DNA from: Kiloniellaceae bacterium
Lineage (GTDB): Bacteria; Pseudomonadota; Alphaproteobacteria; Kiloniellales; Kiloniellaceae
Length of the DNA: 55,498 nucleotides
Assembly (NCBI GenBank): GCA_021776195.1
Contig: JAJFGK010000114.1
Location: forward strand, 1 to 55,498
Direction: 5' to 3'
Both the position numbers and the translations under genes were made by a program. Shown here one piece after another: positions 1 to 55,498 of the stretch. Within the stretch, counting starts at the first letter, position 1. The number at the start of each line of letters is the position of its first letter. The notes beneath the pieces are model-generated. The model did not search any database. It was not told the DNA's origin and worked only from the letters and a program-made list of their open reading frames with translations.

Positions 1-42
1 TCCATCTCCGGCGCAACCGGCCCGGCTTCTCTGGCATCGATA

Positions 43-70
43 AGTGTCCACTTGATAACAAGCGGACACT
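43..70. repeat. 28-bp interrupted palindrome
   Basis: Two 12-base arms, AGTGTCCACTTG and CAAGCGGACACT, face each other across a 4-base ATAA spacer; 11 of 12 positions are complementary. The symmetry suits a dimeric protein site (operator, recombinase core or partition site) or a short hairpin. There is no T-run, so it is not an intrinsic terminator. No transposase or integrase is visible nearby. Confidence 0.55.
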
Positions 71-350
71 AAAGTCCGCGACCCGCAAAAAGATCACAGA
101 TCAGACGAACTGACGAAAGGCGGCCCACGCCGGAGGCCTACGCCCCACCGTCACCCGAACCAGAACCGCCGATTGACAACAACCTGGACCCAGAGGCCCG
201 GCGCAGGGCTCGTGAAAGAGCCGCCCAGGAACGAAGCCGCCGAGGCCGCAACTCCTTGCGCATCCCACTTGATGGGGCTGTCGCTGGAGTATCGCAGTCA
301 GGCGGGTCTGGAGTTCAAATCCCTTGACCATCAACCAACTGAAAATATCC

Positions 351-378
351 CACACACGCGTGACCACCCCTGTATAAT
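351..378 (+). promoter_or_regulatory. Candidate promoter of the small-gene operon
   Basis: A perfect TATAAT at 373-378 lies 42 bases before the first start codon of the operon. The -35 region at about 351-356 is a poor match, so the promoter may need an activator or a different sigma factor. Position and -10 quality are seen; activity is inferred. Confidence 0.4.
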
Positions 379-420
379 TTTATCGCGGCAGACGGCTACC
401 CTGTAGCACCACAAGGAGAC

Positions 421-969
421 ATGAAGCCCCCCACCAAACCCACCACCGATCCCACCTTCATAGATGGAGCGGGCATCGAGTGGAAACGGTCGGTCGACGC
501 GGCCACAGGAAGGGTCACAGAGACCCGCGTGACCCCCTTCTCGAAGGCCAACCAGGGCCCTCAGAGGACCGCAGTCCGTCAATACTTCCTGAGCAGCGAT
601 GCCTCCTACAGGCACCTCGTCAGGGAACTGCACGAGGCCCGTGTGACGACCCTGCGCCAAGCCCAGCGATACCTTCACAGGCGAGGGCGAGGCTCCAGCG
701 TCACCCCCGATCTAAAGGCCGCTGTGGAAGAGGTACGAATGGCCTTGGACCCAGATCTCCCAACCATCGAGGCTCTGCTAAAGACGGTGGACCTGTTGCT
801 CCCTGACGAGCTGGTACGGAAGGTTCTGTTGGCCAATCACTCAGACGAGGACCCCGCCTTGATCGAAAGGGTTGTCGCCCGTCTTCCTCGGGAGAGGAGG
901 CGGATGAAGGTGACCATTGACCATGAACGGGCGGCCCGGCTGGTAACTCCTCGGGTCGCTTCCCCATGA
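421..969 (+). CDS. Hypothetical protein, first gene of island operon
   Basis: A 182-residue soluble protein that I do not recognise. An AAGGAG sits two bases before the ATG, unusually close. The N-terminal 35 residues are polar and Thr/Pro-rich. The middle is Arg-rich and helical, and the C-terminal half (about residues 100-165) reads as several short amphipathic helices. No signal peptide or membrane segment is seen. Its stop overlaps the next start as ATGA, so it is translationally coupled to the genes that follow. Placement in a run of tiny coupled genes suggests a phage- or plasmid-derived operon; function cannot be assigned. Confidence 0.6.
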   Translation: MKPPTKPTTDPTFIDGAGIEWKRSVDAATGRVTETRVTPFSKANQGPQRTAVRQYFLSSDASYRHLVRELHEARVTTLRQAQRYLHRRGRGSSVTPDLKAAVEEVRMALDPDLPTIEALLKTVDLLLPDELVRKVLLANHSDEDPALIERVVARLPRERRRMKVTIDHERAARLVTPRVASP

Positions 970-1358
970 AACTCATCAGGCCTCGCGGGGCCCCTCCTTA
1001 TTGGACGAGGCCAACCGATCCGCTCCTGGCCCGCTTCTGGGACGATCAGTTTGAGGTCCGAGAGTCATCTTCCCGATGGCCCGAGGGCCACCCCCTAGCC
1101 CATATCCTGATCCGCCTGGACGTTCCCGAGAGGAACCGAACGCCTATGCTCACCACCAACATCAACACCAAGCTGGAGCCACGCTCGCTGGAAGCCTTCA
1201 GGGCCCTCCAGGCGGCTTGTGCCGGCCAAGGACTCCCCGCGTCGACAGGGGACATCATCAGAGGAGCCCTCTGCATCGCCGCAGAGGCCCATACGGAGTG
1301 GCTCCAGACCCAACACGAAGGAAAGGAAGAACATCAACATGGGACAACGCAGTCCTGA
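966..1358 (+). CDS. Small protein with ribbon-helix-helix-like C-terminal half
   Basis: 130 residues, starting in an ATGA overlap with the upstream gene. The first 60 residues are unrecognised. From about residue 61 (a possible internal ATG at 1146) the pattern is a short strand, a helix, a loop and a second helix containing G-D-I-I-R-G-A-L, which resembles the second helix of ribbon-helix-helix (MetJ/Arc) DNA-binding proteins. This half is similar in layout to the two genes that follow, suggesting tandem duplication. The gene overlaps the next start by 20 bases. DNA binding is inferred from the fold pattern only. Confidence 0.55.
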   Translation: MKLIRPRGAPPYWTRPTDPLLARFWDDQFEVRESSSRWPEGHPLAHILIRLDVPERNRTPMLTTNINTKLEPRSLEAFRALQAACAGQGLPASTGDIIRGALCIAAEAHTEWLQTQHEGKEEHQHGTTQS

Positions 1359-1629
1359 TTGGAACCCCGACCGCCGCACGATGCGAAAGATCGTGTGGTT
1401 GAACGTCGCGGAGAACGAGGAATTGGAGGCCATCATTCAGTACCTCAAGGAGGACGGGATGGGCCTCGAAGTAGGCATCGGAGAGGTCTTCAGGGCCGGG
1501 CTCCGAGCCTATTTGCGAGAGCTAACAGAGCGGCACGAGAAGCTGAGTAAGCCCCAAGCGCCCGCTCAGCCGGTTCAACAACCCCAGCCCGCCCCGTGCC
1601 CAAATCTCGGCGCCTCGGCCTTCGTATGA
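1339..1629 (+). CDS. Small ribbon-helix-helix-like protein
   Basis: 96 residues from the ATG at 1339, chosen because GGAAAGGAAG lies just upstream; the frame stays open further upstream but without a ribosome binding site. After 14 residues comes a strand (K-I-V-W-L-N-V), a helix, a Gly-containing turn and a second helix ending R-A-G-L-R-A-Y-L-R-E-L, the general shape of a ribbon-helix-helix protein. The last 25 residues are a Pro/Gln-rich tail. The stop overlaps the next start (ATGA, 1626-1629). It is the middle member of three similar tandem genes; the target is unknown. Confidence 0.6.
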   Translation: MGQRSPDWNPDRRTMRKIVWLNVAENEELEAIIQYLKEDGMGLEVGIGEVFRAGLRAYLRELTERHEKLSKPQAPAQPVQQPQPAPCPNLGASAFV

Positions 1630-1841
1630 CGATTGAGACGAGGGCCGTCTCGGTGGTCCTCCATCAGAGTTCGCTTGCGGCCTTTCGGGAACTCAAGGAA
1701 CTCCTCGAGCTCAGGGATGGAGCACCCGCGACTGCTGAGGACGTGATCGCAGGAGCCCTGATCTCCACGATCAATCGGATTAGAGAGGCCCGTATCGCCT
1801 GTGCCGCAGGACACGATAAGGGCCTGGAGCTGACGCACTGA
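1626..1841 (+). CDS. Small ribbon-helix-helix-like protein, third paralogue
   Basis: 71 residues. The ATG at 1626 overlaps the previous stop as ATGA and is preferred to the in-frame GTG at 1596. The protein is almost only the putative DNA-binding module: strand (A-V-S-V-V-L-H), helix (S-L-A-A-F-R-E-L-K-E-L-L), loop, second helix (A-E-D-V-I-A-G-A-L). It aligns well by eye with the C-terminal half of the 966-1358 product (shared L-x-A-F-R-x-L and D-[IV]-I-x-G-A-L). It is probably a homodimer or heterodimer partner of its neighbours; this is inference. Confidence 0.6.
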   Translation: MTIETRAVSVVLHQSSLAAFRELKELLELRDGAPATAEDVIAGALISTINRIREARIACAAGHDKGLELTH

Positions 1842-1911
1842 CCCAGTGTCAGAGCCGGTCCTTGTGGCCACTCCACAAGACCCCAACAGAACACAAAGGA
1901 ACTCATCACCT

Positions 1912-2775
1912 ATGAGCAAGACCACCAACGTCGCGATTGCCCCCGGAAGTGAGGGCCGCGCAGTTGATCACTCATTCGAACACTCGTCAGACTCCAACAT
2001 CGTCATGGATGCCGCCTCCCGAGGCCACACAGGCATCTTTGCGACGGCCCGAGACAAGGGGGGCCTGCCGCCTCAAGAGATCAACGAAGAAACCCGGATC
2101 AGGATTAACGGCGTCGATGCCCCGGTGAGGCAATGGTCTGCACTGGGCTATGTCGAGAAGGACGCTAACGGCAAGTGGGTAGAGGCTGGACAGACCCAGG
2201 CCCCCGCGCCGTCCACCCCTGGCCAAAAGGAGGCCGCGCAGTCCCCTGGTGAGGCCCCAAACGACCAGAACAACGCCCCCGGAGATGACATCGAACGACC
2301 CCCTCTCCCAAACAACCTGGACCCGGTCGTTGCGGGCTTCTCTGAGGCCGTGGCTGACATGGGACACGACAGCAGTGAGGTCCTAATGGAGTACATCCAT
2401 GACCCCTCAAAGCTCCCCGTTGCTCTCCAGCAGATCGCCCACGAAAAGGGCGTTACGGAAGAGGAGATGCTAGGCGCCGTGGAAGAGATCGCGACTTCCT
2501 TCGATGACCAGTACCGGGAGTTCGTCACCAAGCAAGGGATCGATCCTGATCGATTGAATGAGTGGATCCAGTGGCAGCCGCAGGGCAAGCAATGGTCCAC
2601 CAACGCGATCTATCAGCATTACCTGGATGGCAGCTTCCGAGGCTACAAAGAACTGGCCCAGCGGTTCCAGATGGCACATGGGGATGCCCAAGGGTTTCGC
2701 CAGCAGAGCCCGCAGATGGAGGTACGCATTCGAGCGCCTGAGCGACGGTCGGCCGGGGTCACTGTGGGTCGGTGA
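1912..2775 (+). CDS. Hypothetical acidic protein, possibly phage structural
   Basis: 287 residues from the ATG at 1912, preceded by AAAGGA; an in-frame GTG at 1846 has no such site. Residues 1-75 look globular. Residues 78-120 form a Pro/Gln/Ala-rich linker. Residues 125-275 are helical and acidic. The layout (short globular start, disordered linker, helical acidic end) and the neighbouring small genes recall phage scaffolding or capsid-assembly proteins, but no diagnostic motif is present. It is the last gene of the coupled operon and is followed by a long hairpin. Confidence 0.5.
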   Translation: MSKTTNVAIAPGSEGRAVDHSFEHSSDSNIVMDAASRGHTGIFATARDKGGLPPQEINEETRIRINGVDAPVRQWSALGYVEKDANGKWVEAGQTQAPAPSTPGQKEAAQSPGEAPNDQNNAPGDDIERPPLPNNLDPVVAGFSEAVADMGHDSSEVLMEYIHDPSKLPVALQQIAHEKGVTEEEMLGAVEEIATSFDDQYREFVTKQGIDPDRLNEWIQWQPQGKQWSTNAIYQHYLDGSFRGYKELAQRFQMAHGDAQGFRQQSPQMEVRIRAPERRSAGVTVGR

Positions 2776-2803
2776 TCCCTCGCTGGGTAGTCAACGGGTC
2801 TGT

Positions 2804-2879
2804 CCCCCGTCCCCACCATGCCTTTGGCTGGCCCCTCGTAATCGAATGGGAGCCAGGGTGTCATGGTGGGGACGAGGGG
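2804..2879. repeat. Long imperfect hairpin after the island operon
   Basis: GTCCCCACCATG (2809-2820) is perfectly complementary to 2862-2873; the stem continues outward by 5 more pairs around one bulged A, and a shorter inner stem (TGGCT/AGCCA) fits within the loop. There is no T-run after it, so it is not a standard intrinsic terminator, although it starts 28 bases after a stop codon and may protect the 3' end or act as a structured RNA or DNA site. Confidence 0.6.
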
Positions 2880-2899
2880 CGACCAGAGAGATCGGCTCA

Positions 2900-2950
2900 G
2901 ATATTACTTCTGTCAGGATGACGGGCTTCGAACCTGTTTTGCTGTCTAGC
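2900..2950 (-). other. Degenerate tRNA T-arm-like fragment
   Basis: On the minus strand, ACAGGTTCGAAGCCCGT matches the T-arm of the nearby tRNA-Glu at 15 of 17 positions, but no acceptor, D or anticodon arm accompanies it. It could be an attachment-site remnant of the island, or chance. Confidence 0.25.
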
Positions 2951-2958
2951 TAACGCAG

Positions 2959-4920
2959 CTAATCGAGCATTTCGTTGTAGACCACGAATATCCTCTCCGC
3001 CCGATCAAGGGTCGAGTTTACCGCGCCATTATCTGCAGACAAAACGCCACTGTTCTTGATCAGCCAGTCCGCTGGCCTGTAGTGGCTAAACGTTGGAATT
3101 TCGTCTGGCAACAAATTGAAGTACGCCTCCGCTTTCTTTACCTGCCGTTCCGTCACGTCTGCGCCAGTCAGCTTCATTGCGTCGAGCTTGTAATCGCCTT
3201 TTAGACCGTAGCAGTCATTAACAATCTCGCAGAAAAGTTCAGGGGCAAACAAGTCTTCAATATCCGCCTCCAGCTTATCAAGAAGCTCCGCGATGGTGTG
3301 CAGACGCCCAGCCGCAAGGATTTGGCTTTTGCGAATACGTTCAATCTTAGCCTTCTCGCCTTGGGCTTGGTCAGACAGGACCGCAATATTCAAGTGATTG
3401 CCCGCGAACAGCGACACGAATGGCCTGATGTTGTCGATGCCGCCCGCTGGGCACATTGTCCAACGTGGGTCGAGCGTCGTTTTACCTCTAATCTCAAGTT
3501 CGTTAGACAGCGCCTGCAAATACAGAATATCAGATGTGCCTTCGACAAGCAGGGTATTCTCGCCGACGAATAGAGACTGTGTGATCTCGTAGCCGAGCGC
3601 GCCTTGAAGCGGGAAGATTGTGTCCTTATCCGTGCTCATCACATCTTCGGTTATCTTGGTTCCCTCGGACGACGGGCGATGCTTTTCGTCGTAAACGATC
3701 ACGTCTTCGACAACCCGGCAGTCAGTGAGGCGCGTCGGCGGCACCATGAAGGGTGAATGAGTCGAGAACACTACTTGATGGGCGGGAAGAAGCTCTTCTT
3801 CGATGTAGCGCAGGAGGTCAGCTTGCGCCTTGCCGTGCAGGGTTAGGCCAGGTTCATCGAGCAGGATGATCACGTTGTCCGTGTCGCGCCGCATCATCGC
3901 GAACTGCACAAGGAAGGAAAAGAACCAGACAAACCCTGCACTGCGCTCTGAGAATGACACACTGGCGCGGTGCAGGCGGTTAAACACGCGGGCACGGGCA
4001 ACAGGTCCAGTATTGAACGGAGCCTTGTCCTGTGGGCGCCCTTCGCTAAGTTTCACTTCAACTTCGAGGTTGTCGTTCTGGGACCAGTATTTGAAGATCT
4101 GATCGGTTATGTCTGCCGACGCCGCCTCGCACTTTGCGTTCAGTTCCTCGAAACGGGGTGCGCCGTTGAGTTCTTCAAGTGAGGTTCCCGCCAACCGCAG
4201 GAAATCTAGAAATATCTTGTCCGCAGGGTCAACGGTGTTAGCAGCCGTGTCCGCCGCGAGCTGCTGGATGGAAAGCTGGCCGTTCATGCGGTCATAGTGC
4301 GAAGTGTAGAAAAACTTCGGGACCAGCGTGCTTGTTAGATCTATCGCCTTGCATTGTAGGGACGCGTTACGAAAATCTGACAGATGTTTGCGTAGGTTCT
4401 CTTGCTTAACCGTCCGCTCGGGCAGTTCTTTCAGCGCTACCAAGAGGGACTCGACCGTTGTTGCTCTCGCGAGGGACGCCTTCTCAGCGGCGTTGAACTT
4501 AAAGGACTCTTTGATGCTAGTGATCGCCGCCCCCTCGTCGAGGGCGAAGTCCCAGGTGGTTCCTTTCTCGTTGTAAGATTTCGAAATCGTGAACTCACGG
4601 GACTTCACGGCGTGTTCACCAAACGCGTCAACGAGCAAGTCATGGCCCTCGTCGGACAATTCCCACCAGGTCGCGACAACAATCGCGTCGCTGTGCGGGT
4701 GGCGCTCCTTGTAACGCGTCGCAAACCGGCGAGGGTAGTCCTCGGTAACGTCGAACGTGGTTTGCGCTTCACCATACGGCCTGATGGACTGTATGGCTGA
4801 GAGCGTGGCCGTCTTGCCTGCTTCGTTCTTCCCTACCAAGCAACACAGATCGTTGATCGAGAATTTCCCAGTGTCGAGGATCGAACGGAAGTTTCGAACT
4901 CGCGCGTGAGTAAGTTTCAT
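2959..4920 (-). CDS. OLD-family ATP-dependent nuclease
   Basis: 653 residues, typical of overcoming-lysogenization-defect (OLD) nucleases: an ABC-type ATPase fused to a Toprim nuclease domain. Seen in order: Walker A G-K-N-E-A-G-K-T (30-37), a long helical insertion, the ABC signature S-E-R-S-A-G (323-328), Walker B ending in D355-E356, the switch His388, and Toprim L-L-V-E460-G with D464, then G-G (493-494) and D517. The last metal motif reads S-D-Q rather than the common D-x-D. OLD proteins take part in phage defence; the two-gene Gabija type needs a UvrD-like GajB, which is absent, so this is an orphan class-1-like OLD. GC content is visibly lower than the chromosomal neighbours, consistent with transfer. 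Confidence 0.85.
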   Translation of the reverse strand: MKLTHARVRNFRSILDTGKFSINDLCCLVGKNEAGKTATLSAIQSIRPYGEAQTTFDVTEDYPRRFATRYKERHPHSDAIVVATWWELSDEGHDLLVDAFGEHAVKSREFTISKSYNEKGTTWDFALDEGAAITSIKESFKFNAAEKASLARATTVESLLVALKELPERTVKQENLRKHLSDFRNASLQCKAIDLTSTLVPKFFYTSHYDRMNGQLSIQQLAADTAANTVDPADKIFLDFLRLAGTSLEELNGAPRFEELNAKCEAASADITDQIFKYWSQNDNLEVEVKLSEGRPQDKAPFNTGPVARARVFNRLHRASVSFSERSAGFVWFFSFLVQFAMMRRDTDNVIILLDEPGLTLHGKAQADLLRYIEEELLPAHQVVFSTHSPFMVPPTRLTDCRVVEDVIVYDEKHRPSSEGTKITEDVMSTDKDTIFPLQGALGYEITQSLFVGENTLLVEGTSDILYLQALSNELEIRGKTTLDPRWTMCPAGGIDNIRPFVSLFAGNHLNIAVLSDQAQGEKAKIERIRKSQILAAGRLHTIAELLDKLEADIEDLFAPELFCEIVNDCYGLKGDYKLDAMKLTGADVTERQVKKAEAYFNLLPDEIPTFSHYRPADWLIKNSGVLSADNGAVNSTLDRAERIFVVYNEMLD

Positions 4921-5163
4921 AGCTATAACCTAAACATGTGAATGCCATGGATAGCATCGGTAGATTGCTTGTTACAATAGATTGTCACAGCAGCCGATGG
5001 GGTTAGAGCGGTCGTAACAGCCATCGGAGTCGCGCACCAGGGCAACGCCGGAGGGGCGAGAGAGCCATATGTCTGAACGTATGGGGTGGACGTGTGGGGA
5101 AACCAGAAAATAGATTATCAGTAAGTATTTGTTTTTAAGAAACTATTCCGCACAAAAAAGAGT
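4921..5163. other. AT-rich spacer between OLD gene and tRNA-Glu
   Basis: No gene was seen. It is AT-rich with T-runs near 5129-5137, and probably contains the OLD gene promoter (minus strand) and the left junction of the island with tRNA-Glu. Confidence 0.4.
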
Positions 5164-5239
5164 TGGTGACCCCAACGGGATTCGAACCCGTGTTGCCGGC
5201 GTGAAAGGCCGGTGTCCTAGGCCTCTAGACGATAGGGTC
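5164..5239 (-). tRNA. tRNA-Glu (TTC)
   Basis: Reading the minus strand from 5239: a 7-bp acceptor (GACCCTA with TGGGGTC, one G-U pair), D-arm, anticodon stem CCGGC/GCCGG with loop CTTTCAC (anticodon TTC), T-arm ACGGGTTCGAATCCCGT, discriminator A and encoded CCA. All arms pair. Its 3' end faces the accessory island at lower coordinates, the usual orientation of an integration site. Confidence 0.97.
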
Positions 5240-5308
5240 GCGACGCGCGGAGGCGCAGGGGATTTAGCGCTTTCGCCGGGGCAATGCAAGACTTTGCGGC
5301 AGATCCCC

Positions 5309-6067
5309 TCACGGCTCCGAAATCAGGCCGATTTCGGCCGCCTGACGCGGGCTTTCCGGCGGTCTCCGCTGGACGATGGGCGGGCCGGTGATCTCGCGCA
5401 CCAGCTTTTCGATCATGGCGGCGGAAAAGTCCTGGTAGCTGGTCGCCGACATGACGAAGGCCCCCGGGCCGCCGACGACGTTTTCCTTGTAGTAGAGCGC
5501 CACGTTGGGGTCCTCGTTGAGTATGGCCAGGCCATTGATGGTGATCCCGGCGAGGATCGCCCGGTCGCGCACCGAATCGGGCCGCTCGCCCTGATTGGCC
5601 CGGCCGTCGCCGGATATGTCGATGACGTTGCGGCGTCCCCGATAGGGGTTGGAGAAGAGCGCCTGCATGGCGAAGGTCATGGCGCTGCCCAAGGCCGTGC
5701 CGCCGCCGACCACGAAACGCGGGGTCGCATCGATCGTCGCCGCGAAGGCCTCGGAATCGGCCGGGCTGCGCAGCACCCGCCAGTCAACGGCGACAACATG
5801 GTCGCCCTGGTCCGACCACTGGATCTGGGCGACCGCGACGCCGAGATCGCCGGCCGCCCGGATCGATTCCATGATGACCGGGTCGCGAAAGCCGCTCGCC
5901 AGCCCCTTCATCTGCAGATCGAACTCCGCGGCCGAGACCGACGACGAGCTGTCGACCGCCAGGACCAATTCCAGGTCGACACTCTGCTGGGCCAGAACGG
6001 CCGTGGGCGCCGCCAAGGCGAGTCCGCAGGCCAGCACCAGGCCGGGAAGGAAATGGCGGCACCTCAT
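5309..6067 (-). CDS. DUF1194 von Willebrand factor A-domain protein, secreted
   Basis: 252 residues. Residues 1-26 form a Sec signal peptide ending A-V-L-A. The mature part is a VWA fold with a metal-ion-dependent adhesion site D39-x-S41-x-S43, a later G-G-G-T (about 119-122) and D-I-S-G-D-G (about 150). This matches the alphaproteobacterial DUF1194 family, whose exact role is unknown; a periplasmic metal-dependent binding role is inferred. It begins 9 bases after recJ and is probably cotranscribed with it. The last 25 residues are Pro/Arg-rich. Confidence 0.85.
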   Translation of the reverse strand: MRCRHFLPGLVLACGLALAAPTAVLAQQSVDLELVLAVDSSSSVSAAEFDLQMKGLASGFRDPVIMESIRAAGDLGVAVAQIQWSDQGDHVVAVDWRVLRSPADSEAFAATIDATPRFVVGGGTALGSAMTFAMQALFSNPYRGRRNVIDISGDGRANQGERPDSVRDRAILAGITINGLAILNEDPNVALYYKENVVGGPGAFVMSATSYQDFSAAMIEKLVREITGPPIVQRRPPESPRQAAEIGLISEP

Positions 6068-6076
6068 GGGCTCAGC

Positions 6077-7891
6077 TTAACCAGTCAAGGCCGCTGCGTC
6101 TTCGACAATAAGCTGGACCTCGTCACGCCCGGACCAGGAGTCCTTCTTCAGCCGGCCGGCCAGATGCAGCGGCAGGCCGCCGGCCTTCAGCAGGCCGCTG
6201 CCGAGCTCGCTGTCCAGGGCGCGAAAGGCGATCGCCTTGAGGCGCCCGCCCGCGCTGTCCTCGATGCGCATGCGGACATGGGACTCGCCGACCACCGAGG
6301 GCGCCACCACGCGCACGCCGGGCAGCGCGAAACGCGGCGCCGGGTTGCCCATGCCGAAGGGCTCGCAGCGCTCGAACTCCTCCAGCAGAGCCAGGGTCGC
6401 CCCGCCGGGGTGGAGCGCGCCATCGAGGGTCAGGGTGGGGCGGAAGCCGCTCTCGGCGATCATCGTCGCGATGCGTTGGTCCAGAAAGGCGCGCAGATCC
6501 TCGATACGATCGCTCGCCACGGTGAGCCCGGCCGCCATGGCATGGCCGCCGCCGTTGATCAGGAGCCCGGCCTGGCGCGCGGCAACCACCGCCGCTCCCA
6601 GGTCGACACCGCCGACCGAGCGGCCGGAGCCCTTGCCCAGGGGGCCGTCCAGCGCCACCACCAGGGCGGGGCGGTTGTAGCGTTCCTTCAGGCGGCTGGC
6701 GACGATACCGATGACCCCGGCATGCCACCCCTCGCCCACGGCAAAGGCCAGGTGGCCGCGGGTCCCCGCCCCCTCTTCCATCTGCAAGATCGCCTGGTCC
6801 AGGACCTGGGCCTCGATTTCCCGCCGCTCGCTGTTCAAGGCGTCGAGATGCTGGGCCAGGCGCCGCACCTCGGCCTCGTCCTCGCTGCTGAGCAGTTGGG
6901 CACCAAGTCCCGCTTCGCCGACCCGGCCGCCGGCGTTGATACGCGGTCCCAGGAGAAATCCCAGATGATAGGCGCCCGGCTTTTCGTCCAGGCGCGCGAC
7001 ACTGCCCAAGGCCACCAGGCCGGGGTTGCGGCGCTGCGCCATGACCTTCAAACCCTGGGTCACGAAGGCCCGGTTGAGGCCCTTCAGGGGCACCACGTCG
7101 CAGACCGTGCCGAGGGCGACCAGATCGAGCCAGAGCCGCAAGTCGGGCTCGCTCCTGTTCTGCCGGCGGTACCAGCCGGACTCGCGCAATTGGCGGTTGA
7201 CCGCCACCAGGAACAGAAACGTCACGCCCACGGCGGCGAGATGGCCCAGCGCGGTGGTATCGTCCAGGCGGTTCGGATTGACCACGGCGCTGGCCGGCGG
7301 CAGACGGGATTCGGCCAGATGATGGTCCAGCACGATGACCTGCAGGCCCGCCGCCGCCGCCGCTTCCAGCGGCTCGAAGGCGGAGATGCCGCAGTCGACC
7401 GTGATCGCCAGATCGATACCCTCGGCCCGCAGTTTCAACAGCGCCGGGGCATTGGGTCCGTAGCCTTCGGCCAGACGGTCGGGAACGTAAATCCGCAGAG
7501 GGCAGCCCAGGGCCGCGAAGAAGCGGTGCAGCAGGGCGGCCGAGGTCGCGCCATCGACATCGTAGTCGCCGAAGACCGCCACCTTCTCGCCGTCGGCAAT
7601 CGCCTTCACCGTACGGTCGGCGGCGCGGTCCATGTCGACCAGGCTGGAGGGATCGGGCAACAGGGTACGCAGGGTCGGGTTGAGAAAATCTTCGGCCGCC
7701 TCCAGGTCGATCCCGCGCCCGGCCAACAGGCGCCCGAGGATCTCGCTGACCCCCATCTGCTGGGCCAGGGCCAAGGCGGCGCGGCCATCGCCCTGGCGCT
7801 CTTCCCAGCGCCGCCCGGTCAGGGACCGCTCGACACCGAGAAAGGCCGCGGCCTCCGTGGATGACCGCACGACGGGCGCCGGCTCCGTCAT
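6077..7891 (-). CDS. recJ: Single-stranded-DNA-specific exonuclease RecJ
   Basis: 604 residues, family length about 570-610. RecJ degrades single-stranded DNA 5' to 3' in recombination, mismatch and base-excision repair. DHH-family motifs are visible: D109-Y-D111-V-D113 after V-F-G, V-D166-C-G, and L-D189-H190-H191; the DHHA1 domain follows with G-S-G-R-S (about 436) and G-G-G-H-A-M-A-A-G (about 462), and a C-terminal OB-like domain. It lies downstream of glpX in the common alphaproteobacterial order hom-glpX-recJ, with the VWA gene directly after it. Confidence 0.97.
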   Translation of the reverse strand: MTEPAPVVRSSTEAAAFLGVERSLTGRRWEERQGDGRAALALAQQMGVSEILGRLLAGRGIDLEAAEDFLNPTLRTLLPDPSSLVDMDRAADRTVKAIADGEKVAVFGDYDVDGATSAALLHRFFAALGCPLRIYVPDRLAEGYGPNAPALLKLRAEGIDLAITVDCGISAFEPLEAAAAAGLQVIVLDHHLAESRLPPASAVVNPNRLDDTTALGHLAAVGVTFLFLVAVNRQLRESGWYRRQNRSEPDLRLWLDLVALGTVCDVVPLKGLNRAFVTQGLKVMAQRRNPGLVALGSVARLDEKPGAYHLGFLLGPRINAGGRVGEAGLGAQLLSSEDEAEVRRLAQHLDALNSERREIEAQVLDQAILQMEEGAGTRGHLAFAVGEGWHAGVIGIVASRLKERYNRPALVVALDGPLGKGSGRSVGGVDLGAAVVAARQAGLLINGGGHAMAAGLTVASDRIEDLRAFLDQRIATMIAESGFRPTLTLDGALHPGGATLALLEEFERCEPFGMGNPAPRFALPGVRVVAPSVVGESHVRMRIEDSAGGRLKAIAFRALDSELGSGLLKAGGLPLHLAGRLKKDSWSGRDEVQLIVEDAAALTG

Positions 7892-7991
7892 GGCCTGCGC
7901 ACCAGCTGGAAAGTTATCGCCTCGAATCCCATGGCCCGATTGTGCGGGCCCGGCCGCCCCCCGGCAAGCAATGGACTCGGTCGGGGCGATT

Positions 7992-8972
7992 TTAGGCCCC
8001 GAGCCCCTTGTACCAGGTCTTGCGGTCGAAGTTGTGGGTCGCGTCGATCACCCGGACGGTGCCCGATTTGGACCGCATGACCAACGACTGGGTGGTGGCG
8101 CCATTGGCGGTCCGGCGCACGCCTTTCAGCAGCGAACCGTCGGTCACGCCGGTCGCGGCGAACATCACCTCGCCGTCGGCCAGCTCGCGCAGGCCGTACT
8201 TGCGGTCGAAATCGGTGATCCCCATGCGCGAGGCCCGGCCGCGCTCGTCGTCGTTGCGGAACACCAGACGGCCTTGCATCTGGCCGCCGATGCAGCGCAG
8301 CGCCGCCGCCGCCAGCACGCCCTCGGGCGCGCCGCCGGTGCCGACATACATATCGATGCCGCTGTCGGCGCTGCTGGTCGCCATCACCCCGGACACGTCG
8401 CCGTCGCCGATCAGGACAATGCGCGCGCCGGCCTCGCGGGTCTGGGCGATGATATCGGCGTGCCGCGGCCGATCGAGGATGCAAACCACCAGATCGGCGA
8501 TTTCGAGGGACCGCGCCTTGGCCAGGGCCGTCAGGTTCTCTTTCGGACTGGCATCGAGGTCGACAATCCCGTCCGGCAGGCCGCCGCCCACGGCGATCTT
8601 TTCCATATAGGTGTCGGGCGCGTTCAGGAAGCCGCCCTCCTCGGCCATGGCAATCACCGCCAGGGCGTTGGGGCCGCCCTTGGCGGTCAGGGTCGTGCCC
8701 TCCAGGGGATCCAGCGCGATATCGATATTGGGCCCGCCGCCGCCGACCTTCTCGCCAATAAAGAGCATCGGCGCTTCGTCGCGTTCGCCCTCGCCGATCA
8801 CCACCGTGCCGTCGATGGCCAGGCTGTTGAGCGATTCCCGCATGGCATTGACCGCGGCCTGGTCGGCGGCCTTTTCGTCGCCGCGCCCCATCAGGCGCGA
8901 TGCGGCCAGCGCCGCCGCCTCGGTGACCCGCACGACCTCGAGCGCCAGATTGCGCTCCATTCCGGTTTCCAT
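7992..8972 (-). CDS. glpX: Class II fructose-1,6-bisphosphatase GlpX
   Basis: 326 residues. It hydrolyses fructose-1,6-bisphosphate to fructose-6-phosphate in gluconeogenesis, in the cytoplasm, using divalent metal. The family signature is clear: G-E-G-E-R-D-E-A (60-67), L-D-P-L-E-G-T (87-93), and G-D-G-D-V-S-G about residue 190. It sits between hom and recJ on the same strand; 95 bases separate it from the hom stop, so it may be in the same transcript. Confidence 0.96.
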   Translation of the reverse strand: METGMERNLALEVVRVTEAAALAASRLMGRGDEKAADQAAVNAMRESLNSLAIDGTVVIGEGERDEAPMLFIGEKVGGGGPNIDIALDPLEGTTLTAKGGPNALAVIAMAEEGGFLNAPDTYMEKIAVGGGLPDGIVDLDASPKENLTALAKARSLEIADLVVCILDRPRHADIIAQTREAGARIVLIGDGDVSGVMATSSADSGIDMYVGTGGAPEGVLAAAALRCIGGQMQGRLVFRNDDERGRASRMGITDFDRKYGLRELADGEVMFAATGVTDGSLLKGVRRTANGATTQSLVMRSKSGTVRVIDATHNFDRKTWYKGLGA

Positions 8973-9067
8973 GGCATTCCTCCCTCAAGATTGGCGCTGT
9001 TTTATGGGGGCGCCGCTTTGTTGTTTTCTATTCTGGGTTTGCGATTCTGGCGTAGCAATTTCAGTGC

Positions 9068-10366
9068 CTAAAGAGCCTCGATGCGGATCATACAGGGGGC
9101 CTCGATCATCGCGGCGTCGCGCGCGATGACCCCCAGCGCCTGACGCATCTGGGCCTCGACCGTTTCGTGGGTGATGATCACCACCGGCACGGGCTCGCCC
9201 TCGCCATCGCCGCGGCCGTGCTGAATCATCGATTCCATTGAGATCTGGGCGTCGCGCAGGGCGGCCGCCACCGTGGCGATCACGCCAGGCTGGTCGCGCA
9301 CGGTCAGGCGGATGTAATAGCAACCGCGCCGTTCTTCCATGGCCAGGGCCCGGGGCTTGGCGAGAGCGTCGCCGGGCGCGACAAAGGGCGGCAGGCGGTT
9401 GCCGCGCGCCAAATCGACAATATCCGCGACCACCGCGGAGGCCGTCGGGCCGGCCCCGGCGCCAGCGCCCTCGGAGACGATCGAGCCGACAAAGTCGCCT
9501 TGCGCCACCACGGCATTGGTGACCCCCTCGACGGCGGCAATGGCATCGCTTTTGCGCACCATGCAGGCGTGAACCCGCTGTTCCAGGCCTTCGTCCGTCT
9601 GGCGGGCGATTCCCAACAACTTGATGCGGTAGCCCAGTTCCTCCGCCGAGGCGATGTCAAAGGCCGTGATATGACGGATACCCTCGATAAAGACATCCTC
9701 GAACGAGACCTCGCTGCCGAAAGCCAGTGCGGCCAGGATCGCCAGTTTATGGGCCGCATCGACACCGTCGATATCGAAGCCGGGGTCGGCCTCCGCGTAG
9801 CCCAGCCTTTGGGCCTCGGCCAGGACCACATCGAAATCGCGGCCGGTTTCGCGCATGGTGGTCAGGATGTAATTGCAGGTCCCGTTCAAAATCCCATAGA
9901 CCTGCGACACCTCGTTGGCCGCCATGCCTTCGCGCAGGGTCTTGATGATCGGGATTCCGCCGGCCACGGCGGCCTCGTATGCGACCGTGCATCCCTTCTC
10001 CGCCGCCCGGCGGGCGAGCGCGGCGCCGTGATGAGCGATCAGCGCCTTGTTCGCCGTCACCACGTCCTTGCCGGCATCGAGCGCCGCCTCGACGGCGGCC
10101 TTCGCGATCCCCTCGGAGCCCCCGATCAGCTCGACGAAAATCGCCGCCTCGGCCTCCCGCGCCATGGCCACGGCATCGTCGTACCAAACCGCCTGGGACA
10201 GATCGACGCCCCGATCCTTGCCTCGATCGCGCGATGAAACCGCGGCTACTTGCAGGACACGGCCGGCCCGCGCCGCCAGGCGACCGGCGTGGCGTTCGAG
10301 CAGGCCCAGGGTCCCGGCCCCTACGGTGCCCAGGCCCGCCACCGCGATGTTGATGGGTTGCTCCAA
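9068..10366 (-). CDS. hom: Homoserine dehydrogenase
   Basis: 432 residues. It reduces aspartate semialdehyde to homoserine, the branch point to threonine and methionine. An N-terminal Rossmann domain carries G-L-G-T-V-G (11-16); T-A-N-K107 supplies the conserved lysine; the catalytic domain (about 130-310) includes the N-G-T-C-N-Y-I-L stretch. A C-terminal ACT domain (about 350-430) is the usual site of feedback by threonine. It heads the hom-glpX-recJ run. Confidence 0.97.
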   Translation of the reverse strand: MEQPINIAVAGLGTVGAGTLGLLERHAGRLAARAGRVLQVAAVSSRDRGKDRGVDLSQAVWYDDAVAMAREAEAAIFVELIGGSEGIAKAAVEAALDAGKDVVTANKALIAHHGAALARRAAEKGCTVAYEAAVAGGIPIIKTLREGMAANEVSQVYGILNGTCNYILTTMRETGRDFDVVLAEAQRLGYAEADPGFDIDGVDAAHKLAILAALAFGSEVSFEDVFIEGIRHITAFDIASAEELGYRIKLLGIARQTDEGLEQRVHACMVRKSDAIAAVEGVTNAVVAQGDFVGSIVSEGAGAGAGPTASAVVADIVDLARGNRLPPFVAPGDALAKPRALAMEERRGCYYIRLTVRDQPGVIATVAAALRDAQISMESMIQHGRGDGEGEPVPVVIITHETVEAQMRQALGVIARDAAMIEAPCMIRIEAL

Positions 10367-10477
10367 GATATCGCTCCCGCTCGTAGATCAGGACAAAAAA
10401 CAGCAATAACGAATTGATTCAACTAGATAAACGAGAGACCCTGTCGCCAGAGAAACCCCGCGACCGCCCGTGATGTA

Positions 10478-11314
10478 TCAGAAGATCAGGAAGATTTCGG
10501 CGCGACGGTTGCCGGATTCACCGGTCGGCATGAACTCGTGATAGACCGGCTGCGCGTCGGCTCTCGCCTCGGTCCGCACCGAACCCTGCGGTGCGCCAAG
10601 CTTCGCCAGGGCGCTGGCGATGGCATTGGCCCGCTTCACGGAAATATTGAAGTTGGCGACCTGGTGCTGGGCCGGACTGGTGTTACCGGTGCGCGAGGAG
10701 GCATGTCCCACCACCATGATCTCGGCGCCGCGTTGGCGCTGCGACGCAATGACGCCGCGCAGCACTTCCAGGTCCGAGGCGTCGAGCGCCGCCGACCCGT
10801 GGCCGAAGAATATCACTGCCGCCAGGACAGACTGCCGCGGCGGGCTGTAGGTCGGCGCCGGAGGGGCTGTCGCAGGCACCGTCGCGACCTGGGGCTGGAC
10901 CGCCGATGGCGACTGCACCGTACTGGGAACGGATGGAATGGCCGGAACCGCACCCGTCAGCTGGCCGTTCTGGGAGGGCGCGGCCGGCACTTGGGGCTGC
11001 GCCAGGCTACCGCCGGCGACCAGGGTCTCGTCGCTGTACTGGGCATTGGCCCGGTCCGCCGCGAGACCCGCCGCGGTTTGGGCGCGAACCTCGGAGCTCG
11101 ACGCCACCCGGGGTTCGCTCGGAACCTGGGCGAGATTGGGAATTTGCGCATTCTCATCGACATTGGAGTCGGGAATTCCGGCTTCGTCGTCGCCGAACCA
11201 TTCCGTCGGATCGGCCCAGTCGGGCACGACGGAGCACCCCCCCAGCAGCAGCGGCAACAAGAGCAGCGGCACCATAAGTGTCCTAAAGTGAAGCTTTTCA
11301 CCCCACCGGTTCAT
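10478..11314 (-). CDS. OmpA-family outer-membrane lipoprotein
   Basis: 278 residues from the ATG at 11314, chosen over upstream in-frame starts because GGAGG lies 6 bases before it and the lipoprotein signal then begins correctly. The signal peptide ends in the lipobox L-L-G-G-C at about residue 26. A Pro/Gln/Ala-rich linker (about 60-165) leads to a C-terminal OmpA-like domain ending N-R-R-A-E-I, which binds peptidoglycan. Role: a Pal-like tether between outer membrane and cell wall (inferred). It is divergent from phaC across about 270 bases. Confidence 0.85.
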   Translation of the reverse strand: MNRWGEKLHFRTLMVPLLLLPLLLGGCSVVPDWADPTEWFGDDEAGIPDSNVDENAQIPNLAQVPSEPRVASSSEVRAQTAAGLAADRANAQYSDETLVAGGSLAQPQVPAAPSQNGQLTGAVPAIPSVPSTVQSPSAVQPQVATVPATAPPAPTYSPPRQSVLAAVIFFGHGSAALDASDLEVLRGVIASQRQRGAEIMVVGHASSRTGNTSPAQHQVANFNISVKRANAIASALAKLGAPQGSVRTEARADAQPVYHEFMPTGESGNRRAEIFLIF

Positions 11315-11467
11315 GGGCCCCTCCGTCACACTCTTTGGCAATAACATAGGTGCTCCCGCAGCGGTCTGGCGGCTGGAATGGAACAATTTATGCCTGGAGC
11401 CGCCCTTTTGCACAAGCCGCCATTCCGGGGCACAGCACGGTTCGAAAGCTTCACCGAACCAGCGCCC

Positions 11468-11495
11468 TTGACGATTCCGGTACCATCACTATGTT
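11468..11495 (+). promoter_or_regulatory. Likely phaC promoter
   Basis: TTGACG at 11468-11473 and TATGTT at 11490-11495 are separated by 16 bases, a good housekeeping-type match. Transcription would start near 11502, giving a leader of about 83 bases before the phaC ATG at 11585. Confidence 0.6.
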
Positions 11496-11584
11496 GCGCC
11501 GCAACCGATATTAGGCCGGTGCAGGCTGCCAAATTTGATGCAGCGCGGACAGGCAGGCACCCTCCATTGAATGGACCCACGCCC

Positions 11585-13420
11585 ATGAGCAGCAAAGCCT
11601 CCAACGGCCCGGCAGGCGACGCGCCGCAGGTCAAGATGCCCGATCCGGCAGCCATGACGGCCGCGATGACCAGCATCGCCGAGCGCAGCCAGAAACTGGT
11701 GACGGAGTTTCTGACCCGACAGGCCGAAGACGGCAACGGCAACGGCGGCGGCAATCCCGACCCCTTCAACCTGGGCAGCGCATTCCTGGAGATGACATCG
11801 CGCATGATGACCGACCCGGGTCGTCTGGTCGAAGCGCAGATGAACCTCTGGCAGGGTTACATGCAGCTTTGGCAGGACACGACCCAACGGATGATGGGCC
11901 AGGAGGTCGAGCCGCTGGTGCGGCCGGCGAGCGACGACCGGCGTTTCAAGGACAGCGCCTGGGAGGAGAACCAGGTCTTCGATTTCATCAAGCAGTCCTA
12001 TCTGCTGACCGCGCGCTGGATGCAGTCCTCGGTCAAGGAGGTCGAGGGGCTCGATCCCAAGACCGCCCAGAAGATCGATTTCTACACCCGGCAGTTCGTC
12101 GATGCCCTGGCCCCCTCGAACTTCGTCCTGACCAATCCCGAGGCCCTGCGGGCGACGGTGGAGAGCGGCGGCGAAAACCTGGTCAAGGGCCTGGAAAACC
12201 TGCTCAGCGATCTGGAAGACGGCAAGGGCAAGCTCAAGATCAAAATGACCGACGCCGAGGCCTTCGAACTCGGCAGCAACATCGCGATCACGCCTGGCGC
12301 CGTGGTCTACCGCAACGACCTGATGGAGCTGCTGCAGTTCACCCCGAGCACGGAGAAGGTCTACAAGCGCCCGCTGCTGATCATCCCGCCCTGGATCAAC
12401 AAATACTACATCCTCGATCTGCGCGAGAAGAACTCCTTCATCAAGTGGGCGGTGGGCGAAGGCCACACGGTCTTTTGCGTCTCCTGGGTCAATCCCGACG
12501 AGAAGCTGGCCCAGAAGACCTTCGAGGACTACATGGTCGAGGCCCCGCTGGCCGCGCTCGACGCCATCGAGCAGGCGACCGGCGAGAAAGATGTCAATGT
12601 CATCGGCTATTGCCTGGGCGGCACCCTGCTGGCCGCCACCCTGGCCTACATGACGGCCAAGAAGGACGAGCGCATCAAGTCCGCGACCTTCTTCACCACC
12701 CTGACAGATTTCACCGACCCGGGCGAACTGGGGGTCTTCATCGACGAGGCCCAACTCGAAAGCCTGGAGCGCAAGATGAACGAGCGCGGCTATCTTGAGG
12801 GCTCCGAGATGGCGACCACTTTCAACATGCTGCGCGCCAACGACCTGATCTGGTCCTTCGTGGTCAACAACTACCTGCTGGGCAAGGACCCCTTCCCCTT
12901 CGACCTGCTCTATTGGAATAGCGATTCGACCCGCATGCCGGCGGCCATGCATTCCTTTTATCTGCGCAAAATGTATCAGGAGAACCTGCTCAAGGAGCCC
13001 GGCGGCATCACCCTGCTGAACGAGCCGATCGACCTGACCAGGATCAAGACGCCGGCCTTCATGATCTCCACCCGCGAGGATCATATCGCGCCCTGGAAGT
13101 CGACCTACGCCCTGACCCAGATGCTGTCGGGCCCGGTCAAGTTCGTCCTGGCCGCCTCCGGCCATATCGCCGGCGTGGTCAACCCGCCGGCCTCGAACAA
13201 GTACTGCCACTGGACCAACGACAAGAACCCCAAGGACCCGGACAAGTGGTTCGAAAGCGCGGCCGAGCATCCTGGCTCCTGGTGGCCGGCCTGGTCGAAG
13301 TGGGTCGCGCGCAAGGCCGGCGCCAAGGTCGCCGCCCGCGAGCCCGGCGCTGGCAAGCTGCCGGTGCTGGAGGCCGCGCCCGGCAGCTACGTGCGAGTCA
13401 AGTCGGCGGTCGAGAACTAG
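11585..13420 (+). CDS. phaC: Class I poly(3-hydroxyalkanoate) synthase PhaC
   Basis: 611 residues from the ATG at 11585; the frame is open further upstream but that stretch overlaps the promoter. PhaC polymerises hydroxyacyl-CoA into storage granules. It has an alpha/beta-hydrolase fold with the lipase-like box G-Y-C343-L-G-G; D499 (R-E-D-H-I-A-P-W) and H527 (S-G-H-I-A-G) complete the triad. An N-terminal helical domain precedes it, with a Gly/Asn-rich stretch at about residues 53-58. The length fits class I (single-subunit) enzymes. No phaA, phaB or phasin gene is adjacent. Confidence 0.96.
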   Translation: MSSKASNGPAGDAPQVKMPDPAAMTAAMTSIAERSQKLVTEFLTRQAEDGNGNGGGNPDPFNLGSAFLEMTSRMMTDPGRLVEAQMNLWQGYMQLWQDTTQRMMGQEVEPLVRPASDDRRFKDSAWEENQVFDFIKQSYLLTARWMQSSVKEVEGLDPKTAQKIDFYTRQFVDALAPSNFVLTNPEALRATVESGGENLVKGLENLLSDLEDGKGKLKIKMTDAEAFELGSNIAITPGAVVYRNDLMELLQFTPSTEKVYKRPLLIIPPWINKYYILDLREKNSFIKWAVGEGHTVFCVSWVNPDEKLAQKTFEDYMVEAPLAALDAIEQATGEKDVNVIGYCLGGTLLAATLAYMTAKKDERIKSATFFTTLTDFTDPGELGVFIDEAQLESLERKMNERGYLEGSEMATTFNMLRANDLIWSFVVNNYLLGKDPFPFDLLYWNSDSTRMPAAMHSFYLRKMYQENLLKEPGGITLLNEPIDLTRIKTPAFMISTREDHIAPWKSTYALTQMLSGPVKFVLAASGHIAGVVNPPASNKYCHWTNDKNPKDPDKWFESAAEHPGSWWPAWSKWVARKAGAKVAAREPGAGKLPVLEAAPGSYVRVKSAVEN

Positions 13421-13432
13421 ATCAGAACGTCC

Positions 13433-14305
13433 TCAGCGACGCCACAGCACGGGAAAGCAGTCTTCCGGCATGGGGTCGCCCGGCTTCAGGCCGATATCGC
13501 CGAGCGGCGGGGACATTTCGCCGGGGCGGATGCAGTAGACGACGTCGTCGCCGAGCCAGCGGGTCGAAAAGGCGCGCCGCCGGTCTTTCACCAAGCCCGA
13601 GCCAGTGCCGTGCAGGGTGCGGAAGTCGAAAACAACGGTATCCCCCGGCTCCAGGTCCCAGCCGCGCAGATCATAGGTCGCGTCGCCGGCCGCGATATCC
13701 GGGACCGGGCTCATGCTCGCATCCTCCGTGTTGAAGTCGGCGCCGTCGAGAAAGACCCGCGGGTAGAAGACCTTGCCCCAGCGGTGCGAGCCCGCGACGA
13801 AACGCACGGCCACCTCCTCGGTCATGGCATCCAGGGCAACATAGACCGAAGCGGTCTGCGTCCCCTCGACGCAGTAGTAGGGCATATCCTGATGCCAGGG
13901 CGTCGCCCGTGAGGTGCCCGGCTCTTTCAGAAAACAGTGCTCGTGGAAGAACTGCGCCCGCCGCGCGCCCATGAGCTGGCCGGCCAGGGCCGCCGCCGGG
14001 GAGCCGAGGACGAAGTCGCGGTACTCCGGTATCCGATGCCAGTTGCAGTAGCTGTCGAAGAAGCGCCCCGGCGCACCGCTCGGGTTGCTCTCGCAGGGAA
14101 AGGCATAGGCCTCAGGCGCGGCGAGGTTGCGCTCCAGGCCGGCGCGCAGAGGCTCGACCCAGTCGGCAAAGGCCCCGCGCAGCAGCACCACGCCGTCACG
14201 CCGGTAGCTCTCGAGCGTGGCAGGGTCGAGCGCCATGGCAGCCGGCGGCGCGCGCCGCGCCAGGGCCTCGGCCAGGTCCGGCCCGGGCCGCCAGTCGACG
14301 GTCAT
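13433..14305 (-). CDS. Phytanoyl-CoA dioxygenase (PhyH) family protein
   Basis: 290 residues from the ATG at 14305, which follows the upstream gene's stop and has GGGGGTGAGGG about 10 bases before it; three further in-frame ATGs lie in a 15-base tandem repeat at 14326-14365. PhyH enzymes are Fe(II)/2-oxoglutarate oxygenases. The iron triad is visible: H138-x-D140 and H232, with Arg242-244 placed to hold 2-oxoglutarate. The substrate cannot be read from sequence. It is the last gene of a five-gene minus-strand run and converges on phaC with a 12-base gap. Confidence 0.85.
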   Translation of the reverse strand: MTVDWRPGPDLAEALARRAPPAAMALDPATLESYRRDGVVLLRGAFADWVEPLRAGLERNLAAPEAYAFPCESNPSGAPGRFFDSYCNWHRIPEYRDFVLGSPAAALAGQLMGARRAQFFHEHCFLKEPGTSRATPWHQDMPYYCVEGTQTASVYVALDAMTEEVAVRFVAGSHRWGKVFYPRVFLDGADFNTEDASMSPVPDIAAGDATYDLRGWDLEPGDTVVFDFRTLHGTGSGLVKDRRRAFSTRWLGDDVVYCIRPGEMSPPLGDIGLKPGDPMPEDCFPVLWRR

Positions 14306-14318
14306 CCGGTTGAAGCCC

Positions 14319-15347
14319 TCACCCCCTTGCATGGCCCCCCCTTGCATGGCCCCCTCTTGCATGGCGCAGTCCTCCGATCCTCTCGCAGGCGCCGACGGCC
14401 TCGTCGACGATGCGGTCGATGATAGCCTCGGCCGGCTCGATGGCATCGGCAAAGCAGGCGCCCTGGCCATAGTCCAGCATACCCTTGGTCAGATCGCCGG
14501 TGGCATAGGCCTCGCGGGTCTGACCGCCTTCCACCAGGGGCCGGTAGCTTTCGAAGTCGAGGATGCCCTGGTCCTCCAGCGCGGCCACCGCCTCCGCCGC
14601 GTCGTTGCGCAGCACCCGGTGGTGGTTCCTGAAAACCTGCATGATGACCATGCTGTCGAGCTCGCTGCCGGCGACGATCCGCTCCTTGATCGCCCGATGC
14701 GACCAGATCTCCTCCGACACCAGCATGCGGGTGCCCATCAGGACACCGTCGCAACCCATCGCCAGGGCGGCCGCGAGCTGCTGACCGGTGCCGATGCCGC
14801 CGCCGAGGATCACCGGGATCGAGAGCTTTTGCGGACCCAGGGTGCCCTGAACCATCGAGCCGATCATCATGTAGCCCGGGTGGCCGCCGCACTCCGCGCC
14901 AACAACGATGACGGCGTCGACCCCGGCCTTCTCGGCACTGAGGGCAAAGCGCACGGCGGGGACCTTGTGAATCACCGTGACCCCGGCTTCCTTCAGGGCC
15001 GGCAGGATCTTGGCGGGCTGGCCGCCGGCGCTCTCGACCACGCCGACGCCCTCGGTCGCGATCACATCGAGATAGGGCAGCAGGCGGTCGTTGGCGTCGT
15101 CGCGCATGGAAATGTAGAGATTGACGCCAAAGAGCTTGCCGCCGGTCAGGTCGCGGCACTTCTGGATCTCGTCGCGCAGCTTCGCCGGCTCGCCGCAGGT
15201 CAGGGCCGAGATGAAACCGAGCGAGCCCGCGTTGACCGCGGCGGCCACGTAGGCAGCGTCGGCCAGCCACATGAGCCCGCCGCAGAGGATCGGGTGCCGG
15301 ATGCCGAGCAGATCGGTCAGCCGGGTCGAAAAAACCGCGTCACGCAA
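14319..15347 (-). CDS. Nitronate monooxygenase family flavoprotein
   Basis: 342 residues, TIM-barrel FMN enzyme of the 2-nitropropane dioxygenase / nitronate monooxygenase family. Typical features are R-H-P-I-L-C-G-G-L-M near the start, G-A-E-C-G-G-H (about 152-158) and the phosphate-binding G-G-G-I-G-T-G (about 182-188). Such enzymes oxidise alkyl nitronates, though many relatives act as enoyl reductases, so the substrate is open. The C-terminus is extended by H-A-R-G-G repeats encoded by the 15-base tandem repeat that also lies ahead of the PhyH start. Confidence 0.85.
   Translation of the reverse strand: MRDAVFSTRLTDLLGIRHPILCGGLMWLADAAYVAAAVNAGSLGFISALTCGEPAKLRDEIQKCRDLTGGKLFGVNLYISMRDDANDRLLPYLDVIATEGVGVVESAGGQPAKILPALKEAGVTVIHKVPAVRFALSAEKAGVDAVIVVGAECGGHPGYMMIGSMVQGTLGPQKLSIPVILGGGIGTGQQLAAALAMGCDGVLMGTRMLVSEEIWSHRAIKERIVAGSELDSMVIMQVFRNHHRVLRNDAAEAVAALEDQGILDFESYRPLVEGGQTREAYATGDLTKGMLDYGQGACFADAIEPAEAIIDRIVDEAVGACERIGGLRHARGGHARGGHARG
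14326..14365. repeat. 15-base tandem repeat at the NMO/PhyH gene junction
   Basis: Nearly three copies of CTTGCATGGCCCCCC (plus strand). Because the unit is a multiple of three, both overlapping frames stay open: one encodes H-A-R-G-G at the end of the monooxygenase, the other M-Q-G-G-A upstream of PhyH. Each unit on the minus strand carries a G-run and an ATG. Confidence 0.8.
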
Positions 15348-15350
15348 GTC

Positions 15351-15938
15351 TCACGCCCCCTTGTCGCCCTGGCCTTTATCCCCGTGTCCGGCGGCCCGGT
15401 ACTCGGCGCCCAGCTCGCCATAGACCTGGGCCACATAATGAAAGTCCTCGTAGTCCGCGTCGCCGAGATCGCGTCGATGCTTCGCCGGCACCCCGGCCCA
15501 GAGCTGGCCGGCGGGCACGACCTTGTTCGGCGAGACCACGGCGCCGGCGGCGACCAGCGCCCGGCCCTCGACCCGGGCGCCGTCGAGCACCACCGCGCGC
15601 ATGCCGACAAAGCAGCCGCTCTCCAGGGTACAGGCATGGATCAACGCCATGTGGCCGACCGTCACATTGTCGCCGATGTGGGTCGGCATGCCGCCGCCGT
15701 GAATGCGATAGTCCTGGCCCGACCGGTCGCTGTTCACGTGGACGATGGTGCCGTCCTGCAGATTGCTGTTGCGCCCGACACGGATGGCGTTCAGGTCGCC
15801 GCGCAGCACGCAGCCGTACCAGATCGAACTGCCGGCGCCGATCTCGACGTCGCCGATGATGACGGCGGTCTCGGCGACAAAGGCCTCGGCGTGGATCTTC
15901 GGGGCGAGCCCGCGGAAGGGCAGGATCATGGCACACAT
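15351..15938 (-). CDS. Gamma-carbonic anhydrase family protein
   Basis: 195 residues. A left-handed beta-helix of hexapeptide repeats ([LIV]-G-x-x-x-x), with the three metal-binding histidines at H67, H96 and H101, the 5-residue spacing of the last pair being typical. Members are trimers; some hydrate CO2, others (PaaY/CaiE-like) act on thioesters or have a structural role. The ATG at 15938 is used; another at 15929 is possible. It ends 4 bases before the monooxygenase start. Confidence 0.9.
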   Translation of the reverse strand: MCAMILPFRGLAPKIHAEAFVAETAVIIGDVEIGAGSSIWYGCVLRGDLNAIRVGRNSNLQDGTIVHVNSDRSGQDYRIHGGGMPTHIGDNVTVGHMALIHACTLESGCFVGMRAVVLDGARVEGRALVAAGAVVSPNKVVPAGQLWAGVPAKHRRDLGDADYEDFHYVAQVYGELGAEYRAAGHGDKGQGDKGA

Positions 15939-15960
15939 GGGAGGGGCGCTCTTTTCCGAT

Positions 15961-16602
15961 TCAAGGTTTGGCGGCGATGATCGCCCGCGTTTCGCGGAAC
16001 AGGGGGCCGATGACCGGCCGCTCCAGAACAAGATCGAAGCAACGCTTGATCGCCGGATAGGGCTCGAAGATCTCCTGTGGGGGGTGGCAGAGCGCCCAGT
16101 AGGCCAGGCAGAGGTCGACCAGGCTGAAACGGGCGCCCAGGTGATAGGGCCCCCGCGCCGCCAAATGGGCTTCCACCACCGACCAGCGCTCCAGTGCCAT
16201 CTCCCGGGCCCTGGCCCGAATGCGCTCCGTGTCGCCCGGGTCGGTCGAGTAGCGCTCGGCATAGAAGCTGCGCTTCATCGCCGGCTGCAGGTCGTCGCAG
16301 AAATAAAACAGCTTGGCGAGAAACAGACCGCGCTGGGGATCGTCGGTCCGGGGTGCCAGGTCCTCCAGGCCATGCCGTTCGGCGAGATACAGCATGATGG
16401 CCGGGGTCTCGTGGAGGATCTCGCCTTCCGGGGTCACCAGCGCCGGGACGAAGCCGGCCGGATTGGTCGCCAGGAACTCGGCGTCCCGGTGTTCGCCCTT
16501 GCGGATATCCACGGAGCGCTGCTCGTAGGCCAGGCCGCCTTCCCGCAACACCGCCTCGACCAGGATCGAGCGGGTAAAGCGATGACCATAGAGAATGTAC
16601 AA
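15961..16602 (-). CDS. Glutathione S-transferase family protein
   Basis: 213 residues if started at TTG 16602, which has AAAGGGG 6 bases upstream; an in-frame ATG at 16695 would force a long overlap with the methyltransferase gene and add a tail untypical of the family. The thioredoxin-like N-terminal domain contains N-P-A-G-F-V-P-A-L and E-T-P-A-I-M-x-Y-L (glutathione-binding region), followed by an all-helical C-terminal domain. The substrate is unknown; it probably belongs with the surrounding enzyme cluster. Confidence 0.82.
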   Translation of the reverse strand: MYILYGHRFTRSILVEAVLREGGLAYEQRSVDIRKGEHRDAEFLATNPAGFVPALVTPEGEILHETPAIMLYLAERHGLEDLAPRTDDPQRGLFLAKLFYFCDDLQPAMKRSFYAERYSTDPGDTERIRARAREMALERWSVVEAHLAARGPYHLGARFSLVDLCLAYWALCHPPQEIFEPYPAIKRCFDLVLERPVIGPLFRETRAIIAAKP

Positions 16603-16633
16603 GCTGCGCCCCTTTGTTTTCCGCTGTCGACCG

Positions 16634-17425
16634 TCACCGGCCAGGTTTGCGCGCCCGCAGGTGACAGCGTCTGAGGTCGCCGTTGGCCAGGGCATCGACC
16701 CTGGCCTGGCAACGCTCGATCAGCCCCTCGTAGCCGGCCTCGCCCATGGCCTCGATGATCTGGGCCCGGCCCGGTCCGCGCAGTTCCGTCATGTAGCCGC
16801 CGCCCTTCTCCTGGGTCCAGGCCGAATCGTCAGTAATCGCGATGTCCTCGAAACCGGTGCTCTCCAGGTCGGCCCGATGCGCTGCCATGGAGGTGAAGAC
16901 GAAGGTCAGGCCGCCGGCGCGGAGCTGGTCGTCCCACTGGCGATAGGCCGCCGAGCTGGGGTTTTCCGTCCCGGTCATCCAGTCGCTGCCGATCAGCCGC
17001 CCGCCCGGGCGCAGGACCCGGCAATAGTCGGCGAAGACCGCCGCCTTGTCGGCGATATGGCAGAGCGCCTCCTTGGTGAAGATCAGGTCGACGCTGCCGT
17101 CGGCCAGGGGCAGGGGTCCCGGTTCGACCAGTTGAAAGGCGATTCGGTCGGTCAGCCCGTTCTCCGCGACCAGCGCCTCGGCGCGGGCGATATTGCCCGG
17201 TTCGATATCGATCCCCAGGACGTTGTCGGCACCGCACTCGCGCGCCAGCGCCATGGCGGTGCCGCCCAGGCCGCTGCCCCAGTCCACCACCCGCAGGCCC
17301 GCCAGCGTCTCGCCGTCGAGGATCCGCGCCACCTCGGCCGCCCCGCCCGGCGACAGGAAGCCCTGGCCGAAGATCATGGTCATGCTGGCGATCACCGCGT
17401 CGCTGTACTGGGACTGCCCGGTCAT
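16634..17425 (-). CDS. Class I SAM-dependent methyltransferase
   Basis: 263 residues. The Rossmann motif I V-V-D-W-G-S-G-L-G-G (46-55) is clear, followed by G-I-D-I (about 70) and the post-motif L-R-P-G-G-R-L. The overall pattern resembles small-molecule N-methyltransferases of the glycine/sarcosine/phosphoethanolamine group, but the substrate is not evident. It is the first gene of the minus-strand cluster; 31 bases separate its stop from the GST start. Confidence 0.85.
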   Translation of the reverse strand: MTGQSQYSDAVIASMTMIFGQGFLSPGGAAEVARILDGETLAGLRVVDWGSGLGGTAMALARECGADNVLGIDIEPGNIARAEALVAENGLTDRIAFQLVEPGPLPLADGSVDLIFTKEALCHIADKAAVFADYCRVLRPGGRLIGSDWMTGTENPSSAAYRQWDDQLRAGGLTFVFTSMAAHRADLESTGFEDIAITDDSAWTQEKGGGYMTELRGPGRAQIIEAMGEAGYEGLIERCQARVDALANGDLRRCHLRARKPGR

Positions 17426-17709
17426 GGTCGCTCGCTCCCCGTCTCTCGCGGGGTCGATACAAACAAGATTTCAAGCGCCGCGCAACGCCGTGGCGGCGGC
17501 GCTCTGTGCCGGCGGGGGGGCTTGCCGAGGCCGTCCCGCGCTGCCAGGCTGGGCGCCATGAACCCCTCGCGACGCAGAAAAGCCCACGGCTGGCGGCCCG
17601 CCTGACAGGCGGTGCCAGATTGCGCGATGCGTGAAGACCGGCCGCCGATGACAAAGGCGGCCTTTTAAATGTCACCGAGCCAAGCCGCCTTCATCGGCCC
17701 GACGGTACG
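17426..17709. other. Spacer between divergent methyltransferase genes
   Basis: No gene is supported. It holds the 5' flank of the minus-strand cluster and a terminator-like hairpin (17640-17666) that no visible gene uses. Confidence 0.4.
17640..17666 (+). terminator. Orphan intrinsic-terminator-like hairpin
   Basis: GGCCGCC (17640-17646) pairs with GGCGGCC (17656-17662) across a 9-base loop and is followed by TTTT. On the plus strand there is no intact gene upstream that would need it. Confidence 0.5.
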
Positions 17710-18440
17710 ATGGAGGATGCCATGACCGAACCATTCGATCTCGACCAGGTTCTGCCCTGGGGTCGCGAGGCCGCGGAGTATCGGGACTTCTTCGATCTGG
17801 GAGTTCTTGATCCCAAGGCCCGAATCCTGGACTGCGGCGGCGGGCCTTCCTCCTTCAATGCGGAAATGACCGAGGCCGGCCATGCCGTCGTCTCGGTCGC
17901 TCGCTCTACTGCTACAGGGCAGCGGAGATCGCCGGCCGGGTGGAGCAAGCCCGCACCGCCATGATGGCCGGCTTGCGCCAGGCCCGGCACCGCTTCCGCT
18001 GGAACCGCTTTACCTCTCCCGAGGCGTTGGAGCAGGTCAGGCTAAATGCCTGCCGGCGGTTCCTGGCCGACCTGCCGGCCGGGCGTCAAACCGGCCGTTA
18101 CATCGATGCCGCCCTGCCCGACCTACCCTTCCCGGCGGGCCGCTTCGATCTCGCGCTCTGTTCCCATTTCCTGTTTCTCTACGGCGACCACCTGGATGCC
18201 GCATTCCACATCGCGGCCATCGGCGAGATGCTGCGGGTCGCCAGTGAAGTCCGGATCTTTCCCCTTCTGGGCCTCGACGGCGCCCCCTCGCCGCACCTGG
18301 ATCCGGTTCGCGCCACCCTGGAGGCGGCGGGGCATGAGATGGAAATCCTGCCTGTCGACTACGAGTTCCAGATCGGCGGCCAATCGATGCTCAAGGTGAG
18401 TTACCAGCATAACGAGACTAACCATAAAGATTCGTTTTAG
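17710..18440 (+). pseudogene. Frameshifted SAM-dependent methyltransferase
   Basis: Two frames together make one protein. The first (from 17710, or the ATG at 17722) gives the SAM-binding start with I-L-D-C-G-G-G-P-S-S-F and ends A-V-V-S-V. The second resumes at about 17904 with L-Y-C-Y-R-A-A-E-I-A-G-R and continues to 18440, including the F-D-L-A-L-C-S-H strand and a C-terminal catalytic-domain end. Five bases (17899-17903) lie where six are expected, so a single-base deletion explains the break. A sequencing error is the alternative. Together about 242 residues, normal for the family. Confidence 0.75.
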
Positions 18441-18515
18441 AGGTTGTGGAAAATATTGTTAATGCCTGTCATAGTGGCTTTTCCTCTTCCCATCCAGCCT
18501 TCGGAGGAGCCCCCC

Positions 18516-19541
18516 ATGGCCAACCCCATTTTCGACGTCAAGGAAGTCAAGGCGCAGATCAAGCGTTGTAAGGACGAGCCGCTGAACTGCATCTACGGGC
18601 CGCCCAAGGGCAGCGGTCCCGTGGCCTTCGCGATCAGCAAGAAACTAGGCGCCCCGGTCCTCACCAAGGCTGCGAAGCAAGAGACCGGCGGCACCAAGGC
18701 AATCCCGGGCCAGGCCCAGCTCGACGGCGACACCCTGACGATCACCGTCGAAGAGCTCTTTCCGGGTATGCAAAAGAAGCTGAAGACGCACTTCAAGCAG
18801 GAGAAGATCACCTACAAGGTCAAGGTGATCGACAAGGACGGCAACGGCGAGGCTGACGACGAGGACGAAGAAGAGATAAAGGTGCCCGGCAGCCCCGAGC
18901 TCGATCCCGAAGCGGCCAAGGTGCTGGAGGCGCTGAAGAAGATGACGCCGCGGCTGAAGCTGGCCATCGAAGCCCATGTCAGCAAAAAAGACGTGCTGAT
19001 GAATGCGGCCAACGGCATCAAGACGGCGGCCAGCAGCGGCGATGTCAAATCGGCGAAGGCCGGCCTCAAGTCGCTCTCCGTGGCAATCGGCAAGCTCTCC
19101 AGCGGCCCGGCGGCGGCCGAGGTCGGGGCCGGTGGGGTATCGGTCATGCGCCTGGGCAAGGCCCGTATCGAATGGATCGACCTGCGCAGCACCTCTATCA
19201 GCGAAATCGGCCGGCTGAAGGGCCTGATAAGCGAAGCCTATCAGGGCGACCCCAATGGCCAGGCGCAAGTCAGTTCGGCAATCACCCAGCTCGACCGGGT
19301 CTTCGCCACACTGAACGAGAACATGCAAGCCCAGCTCGACGAAGTGTTGAACGAGAGCGATCCCAAGAAACGGGCGTCGCTGGCCGCAACCGCCGGCAAG
19401 ACGATGTCGGACTTCCTGTCCTACGTGGATTCCGATCCCATCGTCGCTGCCATCGACGGCAACGAATTCGACCCCTCCATGACCGTAATCGCTCCCTTGC
19501 GGGCAAAGTTGAACGACATTGGAGCGGCCCTGGGCGCTTAG
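18516..19541 (+). CDS. Unknown protein A of a three-gene helical operon
   Basis: 341 residues from the ATG at 18516, with GGAGGAG upstream. I do not recognise a named family. Three parts: an N-terminal globular region (1-105) with Y-G-P-P-K-G-S-G-P and several strands; a very acidic hinge (106-120) whose D106-K-D-G-N-G-E-A-D-D-E-D117 looks like an EF-hand calcium loop; and a helical C-terminal part (130-341). The last 120 residues resemble the end of protein B, with W220, S306-D-P and N316-x-F318 as shared landmarks. No signal peptide or membrane segment. It is first of three same-strand genes with strong ribosome sites, spaced 54 and 26 bases apart. Confidence 0.75.
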   Translation: MANPIFDVKEVKAQIKRCKDEPLNCIYGPPKGSGPVAFAISKKLGAPVLTKAAKQETGGTKAIPGQAQLDGDTLTITVEELFPGMQKKLKTHFKQEKITYKVKVIDKDGNGEADDEDEEEIKVPGSPELDPEAAKVLEALKKMTPRLKLAIEAHVSKKDVLMNAANGIKTAASSGDVKSAKAGLKSLSVAIGKLSSGPAAAEVGAGGVSVMRLGKARIEWIDLRSTSISEIGRLKGLISEAYQGDPNGQAQVSSAITQLDRVFATLNENMQAQLDEVLNESDPKKRASLAATAGKTMSDFLSYVDSDPIVAAIDGNEFDPSMTVIAPLRAKLNDIGAALGA

Positions 19542-19595
19542 CGTTCAGAACATTTATTGCGCTGGAACTTCTTGCCTTAGTTGGAGGAATTCGCA

Positions 19596-21803
19596 ATGGC
19601 CTATACCGACGCATTAGACACCGAGGACATTCAAGCACCCAAGCCGGAAAAGGTTGTCACAGGCGGCAAGCTATCGACTGCGCTGGGCCTGAAACCGCCC
19701 TCGAGCGGCCCGGTTGTGGTGAAGGAAGCGAGGCCGAAAGGAGCTGTCGAGCAACGCACATTGGCTCTGCAGAAGTTGGCCGATCTCGGCAAGGAAATGG
19801 GCTTGGGAATTGGCAACACCGGCAAAGACCTCGCCAAAGGTGCCGAGCATTTGAAGGGTAAGGAGACCGAGATTCAACTGATCCAGGATGTTGCGATCAA
19901 GAGGACCGAGACCAAGTACCAAAATGCCCGATCACAGATCGTCAAGTTGACCAAGGAGGAACGCGCGGACCCGTCGCACCTGGACAAGGTCTTGAAAGAC
20001 TATCAAGACGAGGCGAGCGCGGAAATCGACAAGCTTAAATCTCTGACACTTGCCCCGGATGTCTTCGAATCAGAGGTGCAACTGGCCAAGCAGGAAGCCG
20101 AGGCAGAGGCCCAATCGGACGAGCAGAAAGCCGCATACACAAAGAAGGCCGAGGAAGTGGAGGCGAGCGTCGCGGACCTTCAGAACTGGCAGCATCTCAA
20201 GGGAGACGAAGGTCGCAAGAGCTGGTCCGCGATCAACAGCGATGCATCGAAGGACTACGAAGACGCACTGGCCAAGATGACGGCCCTGGGAACGGAGTTG
20301 AAATCAGCGTGCAAGGCGCAACAGGAGGCCCACACTCAGAAAATGACAGCGGTGGCCAAGGAGATCGCCGATCTAAAGACTGAAGTCCTCGCCTTCGAAA
20401 ATACGGACGTCTACAAAAAGACGCTCGCCGATAAACAAAGGGATCAGCTTCAAGACAAGATGGCGATCATTCAAAACATCGCCTATGCCGGTTTCAACCT
20501 GGCTTCCATCGATGCCGTCAAGCCGCTGCTCAAGGAATGCCAGGGCCTCTTGAAAGAGATGCAGGGCGCCAAGGGCACATTCGACAAGATTACCGCCTAT
20601 CGTAAGGCCATCAAGGCCAAGAAGGGCGGTCTGGGGGCCAAAGACAAGCTGCCGTTGACGGAAGAAAGGGCCGCGCTCCAAGCCGAGTTCGATGCCCTTG
20701 AGGATCAATGGGAAGCCATGGCGCCCGCGGCGGCGGAGCAAGCCTACAAGGCACTAGCCGAAAAAGCCGCCGGCAACTTCAATAGCGCTGCTCAACATCT
20801 CGCATGGAAGAAAAAGACAGAAAAAAGGATCACGGCATTCGCGAGTGAAGTGTCAAACCTCGACGCAGTCATCGCCAAGCTCACGTTAGGTCTGGAAAAG
20901 GCTTACGATGGTATGTTGCTGAGGGAAATCGATAAAGCGCGGGCTGGGCTGGAAAAGGACGACGTCGCGCAGCAGCCGATCGTCGACGATCTGCTGACCA
21001 AGGCAGAACTCCAGCTTCAAAAGTGGCTGAAGGTCGACGTCTCCAATATTCATCAACAGTCACAGATCACGGGTGAGGCCCTCAAGATCTTGAAAGACCA
21101 CGACCTGGGTGTGGAGGAGACCGAGGCCGAGGACGCCGCGGCACAAGAACGTCAGGAGGGCCTAACCGCCTTCAAAAAAGAGTACAAAAAGTGGGCGCAG
21201 ATTTACGCCAAGCTCAAGAACGAAGAGGCGGTCAAGAACAACAAGACCGAGCGCACAGTTATCAGGGAACTCGGCGAAAGCGCCCTGTCGACTGCCGAGG
21301 ACACCGGCGACTTCGTCAATGCAAAGAAAATGCTCGATCGGGCCATTGTTTTGATAATCGCCCTTTCCGAAGAGGATACCGCGGCCGCAAACGAGAAGGT
21401 CAAGAAGATCGGCGCGGTTTGGGCCAAAGCGCTCAAGGATATCCAGAGTCAGCTGACAAGCCTTGCCAAAGCGGTCACGGCGGCAGCTGAAAGCGATGAA
21501 GCCGCCGCTTCTGCCACGCAAGATATCGACCAAAAACTCAAGGCGATCACGACCTATTTCAAGACCGACGTCTTCAATGGCCCTGCGGCAGTCCTGGGCA
21601 ACCCGAACAGCGAATTGTCGGCCCGCCTCAGGTCCCGCGAGGAGGGGCTCAAATATGTCCGTCTCTATCTCGACTACACGCGCAGCGATCCGGTCCTGCG
21701 CCATGCGGTGGCAAATCCATTCGGCGTCACCAACGTTGGAACGGAACTTTTCACCAGGCTCCGTGAAATTGAGTACGACCTCCAGACCAGCGTGAAGCGG
21801 TAG
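19596..21803 (+). CDS. Unknown protein B of a three-gene helical operon
   Basis: 735 residues from the ATG at 19596 (GGAGGAA upstream). It is almost entirely helical and rich in Lys, Glu and Ala, with long amphipathic stretches that would form coiled coils or helical bundles. Repeating G-x-F-x-x-A-K-x-x-L-D-like turns recall helical-hairpin repeats. Its C-terminal 130 residues (about 605-735) match the layout of protein A's end: W609, S697-D-P, N707-P-F. No signal peptide, membrane segment or enzyme motif was found. AT content and Lys usage are higher than in flanking genes, suggesting a different origin. Function unknown. Confidence 0.75.
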   Translation: MAYTDALDTEDIQAPKPEKVVTGGKLSTALGLKPPSSGPVVVKEARPKGAVEQRTLALQKLADLGKEMGLGIGNTGKDLAKGAEHLKGKETEIQLIQDVAIKRTETKYQNARSQIVKLTKEERADPSHLDKVLKDYQDEASAEIDKLKSLTLAPDVFESEVQLAKQEAEAEAQSDEQKAAYTKKAEEVEASVADLQNWQHLKGDEGRKSWSAINSDASKDYEDALAKMTALGTELKSACKAQQEAHTQKMTAVAKEIADLKTEVLAFENTDVYKKTLADKQRDQLQDKMAIIQNIAYAGFNLASIDAVKPLLKECQGLLKEMQGAKGTFDKITAYRKAIKAKKGGLGAKDKLPLTEERAALQAEFDALEDQWEAMAPAAAEQAYKALAEKAAGNFNSAAQHLAWKKKTEKRITAFASEVSNLDAVIAKLTLGLEKAYDGMLLREIDKARAGLEKDDVAQQPIVDDLLTKAELQLQKWLKVDVSNIHQQSQITGEALKILKDHDLGVEETEAEDAAAQERQEGLTAFKKEYKKWAQIYAKLKNEEAVKNNKTERTVIRELGESALSTAEDTGDFVNAKKMLDRAIVLIIALSEEDTAAANEKVKKIGAVWAKALKDIQSQLTSLAKAVTAAAESDEAAASATQDIDQKLKAITTYFKTDVFNGPAAVLGNPNSELSARLRSREEGLKYVRLYLDYTRSDPVLRHAVANPFGVTNVGTELFTRLREIEYDLQTSVKR

Positions 21804-21829
21804 TCGACAAAGATCAGGGAGAGCCAGTC

Positions 21830-24556
21830 ATGTCCGATGTCTCCAATGTCCAAGAACCCGCCTTGAACCCGCAACAATCCCAGTGGATCAATGCCCTGGG
21901 AATGAAGTTCGAGGCAGCCGCGAAGTCGAGAGCCAAAGCCGCGAAGCGCGAAGAGGCTCAGCAAAAGATCGAAGACGCCCTGGGCCCGCTACGCGAACAG
22001 ATTCAGGCCGACCAGTTCTACGAGATTTCGACCGGCTTGAAGGGCCTGTTTCGCAAGGCGGAGACGATTTCGTCATTGGACCCCGGCGGTGACCCGATGA
22101 AGGAGATCGACAGTTGGCACGACCTCCCTGGTTCCCAGAGTCTGCCGCCGGAAAAGATCAAAAAGATTGGAGAGTCCCTGAAGCTCATCGTCGAGCTCTC
22201 CAGGGATATGCGGCAAATGACGGACGAACAGGGCAACAAGGTCTACGAGGACGATGCCGATTTGGCCAAGGACCTGTGGCAGCCCTTGGCCCGGGAGGGC
22301 ATTCTCCCGGAAAACGCCATCCCCGACAGGTTCTCGGAGGTCAAGGAGACCTTCACGGCGGCCGTCGACCTCTATGAAGAACGGTTGCAAGAACATTCCA
22401 AGGGGATGACCACCGCCAAACAGCTAATGGAGAAGTTCAACAAGGTCTCCGCCGTCATCGAGGCCGGTCTCAAAGCGGGTTCTGCCGTCGTCGGCGCGGT
22501 GGGTGGCGTCCAAGCGGCCGAGCAGGGAACAACGGCGGGTAACGTTCAAGGGTCCCGAGACCTGGCCGACGACGCTCGCATCATCAATCTGACCGCCCTG
22601 TGTCTTGCCAGCACCCGCGAGGCGGCAACCGGAATCGTTGAATCCAGGGACCTGGTGGGCGCCCTCGACCATATGAACGCCATGACTCGCGGAATTCTGC
22701 GGGCCACAGTCGGAGACGAAGTCGCCACCATGGTATACGGTTGCGTCGCCGCTGCCGCTCGCACCGCGAAAACCGGTGAGCATCTGTACAAGGGAGACCA
22801 CAAGGCCGCTCTGAAGGAACTGGGCGATGCGATCGCCGCCGCGACCAGCGCCGCCGACAAGTCGGATACCAAGGTTCTGCGAGCGGTCGGCATGGGATTT
22901 CAGGCGGCCCTGACCGCCGTTGCCATCCCCAAGGGCAAACCGGATGAGATTCTGGCCGCCGTCATGAGCCAGGCGTCAAATGTGGCCAATCGCGTTGCCA
23001 AGGACGCCCTCAGCGCCCAGCAGGCCGCCGCGGTCGCGGCACTGGAAGACGATCCCGACAAAGAGGACAAGCTTGTGCACCTCAACGCGTGGTTCACCTC
23101 ACGCAAAGACACCGTGTCTGATGGGACAAAAGAGCTCTCTGCTAGCATCAACGAGATTCCAGGTCTTTTGGAACTGAACAAGAAGATCAAGGCCGGCATC
23201 GACGAGGGGGCCCTGAAGGAGCTGAATGAGGAAGCCCAGAAAGCCGCGGACCAGGAACTGAAGGACTTCATGGAGTCCCCCGATGAGGACTTCGACAATC
23301 TGTTGATCAACGGGTTTTCCACCGACGACCCGGGAATGGACGAGGAAAAGCGTCTGCGCTCGCTGGAACGGTTGATCGAGGTGCAAAAGAAGCACCAGAA
23401 GACCTTCGAGCTGGCCAAGAACATCTGCCAGGGCGGGACAAAGTTCGTCCAGAACCTCTTTCCGCCTGCCGGCCTGGCGGCCGCGGGTACAGCATTGATT
23501 TTCTCCATCATGGAGGCCGTCAAGCACGCACAGCAACTGACAATCTGGGGCGATAACGTGAAGGACGCGGGAAGCGCCGGCACGGTGCAGCTCGATGCCA
23601 TGATGAACCGCTACGGTCTCCAGAGCAGCCAGGCCCTCCAGGCTGACATCCTGGTGGCGACCAAGGCGGCGGCCGTGGTCGGCGAGGCGCTTAAACTGGG
23701 CGGCGTCACCGCGCCGGCGGGCTTAGCCACTGTGGCAGTCGCGCAAGCCACCGAAGGCATCATGACCGTGGCCGCATTGGTGGTTAAGGAAGCTAAGATG
23801 GCCGATGCCTGGAAAACCTATCAAAAGGCGTTGGAGACACCGCAGGACCGCAAACTGGTCCGAGAGGCCTTGCGCAAGAATCCAACCCTCGCGAAGTACG
23901 CCATGGCCTATGGCGCGGTCGTTGCCAAGAACGCCATCGCGATCAAGGGCATGACGCGCTGCGGGCTCAATGAGAAGACGCTGGCCGATCCGGCGTCAAA
24001 TGTCGGTAAAGTCGTCGAGTATCTCGAGCTGGTCTATAAAGAGGACCCAACCCTGCTCAAAGCCGTTCCCGTGAAGCAGGCCTGGTATCCGGGAACGCCA
24101 ACACTGACTCTAGCCAGCTGGGCCAGTTTCTATCTCAAGGCGACCACGACAGCCGAGCCGAAGCTCGCCGCCCAGGACACCAGCCGTGTCGATGTCGCAA
24201 TGGACGCCTTCGAAAATGCAGACAAGGAGGTTCAGAGCATTTCGGGCGATCTGGAGCCAGATCAGGTGACCGAGATTTTTCAAAAAGCGATCGATGCCGC
24301 CAATACACTGACCGTGGCCCTGGTGAAGTTTAAGCCTCTCTCGGCGACCGACCAGACACCGCACAAGGAAATGGCGGAGTATCTGGAGTGCATTAGCGCC
24401 CAGGTCAGGCTTCGCAGTGGGGGCCTACCCAAGGAATTGGATGCCGCCCTGGCCAAGGCGCAAAAGGAAGCCGCCGAAAAGAAGATGGCAGCCGAATTGA
24501 AGGCCATGGAGGAGCATTGGGAGGATGAGGAGGACGATGAGGAGGAGGTCCCCTAA
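21830..24556 (+). CDS. Unknown protein C of a three-gene helical operon
   Basis: 908 residues, AGGGAGAG upstream of the ATG. Not recognised. The first 200 residues are helical and charged. Three Ala/Gly-rich hydrophobic stretches stand out: 216-230, 543-562 and 624-652; the last two are long enough to enter a membrane. A segment at 728-745 (V-V-E-Y-L-E-L-V-Y-K-E-D-P) is weakly like the S-D-P signature of proteins A and B. The last 25 residues are a Lys/Glu helix ending in a strongly acidic tail. No signal peptide. It could be a membrane-inserting or scaffold partner of A and B; this is inference. A perfect terminator follows. Confidence 0.75.
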   Translation: MSDVSNVQEPALNPQQSQWINALGMKFEAAAKSRAKAAKREEAQQKIEDALGPLREQIQADQFYEISTGLKGLFRKAETISSLDPGGDPMKEIDSWHDLPGSQSLPPEKIKKIGESLKLIVELSRDMRQMTDEQGNKVYEDDADLAKDLWQPLAREGILPENAIPDRFSEVKETFTAAVDLYEERLQEHSKGMTTAKQLMEKFNKVSAVIEAGLKAGSAVVGAVGGVQAAEQGTTAGNVQGSRDLADDARIINLTALCLASTREAATGIVESRDLVGALDHMNAMTRGILRATVGDEVATMVYGCVAAAARTAKTGEHLYKGDHKAALKELGDAIAAATSAADKSDTKVLRAVGMGFQAALTAVAIPKGKPDEILAAVMSQASNVANRVAKDALSAQQAAAVAALEDDPDKEDKLVHLNAWFTSRKDTVSDGTKELSASINEIPGLLELNKKIKAGIDEGALKELNEEAQKAADQELKDFMESPDEDFDNLLINGFSTDDPGMDEEKRLRSLERLIEVQKKHQKTFELAKNICQGGTKFVQNLFPPAGLAAAGTALIFSIMEAVKHAQQLTIWGDNVKDAGSAGTVQLDAMMNRYGLQSSQALQADILVATKAAAVVGEALKLGGVTAPAGLATVAVAQATEGIMTVAALVVKEAKMADAWKTYQKALETPQDRKLVREALRKNPTLAKYAMAYGAVVAKNAIAIKGMTRCGLNEKTLADPASNVGKVVEYLELVYKEDPTLLKAVPVKQAWYPGTPTLTLASWASFYLKATTTAEPKLAAQDTSRVDVAMDAFENADKEVQSISGDLEPDQVTEIFQKAIDAANTLTVALVKFKPLSATDQTPHKEMAEYLECISAQVRLRSGGLPKELDAALAKAQKEAAEKKMAAELKAMEEHWEDEEDDEEEVP

Positions 24557-24608
24557 ATATCATTGATGGCGCCATTCAAGCGGGACTGGTGGCCAAGCTA
24601 TGGAAAAC

Positions 24609-24638
24609 AAAAAGGGTCGCCGGTAGGCGACCCTTTTT
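24609..24638. terminator. Bidirectional intrinsic terminator
   Basis: A perfect 13-bp stem, AAAAAGGGTCGCC and GGCGACCCTTTTT, with a GGTA loop. The A-run on one side and T-run on the other make it work in both directions, ending the three-gene operon (plus) and rplM-rpsI (minus). Confidence 0.9.
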
Positions 24639-24679
24639 CTTGTCCGATCCAGACTTCGAATTTGAAGAACCTGTCGACC

Positions 24680-25171
24680 TCAACGCTTGGAGAACTGGAA
24701 CGAGCGACGGGCCTTGGCGCGGCCGTACTTCTTGCGTTCCACCACGCGCGAGTCGCGGGTCAGGAAGCCGCCGGCCTTCAGGACCGGTCGCAGGCCCGGC
24801 TCATAGGCGAGCAGCGCCTTGGAGATGCCGTGGCGCACCGCGCCGGCCTGGCCCGACAGGCCGCCACCGGTCACCGTGCAGATGACGTCGAACTGATCCT
24901 TCCGGTCGGTCGCCTCGAAGGGCTGAGCCAAGATCATGCGCAGCACCGGGCGGGCGAAGTAGACCTCCTGCTCGCGGCCGTTCACCGTCACACGGCCGGC
25001 ACCGGGCTTGATCCAGACCCGGGCCACGGCGTTCTTGCGCTTGCCGGTGGCATAGGAACGGCCTTGGGCGTCGCGCTTGGGCTCAATGGTCGAGGCCTGC
25101 GCTTCGATCGCGCTCGCGGCGCCACCGCCAAGCTGGCTCAGATCCGTCAGGGTTGTGGTTTCTTCGGCCAT
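24680..25171 (-). CDS. rpsI: 30S ribosomal protein S9
   Basis: 163 residues: an alphaproteobacterial-type N-terminal extension (about 1-35) and then the universal S9 core, with [13 protein letters not shown] and the basic C-terminal tail ending R-R-S-F-Q-F-S-K-R that reaches the ribosomal P site. It starts 4 bases after rplM stops, the conserved L13-S9 operon. Confidence 0.98.
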
Positions 25172-25175
25172 GACT

Positions 25176-25640
25176 CTAGGCGCTCCGCTTGTTCTTCGGG
25201 TTGAGGGCGGCGAAGTCGAGGACTTCGGGCTGTTGGGCCTCGTGGGGATGATCGGGGCCGGCGTAGACCCGCAGGTTGCGCAGGATCTGGCGGCCCAGGC
25301 GGTTGCGCGTGACCATGCGCTCCACGGCCTTCTGCACCACCCGTTCCGGGTGATTGCCGTCGAGAATGTCTCCTGCCGTTTGCTGCTTGATGCCGCCGGG
25401 GTGCCCGGTGTGGCGGTAGTAGATCTTGTCGCTGCGCTTCTTGCCGGTCAGCTTCACCTTGCCGGCATTGATCACGATGACGTTGTCGCCGCAGTCCATA
25501 TGCGGGGTGTAGGTGGTCTTGTTCTTGCCCTTGAGGATCACCGCGACCTGAACCGCGAGGCGGCCCAGCACCACGTCCTCGGCATCGATTAGAATCCACT
25601 TCTTCTCGATCTCCGAGGCCTTTGCCGAGTAGGTCTTCAT
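25176..25640 (-). CDS. rplM: 50S ribosomal protein L13
   Basis: 154 residues from the ATG at 25640 (M-K-T-Y-S-A-K), with AGGTGA upstream; an in-frame ATG four codons earlier is less likely. Typical L13 motifs include W-I-L-I-D-A, L-G-R-L-A, and the [10 protein letters not shown] stretch. It is first in the rplM-rpsI operon, with a clear promoter about 70-100 bases upstream. Confidence 0.98.
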
Positions 25641-25711
25641 CGCTATCATCACCTGTCTTGGAAAACTTGGAGAACCGGCGGCTACCCGCGCGCATCGGTT
25701 CGAAGAGCCGG

Positions 25712-25740
25712 CTTCTAAGGGATCACTTTATCGCTGTCAA
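25712..25740 (-). promoter_or_regulatory. rplM-rpsI promoter
   Basis: On the minus strand TTGACA (25740-25735) and TAGAAG (25717-25712) are 17 bases apart, a perfect -35 and optimal spacing. Transcription would start near 25705, leaving a leader of about 65 bases. Confidence 0.75.
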
Positions 25741-25833
25741 CGAGAATTCCGTCATAAACAAGAATGACTTGGATTTGTGGTATTATAGTACCGTAAATCG
25801 ACGCATGACAAGCTGGCGGCAGGGAGACGGCCC

Positions 25834-26586
25834 ATGGCAGGGACTTTGCCCGGAGATTTGAGCGGCAAGGTGGCCCTGGTCACGGGCGCCGCGGGCGGGA
25901 TCGGACGGGCGACGGTCGCGGCCCTGGCCGCCGCCGGCGCGAAGGTCGCCGCCAGCGATCTCGACGCCCCTGCCCTGCCGGGTGCTGCCTTGGCCCTGGC
26001 CCAGGACATCACCCGCGAGGACCACTGGCAACGGGCCTTCGGCGCCATCGAGAGCGAGCTTGGCGGTCTCGACATCCTGGTCAACAACGCCGGGATTGCC
26101 CTGGTCAAGGACATCGAGGCCACCACCCTGGAAGAGTGGCGCCGGGTCATCGCGGTGAACCTGGACGGCTGTTTCCTCGGCACGCGGCAGGGCATCGTCG
26201 CGATGAAGCAGCGGGGCGGCGTCATCGTCAATCTTTCTTCCATCGCGGGAGAGATCGCGACCCCTCTGTTTCCCGCCTACGCGGCCTCGAAAGCCGGCGT
26301 CGCGGCGCTGACCCGGACCGCCGCGATCCACTGCACCGACAAGGGTTACCCGATCCGGATCAACACCCTGAAACCCGGTTTCGCCGACACCGATATGGTT
26401 GGGGGGATCGCCGATGCCCTGGGCGAGCCGGAGACCGTGCGGGCCAAGCTCGCGCGCTACCAGCCCATGGGCCGCCTCGCCACGGCGGAAGAGATCGCCC
26501 AAGGGGTGCTCTTCCTGGCCTCGAACCAGTCGAGCTACATGACCGGCGCCGAGCTGGTGCTCGACGGCGGCTTTACCGCGAAATAG
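25834..26586 (+). CDS. Short-chain dehydrogenase/reductase
   Basis: 250 residues, classical SDR. NAD(P)-binding T-G-A-A-G-G-I-G (17-24), N-N-A-G (84-87) and the catalytic S136, Y149 and K153 (Y-x-x-x-K). An acidic residue after the second strand (S-D-L-D, 41-44) favours NAD(H). The C-terminus ends D-G-G-F-T-A-K as usual for this group. The substrate is unknown. It is transcribed away from rplM, with an AT-rich TATTATAGT stretch near 25782 as a possible -10. Confidence 0.92.
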   Translation: MAGTLPGDLSGKVALVTGAAGGIGRATVAALAAAGAKVAASDLDAPALPGAALALAQDITREDHWQRAFGAIESELGGLDILVNNAGIALVKDIEATTLEEWRRVIAVNLDGCFLGTRQGIVAMKQRGGVIVNLSSIAGEIATPLFPAYAASKAGVAALTRTAAIHCTDKGYPIRINTLKPGFADTDMVGGIADALGEPETVRAKLARYQPMGRLATAEEIAQGVLFLASNQSSYMTGAELVLDGGFTAK

Positions 26587-26622
26587 TTATCTTGGCCGGC
26601 GTCGTGGTTCCTGCCCGCCCGC

Positions 26623-27480
26623 TCAGCGCCGCGTTTCGCGGTCAACCGCTGGCGGCGGCGACGCTTCGGGCTGCTCCCTTGGCCGGTCCGCTATCAGACG
26701 GGCGGTCACCCTGCCCAGCAGGGTTTCGATCTCGGCACGCACCGGGATCCAGTTTCCCTCGGTAATCTCGGCGACGAAGACCGCGCGCCGGCTGTCTTCC
26801 TTCTCCGTCGACCAACTTGGCCGTTCGCGCCGAAACCCGCCGATCCGCGTGTAGTCCAAAAGGCAGATCACCGCCGGGCCCGCGTAGGACCAGGGCCGGT
26901 CGGCCTGCAGCGCCACGGTCCCCCCATGGTTGACCTTGAGGTCGTAGCGTCTGCGGCCGTCCCAGACTTTCGCCTCGCCCTCGCAGCGTCCGGTACGGCG
27001 CAGGCCGTCGATCACATGCAACAGTGCCGTGAAGGGATCGGCGGTCCCGACAACCGTCTCCTCGGCAACCGGCGTCACCTCTTCCAGATCCGGCGGCGGC
27101 GAGACCTCGGTCCTGGGCCGGCTGGCCTCTTGCCAGCGGACCTGGGTTTCGCGCCTCTCGCCGTTAAAATTACCAAGGTGACGATGCAACAGTGGCCGGC
27201 GCTCCCCGGTGTCCAGCAGACCCTCGGTCCGGGCAGATCCGCGCCAATCGAACAACAGCCCAATCGCGCCGGTGGTCTGGCCGGCACTGCTGACGAGATA
27301 ACGATCCAGCGCCTCTTTCACGCTGACGTCGGCCTCGGCGACGGTCAAATGGCCCCAGGCGACCTGATATCTGAGATCGGTCGTGGTGGCGCTCGCCGGC
27401 GGTCCAACGGCCAAAGCCAAGGTCGACAAGGCCACGATTCCGGCGATAAGTCGGGCGTGACGGAGGACGGACCGGAGCAT
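26623..27480 (-). CDS. DUF3108 family periplasmic protein
   Basis: 285 residues. A signal peptide (about 1-31) ending P-A-S-A. The mature part has the alternating strand pattern and the V-W-D-G-R-R-R-Y-D-L motif (about 174-183) of DUF3108, a family of beta-rich envelope proteins of unclear role. It lies 52 bases after mce at the tail of the nuo cluster and converges on the SDR gene. The final 25 residues are disordered and Pro/Arg-rich. Confidence 0.8.
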   Translation of the reverse strand: MLRSVLRHARLIAGIVALSTLALAVGPPASATTTDLRYQVAWGHLTVAEADVSVKEALDRYLVSSAGQTTGAIGLLFDWRGSARTEGLLDTGERRPLLHRHLGNFNGERRETQVRWQEASRPRTEVSPPPDLEEVTPVAEETVVGTADPFTALLHVIDGLRRTGRCEGEAKVWDGRRRYDLKVNHGGTVALQADRPWSYAGPAVICLLDYTRIGGFRRERPSWSTEKEDSRRAVFVAEITEGNWIPVRAEIETLLGRVTARLIADRPREQPEASPPPAVDRETRR

Positions 27481-27532
27481 CGCAAAGCGTCTCCTTCGAG
27501 CAGCCCCCCGTGCAAGCCTAAAACAGACCCGG

Positions 27533-27937
<405 letters not shown>

Positions 27938-27962
27938 CTATTTCTCCCGCTCGTCAGTCCGC

Positions 27963-29657
27963 TTAGACCTCCACGTCGGCCAGGCGCATGACGCTGACCT
28001 TGGTGACCGGCTTCTTGCCGATGGCGCGGTTGACGACCCGGCGCAGGGTCATCCGCGCGGCCTCCTCGACCCCGCCGTTGTCGCGGCGCTTGCCACGCGG
28101 CAAGGCGCCAATCGCCTCTTCCACGGCCACCGCCACGCTTTCGAACAGAGCCACGTCCTCCTCGCCATCGCCCAGCACACCGATCATCTCGATTTCGGCG
28201 TCGTGCAGCAGGTCGCCGCGGTCATCGAGCGCCAGAGCGATGAAGGCGACGCCGTGGTTGGAGATCTTGCGCCGGTCCTGCAGCGTCTCGGAGCCGGCGG
28301 ACATTAGCCGGCGACCGTCCACCGCGATGCGTCCGGAGGTCACCTGGCCGATCTCCCGTGCGTCGCCGGGCGCCAGTTGCACGACCCGTCCATTGGTCGT
28401 CACGATGCGCTGCGGCACCTGGCACTCGGCCGCCAAGCCCGCATGGGCGTGGAGATGGCGCGCTTCGCCGTGAACCGGCACCGCGACCTGGGGGCGGACC
28501 CACTGGTACATCTGGGCCAGTTCGTCGCGGGCCGGATGGCCCGACACGTGAATGGGACGGTCGCTGTCGGTGTAGATCTCCAACCCGCGCTCGACCAGGG
28601 CGTTCTGCAGGCCGGAAATCTCGATTTCGTTGCCGGGAATGACCCGCGAGGAAAAGATCACCGCGTCGCCGCGGTCGAGAAAGACCTGGGCATGATCGTC
28701 GTGCACGATCCGCCACAGCGCCGAACGCTTCTCGCCCTGACTGCCGGTGCAGAGCAGCAGCACCTCGTTGCGCGGCAGGTAGTCGACCTCGTCCTCGCGC
28801 AGCAGCGGCGGCAGATCCTGAAGGTAGCCATTCTCGCGCGCCACCTCGATGATGCGATACATCGAGCGGCCGACCAGCGCGACCCGCCGGCCCGCCTCGG
28901 TCGCCGCGGCGATCACGGTCTCGAGCCGCGCGACATTGCTGGCAAAGCAGGCGACGGCCACGCGTTGCTTGAGGCCGCCGATCAGTTCGACCAGAGCTTC
29001 GCGCACCTCGGCTTCCGACCCGGTGTGGCCCTCGACCAGGGCGTTGGTCGAATCGCAGACCATGGCGAGGACATCCTCATCGGCCAGCGCCTCCAGGCGG
29101 GTCCGGTCGAAGTTGTCGCCGACCAGCGGATCGGGATCGAGCTTCCAGTCGCCGGTATGCACCACCGTGCCCGCCTTGGTGCGGATGATCAGGGCGTTGG
29201 GCTCTGGAATCGAATGGGTCAGGGTGACCAGTTCGATGTCGAAGGGGCCGACGTTGAAACGGCCGGACAGCGGCACCTCGGTCACCGGCGCCACCTCGGC
29301 CAGGCCGGCCTCGGCCAACTTGCGGCGCACCAGACCCGCCGTGAAGGGCGTGGCGAAAAGCGGCGCGCGCAACCGCGGCCAGAGGTGGGGCACCGCCCCG
29401 ATGTGATCTTCGTGGGCGTGAGTCAGCACGATCCCCGCCAGCTTGTCGCGGTGCTCTTCGATGAAGGCCGGATCGGGCATGAAGACATCGACCCCGGGGA
29501 TTTCGCCGCGGGAAAAGGTGATGCCCAGATCGACCATCAGCCAGGCGCCGTCGTGGCCATAGAGATTGAGATTCATGCCGATCTCGCCGGTCCCGCCCAG
29601 CGGCAGGAACAGGAGGTCGTCGGGGCCCGGATGGAAGGAGTTGTTTCGGTCGGTCAC
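27963..29657 (-). CDS. rnj: Ribonuclease J
   Basis: 564 residues, metallo-beta-lactamase / beta-CASP nuclease used in mRNA decay and rRNA maturation. The zinc motif H80-A-H82-E-D84-H85 is intact; H-T-G-D-W-K and V-S-G-H-P-A-R-D-E-L are the later catalytic motifs, followed by the C-terminal domain. Its ATG overlaps the coaX stop by 4 bases. Confidence 0.96.
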   Translation of the reverse strand: MTDRNNSFHPGPDDLLFLPLGGTGEIGMNLNLYGHDGAWLMVDLGITFSRGEIPGVDVFMPDPAFIEEHRDKLAGIVLTHAHEDHIGAVPHLWPRLRAPLFATPFTAGLVRRKLAEAGLAEVAPVTEVPLSGRFNVGPFDIELVTLTHSIPEPNALIIRTKAGTVVHTGDWKLDPDPLVGDNFDRTRLEALADEDVLAMVCDSTNALVEGHTGSEAEVREALVELIGGLKQRVAVACFASNVARLETVIAAATEAGRRVALVGRSMYRIIEVARENGYLQDLPPLLREDEVDYLPRNEVLLLCTGSQGEKRSALWRIVHDDHAQVFLDRGDAVIFSSRVIPGNEIEISGLQNALVERGLEIYTDSDRPIHVSGHPARDELAQMYQWVRPQVAVPVHGEARHLHAHAGLAAECQVPQRIVTTNGRVVQLAPGDAREIGQVTSGRIAVDGRRLMSAGSETLQDRRKISNHGVAFIALALDDRGDLLHDAEIEMIGVLGDGEEDVALFESVAVAVEEAIGALPRGKRRDNGGVEEAARMTLRRVVNRAIGKKPVTKVSVMRLADVEV

Positions 29658-30436
29658 GTGCGACCGCCAGACGTGTTCATTTCGTAAATGTTGAGTAGTC
29701 CCTTGAGAGTTAAATCGGGTTCAATGTGATCGATGGCGTCGGTCACCCGCTCGAACAGCGGTGCCAGTCCGCCAGTGGCGATCACGGTCATGGGCTGCCC
29801 GTACTCTTTCTTGATACGTACCGTCAAGCCCTCGATCAGCCCGACGTAGCCCCAGAAGATGCCCGACTCCATGGCCGGCTCGGTGTCCTTGCCGATCACC
29901 TGCTCGGGCTGGCGCACGCGAATGCGCGGCAACTTGGCCGCCGCCCGGGCAAAGGCCTCGACGGAAAGATTGACCCCCGGCGCCAAAACCCCGCCCTCGT
30001 AGCCGCCGTCCGCGGCGACGATGTCGAAGGAGGTCGCGGTGCCGAAATCGACCACGATCAGCGGCCCGCTATAAAGCTTGTGACCCGCCACCGCATTGAC
30101 CAGCCGGTCGGCCCCGACCACGGCGGGACGGTCCATCCGGACCTCGATGCCCAGGTCCACGTCGTGGCGGCCGACGATCATCGGGTCGTGTCCGAAAAAA
30201 TGGCTGCAGAGCGACGCCAGGGGATAGAGCGCATCCGGCACCACGGATGCGATGATCGCGCCGTCGATATCGCCGCGGTCGACACCCTTGAAGGCCATCG
30301 ACTGCGACAGCCATACGGCATAGTCGTCCGTGGTCCGGTGCGGATCGCTGGCGGTGCGCCAGGAGCCGCGCAGCTTTTCCCCTTCGAAGACCGCGAACTT
30401 GAAGTTCGTGTTGCCGCAGTCGATGGCCAACAGCAT
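29654..30436 (-). CDS. coaX: Type III pantothenate kinase
   Basis: 260 residues from the ATG at 30436 (GGAGGGG upstream); the open frame upstream overlaps birA. It phosphorylates pantothenate, the first step of coenzyme A synthesis. Type III signatures: D6-C-G-N-T-N11 (phosphate-binding), G-A-D-R-L-V-N-A (about 103) and D-F-G-T-A-T-S-F-D (about 125). It starts 4 bases after the birA stop. Confidence 0.96.
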   Translation of the reverse strand: MLLAIDCGNTNFKFAVFEGEKLRGSWRTASDPHRTTDDYAVWLSQSMAFKGVDRGDIDGAIIASVVPDALYPLASLCSHFFGHDPMIVGRHDVDLGIEVRMDRPAVVGADRLVNAVAGHKLYSGPLIVVDFGTATSFDIVAADGGYEGGVLAPGVNLSVEAFARAAAKLPRIRVRQPEQVIGKDTEPAMESGIFWGYVGLIEGLTVRIKKEYGQPMTVIATGGLAPLFERVTDAIDHIEPDLTLKGLLNIYEMNTSGGRT

Positions 30437-30440
30437 GACC

Positions 30441-31223
30441 CTACCCCTCCAACCCGAAGACATCGCCGGCCGTGATGGTGCGCCGCGCGCCGTCCGGCAA
30501 GACCAGAAGCAGCGCGCCCCGTTCATCGATGGCCTCGAAGCGGCCCCGCAGCGTCTCGCGCGGCAGGCGCACCTCGATGGTCTCGCCGAGGAACTGAACA
30601 TGGCGGGTCCAGGTCTTGCGCAGGGGCTCGAAGCCGTCCTCCAGCCAGCGATTGACCCAGGCCATGAAGTGACGCGAGAAGGCGTTCAGGAGGTCGACCG
30701 GGCCGATGGCGGGCGGACATCCCTCGAAGCGCAGCGAGGTCGCGGGAAAGGCCGTCTCCTCGGGATAGCTGTGTATGTTGACGCCCATCCCCAGCACCAG
30801 CCATTGCAACCCGCCCTCGGGCGTCAGCGAGGATTCCAACAGAATCCCGGCGCCCTTGCGGTCGTTGAAGAGCACATCGTTGGGCCACTTGAAGGTCACT
30901 TCGATCATCGGCGGCGCCACGCTGCCGACCGCGTCGCTGAGCGCCAAGGCCGCGACGTAGCCGAGCTGCGCGGCCTCGCCGACGGCACAGTCGGGTCGCA
31001 AGATCAGGGACAGGTAGAGGTTACCTTGCGGGCTGTGCCATTGTCGCCCCTGGCGCCCGCGGCCCCCGGTCTGCTCCTTGCTCCACACCAGGGTCCCATC
31101 TTCGGCGCCAGCCTCGGCCAGGCGCTTGGCTTCCTCGTTTGTGCTGCCGCAGGTCTCCAAGGTCACCAGACGGTAAGCCGGCGGCAGCCGGAGCTCGCCG
31201 GCCTCCGATCCGCTGTCCGTCAT
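30441..31223 (-). CDS. birA: Biotin-[acetyl-CoA-carboxylase] ligase
   Basis: 260 residues, starting in an ATGA overlap with the nuoN stop. It activates biotin and attaches it to carboxylases. Catalytic motif G-R-G-R-Q-G-R-x-W (about 54-62) and K-W-P-N-D-V are present. There is no N-terminal helix-turn-helix, so it is the non-regulatory (class I) form. Confidence 0.95.
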
Positions 31224-32671
31224 CCGCCGGCCAGAGCGGCAGCGGCGGCCGATGCCCCGTCGACGATCGGATTGGGGAAGGCAATGAAGAAGACCATGGC
31301 AACCGCCGTGAGGGTCAGAATGACGCTCATCTCGCGCCCGATCGGCTGCTCGAAGCTGTCCTCGGGCTCGTCGAAGTACATGAGCTTCACGATCCGCAGG
31401 TAGTAAAAGGCCCCGACCACCGAGGCCAGAACGCCGATCACGGCCAGGCTGTAGAGCCCGGCGTTGATCGCCGCCAGGAAGACGAAGTATTTGCCGAAGA
31501 AGCCGGCCAGGGGCGGAATGCCCGCCATGGAGAACATAAAGATCCCCAGGGCCAGGGCCATCATCGGCTGGCTGCGCGACAGTCCCTTCAGGTCCTCGAT
31601 CTGCTCCACCATGCGGCCCTTCTGGCGCATGCAGAGAATGCAGGCGAAGGTGCCGAGGTTCATCACCAGATAGATCGCCATATAGACGGCGATACCGCGA
31701 ACCCCCTCCTCCGTGCCGGCGGCCAGGCCGACCAGGGCGTAGCCGACATGGCCGATCGAGGAATAGGCCATCAGGCGCTTGATGTTGGTTTGGACGATCG
31801 CCGCGAAGGCGCCGAGGATCATCGAGGCGATGGAGATGAAGATGACGATCTGCTGCCACTGGTCGGCCAGCTCGGCGAAGGGGCCCATCAGGACCCGCAC
31901 GAAGAGCGCCATGGCCGCGATCTTCGGCGCGGTGGCGAAAAAGGCGGTAACCGGGGTCGGCGCCCCTTCGTAGACGTCGGGCGTCCACATATGAAAGGGC
32001 ACGGCCGAGATCTTGAAGGCCAGGCCGGCGGAGAGAAAAACCAGCCCAACGATCAGTCCCACGGGGATATCGCCGTCGTTCAGGGCAGCTCCCAGGACCG
32101 GCTCCAGGCCCGCGAAGGACGTCGTGCCGGTATAGCCGTAGATCATCGAGCAGCCGTAAAGCAGCATGCCCGAAGACAGAGCCCCCAGGACAAAGTACTT
32201 GAGGCCGGCTTCGGTGGCCCGCAGCTCGTCGCGGCGGAAAGCCGCCAAGACATAGAGCGACAGGGACTGCAGCTCGAGGCCCATGTAGAGCGACAGCAGA
32301 TCGCCGGCCGAAATCATCATCATCATGCCCAGCGTCGCAAAGAGCATGAGCACGGGGAACTCGAAACGGTTCATGCCCTCGCGCTCGATAAAGCGCAGCG
32401 ACATGATCATGGACACGCCGGCGCCCAGAAGAACCAGCACCTTCATGAACCCGGCGAAGCCGTCGTTCACGAAGAGCCCGAGGAAGGCGATTTCTCCGAC
32501 GCCTTTATTCGCCAGCACGAGGAGGAGGCAAACCGTCAGCACGCCGACGCTCAGCATCAGCACCGAGCGGGTCGCCTGGTTGCCGCGAAAGACACCGACC
32601 ATGAGCAGCACCGTCGCCCAGCAGGCCAGAAACACCTCCGGCAGGGCGATTGTCAGATCATTGCCGATCAT
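31220..32671 (-). CDS. nuoN: NADH-quinone oxidoreductase subunit N
   Basis: 483 residues, about 14 membrane helices, antiporter-like proton-channel subunit of complex I. Conserved charged helix residues such as the Lys in [13 protein letters not shown] region are present. It is the last nuo gene and overlaps birA by 4 bases. Confidence 0.97.
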
Positions 32672-32702
32672 TACGTAAACCTTTCATCACAGCGCCAGCC
32701 CG

Positions 32703-34232
32703 CTACTGGGTCGCCACGGTCACGGGCGCCGCATCGCCCGCCGCCGCCAGGGCCGCTTCGTAATTCTGCACCAGGTTCTCGACCGAGACCGCCATGATGT
32801 CGAGGAATGGCATGGGGTAGATCCCCATCCAGAAGGTCATCACGATCAGCGGCGCGAAGACCAGGGCCTCGCGCCGGTTCAGATCGGTAATGGACCAAAG
32901 GTCGTCCTTGGTCATGCGCCCGAAAATCACCCGGCGGTAGAGATAGAGCATGTAGGCCGCACCCAGGACCATGCCACTGGCGGCCAGAATGGCGAACAGC
33001 GTGCTGACCTGGAAGACGCCGAGAATCACGAGGAACTCACCGACGAATCCGGCCGTGCCCGGCAGTCCCACCGACGCCAGCATGAAGATCATGAAAGTCA
33101 CGGCGTAGGCCGGCATGCGCTCGACCAGTCCGTCATAGCGGGCGATATCGCGGCTGTGGATCCGGTCGTAGATCACGCCGACGATCAGGAAGAGCGCGGC
33201 CGAGACGATGCCATGGCTCAGCATCTGGAAGATCGCGCCCTCGACGCCCTGTTGATTGACCAGGAAAATGCCCAGGGTCACGAAGCCCATATGAGCGACA
33301 GAGGAATAGGCGATCAGTTTCTTCATGTCCTCCTGGGCCAAGGCCACCAGGGAGGTGTAGATCACCGCCACCACGGAGAGCGCGAAAACGAAGGGCGCAA
33401 AGTAAGCGGTAGCCTCGGGCATCATCGGCAGGGAGAAGCGCAGGAAGCCGTAGGCGCCCATCTTCAAGAGCACGCCGGCCAGGATCACCGAGCCCGCGGT
33501 CGGCGCCTCGACGTGGGCATCGGGCAGCCAGGTGTGTACCGGCCACATGGGCACCTTGACCGCGAAGGAGGCGAAGAAGGCCAGCCAGAGCCAATGCTGC
33601 ATGCCCGCGGGCAGCCGGACATCGGCGATGATGGTGGCAATGTCCGTGGTTCCGGCCTCGAAGTAGATCGCCATGATGGCGAGCAGCATCAGAACCGAGC
33701 CCAGCAGGGTGTAGAGAAAGAACTTGAAGGCCGCGTAGACCCGGCGCGGGCCGCCCCAGACGCCGATGATGAGGAACATCGGGATCAGCACGCCCTCGAA
33801 GAAAACGTAGAAGACCATCAGGTCCAGGGCACAAAACATGCCCACCATCAAGGTCTCGAGAACCAGGAAGGAGATCATGTACTCCTTGACGTTGGTCCGG
33901 ATGGCATCCCAGCTCGCGATGATGCAGATCGGCGTCAGGAGCGTCGACAGCAGCACGAAGAGCACCGAGATTCCGTCGACCCCCATGTGATAGCTGATGC
34001 CCAGTTCGGGGATCCATTCCAGGCGGTCCTCGAACTGAAAGGCCGCCGTCGTGTGGTCGAAGTCGACCCACAACATAAGCGACAGCAGGAAGGTCGGCAG
34101 TGTGGCCCAGATCGCCGTGTTGCGGGCGTTGCGCGCGACCTCTTGCTCGTCGCCGCGCACGAACACGAGAATCAGGAACGCGCCCACCAGCGGCAGGAAG
34201 GTAATGATGGAGAGAAGCGGCCAGGAGCTCAT
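32703..34232 (-). CDS. nuoM: NADH-quinone oxidoreductase subunit M
   Basis: 509 residues, 14 predicted membrane helices, antiporter-like subunit. The signature stretches M-G-V-D-G-I-S (with a strictly conserved region near the start), [12 protein letters not shown] and [11 protein letters not shown] are seen. It starts 6 bases after nuoL stops. Confidence 0.97.
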
Positions 34233-34238
34233 CGACGC

Positions 34239-36185
34239 TTACCCCGCGTTCCAAACGATGTACCAGGTGACGAGAGCCACGACGCCGATCAACATCGCAA
34301 AGGCGTAGTGATAGACGTAACCGGTCTGCAGCAAGCTGGCGCGCTGCGCCGCGAGACGCGCGGTCAGGGCAATGCCGTCCGGGCCGAAGCGGTCGATGGT
34401 CCCGCCGTCGCCGCTCTTCCAGAGGACCCGGCCAAAACGGTGGGCCGGACGGGTGAAGAGCAGATCGAAGAGCTCGTCGAAGTACCACTTGTTCAAGATG
34501 AAGAGATACAGGGGCCGCAGCGCGCGGGCCGCCATGCCCGGCAGGTCCGGCTTCAGCATGTAGGCGATATAGGCCAACGCGATCCCGCTGCCCGCCGCCA
34601 GCAGCGGCATGAGCTTGACCCAGAAGTCGACGTGGTGGGCGGCTTCGATGGCGTTGTGGCCCTCGCGAACCAGGATGGCGCCGTTCCAGAAGTCGGCCAT
34701 TCCCTCGCCGACGAAGTAGCCGCTGCCGAGCCAGCCCGCGACCACCGCGCCGATGGCCAGCACCACCAAGGGCAGCCACATGACCGGGGGCGACTCGTGC
34801 ACGTGGTCCCAAGTCTCCTGGTCCATTCGCGGCTTGCCGTGGAAGGTCATGATGATCAGACGCCAGGAATAGAGCGCGGTGAAGAAGGCGGCGATCACGC
34901 CGGCCCAGTAGGCGACATAGCCCTCGGCGCCGCCATCTGTCAGGTGGGTCGAGGCATAGGCCGCCTCGATGATCAGGTCCTTGGAGAAATAGCCGGAGAA
35001 GAAGGGCACGCCGGCCAGGGCCAACGAGCCGATCCACATGAAGCTGTAGGTGATTGGAATGCGCTTCCAGAGGCCGCCCATCTTGCGCATGTCCTGCTCG
35101 TCGGCCACGGCATGGATCACCATGCCGGCCCCAAGGAACAGCAGCGCCTTGAAAAAGGCATGGGTGAAGAGGTGAAACATCGAGGCCGAATAGGCCGAAA
35201 CCCCCGCCGCGAAGAACATGTAGCCGAGCTGCGAACAGGTCGAATAGGCGATGACCCGCTTGATGTCGTTCTGCGCCAGCCCCACCGTGGCGGCGAAGAA
35301 GGCGGTCGCGGCGCCGACGTAGGTCACCAGGTCCAGGGCCACCGGCGAATACTCGAACATCGGCGACAGGCGGCAGACCATGAAGACGCCGGCGGTCACC
35401 ATGGTCGCGGCGTGGATCAGGGCCGAGACCGGGGTCGGGCCTTCCATGGCATCGGGTAGCCAGGTGTGCAGGCCGAGCTGGGCCGATTTGCCCATGGCGC
35501 CGATGAACAGCAGAATACAGGTCAGGGTCAGCCAGTTCACTTCGCTGCCGAGGAAGTTGAACGTCTGGTCGGTGACCCCCGGGACCGCGGCAAAGACCTC
35601 GTCGAAGGTCGCGAAGCCAAAGAGCATGAAGGTCGAGGCGATGCCCAGGGCGAAGCCGACGTCGCCCACCCGGTTGACCAGGAAGGCCTTGATCGCCGCC
35701 GCGCAGGCCGTGGGCTTGTGATACCAGAAACCGATCAGAAGGTAGGAGGCCAGGCCGACGCCTTCCCAGCCAAAGAACATCTGCAGGAAGTTATCGGCCG
35801 TCACCAGCATCAGCATGAAGAAGGTAAAGAGGCTGAGATAGGCAAAGAAACGCGGCTTGTGGGGGTCGTGGCCCATGTAGCCGATGGAGTAGACGTGCAC
35901 CACGGCCGAGACCCAGGTGACCACCACCAGCATCACCGCGGTCAGGCTGTCGACGCGCAGGGCCCAGGAAACGTCGAAGTCGCCGGAGCGGATCCAGGTG
36001 AAGATTTCGGTGGTGCGGGCGTTGCCGGCGCCGGCGACGTCGAACAGTACGATGGCCGACAGCAGTGCCGAAACGCAGAGCAGCGTACAGGTCGTGTACA
36101 TCGCGGCCCGGTCGCCGATCCAGCGTCCGAACAGGCCCGCGACGAGGGCGCCCAACAGCGGCAAAAAGACAATCAAAGCATCCAT
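34239..36185 (-). CDS. nuoL: NADH-quinone oxidoreductase subunit L
   Basis: 648 residues: the largest antiporter-like subunit, with 14 core helices plus the C-terminal lateral helix that runs along nuoM and nuoN. Conserved L-P-D-A-M-E-G-P-T-P-V-S-A-L-I-H and V-I-A-Y-S-T-C-S-Q-L-G-Y-M motifs are present. It lies 11 bases after nuoK. Confidence 0.97.
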   Translation of the reverse strand: MDALIVFLPLLGALVAGLFGRWIGDRAAMYTTCTLLCVSALLSAIVLFDVAGAGNARTTEIFTWIRSGDFDVSWALRVDSLTAVMLVVVTWVSAVVHVYSIGYMGHDPHKPRFFAYLSLFTFFMLMLVTADNFLQMFFGWEGVGLASYLLIGFWYHKPTACAAAIKAFLVNRVGDVGFALGIASTFMLFGFATFDEVFAAVPGVTDQTFNFLGSEVNWLTLTCILLFIGAMGKSAQLGLHTWLPDAMEGPTPVSALIHAATMVTAGVFMVCRLSPMFEYSPVALDLVTYVGAATAFFAATVGLAQNDIKRVIAYSTCSQLGYMFFAAGVSAYSASMFHLFTHAFFKALLFLGAGMVIHAVADEQDMRKMGGLWKRIPITYSFMWIGSLALAGVPFFSGYFSKDLIIEAAYASTHLTDGGAEGYVAYWAGVIAAFFTALYSWRLIIMTFHGKPRMDQETWDHVHESPPVMWLPLVVLAIGAVVAGWLGSGYFVGEGMADFWNGAILVREGHNAIEAAHHVDFWVKLMPLLAAGSGIALAYIAYMLKPDLPGMAARALRPLYLFILNKWYFDELFDLLFTRPAHRFGRVLWKSGDGGTIDRFGPDGIALTARLAAQRASLLQTGYVYHYAFAMLIGVVALVTWYIVWNAG

Positions 36186-36196
36186 AAAGGCCGCTC

Positions 36197-36508
36197 CTAC
36201 CCCTTCATCACGTTGATATCTTCCACCGCGATGGAGCCGCGATTGCGGAAGAAGACCACCAGGATAGCCAGGCCGATGGCCGCCTCGGCCGCCGCCACGG
36301 TCAACACGAACATGGCGAAGATCTGTCCCACCAGGTCCTGCAGATGGACCGAGAAAGCCACGAGGTTGATGTTCACGGCGAGCAGCATCAACTCGACCGA
36401 CATCAAGATGATGATCACGTTCTTGCGGTTCAGGAAGATGCCGAAGATCCCCAGGGTAAAGAGGATCGCGGCGACCGTCAGATAGTGGCCCAGACCGATT
36501 ACCAGCAT
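36197..36508 (-). CDS. nuoK: NADH-quinone oxidoreductase subunit K
   Basis: 103 residues with three membrane helices; the conserved Glu residues sit in S-V-E-L-M-L and A-A-E-A-A-I-G-L. It starts 4 bases after nuoJ stops. Confidence 0.97.
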
Positions 36509-36512
36509 CGCC

Positions 36513-37127
36513 TCAGACCCCGCTTCCGGTGGGCACTTTTTTGATCTCCACCGCGTCCTCGCGGCGCCGGCTGACCTGATCGTAGATCTTCTGCCGCCGC
36601 ACCCCGGGCCGACGGCGCAGGGTCAAGACGATGGCGCCGATCATCGCCACCAGCAAAATCAATCCCGCGGCCTGGAACAGATAGGCGTACTTGGTATAGA
36701 TGACATTGCCGATCGCGGCGGTGTTCGTGACATCGCCGGGCGCGGCCATCGGCAGCGCGAGCGCCGCGCCATGGCCGTCGGCAAAGACCCAGGTGCCGCC
36801 CACGAAGGCCAACTCGAACAGCAGCACCAGGCCGATCAGGCCGCCCAACGGCAGATACTGCAGGAATCCCTCGCGCAGGCGAACGAAGTTGATGTCCAGC
36901 ATCATCACCACGAAGAGGAACAACACCGCCACCGCGCCGACGTAGACCACCACCAGGATCATTGCCAGGAACTCGGCGCCCATCAGCACGAAGAGCCCCG
37001 CGGCGTTGAAAAAGGCGAGGATCAGAAACAGCACCGAATGCACCGGGTTGCGCGACGAAATCACCATCACGCCGGAGGCGATCGCCACGAAGGCAAAGAG
37101 ATAAAAGACCAGCGCCTGCACGATCAT
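36513..37127 (-). CDS. nuoJ: NADH-quinone oxidoreductase subunit J
   Basis: 204 residues from the ATG at 37127 (AGGA 7 bases upstream). Five membrane helices in the first 170 residues, with the conserved [12 protein letters not shown] motif, and a charged cytoplasmic tail. A 130-base gap with short direct repeats separates it from nuoI, the widest gap within the nuo operon. Confidence 0.95.
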
Positions 37128-37185
37128 GGCCGCGTCCTTTCGCAACAACGGCAGGACCGGACACTAGCTGTTTGCCGGATCATCA

Positions 37186-37221
37186 CCTGGATCGTCCCCT
37201 GGAAGGTCCCCTGGATCGTCA
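37186..37221. repeat. Three 12-base direct repeats between nuoI and nuoJ
   Basis: CCTGGATCGTCC, CCTGGAAGGTCC and CCTGGATCGTCA lie head to tail, differing at 2 or 3 positions. They fill part of the 130-base nuoI-nuoJ gap. Confidence 0.85.
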
Positions 37222-37257
37222 TCGCCCCTCTTCCCCCTTGGTCTCGTATCCGCGCCG

Positions 37258-37743
37258 TCACCGATAGGGCGCATCAAGTGCGAGATTCTGGGCAATCTCC
37301 TGTTCCCAACGGTCGCCGTTCGCGAGCAGCTTTTCCTTGTTGTAGAAAAGCTCCTCGCGGGTCTCGGCCGCGAACTCGAAATTCGGCCCCTCGACGATGG
37401 CGTCGACCGGGCAGGCCTCCTGGCAGAAGCCGCAGTAGATGCACTTGGTCATGTCGATGTCGTAGCGCGTGGTGCGGCGGCTGCCGTCCTCGCGCGGTTC
37501 GGCCTCGATGGTGATGGCCTGGGCCGGACAGATCGCCTCGCAGAGCTTGCAGGCGATGCAGCGTTCTTCGCCGTTGGGATAGCGGCGCAGTACGTGCTCG
37601 CCGCGAAAGCGCGGACTGAGGGGTCCCTTCTCATAGGGGTAGTTGAGCGTTACCTTGGGGCGCCACATGTACTTGAAGGTCAGCCACATGCCGGACAGCA
37701 GCTCCCAGAGGAGAAAGCGCGTGCCGCGATCGACGAGATTCAT
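37258..37743 (-). CDS. nuoI: NADH-quinone oxidoreductase subunit I
   Basis: 161 residues, carrying clusters N6a and N6b. Two ferredoxin motifs: C62, C65, C68, C72 and C101, C104, C107, C111. An N-terminal amphipathic helix anchors it beside nuoH. The length and sequence resemble the mitochondrial TYKY subunit. Confidence 0.97.
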
Positions 37744-37784
37744 GCGTTTCGTCCTATTCGTTCGCTGTCAGTTCGCGCCCGCCG

Positions 37785-38804
37785 TCATTTCGGCAGGTTG
37801 TCGGTAAAGACCAGGAAGCCCGAGACCAGAACCACCCAGAACAGCGACAGGGGCAGGAAGACCTTCCAGCCGAGCCGCATGAGCTGGTCGTAGCGAAACC
37901 GCGGGAAGGTCGCGCGCGCCCAGAGGAAAAAGAACAGCACCAGGGCGATCTTGCCAAAGAACCAGATCGGCCCGGGGATGAATTCGAGGAACGGGAACGG
38001 CGCCAGCCAGCCGCCGAGGAACAAGATGGCGGTCATGCCGCTCATCAGGATCATGTTCGCGTATTCGCCGAGGAAGAACATGGCAAAGGACATGGAGGAG
38101 TATTCGGCGAAGAAGCCCGCCACCAACTCGGATTCGCCCTCCGGCAGGTCGAAGGGCGAGCGGTTGGTTTCCGCCAGAACCGAGATGAAGAAGACCACGA
38201 ACATGGGAAAGAGCGGCAGCCAGTACCAGCCGAGCAGGCCGTAATCGCCGTCCTGGGCCCGCACGATGTCCGAGAGGTTCAGCGAGCCGACGCAGATCAG
38301 CACGGTGATGATGACGAAGCCCATGGAGACCTCGTAGGACACCATCTGCGCGGCCGAGCGCAGGGCACCGAGGAAAGGGTACTTCGAGTTCGACGCCCAA
38401 CCGGCCATGATCACGCCGTAGACGCCCAGGGAGGAGATCGCGAAGAGGTAGAGAATGCCCACGTTGATATCGGCGATCACCAGCCCCTCGTCGAAGGGAA
38501 TGACCGCCCAGCCGACCATGCCCAGGACAAAGGTCAGCATCGGCGCCATCACGAAGACGAGACGGCTGGCGCCGGAGGGCAGGATGGTCTCCTTGAAAAA
38601 GAGCTTGGCGGCATCGGCCAGGGGCTGAAACAGACCGAAGGGGCCGACCACGTTGGGGCCCTTGCGCAACTGCATGGCGCCGATCACCTTGCGCTCGGCA
38701 TAGGTCAAATAGGCCACGGCCCCCAGCAGCGGCACCACCACCAAAAGGATCTGCGCGACGATGATGATCGTCGGGAAAAGGTAGCCGTCCCAAAACTCAG
38801 CCAT
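37785..38804 (-). CDS. nuoH: NADH-quinone oxidoreductase subunit H
   Basis: 339 residues from the ATG at 38804, overlapping the nuoG end by 8 bases. Eight membrane helices; it forms the quinone-binding chamber. Conserved [15 protein letters not shown] and [17 protein letters not shown] loops are complete. Confidence 0.97.
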
Positions 38805-40860
38805 CGGTTCCCGTGGCCTCCTGCTTGCCGGAGACGAAGATTGCGCTGCACTCGGCCATGGTTTCCGACGCACGGCTGATCGGATCGGTCATGTAGAAAT
38901 TCTCGACCGCACCGCTCAAGGGTCCGTCCTCGACCGGGCCTTCGGTACCGAAGGGCTCCCACGCCGCCGGCTGGATCTGGTCGACCGCGGCGAAGAGCGG
39001 ATTGCCGGCGATCAGGCGCTGGCGCAGCTCGCCCAGGTTATCGTAGGGCAGAGGCTCGCCCAGGACGCCGGAAATCGCCCGCAGGATGGTCCAGTCCTCG
39101 CGCGCCTCGCCCGGTGGGAAGGCTGCGACCCGGCCAAGCTGCACCCGGCCTTCGGTGTTCACATAGGTCCCGTTCTTTTCGGTGTAGGCGGCGCCGGGCA
39201 GGATCACGTCGGCACGGTGGGCGCCGGCGTCGCCGTGGTGGCCCTGATAGACCACGAAGGCCTTGCCCAGACGGCTCATATCGATTTCGTCGGCGCCGAG
39301 CAGCCATACCAGTTCGATCGAGCCGGCACTGGCGCCGGCCAGGATTCCCGCCAGGTCGAGCCCGCCTTCGCCGGGCAGGAACCCCAGCTCGAGCCCACCG
39401 ACGCGGGCCGCCGCGTTGTGCAGCAGGTTGAAGCCGTTCCAGCCCTCCTTGACCATGCCGAAGTCATCGGCCAGCTTGCGCACCAGGGCCAGGACGGCGG
39501 CACCGTCGGACCGCCGCAGCGGCCCCATGCCCAAGATCACCATCGGCCTTTCGGCATCGCGCAGCACCTGGGCGAAGCTCCCCTCCCCGGCCGCCAGGGC
39601 CTTCAGGGATTCGGTGCCGGCGCCGAGGTATTCGACCGGATAGGTCAGGTCGGCGGGCTCGCCGATCAGCCCCACCTTGATGCCGCTTGCGATGAAGGTC
39701 TTGCGCAGCCGGGCATTGATCAAGGCCGCCTCCCGGCGCGGGTTGGCCCCGATAATGAGGCAGGCATCGGCCTCTTCGATCCCGGCGATGGTCGTGTTGA
39801 ACAGGCGGCCGGCGCGCGCCGCGGGATCGATCTTGGCGCCGTCTTGGCGGCAATCCATATTCGCCGAGCCCAGCCCGGTCATGAGGTCGCCCAGCGCCAG
39901 CATCGATTCGACGTCGCAGAGATCGCCGGCGATGGCAGCCATCTTGTCGCCGGACAGGCCCTTGGCCTTTTCCGCGATCGCAGCGAAGGCTTCGTCCCAG
40001 GAGCAGGCCTCGAGCTTGCCGGCGTCATTGCGCCGATAGGGCCGGTCCAGGCGTTGCCGCCCCAGGCCGTCGCAGGCATAGCGGGTCTTGTCCGAAATCC
40101 ACTCTTCGTTGATGTCCTCGTGCAGGCGCGGCAGGACCCGCATGACCTCGCGGCCACGGCAATCGATGCGAATGTTCGAGCCGACTGCATCCATGACGTC
40201 GACCGAGGAGGTCTTGCGCAGCTCCCAGGAGCGCGCCGTGAAGGCGTAGGGCCGTGACGTCAAGGCACCCACGGGACAGACGTCGACCAGATTGCCCGAC
40301 AGCTCGGAATCGATGGCCTGCTCCAGGGTGGTGATCTCGGCATGCTCGCCGCGATTGACCAGTCCCATGCCCTCAACACCGGCGATCTCGGTGGCGAAGC
40401 GGACACAGCGGGTGCACTGGATGCAGCGGGTCATGATCGTCTGGATCAGCGGCCCCATGTACTTTTCTTTGACCGCCCGCTTGTTCTCGTCGTAGCGGCT
40501 GTGGTCATAGCCGAAGGCCATGGCCTGATCCTGCAGGTCGCATTCGCCGCCCTGATCGCAGATCGGGCAGTCCAGCGGGTGATTGATCAGGAGGAACTCC
40601 ATCACGCCCTGGCGCGCCTTTTTGACCTTCGGCGTATCGGTCTTGATCACCATGCCCTCGCCCACCGGCATGGCGCAGGAGGCGATGGGCTTGGGCGCGC
40701 GCTCCATCTCGACCAGGCACATGCGGCAATTGCCGGCGACCGACAGGCGCTCGTGGTAGCAGAAGCGCGGAATTTCGGCGCCGGCGAGCTCGCAGGCCTG
40801 CAGCACCGTCAGGCCGGCGGGCACCTCGATCTCCTGGCCGTCGATCGTCAGCTTCGGCAT
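38797..40860 (-). CDS. nuoG: NADH-quinone oxidoreductase subunit G
   Basis: 687 residues, the 75-kDa-type subunit of the peripheral arm. [2Fe-2S] N1b ligands C34, C45, C48 and C62; then the H-x-x-x-C-x-x-C-x-x-x-x-x-C site of N5 ([14 protein letters not shown]) and C-I-Q-C-T-R-C of N4; the rest is a molybdopterin-oxidoreductase-like domain without cofactor. The short length lacks the E. coli extra domain, as in mitochondria. Confidence 0.97.
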
Positions 40861-40886
40861 GGCCTACTCCTCATCCCGCGGCGCAT

Positions 40887-42163
<1,277 letters not shown>

Positions 42164-42164
<1 letters not shown>

Positions 42165-42829
42165 CAGCCGTCCTCCCCTCGCGGCGCGGCGGCGGCATCC
42201 GGGCTGTCCGTTCCGCCAGTGCCCGCCGGCACCTCGAGCAGCGTATTCGGCCCGCCTTCGGGCGCCGAACAGCTCCGGCCGCCCTGCGGCCCTATCGGTA
42301 CGTCCCGGCCGGCGCGCAGGTCCTCGACAATCGCCGCCATGCGCTCGGCCGTCAGATCCTCGTAGTAGTCGTCGTTGATCTGCACCATCGGCGCGTTGCA
42401 GCAGGCGCCCAGACACTCGACCTCCATCACGGTAAAGAGGCCGTCCGCGCTGCTGCCGCCGAGCGCATCGATACCGCAGGTCTCGAGGCAGGCCCGGGTG
42501 ATATCGTCGGAGCCTTGCGCCCAGCAGGTCGTGGTCCGGCAGACCTGGATCAAGTGACGCCCGACCGGCTTCAGATTGAACATGGTGTAGAAAGTGGCCA
42601 CCTCGTAGGTGCGGATCGGCGCTACATCCAGGTAGTTGGCGACATAGTCGATCGCCTGCTTGGAGAGCCAGCCGTCGTTCTGGCGCTGCGCCAGGTCGAG
42701 CAGCGGGATGATTGCGCTGGCCTGACGGTCCTCGGGATAGCGCGCGCAGATCGCCTTGGCCCGGGCCTCGGTTTCGGCGTCAAAGCTGAAATCGCCCGGA
42801 TCGCCCGCGGCGTAACTCGTTACCCTCAT
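42164..42829 (-). CDS. nuoE: NADH-quinone oxidoreductase subunit E
   Basis: 221 residues. Thioredoxin-like [2Fe-2S] N1a subunit; ligands C97, C102, C139 and C143. The core ends near residue 180, and a Gly/Pro/Ala-rich tail of about 40 residues is added. The ATG at 42829 overlaps the nuoD stop (ATGA). Confidence 0.97.
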
Positions 42830-44004
42830 CGGTCGACCTCTCCGAAGACGATATCCATCGAGCCGAGAACCGCCACGCTGTCCGCCAGCATGTGGCCCTT
42901 GCACATGAAGTCCATGGCCGCCAGGTGGGAGAAACCCGGGGCGCGGATTTTGCAGCGGTAGGGCTTGTTGGTGCCGTCGGCAACGAGGTAGACGCCGAAC
43001 TCGCCCTTGGGCGCCTCGACCGCGGCGTAGACCTCGCCCGGCGGCACGTGGTAGCCCTCGGTGTAGAGTTTGAAGTGATGGATCAGTGCCTCCATCGACT
43101 GCTTCATCTCACCGCGCTTGGGCGGTGTGATCTTGTGGTCGGCGGTCTGCACAGGACCATCGGGCATGTTTTTGCAGCACTGCTCCATGATCTTGAGGCT
43201 TTGGTGCATCTCTTCGATGCGGCAGAGATAGCGGTCGAAACAATCGCCGTTCTTGCCCACCGGGATGTCGAAATCGAAGTCCTCATAGGAATCGTAGGGC
43301 TGGGATTTGCGCAGATCCCAGGCGACGCCGGAGCCGCGCAGCATCGGACCGCTGAAGCCCCAGTCGTAACAGTCTTCGACCGTAACCGTACCGATATCGA
43401 CCGTGCGCTGACGGAAGATCCGGTTCTGGGTCAGCAGCCCCTCCATATCGGCGATCACCTGGGGAAAGGTGCCGCAGAAGGTCAGGATGTCCTCGAGCAG
43501 GCCCGCCGGCAGATCCTGGTGGACTCCGCCCGGCCGGAAATAGGCGGCATGCAGACGCGCGCCCGACGCGCGCTCATAGAACTCCATCAGCTTCTCGCGT
43601 TCCTCGAAGCCCCAGAGGATCGGCGTCATGGCCCCGACATCGATGGCGAAGGTGGTGATGTTCAAGAGGTGGTTCAGGATGCGGCCGATTTCGCAGTAGA
43701 GCACCCGGATGTACTGCCCCCGTTTGGGCACCTCGATCCCCAAGAGCCGTTCGGTGGCCAGGGCAAAGGCGTGCTCCTGGTTCATCGGCGCGACATAGTC
43801 GAGACGGTCGAAATAGGGCACCGCCTGGAGATAGGTCTTCTGCTCGATCAGCTTTTCGGTGCCGCGGTGCAGCAGGCCGATGTGCGGGTCGGCGCGCTCG
43901 ATGATCTCGCCGTCCAACTCCAGGACCAGCCGCAGCACGCCGTGGGCCGCGGGATGCTGCGGCCCGAAGTTCAAGGTCATCGGCTTGATCTGCACCTCGG
44001 CCAT
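42826..44004 (-). CDS. nuoD: NADH-quinone oxidoreductase subunit D
   Basis: 392 residues, 49-kDa-type subunit, related to [NiFe]-hydrogenase large subunits but without the metal site. [11 protein letters not shown] (12-22) lines the quinone site. It starts in a one-base overlap with nuoC. Confidence 0.97.
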
Positions 44005-44627
44005 CAGCCCTGCTCCTGCTTTCCCTCTTCGCCTTCGGCCTTTTCATCCCCGGGCAGCTGCAGCATGCCCTCCCAGGGCGACAGGAAATCGAAGGTGCGG
44101 AACTCCTGGGTCAACTTGACCGGCTCGTAGACCACCCGGCCCAACTCGGGGTCGTAGCGCACCTCGACATAGCCGGTGACCGGAAAGTCCTTGCGCAGCG
44201 GGTGGCCTTCGAAGCCGTAGTCCGTGAGGATGCGCCGCAGGTCGGGATGGTCGGAAAAGAGCACGCCGTAGAGGTCCCAGGCCTCGCGCTCGAACCAGTT
44301 GGCCGCGGAGAAGATCCCGCAAGCCGACGGCACGGCGGTCGCCTCGTCGGTCGCCACCTTCACCCTTATGCGCTGGTTCAGCTTGGGCGACAGCAGATGA
44401 TAGACGATCTCCAGGCGCTCCTCTCGGTCGAGATAATCGGCGCCGCAGAGGTCGATCAGGATGCGGAACTGACAGTGCTGGTCGTCGCGCAGAAAAGTCA
44501 GGACCTTCAGCACCTCGTCGCGGCGCGCCAGCAGGGTGAGCTCGCCCGTGGCGACCTGGAGGCCGAGAATGCTCTCTGCCTGGGCGGCCTCGATATATTC
44601 CCCGAGATCTTGCAGCGCTTGCGTCAT
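44004..44627 (-). CDS. nuoC: NADH-quinone oxidoreductase subunit C
   Basis: 207 residues, 30-kDa subunit; signature [22 protein letters not shown] and [14 protein letters not shown] are intact. The C-terminal 15 residues are Glu/Gly-rich. It is separated from nuoB by 55 bases. Confidence 0.97.
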
Positions 44628-44682
44628 GGTCAGGCTCGCACGCTATCCAAAAGGTCCATCGGATCCAAGAAACTCACCGGCG

Positions 44683-45252
44683 TTATCGTGACAACCCGGC
44701 TTCGCGCCGGATCTTCTTTTGCAGTTGAATGAGGCCGTAGAGCAGGGCTTCGGCGGTCGGCGGACAGCCCGGCACGTAGATGTCGACCGGCACGATACGA
44801 TCGCAACCGCGGACCACCGAATAGGAGTAGTGGTAGTAGCCGCCGCCATTGGCACAAGAGCCCATGGACAGCACCCAGCGCGGCTCGGGCATCTGGTCGT
44901 AGACCGTGCGCAAGGCCGGCGCCATCTTGTTGGTCAGGGTCCCGGCGACGATCATGACGTCGGACTGCCGCGGACTGGGCCGAAAGACCATGCCGAAACG
45001 GTCGATGTCATAGCGGCTGCAGGCGGTGTGCATCATTTCCACGGCACAGCAGGCCAAGCCGAAGGTCATGGGCCAGAGCGAACCCGACTGGGCCCAGCCG
45101 GCCAGCTTGTCGACGCTGGAAAGGATGAAGCCCTTCTCGGTCAATTCCTGATTGACCCGCCGCAGGATCGCATCCTGGCCCGGCACGCCCTGTGCTGCCG
45201 CACTGGTGACCGAAGACCCTTGAGCGGCCGCGGCCTGATCGCCTACTCCCAT
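44683..45252 (-). CDS. nuoB: NADH-quinone oxidoreductase subunit B
   Basis: 189 residues. It carries cluster N2, the last electron carrier before quinone, on the tandem C68-C69 plus C133 and C163. The first 25 residues are an Ala/Gln-rich extension. The ATG at 45252 lies inside the nuoA end (10-base overlap). Confidence 0.97.
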
Positions 45253-45608
45253 TCCAGCGCGCCCTTCTTCCACTCGTAGACAAAACCGATCGTCAGAATC
45301 CCCAGGAACACCACCATGGACCAGAACCCGAAGAGCCCGATATCCCCCAGCGACACCGCCCAGGGGAAGAGAAAGGCCACTTCCAGGTCGAAGATGATGA
45401 AGAGGATCGCGACCAGGTAAAAGCGAACGTCGAAGCGGCCGCGCGCATCGTCGAAAGCCTCGAAGCCGCATTCGTAGGGCGAGGCTTTTTCCGAGTCCGG
45501 CCGCTGCCGGGCAACGATGTAGGACGCGACGAACATCACCACGGCAAGGCCGATGGCAATGCCAAGGAAGAGTAGTATGGGAAGGTATTCGGCAAGCAGA
45601 TCCTGCAT
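45243..45608 (-). CDS. nuoA: NADH-quinone oxidoreductase subunit A
   Basis: 121 residues from the ATG at 45608 (GGGGATCG upstream). Three membrane helices and the conserved Y-E-C-G-F-E loop. First gene of the nuoA-N operon. Confidence 0.96.
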
Positions 45609-45911
45609 CGATCCCCTCTCTTTCAACGGCGCTCCCAACCCCACTCAGGCAGAAAGTCCGTGCCCCCAAAACTATGCCCCCGCATGGCGGTCAGTCGGGC
45701 CCGGACCGCGCGGCAGTCTTAGACGCGCCACCTGCGCCGTGCAAGACCTTCCTGGCCTCGTCCGGGCGCGGCGAATCGCCTCGCCGAACTATAGGACTCC
45801 CCCGTCAACGCGAAAAGCGCGAACTTGGACTTGGAAACGCTACCTCTGGGATCAACCCGCGATCGACGGCGGCGCCGGGCGAAAGAGAAGGTCGCCCGGA
45901 AACGGCTGCGG
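45609..45911. other. Upstream region of nuoA
   Basis: About 300 bases without a supported gene. It separates nuoA from a small secreted protein on the same strand and carries a candidate nuo promoter at 45788-45816. Confidence 0.5.
45788..45816 (-). promoter_or_regulatory. Candidate nuo operon promoter
   Basis: On the minus strand TATAGT (45793-45788) is a good -10; TTTTCG 17 bases upstream is a weak -35. It would give a leader of about 175 bases before nuoA. Confidence 0.35.
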
Positions 45912-46295
45912 CTAGTCCAGGATGTTGACGCAACTGCCGCCTTCGCAGCCCCCGCCGGGATCGATCACGGTATCCGTGTGACGGCCGCCGCCACCGCCGC
46001 CACCGCCCCAGCCACCGGGGTTGGCGGATTGCTGGCCATATCCCCCGCCGCCAAGAGACAGCGGCACGGAATTGCCGTAACCGTCATAGAGGTACTGCCC
46101 ATCCCAGGCATAGGCGCCACCGTGCAGGCTGACGCCGGTCGCCTGTTGAATCTGCATCACGACGGTCGGATGGACTGGCTGCCCGTTGATGAACACCTGT
46201 TGATGACCGCCCTGGGCCGGAACGCTGGCAAGGCTGAGCGTTGCGATGAGGGCGGCGACGATCAAGCCGGATTTCAAGGGGGACGGAAAACTCAT
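45912..46295 (-). CDS. Small secreted Gly-rich protein
   Basis: 127 residues; not a family I recognise. A signal peptide (about 1-28, ending V-P-A-Q). The mature part has a short domain with Q-Q-V-F-I-N-G-Q and a Y-A-W-D-G-Q-Y-L-Y-D motif, then a Gly-rich stretch and two cysteines near the end (G-C-E-G-G-S-C) that could form a disulfide. Exported; role unknown. Confidence 0.6.
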   Translation of the reverse strand: MSFPSPLKSGLIVAALIATLSLASVPAQGGHQQVFINGQPVHPTVVMQIQQATGVSLHGGAYAWDGQYLYDGYGNSVPLSLGGGGYGQQSANPGGWGGGGGGGGRHTDTVIDPGGGCEGGSCVNILD

Positions 46296-46636
46296 TGCTG
46301 GTCTCCTTTTGAACAGGGGCCGTTCACCGGGAGCCTGGACGGCGAGTTTTCTGGGACCTGTTTAAAATGTCCATTTGAAATGGGCGCACTCTTTGTTCGG
46401 CTCAAACCCACGCGCCGCTCTGCACCGTAAAACTTCTAGCACCCGAACTCGTGGGTTCATGCGGCCGTCCAGGCCAGTGACAGATTACGATGGATGGATC
46501 CTCGCACAGACCGAAAGCTGAAGAAGTGATAGCCATCACACCTTTCTGAAATCGCCCCTGGCATCGCCCCTGACATCGGCGCCCGACCGACACAAAGCAG
46601 ATGACATGACGGGCCTCGGCGTGTATGCCTGGGCGC
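46296..46636. other. Intergenic region before the DAHP synthase leader
   Basis: No gene seen. It contains a 13-base palindrome CCATTTGAAATGG (46371-46383), which could be an operator, and two tandem 12-base repeats (46551-46574). The promoter of the leader must lie here, but no strong -35/-10 pair stands out. Confidence 0.4.
46551..46574. repeat. Two 12-base tandem repeats
   Basis: ATCGCCCCTGGC is followed directly by ATCGCCCCTGAC (one difference). Read on the minus strand the unit GATGCCAGGGGC resembles the repeats at 37186 and 14326. Confidence 0.7.
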
Positions 46637-46717
46637 ATGACCCAGCCGTTCGCCGCTTTTTCGATCTTTTTTGGCTATCCGGGCCCACAGGCGGACGGAG
46701 GGGATCGTATGTTCTAA
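46637..46717 (+). CDS. Phenylalanine-rich leader peptide of the DAHP synthase attenuator
   Basis: A 26-residue open frame whose residues 5, 8, 11, 12 and 26 are Phe and residue 14 is Tyr. It ends 27 bases before a perfect intrinsic terminator and 87 bases before the DAHP synthase ATG. The cluster of Phe codons lies between the protector and antiterminator strands (see the attenuator entry), the standard arrangement for ribosome-mediated attenuation. The ribosome binding site is weak (CCTGGG upstream). Its role is as a sensor of charged tRNA-Phe, not as a functional protein; this is inferred from layout. Confidence 0.8.
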   Translation: MTQPFAAFSIFFGYPGPQADGGDRMF

Positions 46718-46770
46718 ACTCGATAGACAAACGACACCGAACCAACCGCCAGCTCTCTGGCGGTTTTTTT
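46646..46770 (+). promoter_or_regulatory. Transcription attenuator (protector/antiterminator)
   Basis: Four pairing strands are visible. Strand 1, CCGTTCGCC (46646-46654), pairs fully with strand 2, GGCGGACGG (46690-46698), with one G-U. Strand 2 can instead pair at 7 of 9 positions with strand 3, CCAACCGCC (46742-46750). Strand 3 otherwise forms the terminator with strand 4. A ribosome stalled at Phe codons 8-12 would cover strand 1 and free strand 2, so strand 3 is captured and the synthase is transcribed. Confidence 0.8.
46744..46770 (+). terminator. Intrinsic terminator of the attenuator
   Basis: AACCGCCAG (46744-46752) and CTGGCGGTT (46757-46765) form a perfect 9-bp stem with loop CTCT, followed by T-run to 46770. 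It lies upstream of the gene, not after one. Confidence 0.92.
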
Positions 46771-46804
46771 GTGGCCGCCGGGAGCCTGACAAAGGAACCC
46801 GACG

Positions 46805-47869
46805 ATGACGATACTCACCGACGATCTGAGAATCCGGAAAATTAGGGAACTGGTCTCCCCGGAGACCCTGCTGGACGGCATTCCCGCGACCGCGTCCGCG
46901 ACCAGAACCGTGCAGAGCAGCCGGGACGCCATCCACCAGATCCTGAACGGAGAGGACGACCGCCTGCTCGTGGTGATCGGCCCCTGCTCGGTTCACGATC
47001 CCCAGGCAGCCCTCGACTACGCCCGGCGCCTTGCCGCCATCCGCCGCGAGCTTGCCGGCACGCTGGAAATCGTGATGCGGATCTACTTCGCCAAGCCCCG
47101 CACCACGATTGGCTGGAAGGGGCTGATCAACGACCCGCACCTCGACAGCTCTTTCGATATCAACAGCGGTCTCGGAACGGCGCGCAAGCTCTTGGCCGAA
47201 GTCAACGAACTCGGTGTGCCGGCCGGCTGCGAGTTCCTGGACACGACGGTACCGCAGTACATCGCCGATCTCGTCGGTTGGGCCGCCATCGGCGCGCGCA
47301 CGACCGAAAGTCAGGTTCACCGAGAGTTGGCCTCGGGTGTGTCCTGCCCCGTCGGCTTCAAGAACAGCACCGCAGGGGACGTGAAAATCGCCATCGACGC
47401 CGTGCGGTCGGCCGCCCATCCGCATCATTTCATGGCGGTCACGAAGAACGGCCGCTCGGCCATAGCCGAGACCACGGGCAACGCCGACTGTCACGTGATC
47501 CTGCGCGGCGGGGTAACGCCCAACTACGATGCCGCATCAGTGGACGCCGCCTGCCGGGCGGCGGAGGCATCGGGCATACGCGGTATTGTCATGATCGACA
47601 CCAGCCATGCCAACTCCGGCAAGAAGCCGGAAAACCAGCCGCTGGTCGCCCGGAACATCGCGGCGCAGATAGCCGGCGGCGAAGACCGTATTCTCGGGCT
47701 GCTGATCGAGAGCAATCTGGTTGCCGGGCGCCAGGACCTGGGCAGGGGGCCGCTGACCTACGGTCAGTCCATCACCGACGGCTGCATCGACTGGGACAGC
47801 TCGGTGGCGCTGCTGCACGATCTGGCCGAGGCCGTTACGGCTCGGCGCCGCGCAGCCGGTTCGCGATGA
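46805..47869 (+). CDS. aroG: Type I DAHP synthase (AroG-like)
   Basis: 354 residues. 3-deoxy-7-phosphoheptulonate synthase condenses phosphoenolpyruvate with erythrose-4-phosphate, the first step of the shikimate pathway. The type I core is clear: L-L-V-V-I-G-P-C-S-V-H-D-P, K-P-R-T-T-I-G-W-K-G-L-I-N-D-P, G-A-R-T-T-E-S-Q-V-H-R-E and metal-binding C, H, E, D positions. The N-terminus (T-D-D-L-R-I-R-K-I-R-E-L) keeps the two Asp of the Phe-binding site of E. coli AroG, and the overall match is closer to AroG than AroF. Control by Phe at both enzyme and RNA level is therefore likely. Confidence 0.93.
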   Translation: MTILTDDLRIRKIRELVSPETLLDGIPATASATRTVQSSRDAIHQILNGEDDRLLVVIGPCSVHDPQAALDYARRLAAIRRELAGTLEIVMRIYFAKPRTTIGWKGLINDPHLDSSFDINSGLGTARKLLAEVNELGVPAGCEFLDTTVPQYIADLVGWAAIGARTTESQVHRELASGVSCPVGFKNSTAGDVKIAIDAVRSAAHPHHFMAVTKNGRSAIAETTGNADCHVILRGGVTPNYDAASVDAACRAAEASGIRGIVMIDTSHANSGKKPENQPLVARNIAAQIAGGEDRILGLLIESNLVAGRQDLGRGPLTYGQSITDGCIDWDSSVALLHDLAEAVTARRRAAGSR

Positions 47870-47968
47870 TGGGGTCACGGTTTCATTGGCGGCGCAAACC
47901 CGCTAGCTTTTATTGGGGCGAACACAAGTCTTCCGGGAAATCCCTGCTCGGCAAACATGAGGTTGGAC

Positions 47969-48511
47969 ATGCCGCTGCGTCGGTTGTTGTGTCTGGTGGC
48001 GTTCTTGGTCGTCTGTTGGTCGGACGCGGCCCAGGCCGAGACCCGGATCGAGGACTTCTTCGGAGTCTACAAGGGCGAGGGAGTTGCCAGCGATCACTTC
48101 GGCCAGTTCATCCGCAGCAAGCGCGACTTCGAGCTGACCATCGGCCCCCTGCCCGGCGGCGGCTTCGAGGTCGCCTGGTCCACGGTCAAGCGCAAGGGCA
48201 GCGATCCCGAGGCGTTGGAGACCGAGGTATCGAAGCACAGGGCGCGGTTTCGGCCATCCAACCGGTCCGGGGTGTTCCAGGATGTCGAAAACGGGATAGC
48301 CTTCGGGCCTGGCCCGATCACCTGGGCCCGACTCGAGGAAAAACTTCTGGTGGTCTATCGCATGGAAATCGACGGTGACGGCGTGGGAGAAATGCACGTC
48401 TATCAGCGCAGGCTGACCGCCGAGGGACTGGAGCTGTTGTTTACCGCGACCCGTGACAACACCCAGGTCCGCTCGGTCCGTGGCAGCTACCGAAAGCAGA
48501 AGAGCCGCTAG
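47969..48511 (+). CDS. Secreted hypothetical protein
   Basis: 180 residues from the ATG at 47969 (GAGG upstream); an in-frame ATG 12 bases earlier is possible. A signal peptide ends A-A-Q-A at about residue 23. The mature part begins with I-E-D-F-F-G-V-Y-K-G-E-G and alternates short strands, resembling small lipocalin-like periplasmic proteins. Family not identified. It stops directly before a GNAT remnant. Confidence 0.65.
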   Translation: MPLRRLLCLVAFLVVCWSDAAQAETRIEDFFGVYKGEGVASDHFGQFIRSKRDFELTIGPLPGGGFEVAWSTVKRKGSDPEALETEVSKHRARFRPSNRSGVFQDVENGIAFGPGPITWARLEEKLLVVYRMEIDGDGVGEMHVYQRRLTAEGLELLFTATRDNTQVRSVRGSYRKQKSR

Positions 48512-48784
48512 AAAGCGCAGGGACAAGGCATCGGCGGCGCGCTTCTCGATCTGTGGCTCGCGAGGGCGCGCAGATTGGACGTGACCGGCGTTCACGTCGG
48601 GACCAATGCGAGGAACCACCGCGCCATTCGGTTCTGGGAAAAACACGGCTTCGAGCGAATTCGGATGGCCGGGCCTTCCGACAAGGGCGGACCGGTCTGG
48701 CTCGGTCTTCGCCTCGGTGGCGCGGCGCTGGAGCCTGGAAATCTGGGTGTCGATGGATCAGGGAGGGCCCAGGTGGGTCCTTAG
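48512..48784 (+). pseudogene. 5'-truncated GNAT acetyltransferase remnant
   Basis: In frame from 48512 the sequence gives the acetyl-CoA motif Q-G-Q-G-I-G-G-A-L-L, then T-N-A-R-N-H-R-A-I-R-F-W-E-K-H-G-F, the hallmark of the C-terminal half of GNAT enzymes. The N-terminal half is missing: the remnant begins right after the stop of the upstream gene. It is probably the scar of a deletion that joined the two. No start codon with a ribosome site. Confidence 0.75.
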
Positions 48785-48887
48785 TAGACTTTCCATCCCT
48801 GCCGCTTCGTGCAGAGTCAGAAGTCTTTCTGAAGGGAGATGACGGAGAGCGTCGTCTTCGAAATATTGGGGCCAATAAGGAGGTATC

Positions 48888-49262
48888 ATGTCGGAACAAG
48901 CCATCGCCGCGACCAATGCACGTCTCATGGGGGCCGTGGACAGCGGCGACGCCGCTGCCGCCGCCGCTTGCTACACGCCTGACGGCAAGTTCATGGCCGC
49001 GAACGCCGAGCCCTTCGCCGGCCGCGAAGCCATCGAGGGGTTCTTCCAGGGCGCCATCAATGCCGGCATCAAAGGACTGAAGCTGGTGACGCTGTCGGTG
49101 GAAATCCTGGGCGACACCGCCTGGGAAGAAGGCCTCTACGAGCTCTATGCCGCTGACGGCGTCCTGGCCGACAAGGGCAAGTTCATCGTCGTCTGGAAGC
49201 AGGCCGGCGACCAATGGCTCCTGCACCGCGACATTATCTCGACCAATCAACCCGCGGCTTGA
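48888..49262 (+). CDS. SnoaL/NTF2-like (DUF4440) protein
   Basis: 124 residues with a perfect AAGGAGG 5 bases before the ATG. The pattern of an N-terminal helix with A-x-x-Y-T-P-D-G, G-R-E-A-I-E-G-F-F and a final strand W-L-L-H-R-D-I is typical of the small cone-shaped NTF2 fold used by ketosteroid-isomerase-like enzymes and stress proteins. Ligand unknown; cytoplasmic. Confidence 0.85.
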   Translation: MSEQAIAATNARLMGAVDSGDAAAAAACYTPDGKFMAANAEPFAGREAIEGFFQGAINAGIKGLKLVTLSVEILGDTAWEEGLYELYAADGVLADKGKFIVVWKQAGDQWLLHRDIISTNQPAA

Positions 49263-49285
49263 GTCAGGAACGACCCGGTGGACCG

Positions 49286-50296
49286 TCAGTGGTAGGTCAA
49301 CTCGGTCGCCTTGCCGCGGAAGACCGTGTAGGCCAGGACCGTGTAGCCCAGGATCGCCGGTAGGACAAAGCAGGTGCCAATCAGGATAATGAACAGGCTC
49401 TCCGGCGCGCTTGCCGCTTCATAGATCGTCAGGCGCTCGGGCACCACGTAGGGATAAAACGAATAGGCCATGCCGCCAAAGGCCAGCGCAAAGAGCGCTG
49501 TCGCCGCGGCAAAGGGACTCCATGCGAAAGTGTCTCCCTCCATCGGCAAGCGGCGCAGCTTCCACCACAGATAACCGATCAGCACGGCGGACAGGATCGG
49601 TAGGGGCGACAGGTAGAGTATCGATGGCATGGAGAACCATTTGTCGAAGATTCGCGCGCTGACCAAAGGCGAGGCCAGCGATATCGCCCCCAGCCCCAAG
49701 ACCAGACCCCATACGCCACCCTTGGCCCAGCCTACCGCTTTGCGCTGCAATTCACTCTCTGTCTTCAAGATCAACCAGGCCGCGCCGATGAAGCTGTACC
49801 CCACGGTCAGAAACACCGCGGTCAGCAGGGCGAAGAGGACGTGCCAGAGGGTCCAGCTCAGACCCATGATATAGAGGCCCAGCATGAAGCCCTGGGACAT
49901 GGAGGCCATCAGCGATCCGATGAAGAAAGCCCGGTTCCATAGTCGCTTGTGCCGAGCCGGGGCCTTGGCGCGGAACTCGAAAGACACGCCGCGCAGGATC
50001 AATCCGATCAGCATCACCGCCACCGGCAGGTAGAGCGCTGTCAGGATCATGCCGTGCGCCGCTGGAAAGGCGACCAGGAGCAGACCGATGGCCAGCACCA
50101 GCCAGGTTTCGTTGGCGTCCCAGAACGGTCCGATGGAGGCGACCATACGGTCCTTCTCCTCGTCTCCCGCCAAGGGCGTCAGCAGGCCCACGCCCAGATC
50201 GAAGCCGTCGAGGATCACATAGATCAGGATCGACGCGCCCATCAGTGTCGCGAAGGCCAGGGGCAGCCAGGTCGCCGGATCGCCGAACAGCTCCAT
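49286..50296 (-). CDS. cioB: bd-type (CIO) ubiquinol oxidase subunit II
   Basis: 336 residues, eight to nine membrane helices. It starts like known subunit II proteins with I-L-D-G-F-D-L-G-V-G and contains G-P-F-W-D-A-N-E-T-W-L-V. It partners subunit I, located 3 bases upstream. Quinol oxidation without proton pumping. Confidence 0.94.
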   Translation of the reverse strand: MELFGDPATWLPLAFATLMGASILIYVILDGFDLGVGLLTPLAGDEEKDRMVASIGPFWDANETWLVLAIGLLLVAFPAAHGMILTALYLPVAVMLIGLILRGVSFEFRAKAPARHKRLWNRAFFIGSLMASMSQGFMLGLYIMGLSWTLWHVLFALLTAVFLTVGYSFIGAAWLILKTESELQRKAVGWAKGGVWGLVLGLGAISLASPLVSARIFDKWFSMPSILYLSPLPILSAVLIGYLWWKLRRLPMEGDTFAWSPFAAATALFALAFGGMAYSFYPYVVPERLTIYEAASAPESLFIILIGTCFVLPAILGYTVLAYTVFRGKATELTYH

Positions 50297-50299
50297 GTT

Positions 50300-51688
50300 C
50301 TATTCTCCCGGTTGCAGGACGCGGACTTCGGCTTCGCCGCTACGCGGGAACTGGACGGTTCCCCGAGGCTCGCTTTCCGTGGCCCGGCGCGCCAGGTAGG
50401 TCAGCACGCCGACATAGGCGACAATCAGCGCCGCATAGACCGCCAGGTAGGCGATCAGCGTACCCAGGACCATCGCTGCGGGCACATTGCCGACCGCGTC
50501 TTCGGTTCTCAACACGCCCTGGACCAGCCAAGGCTGTCGCCCGATCTCGGTCGTGTACCAGCCGGCCAAAGTGGCAATCCACCCAGAGAATGTCATGGCG
50601 ATGAAGCCATAGAGCAACGGGTCTGGCATCGCGCCCGCCCCCCGCCGGCGCAGAAAGTAGACGCCGGCCCAGCTAAGCGCGAGCATTACCATGCCCAGTC
50701 CCACCATGACGCGAAAGCTGAAGAACAGCGGTGTCATGCGAGGGTGTTCGAGGGTGCCGTCCGCGGCGACGAAGTCGTTCAGACCGGGCACCACGCCACT
50801 GGGGTCGTGTTTCAGAATCAGAGAGGCGCCGCTAGGAATGCCGATCTCAAATCGGTTTTCGCGGGCCGCCTCGTCGGGCAACGCGAACAGCAGCAAGGGT
50901 TTGTTGGGTCCGGTTTCCCAGTTGCCTTCCATCGCCGCGATTTTCTGGGGCTGGTGATCCAGGGTGTTCAAGCCGTGCAGGTCGCCCACGATGATCTGCA
51001 CCGGGATCAGCAGCGCGGCGAGGAGGATGCCAAAGCGCAGCGTCGTGCGCACGCTCTCCGCCTCGTCGCGCCACAGGAGCCTGATGGCCGAGATTCCGGC
51101 AATCAAGAACGCCACGGTCAGACCGCTGGCAAGCAGCATATGGACCAGGCGGTAGGGCATCGAAGGATTGAAGACGATCGCCAGCCAGTCGGTCGCATGG
51201 GCAACGCCATCGCGCATCTCGAACCCCACGGGCGTATGCATCCAGCTGTTCAGGGCAATGATCCAGAAAGCCGACATGGAAGTGCCAAAGGCGACCAGGA
51301 ATGTCGCCAGGCTATGCAGCCACCCCGGCACGCGGCGGAACCCGAACAACATGATGCCCAGGAACACGGCCTCCAGGAAAAAGGCGGTCAGGATCTCATA
51401 GGCCAGCAAGGGGCCGGCGATGTTGCCCACGGTCTCCATGAAGCCGGGCCAGTTGGTGCCGAACTGAAACGACATTGTGATTCCGCTGACCACGCCCATC
51501 GCGAAAGACAGCGCGAAGACCTTGACCCAGAATCCGTAGGCTTCCATCCAGCGGTCCTGGCCTGTCCAGATAAACCGCAGTTTGAAAAACAACAGCACCC
51601 AGCCCAGCGCGATGGTGATGGTGGGGAACAGGATATGGAACGATATGTTGGCACCGAACTGGATGCGCGACAGAAGCAGCGTGTCCAT
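50300..51688 (-). CDS. cioA: bd-type (CIO) ubiquinol oxidase subunit I
   Basis: 462 residues with haem-ligand H18 in the first helix (S-F-H-I-L-F-P), F-Q-F-G-T-N-W and the G-R-Q-P-W motif. The Q-loop is short, as in the cyanide-insensitive CIO subfamily, rather than long as in E. coli CydA. It lies upstream of subunit II in a two-gene operon. No cydX or cydDC is adjacent. Confidence 0.94.
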   Translation of the reverse strand: MDTLLLSRIQFGANISFHILFPTITIALGWVLLFFKLRFIWTGQDRWMEAYGFWVKVFALSFAMGVVSGITMSFQFGTNWPGFMETVGNIAGPLLAYEILTAFFLEAVFLGIMLFGFRRVPGWLHSLATFLVAFGTSMSAFWIIALNSWMHTPVGFEMRDGVAHATDWLAIVFNPSMPYRLVHMLLASGLTVAFLIAGISAIRLLWRDEAESVRTTLRFGILLAALLIPVQIIVGDLHGLNTLDHQPQKIAAMEGNWETGPNKPLLLFALPDEAARENRFEIGIPSGASLILKHDPSGVVPGLNDFVAADGTLEHPRMTPLFFSFRVMVGLGMVMLALSWAGVYFLRRRGAGAMPDPLLYGFIAMTFSGWIATLAGWYTTEIGRQPWLVQGVLRTEDAVGNVPAAMVLGTLIAYLAVYAALIVAYVGVLTYLARRATESEPRGTVQFPRSGEAEVRVLQPGE

Positions 51689-51965
51689 CAGCCTCTACCC
51701 TCCATCGATCGTATCCAATGACGCGCCGGTCTGAGCGCAATCTCGTGGTGGTGGATGCAGACCGGGTCGATAATCAGCGGCTTGTCGCCGTCCGTTCGTG
51801 CGCGGCAACGAGCTACACTGATATGGGGCGCGATTCGAGCCCTATCCATGCCAGGAGCTGCGACATCTTGACGCCCAGGCAAACCTTGGACGGCAACTCG
51901 AGCCGCGACGGAGCCAAGCCCGGGCGGCAGGCACTGCCCATGGTCGAGAGTCAGGTGGGAGAAGG
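51689..51965. other. Spacer between cioA and tRNA-Asp
   Basis: About 275 bases without a supported gene; probably contains the cioAB promoter (minus strand), but no clear -35/-10 pair was found. Confidence 0.4.
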
Positions 51966-52043
<78 letters not shown>

Positions 52044-52136
52044 GCAGTGCGCGGCCTTGGCCGCGCGGGACGGCGTGATGTACCCGAGGCCCCACATCCT
52101 GTCAAGCAGGCAGAGGGATTAACGGCCCTTAACCCT

Positions 52137-52916
52137 CTAGCGGCCTGTAAAATCGGGTTTTTCCTTGGCCAGGAAGGCCCGGTAACCGATCCCGAAATCG
52201 TCGGTGCCAAAGCAGGCGTAGCCCTCGTCCTGTTCGGCCGCGCTGAGCGGAGTCGGATCGGCCAGCCGCTTCAGGAACTTCTTGTGCCAGCGCGCCACCA
52301 GCGGTGCCCCCTCGGCGATGCGCCGCGCGGCGCCATAGGCTTCGGTCTCGACCTCTTCGTCGGCGACAATCCGGGACACGAGGCCCTTTTCCCTGGCCTC
52401 CTCCGCATCGAAGACACGGCCTTCGAGCAGGATCTCCAGGGTGATGGCGGGGCCGACCAGGTCGGCTAGGGCGGCGATTTCCGGATAGGCCATGACCAGG
52501 CCCAGTTTGTTGATCGGCGCGCCGAAGCGGCTAGAGCGGCCACAGATCCGCAGGTCGCAGCAGGCCGCGATCTCCATGCCGCCGCCAACGCAGATGCCCT
52601 CGATCAAGGCCAGGGTCGGCGCCGGAAAGTCGCGCAGCGCACCCAGGCTGCGGTGCATCAGGGCGCCGTAGGCCTTGGCCTGTTCGGGATCGGCCCGCTC
52701 GGTCTCGAACTCTCCGATGTCGTTGCCGGGCGAAAAGGCCCGGCCCCCGGCCCCGCGCAGGACCAGGCAACGCCGCGACGCGTCTTGCGCCAGTTCCGCC
52801 AGATGATCGCCGAACTCTTGCCACATGCCCTTGGTCAAGGCGTTCAACTTTTCGGGTCGGTTGAGGATCAAGGTGGTGATCGGCCCGTCCGACAGGCGAT
52901 CGACGGTTTCGGTCAT
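52137..52916 (-). CDS. Enoyl-CoA hydratase/isomerase family protein
   Basis: 259 residues, crotonase fold. Features include N-R-P-E-K-L-N-A-L, the oxyanion-hole region F-S-P-G-N-D-I-G-E-F and G-x-C-V-G-G-G-M-E-I-A. It adds water to enoyl-CoA or isomerises it; the exact substrate is unknown. The ATG at 52916 overlaps the aminotransferase stop (ATGA), so the two are coupled. Confidence 0.92.
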   Translation of the reverse strand: MTETVDRLSDGPITTLILNRPEKLNALTKGMWQEFGDHLAELAQDASRRCLVLRGAGGRAFSPGNDIGEFETERADPEQAKAYGALMHRSLGALRDFPAPTLALIEGICVGGGMEIAACCDLRICGRSSRFGAPINKLGLVMAYPEIAALADLVGPAITLEILLEGRVFDAEEAREKGLVSRIVADEEVETEAYGAARRIAEGAPLVARWHKKFLKRLADPTPLSAAEQDEGYACFGTDDFGIGYRAFLAKEKPDFTGR

Positions 52917-54091
52917 GGCGAGATCTCGCCCTCCTTCAGGAAATGCAGCGCGGCCTGAACCCCGCCCGCCTGATGCGGCACGCCGGCACGGGCCAGGCCC
53001 ATTTCGACCCCCGCCAGGGTGCCGGCCAGCATCAGGTCGTTGAAATCGCCCAGGTGGCCGATGCGAAAAACCTTGCCCTGCAGCTTGCTGAGGCCATTGC
53101 CCAGGGCCATGTCGAAGGCCTCCAACACGGTCTTGCGAAAGGCATCGGCGTCGTGTCCCTCGGGCATCAAGACCGCGGTCAGCGAATTGCTGGTCTCGCC
53201 AGGCTCGCGGCACAGAACCTCCAAGCCCCAACCCCGGACCGCCCGGCGCGTCGCCTCGCCGTGGCGGGCGTGGCGGGCGAAGACCGTCTCCAGGCCCTCC
53301 TCCAGCAGCATGGCGATGGCCTCTCTCAGGCCATAGAGCAGATTAGTCGCCGGCGTGTAGGGAAAGACCCCGTTCTTGTTGGCCTTCACCATTTCGTCCC
53401 AGCTCCAATAGGCGCGCGGCAGCCCCGCCCCGGCGCCGGCCGCCAGGGCCTTGTCGCTCACCGCGTTGAAGGAGAGGCCCGGCGGCAGCATCAGGCCCTT
53501 CTGCGAGCCGGCCACGGTCACATCGACCCCCCAGGCCTCGTGCCGGTAGTCAATCGAGGCCAGGGACGAGATCGTGTCCACCATGAAGAGCGCCGGGTGG
53601 TTCGCCCGGTCGATGGCGGCGCGGATCTCGGCGATGCCCGAGGTGGCCCCGGTGGAGGTTTCGTTGTGCACCACGCAGACCGCCTTGAGGGTCTGGTCCC
53701 GGTCTTCGGCCAGCCGGGCCTCGATGGCCGCCGGGTCGGCGCCGCCGCGCCAGTCGCCGGCAATGAACTCGGGCACCAGCCCGAGGCGTTCGGCCAGGGC
53801 GCGCCAGAGCGAGGCGAAGTGCCCGGTTTCGTACATCAACACCCGGTCGCCCGGCGACAGGGTGTTGACCAGCGCCGCCTCCCAGGCCCCGGTGCCCGAG
53901 GCCGGATAGATAACAACCGGCCCGCTGGTCTGGAAAATCGCTTTCAGGCCTTCGAGGATGTCGCCGGTCATGGCGGCGAAGGCGGGGCCGCGATGGTCGA
54001 TCGTCGGCCGGTCCATGGCGCGCAGGATGCGGTCGGGCACGTTGGTCGGCCCCGGTATCTGAAGGAAGTGTCGCCCGCTGCGATAGGTCAT
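52913..54091 (-). CDS. Serine-glyoxylate-type aminotransferase
   Basis: 392 residues, class V PLP enzyme. The start at 54091 has GGAG upstream; the frame stays open far beyond on this strand but only as an artefact. F-L-Q-I-P-G-P-T-N-V-P is the usual N-terminus, S-G-T-G-A-W binds phosphate, D172 and the PLP lysine K198 (G-S-Q-K-G-L-M-L-P-P-G) are in place. It transfers an amino group, most likely from serine (or alanine) to glyoxylate. Confidence 0.92.
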   Translation of the reverse strand: MTYRSGRHFLQIPGPTNVPDRILRAMDRPTIDHRGPAFAAMTGDILEGLKAIFQTSGPVVIYPASGTGAWEAALVNTLSPGDRVLMYETGHFASLWRALAERLGLVPEFIAGDWRGGADPAAIEARLAEDRDQTLKAVCVVHNETSTGATSGIAEIRAAIDRANHPALFMVDTISSLASIDYRHEAWGVDVTVAGSQKGLMLPPGLSFNAVSDKALAAGAGAGLPRAYWSWDEMVKANKNGVFPYTPATNLLYGLREAIAMLLEEGLETVFARHARHGEATRRAVRGWGLEVLCREPGETSNSLTAVLMPEGHDADAFRKTVLEAFDMALGNGLSKLQGKVFRIGHLGDFNDLMLAGTLAGVEMGLARAGVPHQAGGVQAALHFLKEGEISP

Positions 54092-54166
54092 GAAGGCTCC
54101 TGCGCTTGGTCTCCGCGCGCTTTTAACGCATGGCGGTGGATCTGCAAAGTTTGCTAGGTTCCGGCT

Positions 54167-55498
54167 ATGAACCAATCCAGTCCCCGTGGTTTTCCAGGCG
54201 ATGGCCGGCTGGCCGCACGCCTGCGGCGCGAGCTCGAAGGCGAGGTGCTGTTCGATGCCTTCTCCCGCGGCCGCTACAGCACCGATGCCTCGCATTATCA
54301 GATCGAGCCGATTGGCGTGGTGCTGCCCAAGAATGCCGCCGACATGGCGCGAGCGGTCGAGGTTGCCCGGGACGAGGGGGTGCCGATCCTGCCGCGCGGG
54401 GGCGGCACATCGCAGTGCGGCCAGACCGTGGGCGCGGCGTTGGTGATCGACAGCTCCAAGCACATGGCCGACCTTCTGGAGCTCGACAGCGAAGGCCGCG
54501 AGGCTTTGGTCCAACCGGGCCTGGTGCTCGACCGGCTTAACGCCAAGCTCCGGCCCCATGGTCTGTGGTTCCCGGTCGATGTCTCGACCGGCAGCCGGGC
54601 CACGATCGGCGGCATGGCCGGCAACAATTCCTGCGGCGCGCGCTCGATCCACTACGGCACCATGCGCGACAACGTGGTGGCCATCGACGGGCTGCTGGCG
54701 AGCGGCGCCACCGCCAGCTTTGGCGCCCTGCCGGCGGATGGCATTCCCGGCGATATGCCGGCCGGGCTGCGCGGCCTGACCGCCGCGCTGCTCGCGCTCG
54801 GACGGGCCGAGGCGGGCGAGATCGCGGCGCGTTTTCCCAAGTTGATGCGCCGGGTCGGCGGCTACAACATCGACACCCTGGCCGGCAATGCGCCGCCCAA
54901 CCTCGCCCACCTGCTGGTGGGCTCCGAGGGAACCCTGGCGCTGAGCCAGGCGATCCGCCTCAAGCTGTCCCCGCTGCCGGCACAGCGGGTGCTGGGGGTC
55001 TGTCACTTCCCGACCTTCCGCGAAGCCATGGTCGCGACCCGGCAGTTGGTGACCTTGAATCCCACGGCCGTGGAACTGGTCGACCGCACCATGATCGAGC
55101 TGTCCCGAGAAATCGAGATCTTCCGCCCGGTGGTCGAAGAGTTCGTCCGCGGCGAGCCCGAGGCCCTGCTTCTGGTCGAGTTCGCCGGGGAAGACGAGGC
55201 CACCCAACGGCGCGCGCTGGCCGATCTCGTGACCATGATGGGCGACCTGGGCTATCCAAACGGCGTGGTCGAGGCCATCGACCCCGCCTTCCAGAAGGCG
55301 GTCTGGGAGGTCCGCAAGTCGGGCCTCAACATCATGATGTCGATGAAGGGCGACGGCAAACCGATCTCCTTCATCGAGGACTGCGCCGTCGCGCTCGAGG
55401 ACCTGCCCGACTACACCGACCGCCTGACCGCGCTGTTCGAGCGTCACGGCACCAGCGGCACCTGGTATGCCCACGCTTCGGTCGGCTGCCTCCACGTC
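54167..55498 (+). CDS. FAD-linked oxidase, 3' end beyond window
   Basis: At least 444 residues, open to the window end. The N-terminal PCMH-type FAD domain is clear: V-V-L-P-K-N-A-A-D-M, P-R-G-G-G-T-S (about 85), and G-G-M-A-G-N-N-S-C-G-A-R-S; the FAD-oxidase C-terminal domain follows. This start and length resemble YdiJ-like proteins of about 980 residues that also carry a C-terminal Fe-S domain and oxidise D-2-hydroxy acids; the C-terminal part cannot be seen. Divergent from the aminotransferase across 75 bases. Confidence 0.85.
   Translation, partial: MNQSSPRGFPGDGRLAARLRRELEGEVLFDAFSRGRYSTDASHYQIEPIGVVLPKNAADMARAVEVARDEGVPILPRGGGTSQCGQTVGAALVIDSSKHMADLLELDSEGREALVQPGLVLDRLNAKLRPHGLWFPVDVSTGSRATIGGMAGNNSCGARSIHYGTMRDNVVAIDGLLASGATASFGALPADGIPGDMPAGLRGLTAALLALGRAEAGEIAARFPKLMRRVGGYNIDTLAGNAPPNLAHLLVGSEGTLALSQAIRLKLSPLPAQRVLGVCHFPTFREAMVATRQLVTLNPTAVELVDRTMIELSREIEIFRPVVEEFVRGEPEALLLVEFAGEDEATQRRALADLVTMMGDLGYPNGVVEAIDPAFQKAVWEVRKSGLNIMMSMKGDGKPISFIEDCAVALEDLPDYTDRLTALFERHGTSGTWYAHASVGCLHV

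Follow-up and report, generated by a model that had tools for sequence, protein, structure and literature searches.

A putative, Phe-biased aromatic attenuator ahead of a class I DAHP synthase gene in a Kiloniellaceae bacterium and its relatives

Aromatic amino acid synthesis begins with DAHP synthase, which acts as the tap of the shikimate pathway; in E. coli it is held in check by feedback inhibition besides repression by TyrR. The locus described here raises the question of how this tap is governed elsewhere: in the window (our name for the whole stretch of DNA analysed, 55,498 nucleotides from a Kiloniellaceae bacterium) an aromatic-rich reading frame and an intrinsic terminator lie upstream of a DAHP synthase gene, aroG. 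We believe that this gene is very probably controlled by ribosome-mediated transcription attenuation, through a leader that would be translated from a leaderless message and would, in this organism, sense mainly Phe. Attenuation of aroG is well supported because of the conservation of the leader, its linkage to the gene, the position of the promoter-like elements and the covariation of the RNA strands. One branch of DAHP synthases would then carry an RNA switch, as against the combination of TyrR repression and feedback inhibition seen in E. coli.

The DAHP synthase gene and the architecture of its leader

The first-pass annotation of this DNA placed a DAHP synthase gene downstream of the leader, and rightly so: the TIGR00034 score of its product (Table 1) far exceeds the curated cut-off of 173.2, making it a class I enzyme, whilst its 521.4 bits against the AroG equivalog NF006723 stay below that model's cut-off of 568. 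The closest AroG relatives belong to Kiloniellaceae and Pelagibius (85% for locus L001, 76-79% for L002-L005). At the allosteric position of E. coli AroG Ser211, which is Gly in AroF and might hint at Phe versus Tyr sensitivity, the enzyme of the window has Ala, and the residue gives no verdict (the 44 enzymes of the leader-bearing branch have Ala in 28 cases, Ser in nine and Asp in seven). Two proteins without a Pfam or NCBIfam match flank the locus, both with a signal-like start: a small Gly-rich one encoded divergently from aroG (45912-46295, minus strand) and one of 184 amino acids just 3' of it (47957-48511, plus strand).

Table 1. Coordinates of the features at the aroG locus, in window positions
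Feature	Positions	Strand	Evidence
-35-like hexamer ATGACA	46601-46606	+	conserved TGACA at fixed distance in relatives
-10-like hexamer TATGCC	46624-46629	+	3/6 to TATAAT; 17 nt after the -35-like hexamer, 7 nt before leader ATG
Putative leader peptide ORF MTQPFAAFSIFFGYPGPQADGGDRMF	46637-46717	+	ATG at 46637, stop TAA at 46715-46717, 26 aa; sequence and kind kept in relatives
Strand 1 (anti-antiterminator 5' arm) CCGTTCGCC	46646-46654	+	9/9 pairs with 46690-46698
Candidate sensor codons Phe5, Phe8, Phe11, Phe12, Tyr14	46649-46678	+	codon count; the Trp and one Tyr codon of L001 replaced here
Strand 2 (partner of strand 1 or strand 3)	46688-46698	+	core GGCxG shared by all 34 rows of alignment A1
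Predicted antiterminator hairpin	46690-46750	+	outer helix 46690-46694:46746-46750, leader stop codon in apical part
Strand 3 (terminator 5' arm)	46744-46752	+	pairs 9/9 with 46757-46765; covariation
Strand 4 and T run, intrinsic terminator	46757-46770	+	9/9 stem 46744-46752:46757-46765
Shine-Dalgarno-like AAAGGA of aroG	46791-46796	+	sequence
aroG, class I DAHP synthase (AroG/AroF/AroH family), controlled gene	46805-47869	+	TIGR00034 510.1 bits; PF00793 287.7 bits

The leader ORF has the 26 residues first attributed to it, including five Phe (codons 5, 8, 11, 12 and 26) and one Tyr (codon 14). Phe codon 26 sits beyond strand 2, where it is not expected to help the switch—a point against an attenuator—and the sensor part of the leader, ahead of strand 2, holds four Phe, one Tyr and no Trp. 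The arrangement of leader and terminator is real: when the 508-nt intergenic region was dinucleotide-shuffled 2000 times, an equal aromatic uORF (by a density of five F, W or Y in ten residues) arose 24 times and an equal terminator three times, never both in order, and a chance ORF beside a chance terminator is rejected on this count.

Turning to the strands of the RNA, the nine pairs claimed for 1:2 are present, strand 1 facing the segment GGCGGACGG (46690-46698) with one G-U pair, as are the nine pairs of 3:4 that run into the T stretch. The 2:3 pairing, put at seven of nine, has to be corrected; we count six of seven (CAGGCGG:CCGCCAG), equal to six of the nine positions in that register, with an A-A mismatch. 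The antiterminator that we predict is also longer than the one first proposed: it gains two more GG:CC steps, and the stop codon of the leader lies within an apical stem. Its segment has a predicted stability of -23.8 kcal/mol (z -4.3), greater than that of the terminator (-14.7 kcal/mol) and close to that of the segment that extends from the AUG through strand 2 and holds 1:2 (-25.9 kcal/mol); folded in its entirety, the leader hardly stands out (z -1.62, with 15 of 200 shuffles as good). The locus, as predicted, combines three of the features by which an attenuator is recognised: a leader ORF with end-product codons, a terminator, and a 2:3 pairing mutually exclusive with it.

Immediately after strand 2 there is a Shine-Dalgarno-like GGAGG, seen in the window (within 46695-46717) and in relatives and largely conserved, with A63, G64 and G65 near-invariant in alignment A1; the window's copy precedes the codons ATG TTC TAA in the frame of the leader. 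It may have a role in the antiterminator, through the GG:CC steps, or in ribosome pausing.

Upstream of the leader, the motif TGACA is found 42-27 nt before the ATG in 54 of 58 alphaproteobacterial leaders, against a mean of 0.59 and a maximum of 4 of 58 when the 60-nt stretches are shuffled. A scan over spacers of 15-19 nt, with ties resolved in favour of 17 nt, places the best -10-like hexamer (three to five matches in six) at a 17-nt spacer in 50 of these 54, and it ends 6-8 nt before the ATG in 49 of the 50. The window's own -10-like hexamer is a poor one, with three matches in six, and this counts against the attenuator. Given a conserved hexamer pair at a fixed distance from the AUG, transcription would be expected to start at or next to it, probably within a base or two, so yielding a leaderless mRNA; a start downstream of 46690 seems unlikely, the conserved pair ending 7 nt before the AUG. 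Caulobacter is described as having many leaderless mRNAs (375; PMC4117421), and the trpL leader of Sinorhizobium meliloti, another alphaproteobacterium, is described as belonging to one (PMC10117765).

Conservation, covariation and descent of the leader

An aromatic-rich uORF precedes 77 of 80 related aroG loci, with a start 165-245 nt ahead of the AroG match (our script took the ATG nearest the aromatic cluster); amongst the 80, L046 and L075 are without a leader and L042 has only a weak leader, with a terminator. The leader-bearing loci include those of Bradyrhizobium, Mesorhizobium, Devosia, Leisingera, Duganella and Bordetella, amongst others. The automatic scan called a terminator in 70 of the 80, that of L053 being poor; eight of the ten loci in which none was called are Leisingera-type, and an interrupted stem is visible by eye in the three of these eight that were inspected (L024, L029 and L038). 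One leader-bearing contig (L054) is labelled Mycobacterium sp. KBS0706; its aroG is of alphaproteobacterial type and groups with G069 and Kaistia, and the label is probably wrong.

How far does the element reach beyond these loci? A covariance model (R1), built from the 34 leaders of alignment A1, was searched against 142 evenly drawn alphaproteobacterial genomes, only four of which have a class I AroG above cut-off, a reason for caution over how widely the switch occurs. R1 scores at least 89 bits in the same four genomes and in no others, each time 49-54 nt upstream of the AroG match, with a best score elsewhere of 30.3 bits; one of the four (G001) was part of the training set and the other three were not. 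At E up to 1, some match is present in 84 of the 142 genomes, and those listed outside the four reach at most 30.3 bits and fall mostly at the terminator end of the model. The possibility that the element is general genome sequence is rejected, scores of at least 89 bits being confined, in the 142 genomes, to the region upstream of class I AroG. Within the family of G001 (nine genomes) a single genome has an AroG above cut-off, and the leader is found in that one.

The picture differs in Gammaproteobacteria. An AroG above cut-off is present in 106 of 143 genomes from the class to which G155 belongs, whilst three give an R1 match at E 1e-5, in every case immediately before aroG, in a search whose strict first filter may lose weak cases and whose class includes one training genome, G155. 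A terminator was called in none of the 29 scorable loci upstream of gammaproteobacterial aroG (30 were fetched, as the best-scoring matches and not a random draw), and L134 and L152 have a uORF with five aromatics in nine residues and no terminator; the idea that every class I AroG gene has the leader is rejected on the 0 of 29. In two genomes (G160 and G156) one AroG paralogue has the leader (L115 and L116) and the other lacks it (L121 and L122); a terminator was called in L116, and in L067, the counterpart of L115, but not in L115 itself.

We then placed these observations on a tree of 78 AroG rows: 44 with a leader (the window, 40 of the 77 related loci and three from the alphaproteobacterial survey), 33 without and one weak. 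On this tree, obtained by a quick method with SH-aLRT support and no bootstrap, and with L121 and L122 on long branches, the leader trait needs two changes, as compared with a shuffled mean of about 25. All leaders fall on one branch (SH-aLRT 97), which holds the 44 together with the two leaderless loci L046 and L075 and the weak L042. On this distribution, the leader seems to have accompanied one AroG branch, by descent or by transfer, through alpha-, beta- and some gammaproteobacteria. The earlier reading, of a different control logic in the lineage of the window, gives way accordingly to one in which the device belongs to an AroG branch spanning these classes.

With regard to the strands, aligned relatives keep the Phe codons, the terminator and the cores of strands 2 and 3, as the first-pass annotation would lead one to expect, and only weakly keep the 1:2 pairing (73.2% of cells paired across A1, against 71.3% in shuffles, 48 of 500 of which were as high; slid versions reach at most 59.1%). 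The terminator stem shows double changes in three of its nine pairs within A1 (12 cells; as many cells in 0 of 500 shuffles, as many pairs in 3 of 500). The 2:3 pairing has an invariant core there and no double changes in the 34, mainly alphaproteobacterial, rows; its share of paired cells is 83.5%, compared with 82.4% in shuffles, 52 of 500 of which equal or exceed it, and with no more than 60.6% in slid versions. Across the wider set of 78 leaders, the neighbours of the GGCGG core do co-vary in strands 2, 3 and 4: on one flank the combination is T-A-T in 44 and A-T-A in 12, and on the other C-G-C in 24 and T-A-T in 17. Strands 2 and 3 pair at one flank in 56 of the 78 and at the other in 46, values not reached in 2000 shuffles; these controls, like the others, keep the relatedness of the sequences in, so that the counts include kinship.

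The outer helix of the predicted antiterminator (at least four pairs) is part of the minimum free energy structure in all 72 distinct leaders, with a mean z of -2.66 and 50 of the 72 below -2, for segments whose ends were set at the core motifs, a choice that favours the outer helix; inner pairs enclose the leader stop codon in 72 of 72. The inner part, enclosed by strands 2 and 3, folds more weakly (mean z -0.93, ten of 72 below -2).

Sensor codons and the proposed switch

Which amino acid would such a leader sense? The five nearest relatives (L001-L005) each have four Phe, one Trp and two Tyr codons in the sensor part. The leader of the window differs from that of L001 by nine substitutions in 81 nt, and four of the nine fall within the 6 nt that encode Trp-Tyr in L001. 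Phe and Tyr codons are both present in the sensor parts of all 78 leaders, joined by Trp in 63, with totals ahead of strand 2 of 248 Phe, 185 Tyr and 71 Trp. Examples include FAAFWYFFSYPG (L001), SYFWYFSY (Bradyrhizobium), AAFWYFFYPR (Leisingera), FYFYFYGF (L067, Bordetella) and FFFTTYFYF (L044, Oxalobacteraceae). The lack of Trp is not unique to the window, since two of three further alphaproteobacterial leaders are also without it (L093 and L095, with start codons chosen by the analyst); Trp is likewise missing in many Oxalobacteraceae leaders and in Bordetella. Phe is written differently in leaders and genes, as TTT 172 times and TTC 76 times in the former and as TTT 26 times and TTC 412 times in the aroG genes.

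The name 'phenylalanine attenuator', given at first, thus suits the copy in the window and does not suit the family: with four Phe, one Tyr and no Trp in the former and mixed codons in the latter, the device is, on codon content, an aromatic attenuator that is Phe-biased in the window. It might still be argued that Phe, Tyr and Trp are sensed alike and that the window's copy is not truly Phe-specific, as its Tyr codon would still count; the family-wide presence of Phe with Tyr, the 63 leaders with all three kinds of codon and the retention of Tyr14 would all fit. We judge this rather unlikely, if deserving of attention, in view of the make-up of the window's own sensor part and the clustering of four of the nine substitutions at the Trp-Tyr of L001; furthermore, Phe and not Tyr availability is said to matter for the Phe-Tyr-Phe leader aroR of Corynebacterium glutamicum, in what PMC11802643 relates of it. 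Should a Phe-biased attenuator be the correct reading, the codon mix of a leader would reveal the aromatic amino acid to which each cell attends, and lineages with unlike mixes would constitute a natural experiment on the evolution of sensor specificity.

We envisage the switch as follows. With charged tRNA-Phe plentiful (mainly Phe, to some extent Tyr), the ribosome would run through the leader; strand 2 would then be taken up by strand 1, and the ribosome arriving at the stop codon would sit within the would-be antiterminator. The 3:4 terminator would thereby form and aroG would not be transcribed. When Phe is short, the ribosome would stall at codons 5-12 (46649-46672) and cover strand 1, leaving strand 2 to pair with strand 3, such that the terminator is blocked and aroG is expressed. 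In E. coli trpL it is the finishing ribosome that masks strand 2. Such masking is less likely here because the leader stop codon lies about 20 nt past the core of strand 2; the 1:2 pairing, together with disturbance of the apical stem, is the likelier route to termination.

The long C-terminal tail of the leader is conserved, and the same bacterial class and the same apparent leaderless layout are found in S. meliloti, where rnTrpL and peTrpL reportedly act in trans; the uORF might in like manner serve additionally in trans, with the terminated leader RNA or the peptide regulating other genes. As conservation of the tail is explained by strand 2 of the RNA, we hold this to be highly improbable. 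Least credible of all is a constitutive terminator next to a chance ORF, with aroG driven by a downstream promoter of its own: a promoter-like match (nine of twelve) does occur 3' of the terminator at 46786-46815, but it overlaps the aroG start codon and could not serve the whole gene, and the conservation and linkage of the leader, the covariation of the strands and the shuffles of the intergenic region (0 of 2000) all speak against it.

Taking attenuation as the preferred reading, we tentatively suggest a wider one, which we would not yet call probable: that a single ancestral unit of leader and gene, a Phe/Tyr/Trp attenuator on one branch of class I DAHP synthase, was handed down or transferred and took on varied forms in alpha-, beta- and some gammaproteobacteria, where it would control shikimate entry at the level of transcription, perhaps replacing TyrR. 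Its codons would have been re-tuned by lineage, in the window through replacement of the Trp codon and a Tyr codon present in all five nearest relatives, leaving a leader that reads mainly Phe. Its message would be leaderless, and its antiterminator would enclose the stop codon, where the finishing ribosome would contribute to opening the hairpin.

Comparison with known systems

The mechanism itself is classical. The pheL-pheA system of E. coli has a Phe-rich leader, competing hairpins and a terminator, all of which it shares with the window; it differs in controlling pheA and not a DAHP synthase. The thr and ilvGMEDA leaders, in which a single leader senses several amino acids, are alike in this multiple sensing and belong to other pathways. 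Nor is attenuation of a DAHP synthase gene new, having reportedly been found by Neshat et al. (2014) for aroR-aroF of C. glutamicum. As PMC11802643 presents it, the leader peptide aroR (Phe-Tyr-Phe; the leader also appears in PMC4046766) precedes aroF, transcription of which rises on Phe limitation. Compared by description only, this system resembles ours in that a DAHP synthase gene follows a leader peptide with aromatic codons, and differs in coming from an actinobacterium and in that most proteobacterial leaders add Trp codons.

A second comparison, again by description only, is with uORFC-13-1 ahead of Acholeplasma aroF (PMC8632094), where a uORF with at least one Phe codon directly precedes a terminator and a DAHP synthase gene; that family is described from 24 sequences, of Acholeplasma and environmental origin only. 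An old hypothesis of attenuation for E. coli aroF is cited in PMC8632094 and PMC2659441. For E. coli aroG, the contrast drawn in the first-pass annotation stands: the gene is repressed by TyrR, and by GcvB, in the account of PMC11878033, which also names the pheA attenuator. The S. meliloti trpL-trpE(G) system, as far as it is described in PMC10117765, likewise involves a leaderless leader mRNA in an alphaproteobacterium, and differs in sensing Trp only and in the gene controlled.

We found no description of a proteobacterial aroG leader family in the open-access papers searched, and an earlier mention elsewhere is possible. The main text of Naville and Gautheret (PMC2965389) contains no 'DAHP', 'aromatic' or 'phenylalanine', and that of the S. 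meliloti small-protein census (PMC10117765) no aroG or aroF. What the present analysis would add is the inheritance of the leader with its gene on a single branch, a sensor of mixed Phe/Tyr/Trp content with a Phe bias in the window, and a probable leaderless start. Amongst Rfam families, the nearest at the leader is Phe_leader (RF01859), with 16.7 bits against a gathering score of 55 (E 2.1). At gathering scores the window yields no match at the leader and two tRNA genes only, at 5167-5239 and 51969-52043, both on the minus strand (RF00005).

Finally, other DAHP synthase genes came to light. Each of the five Kiloniellaceae and Pelagibius relatives searched (G001-G005) has one class II DAHP synthase (PF01474; L086-L090), and no aromatic leader with terminator was seen by eye upstream of any of these five; the attenuated class I enzyme is therefore the second of two in G001-G005. 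In one genome of the class of G155 (G212), two class I DAHP synthase matches stand in tandem, 55 nt apart (contig C127, 14432-15463 and 15519-16499).
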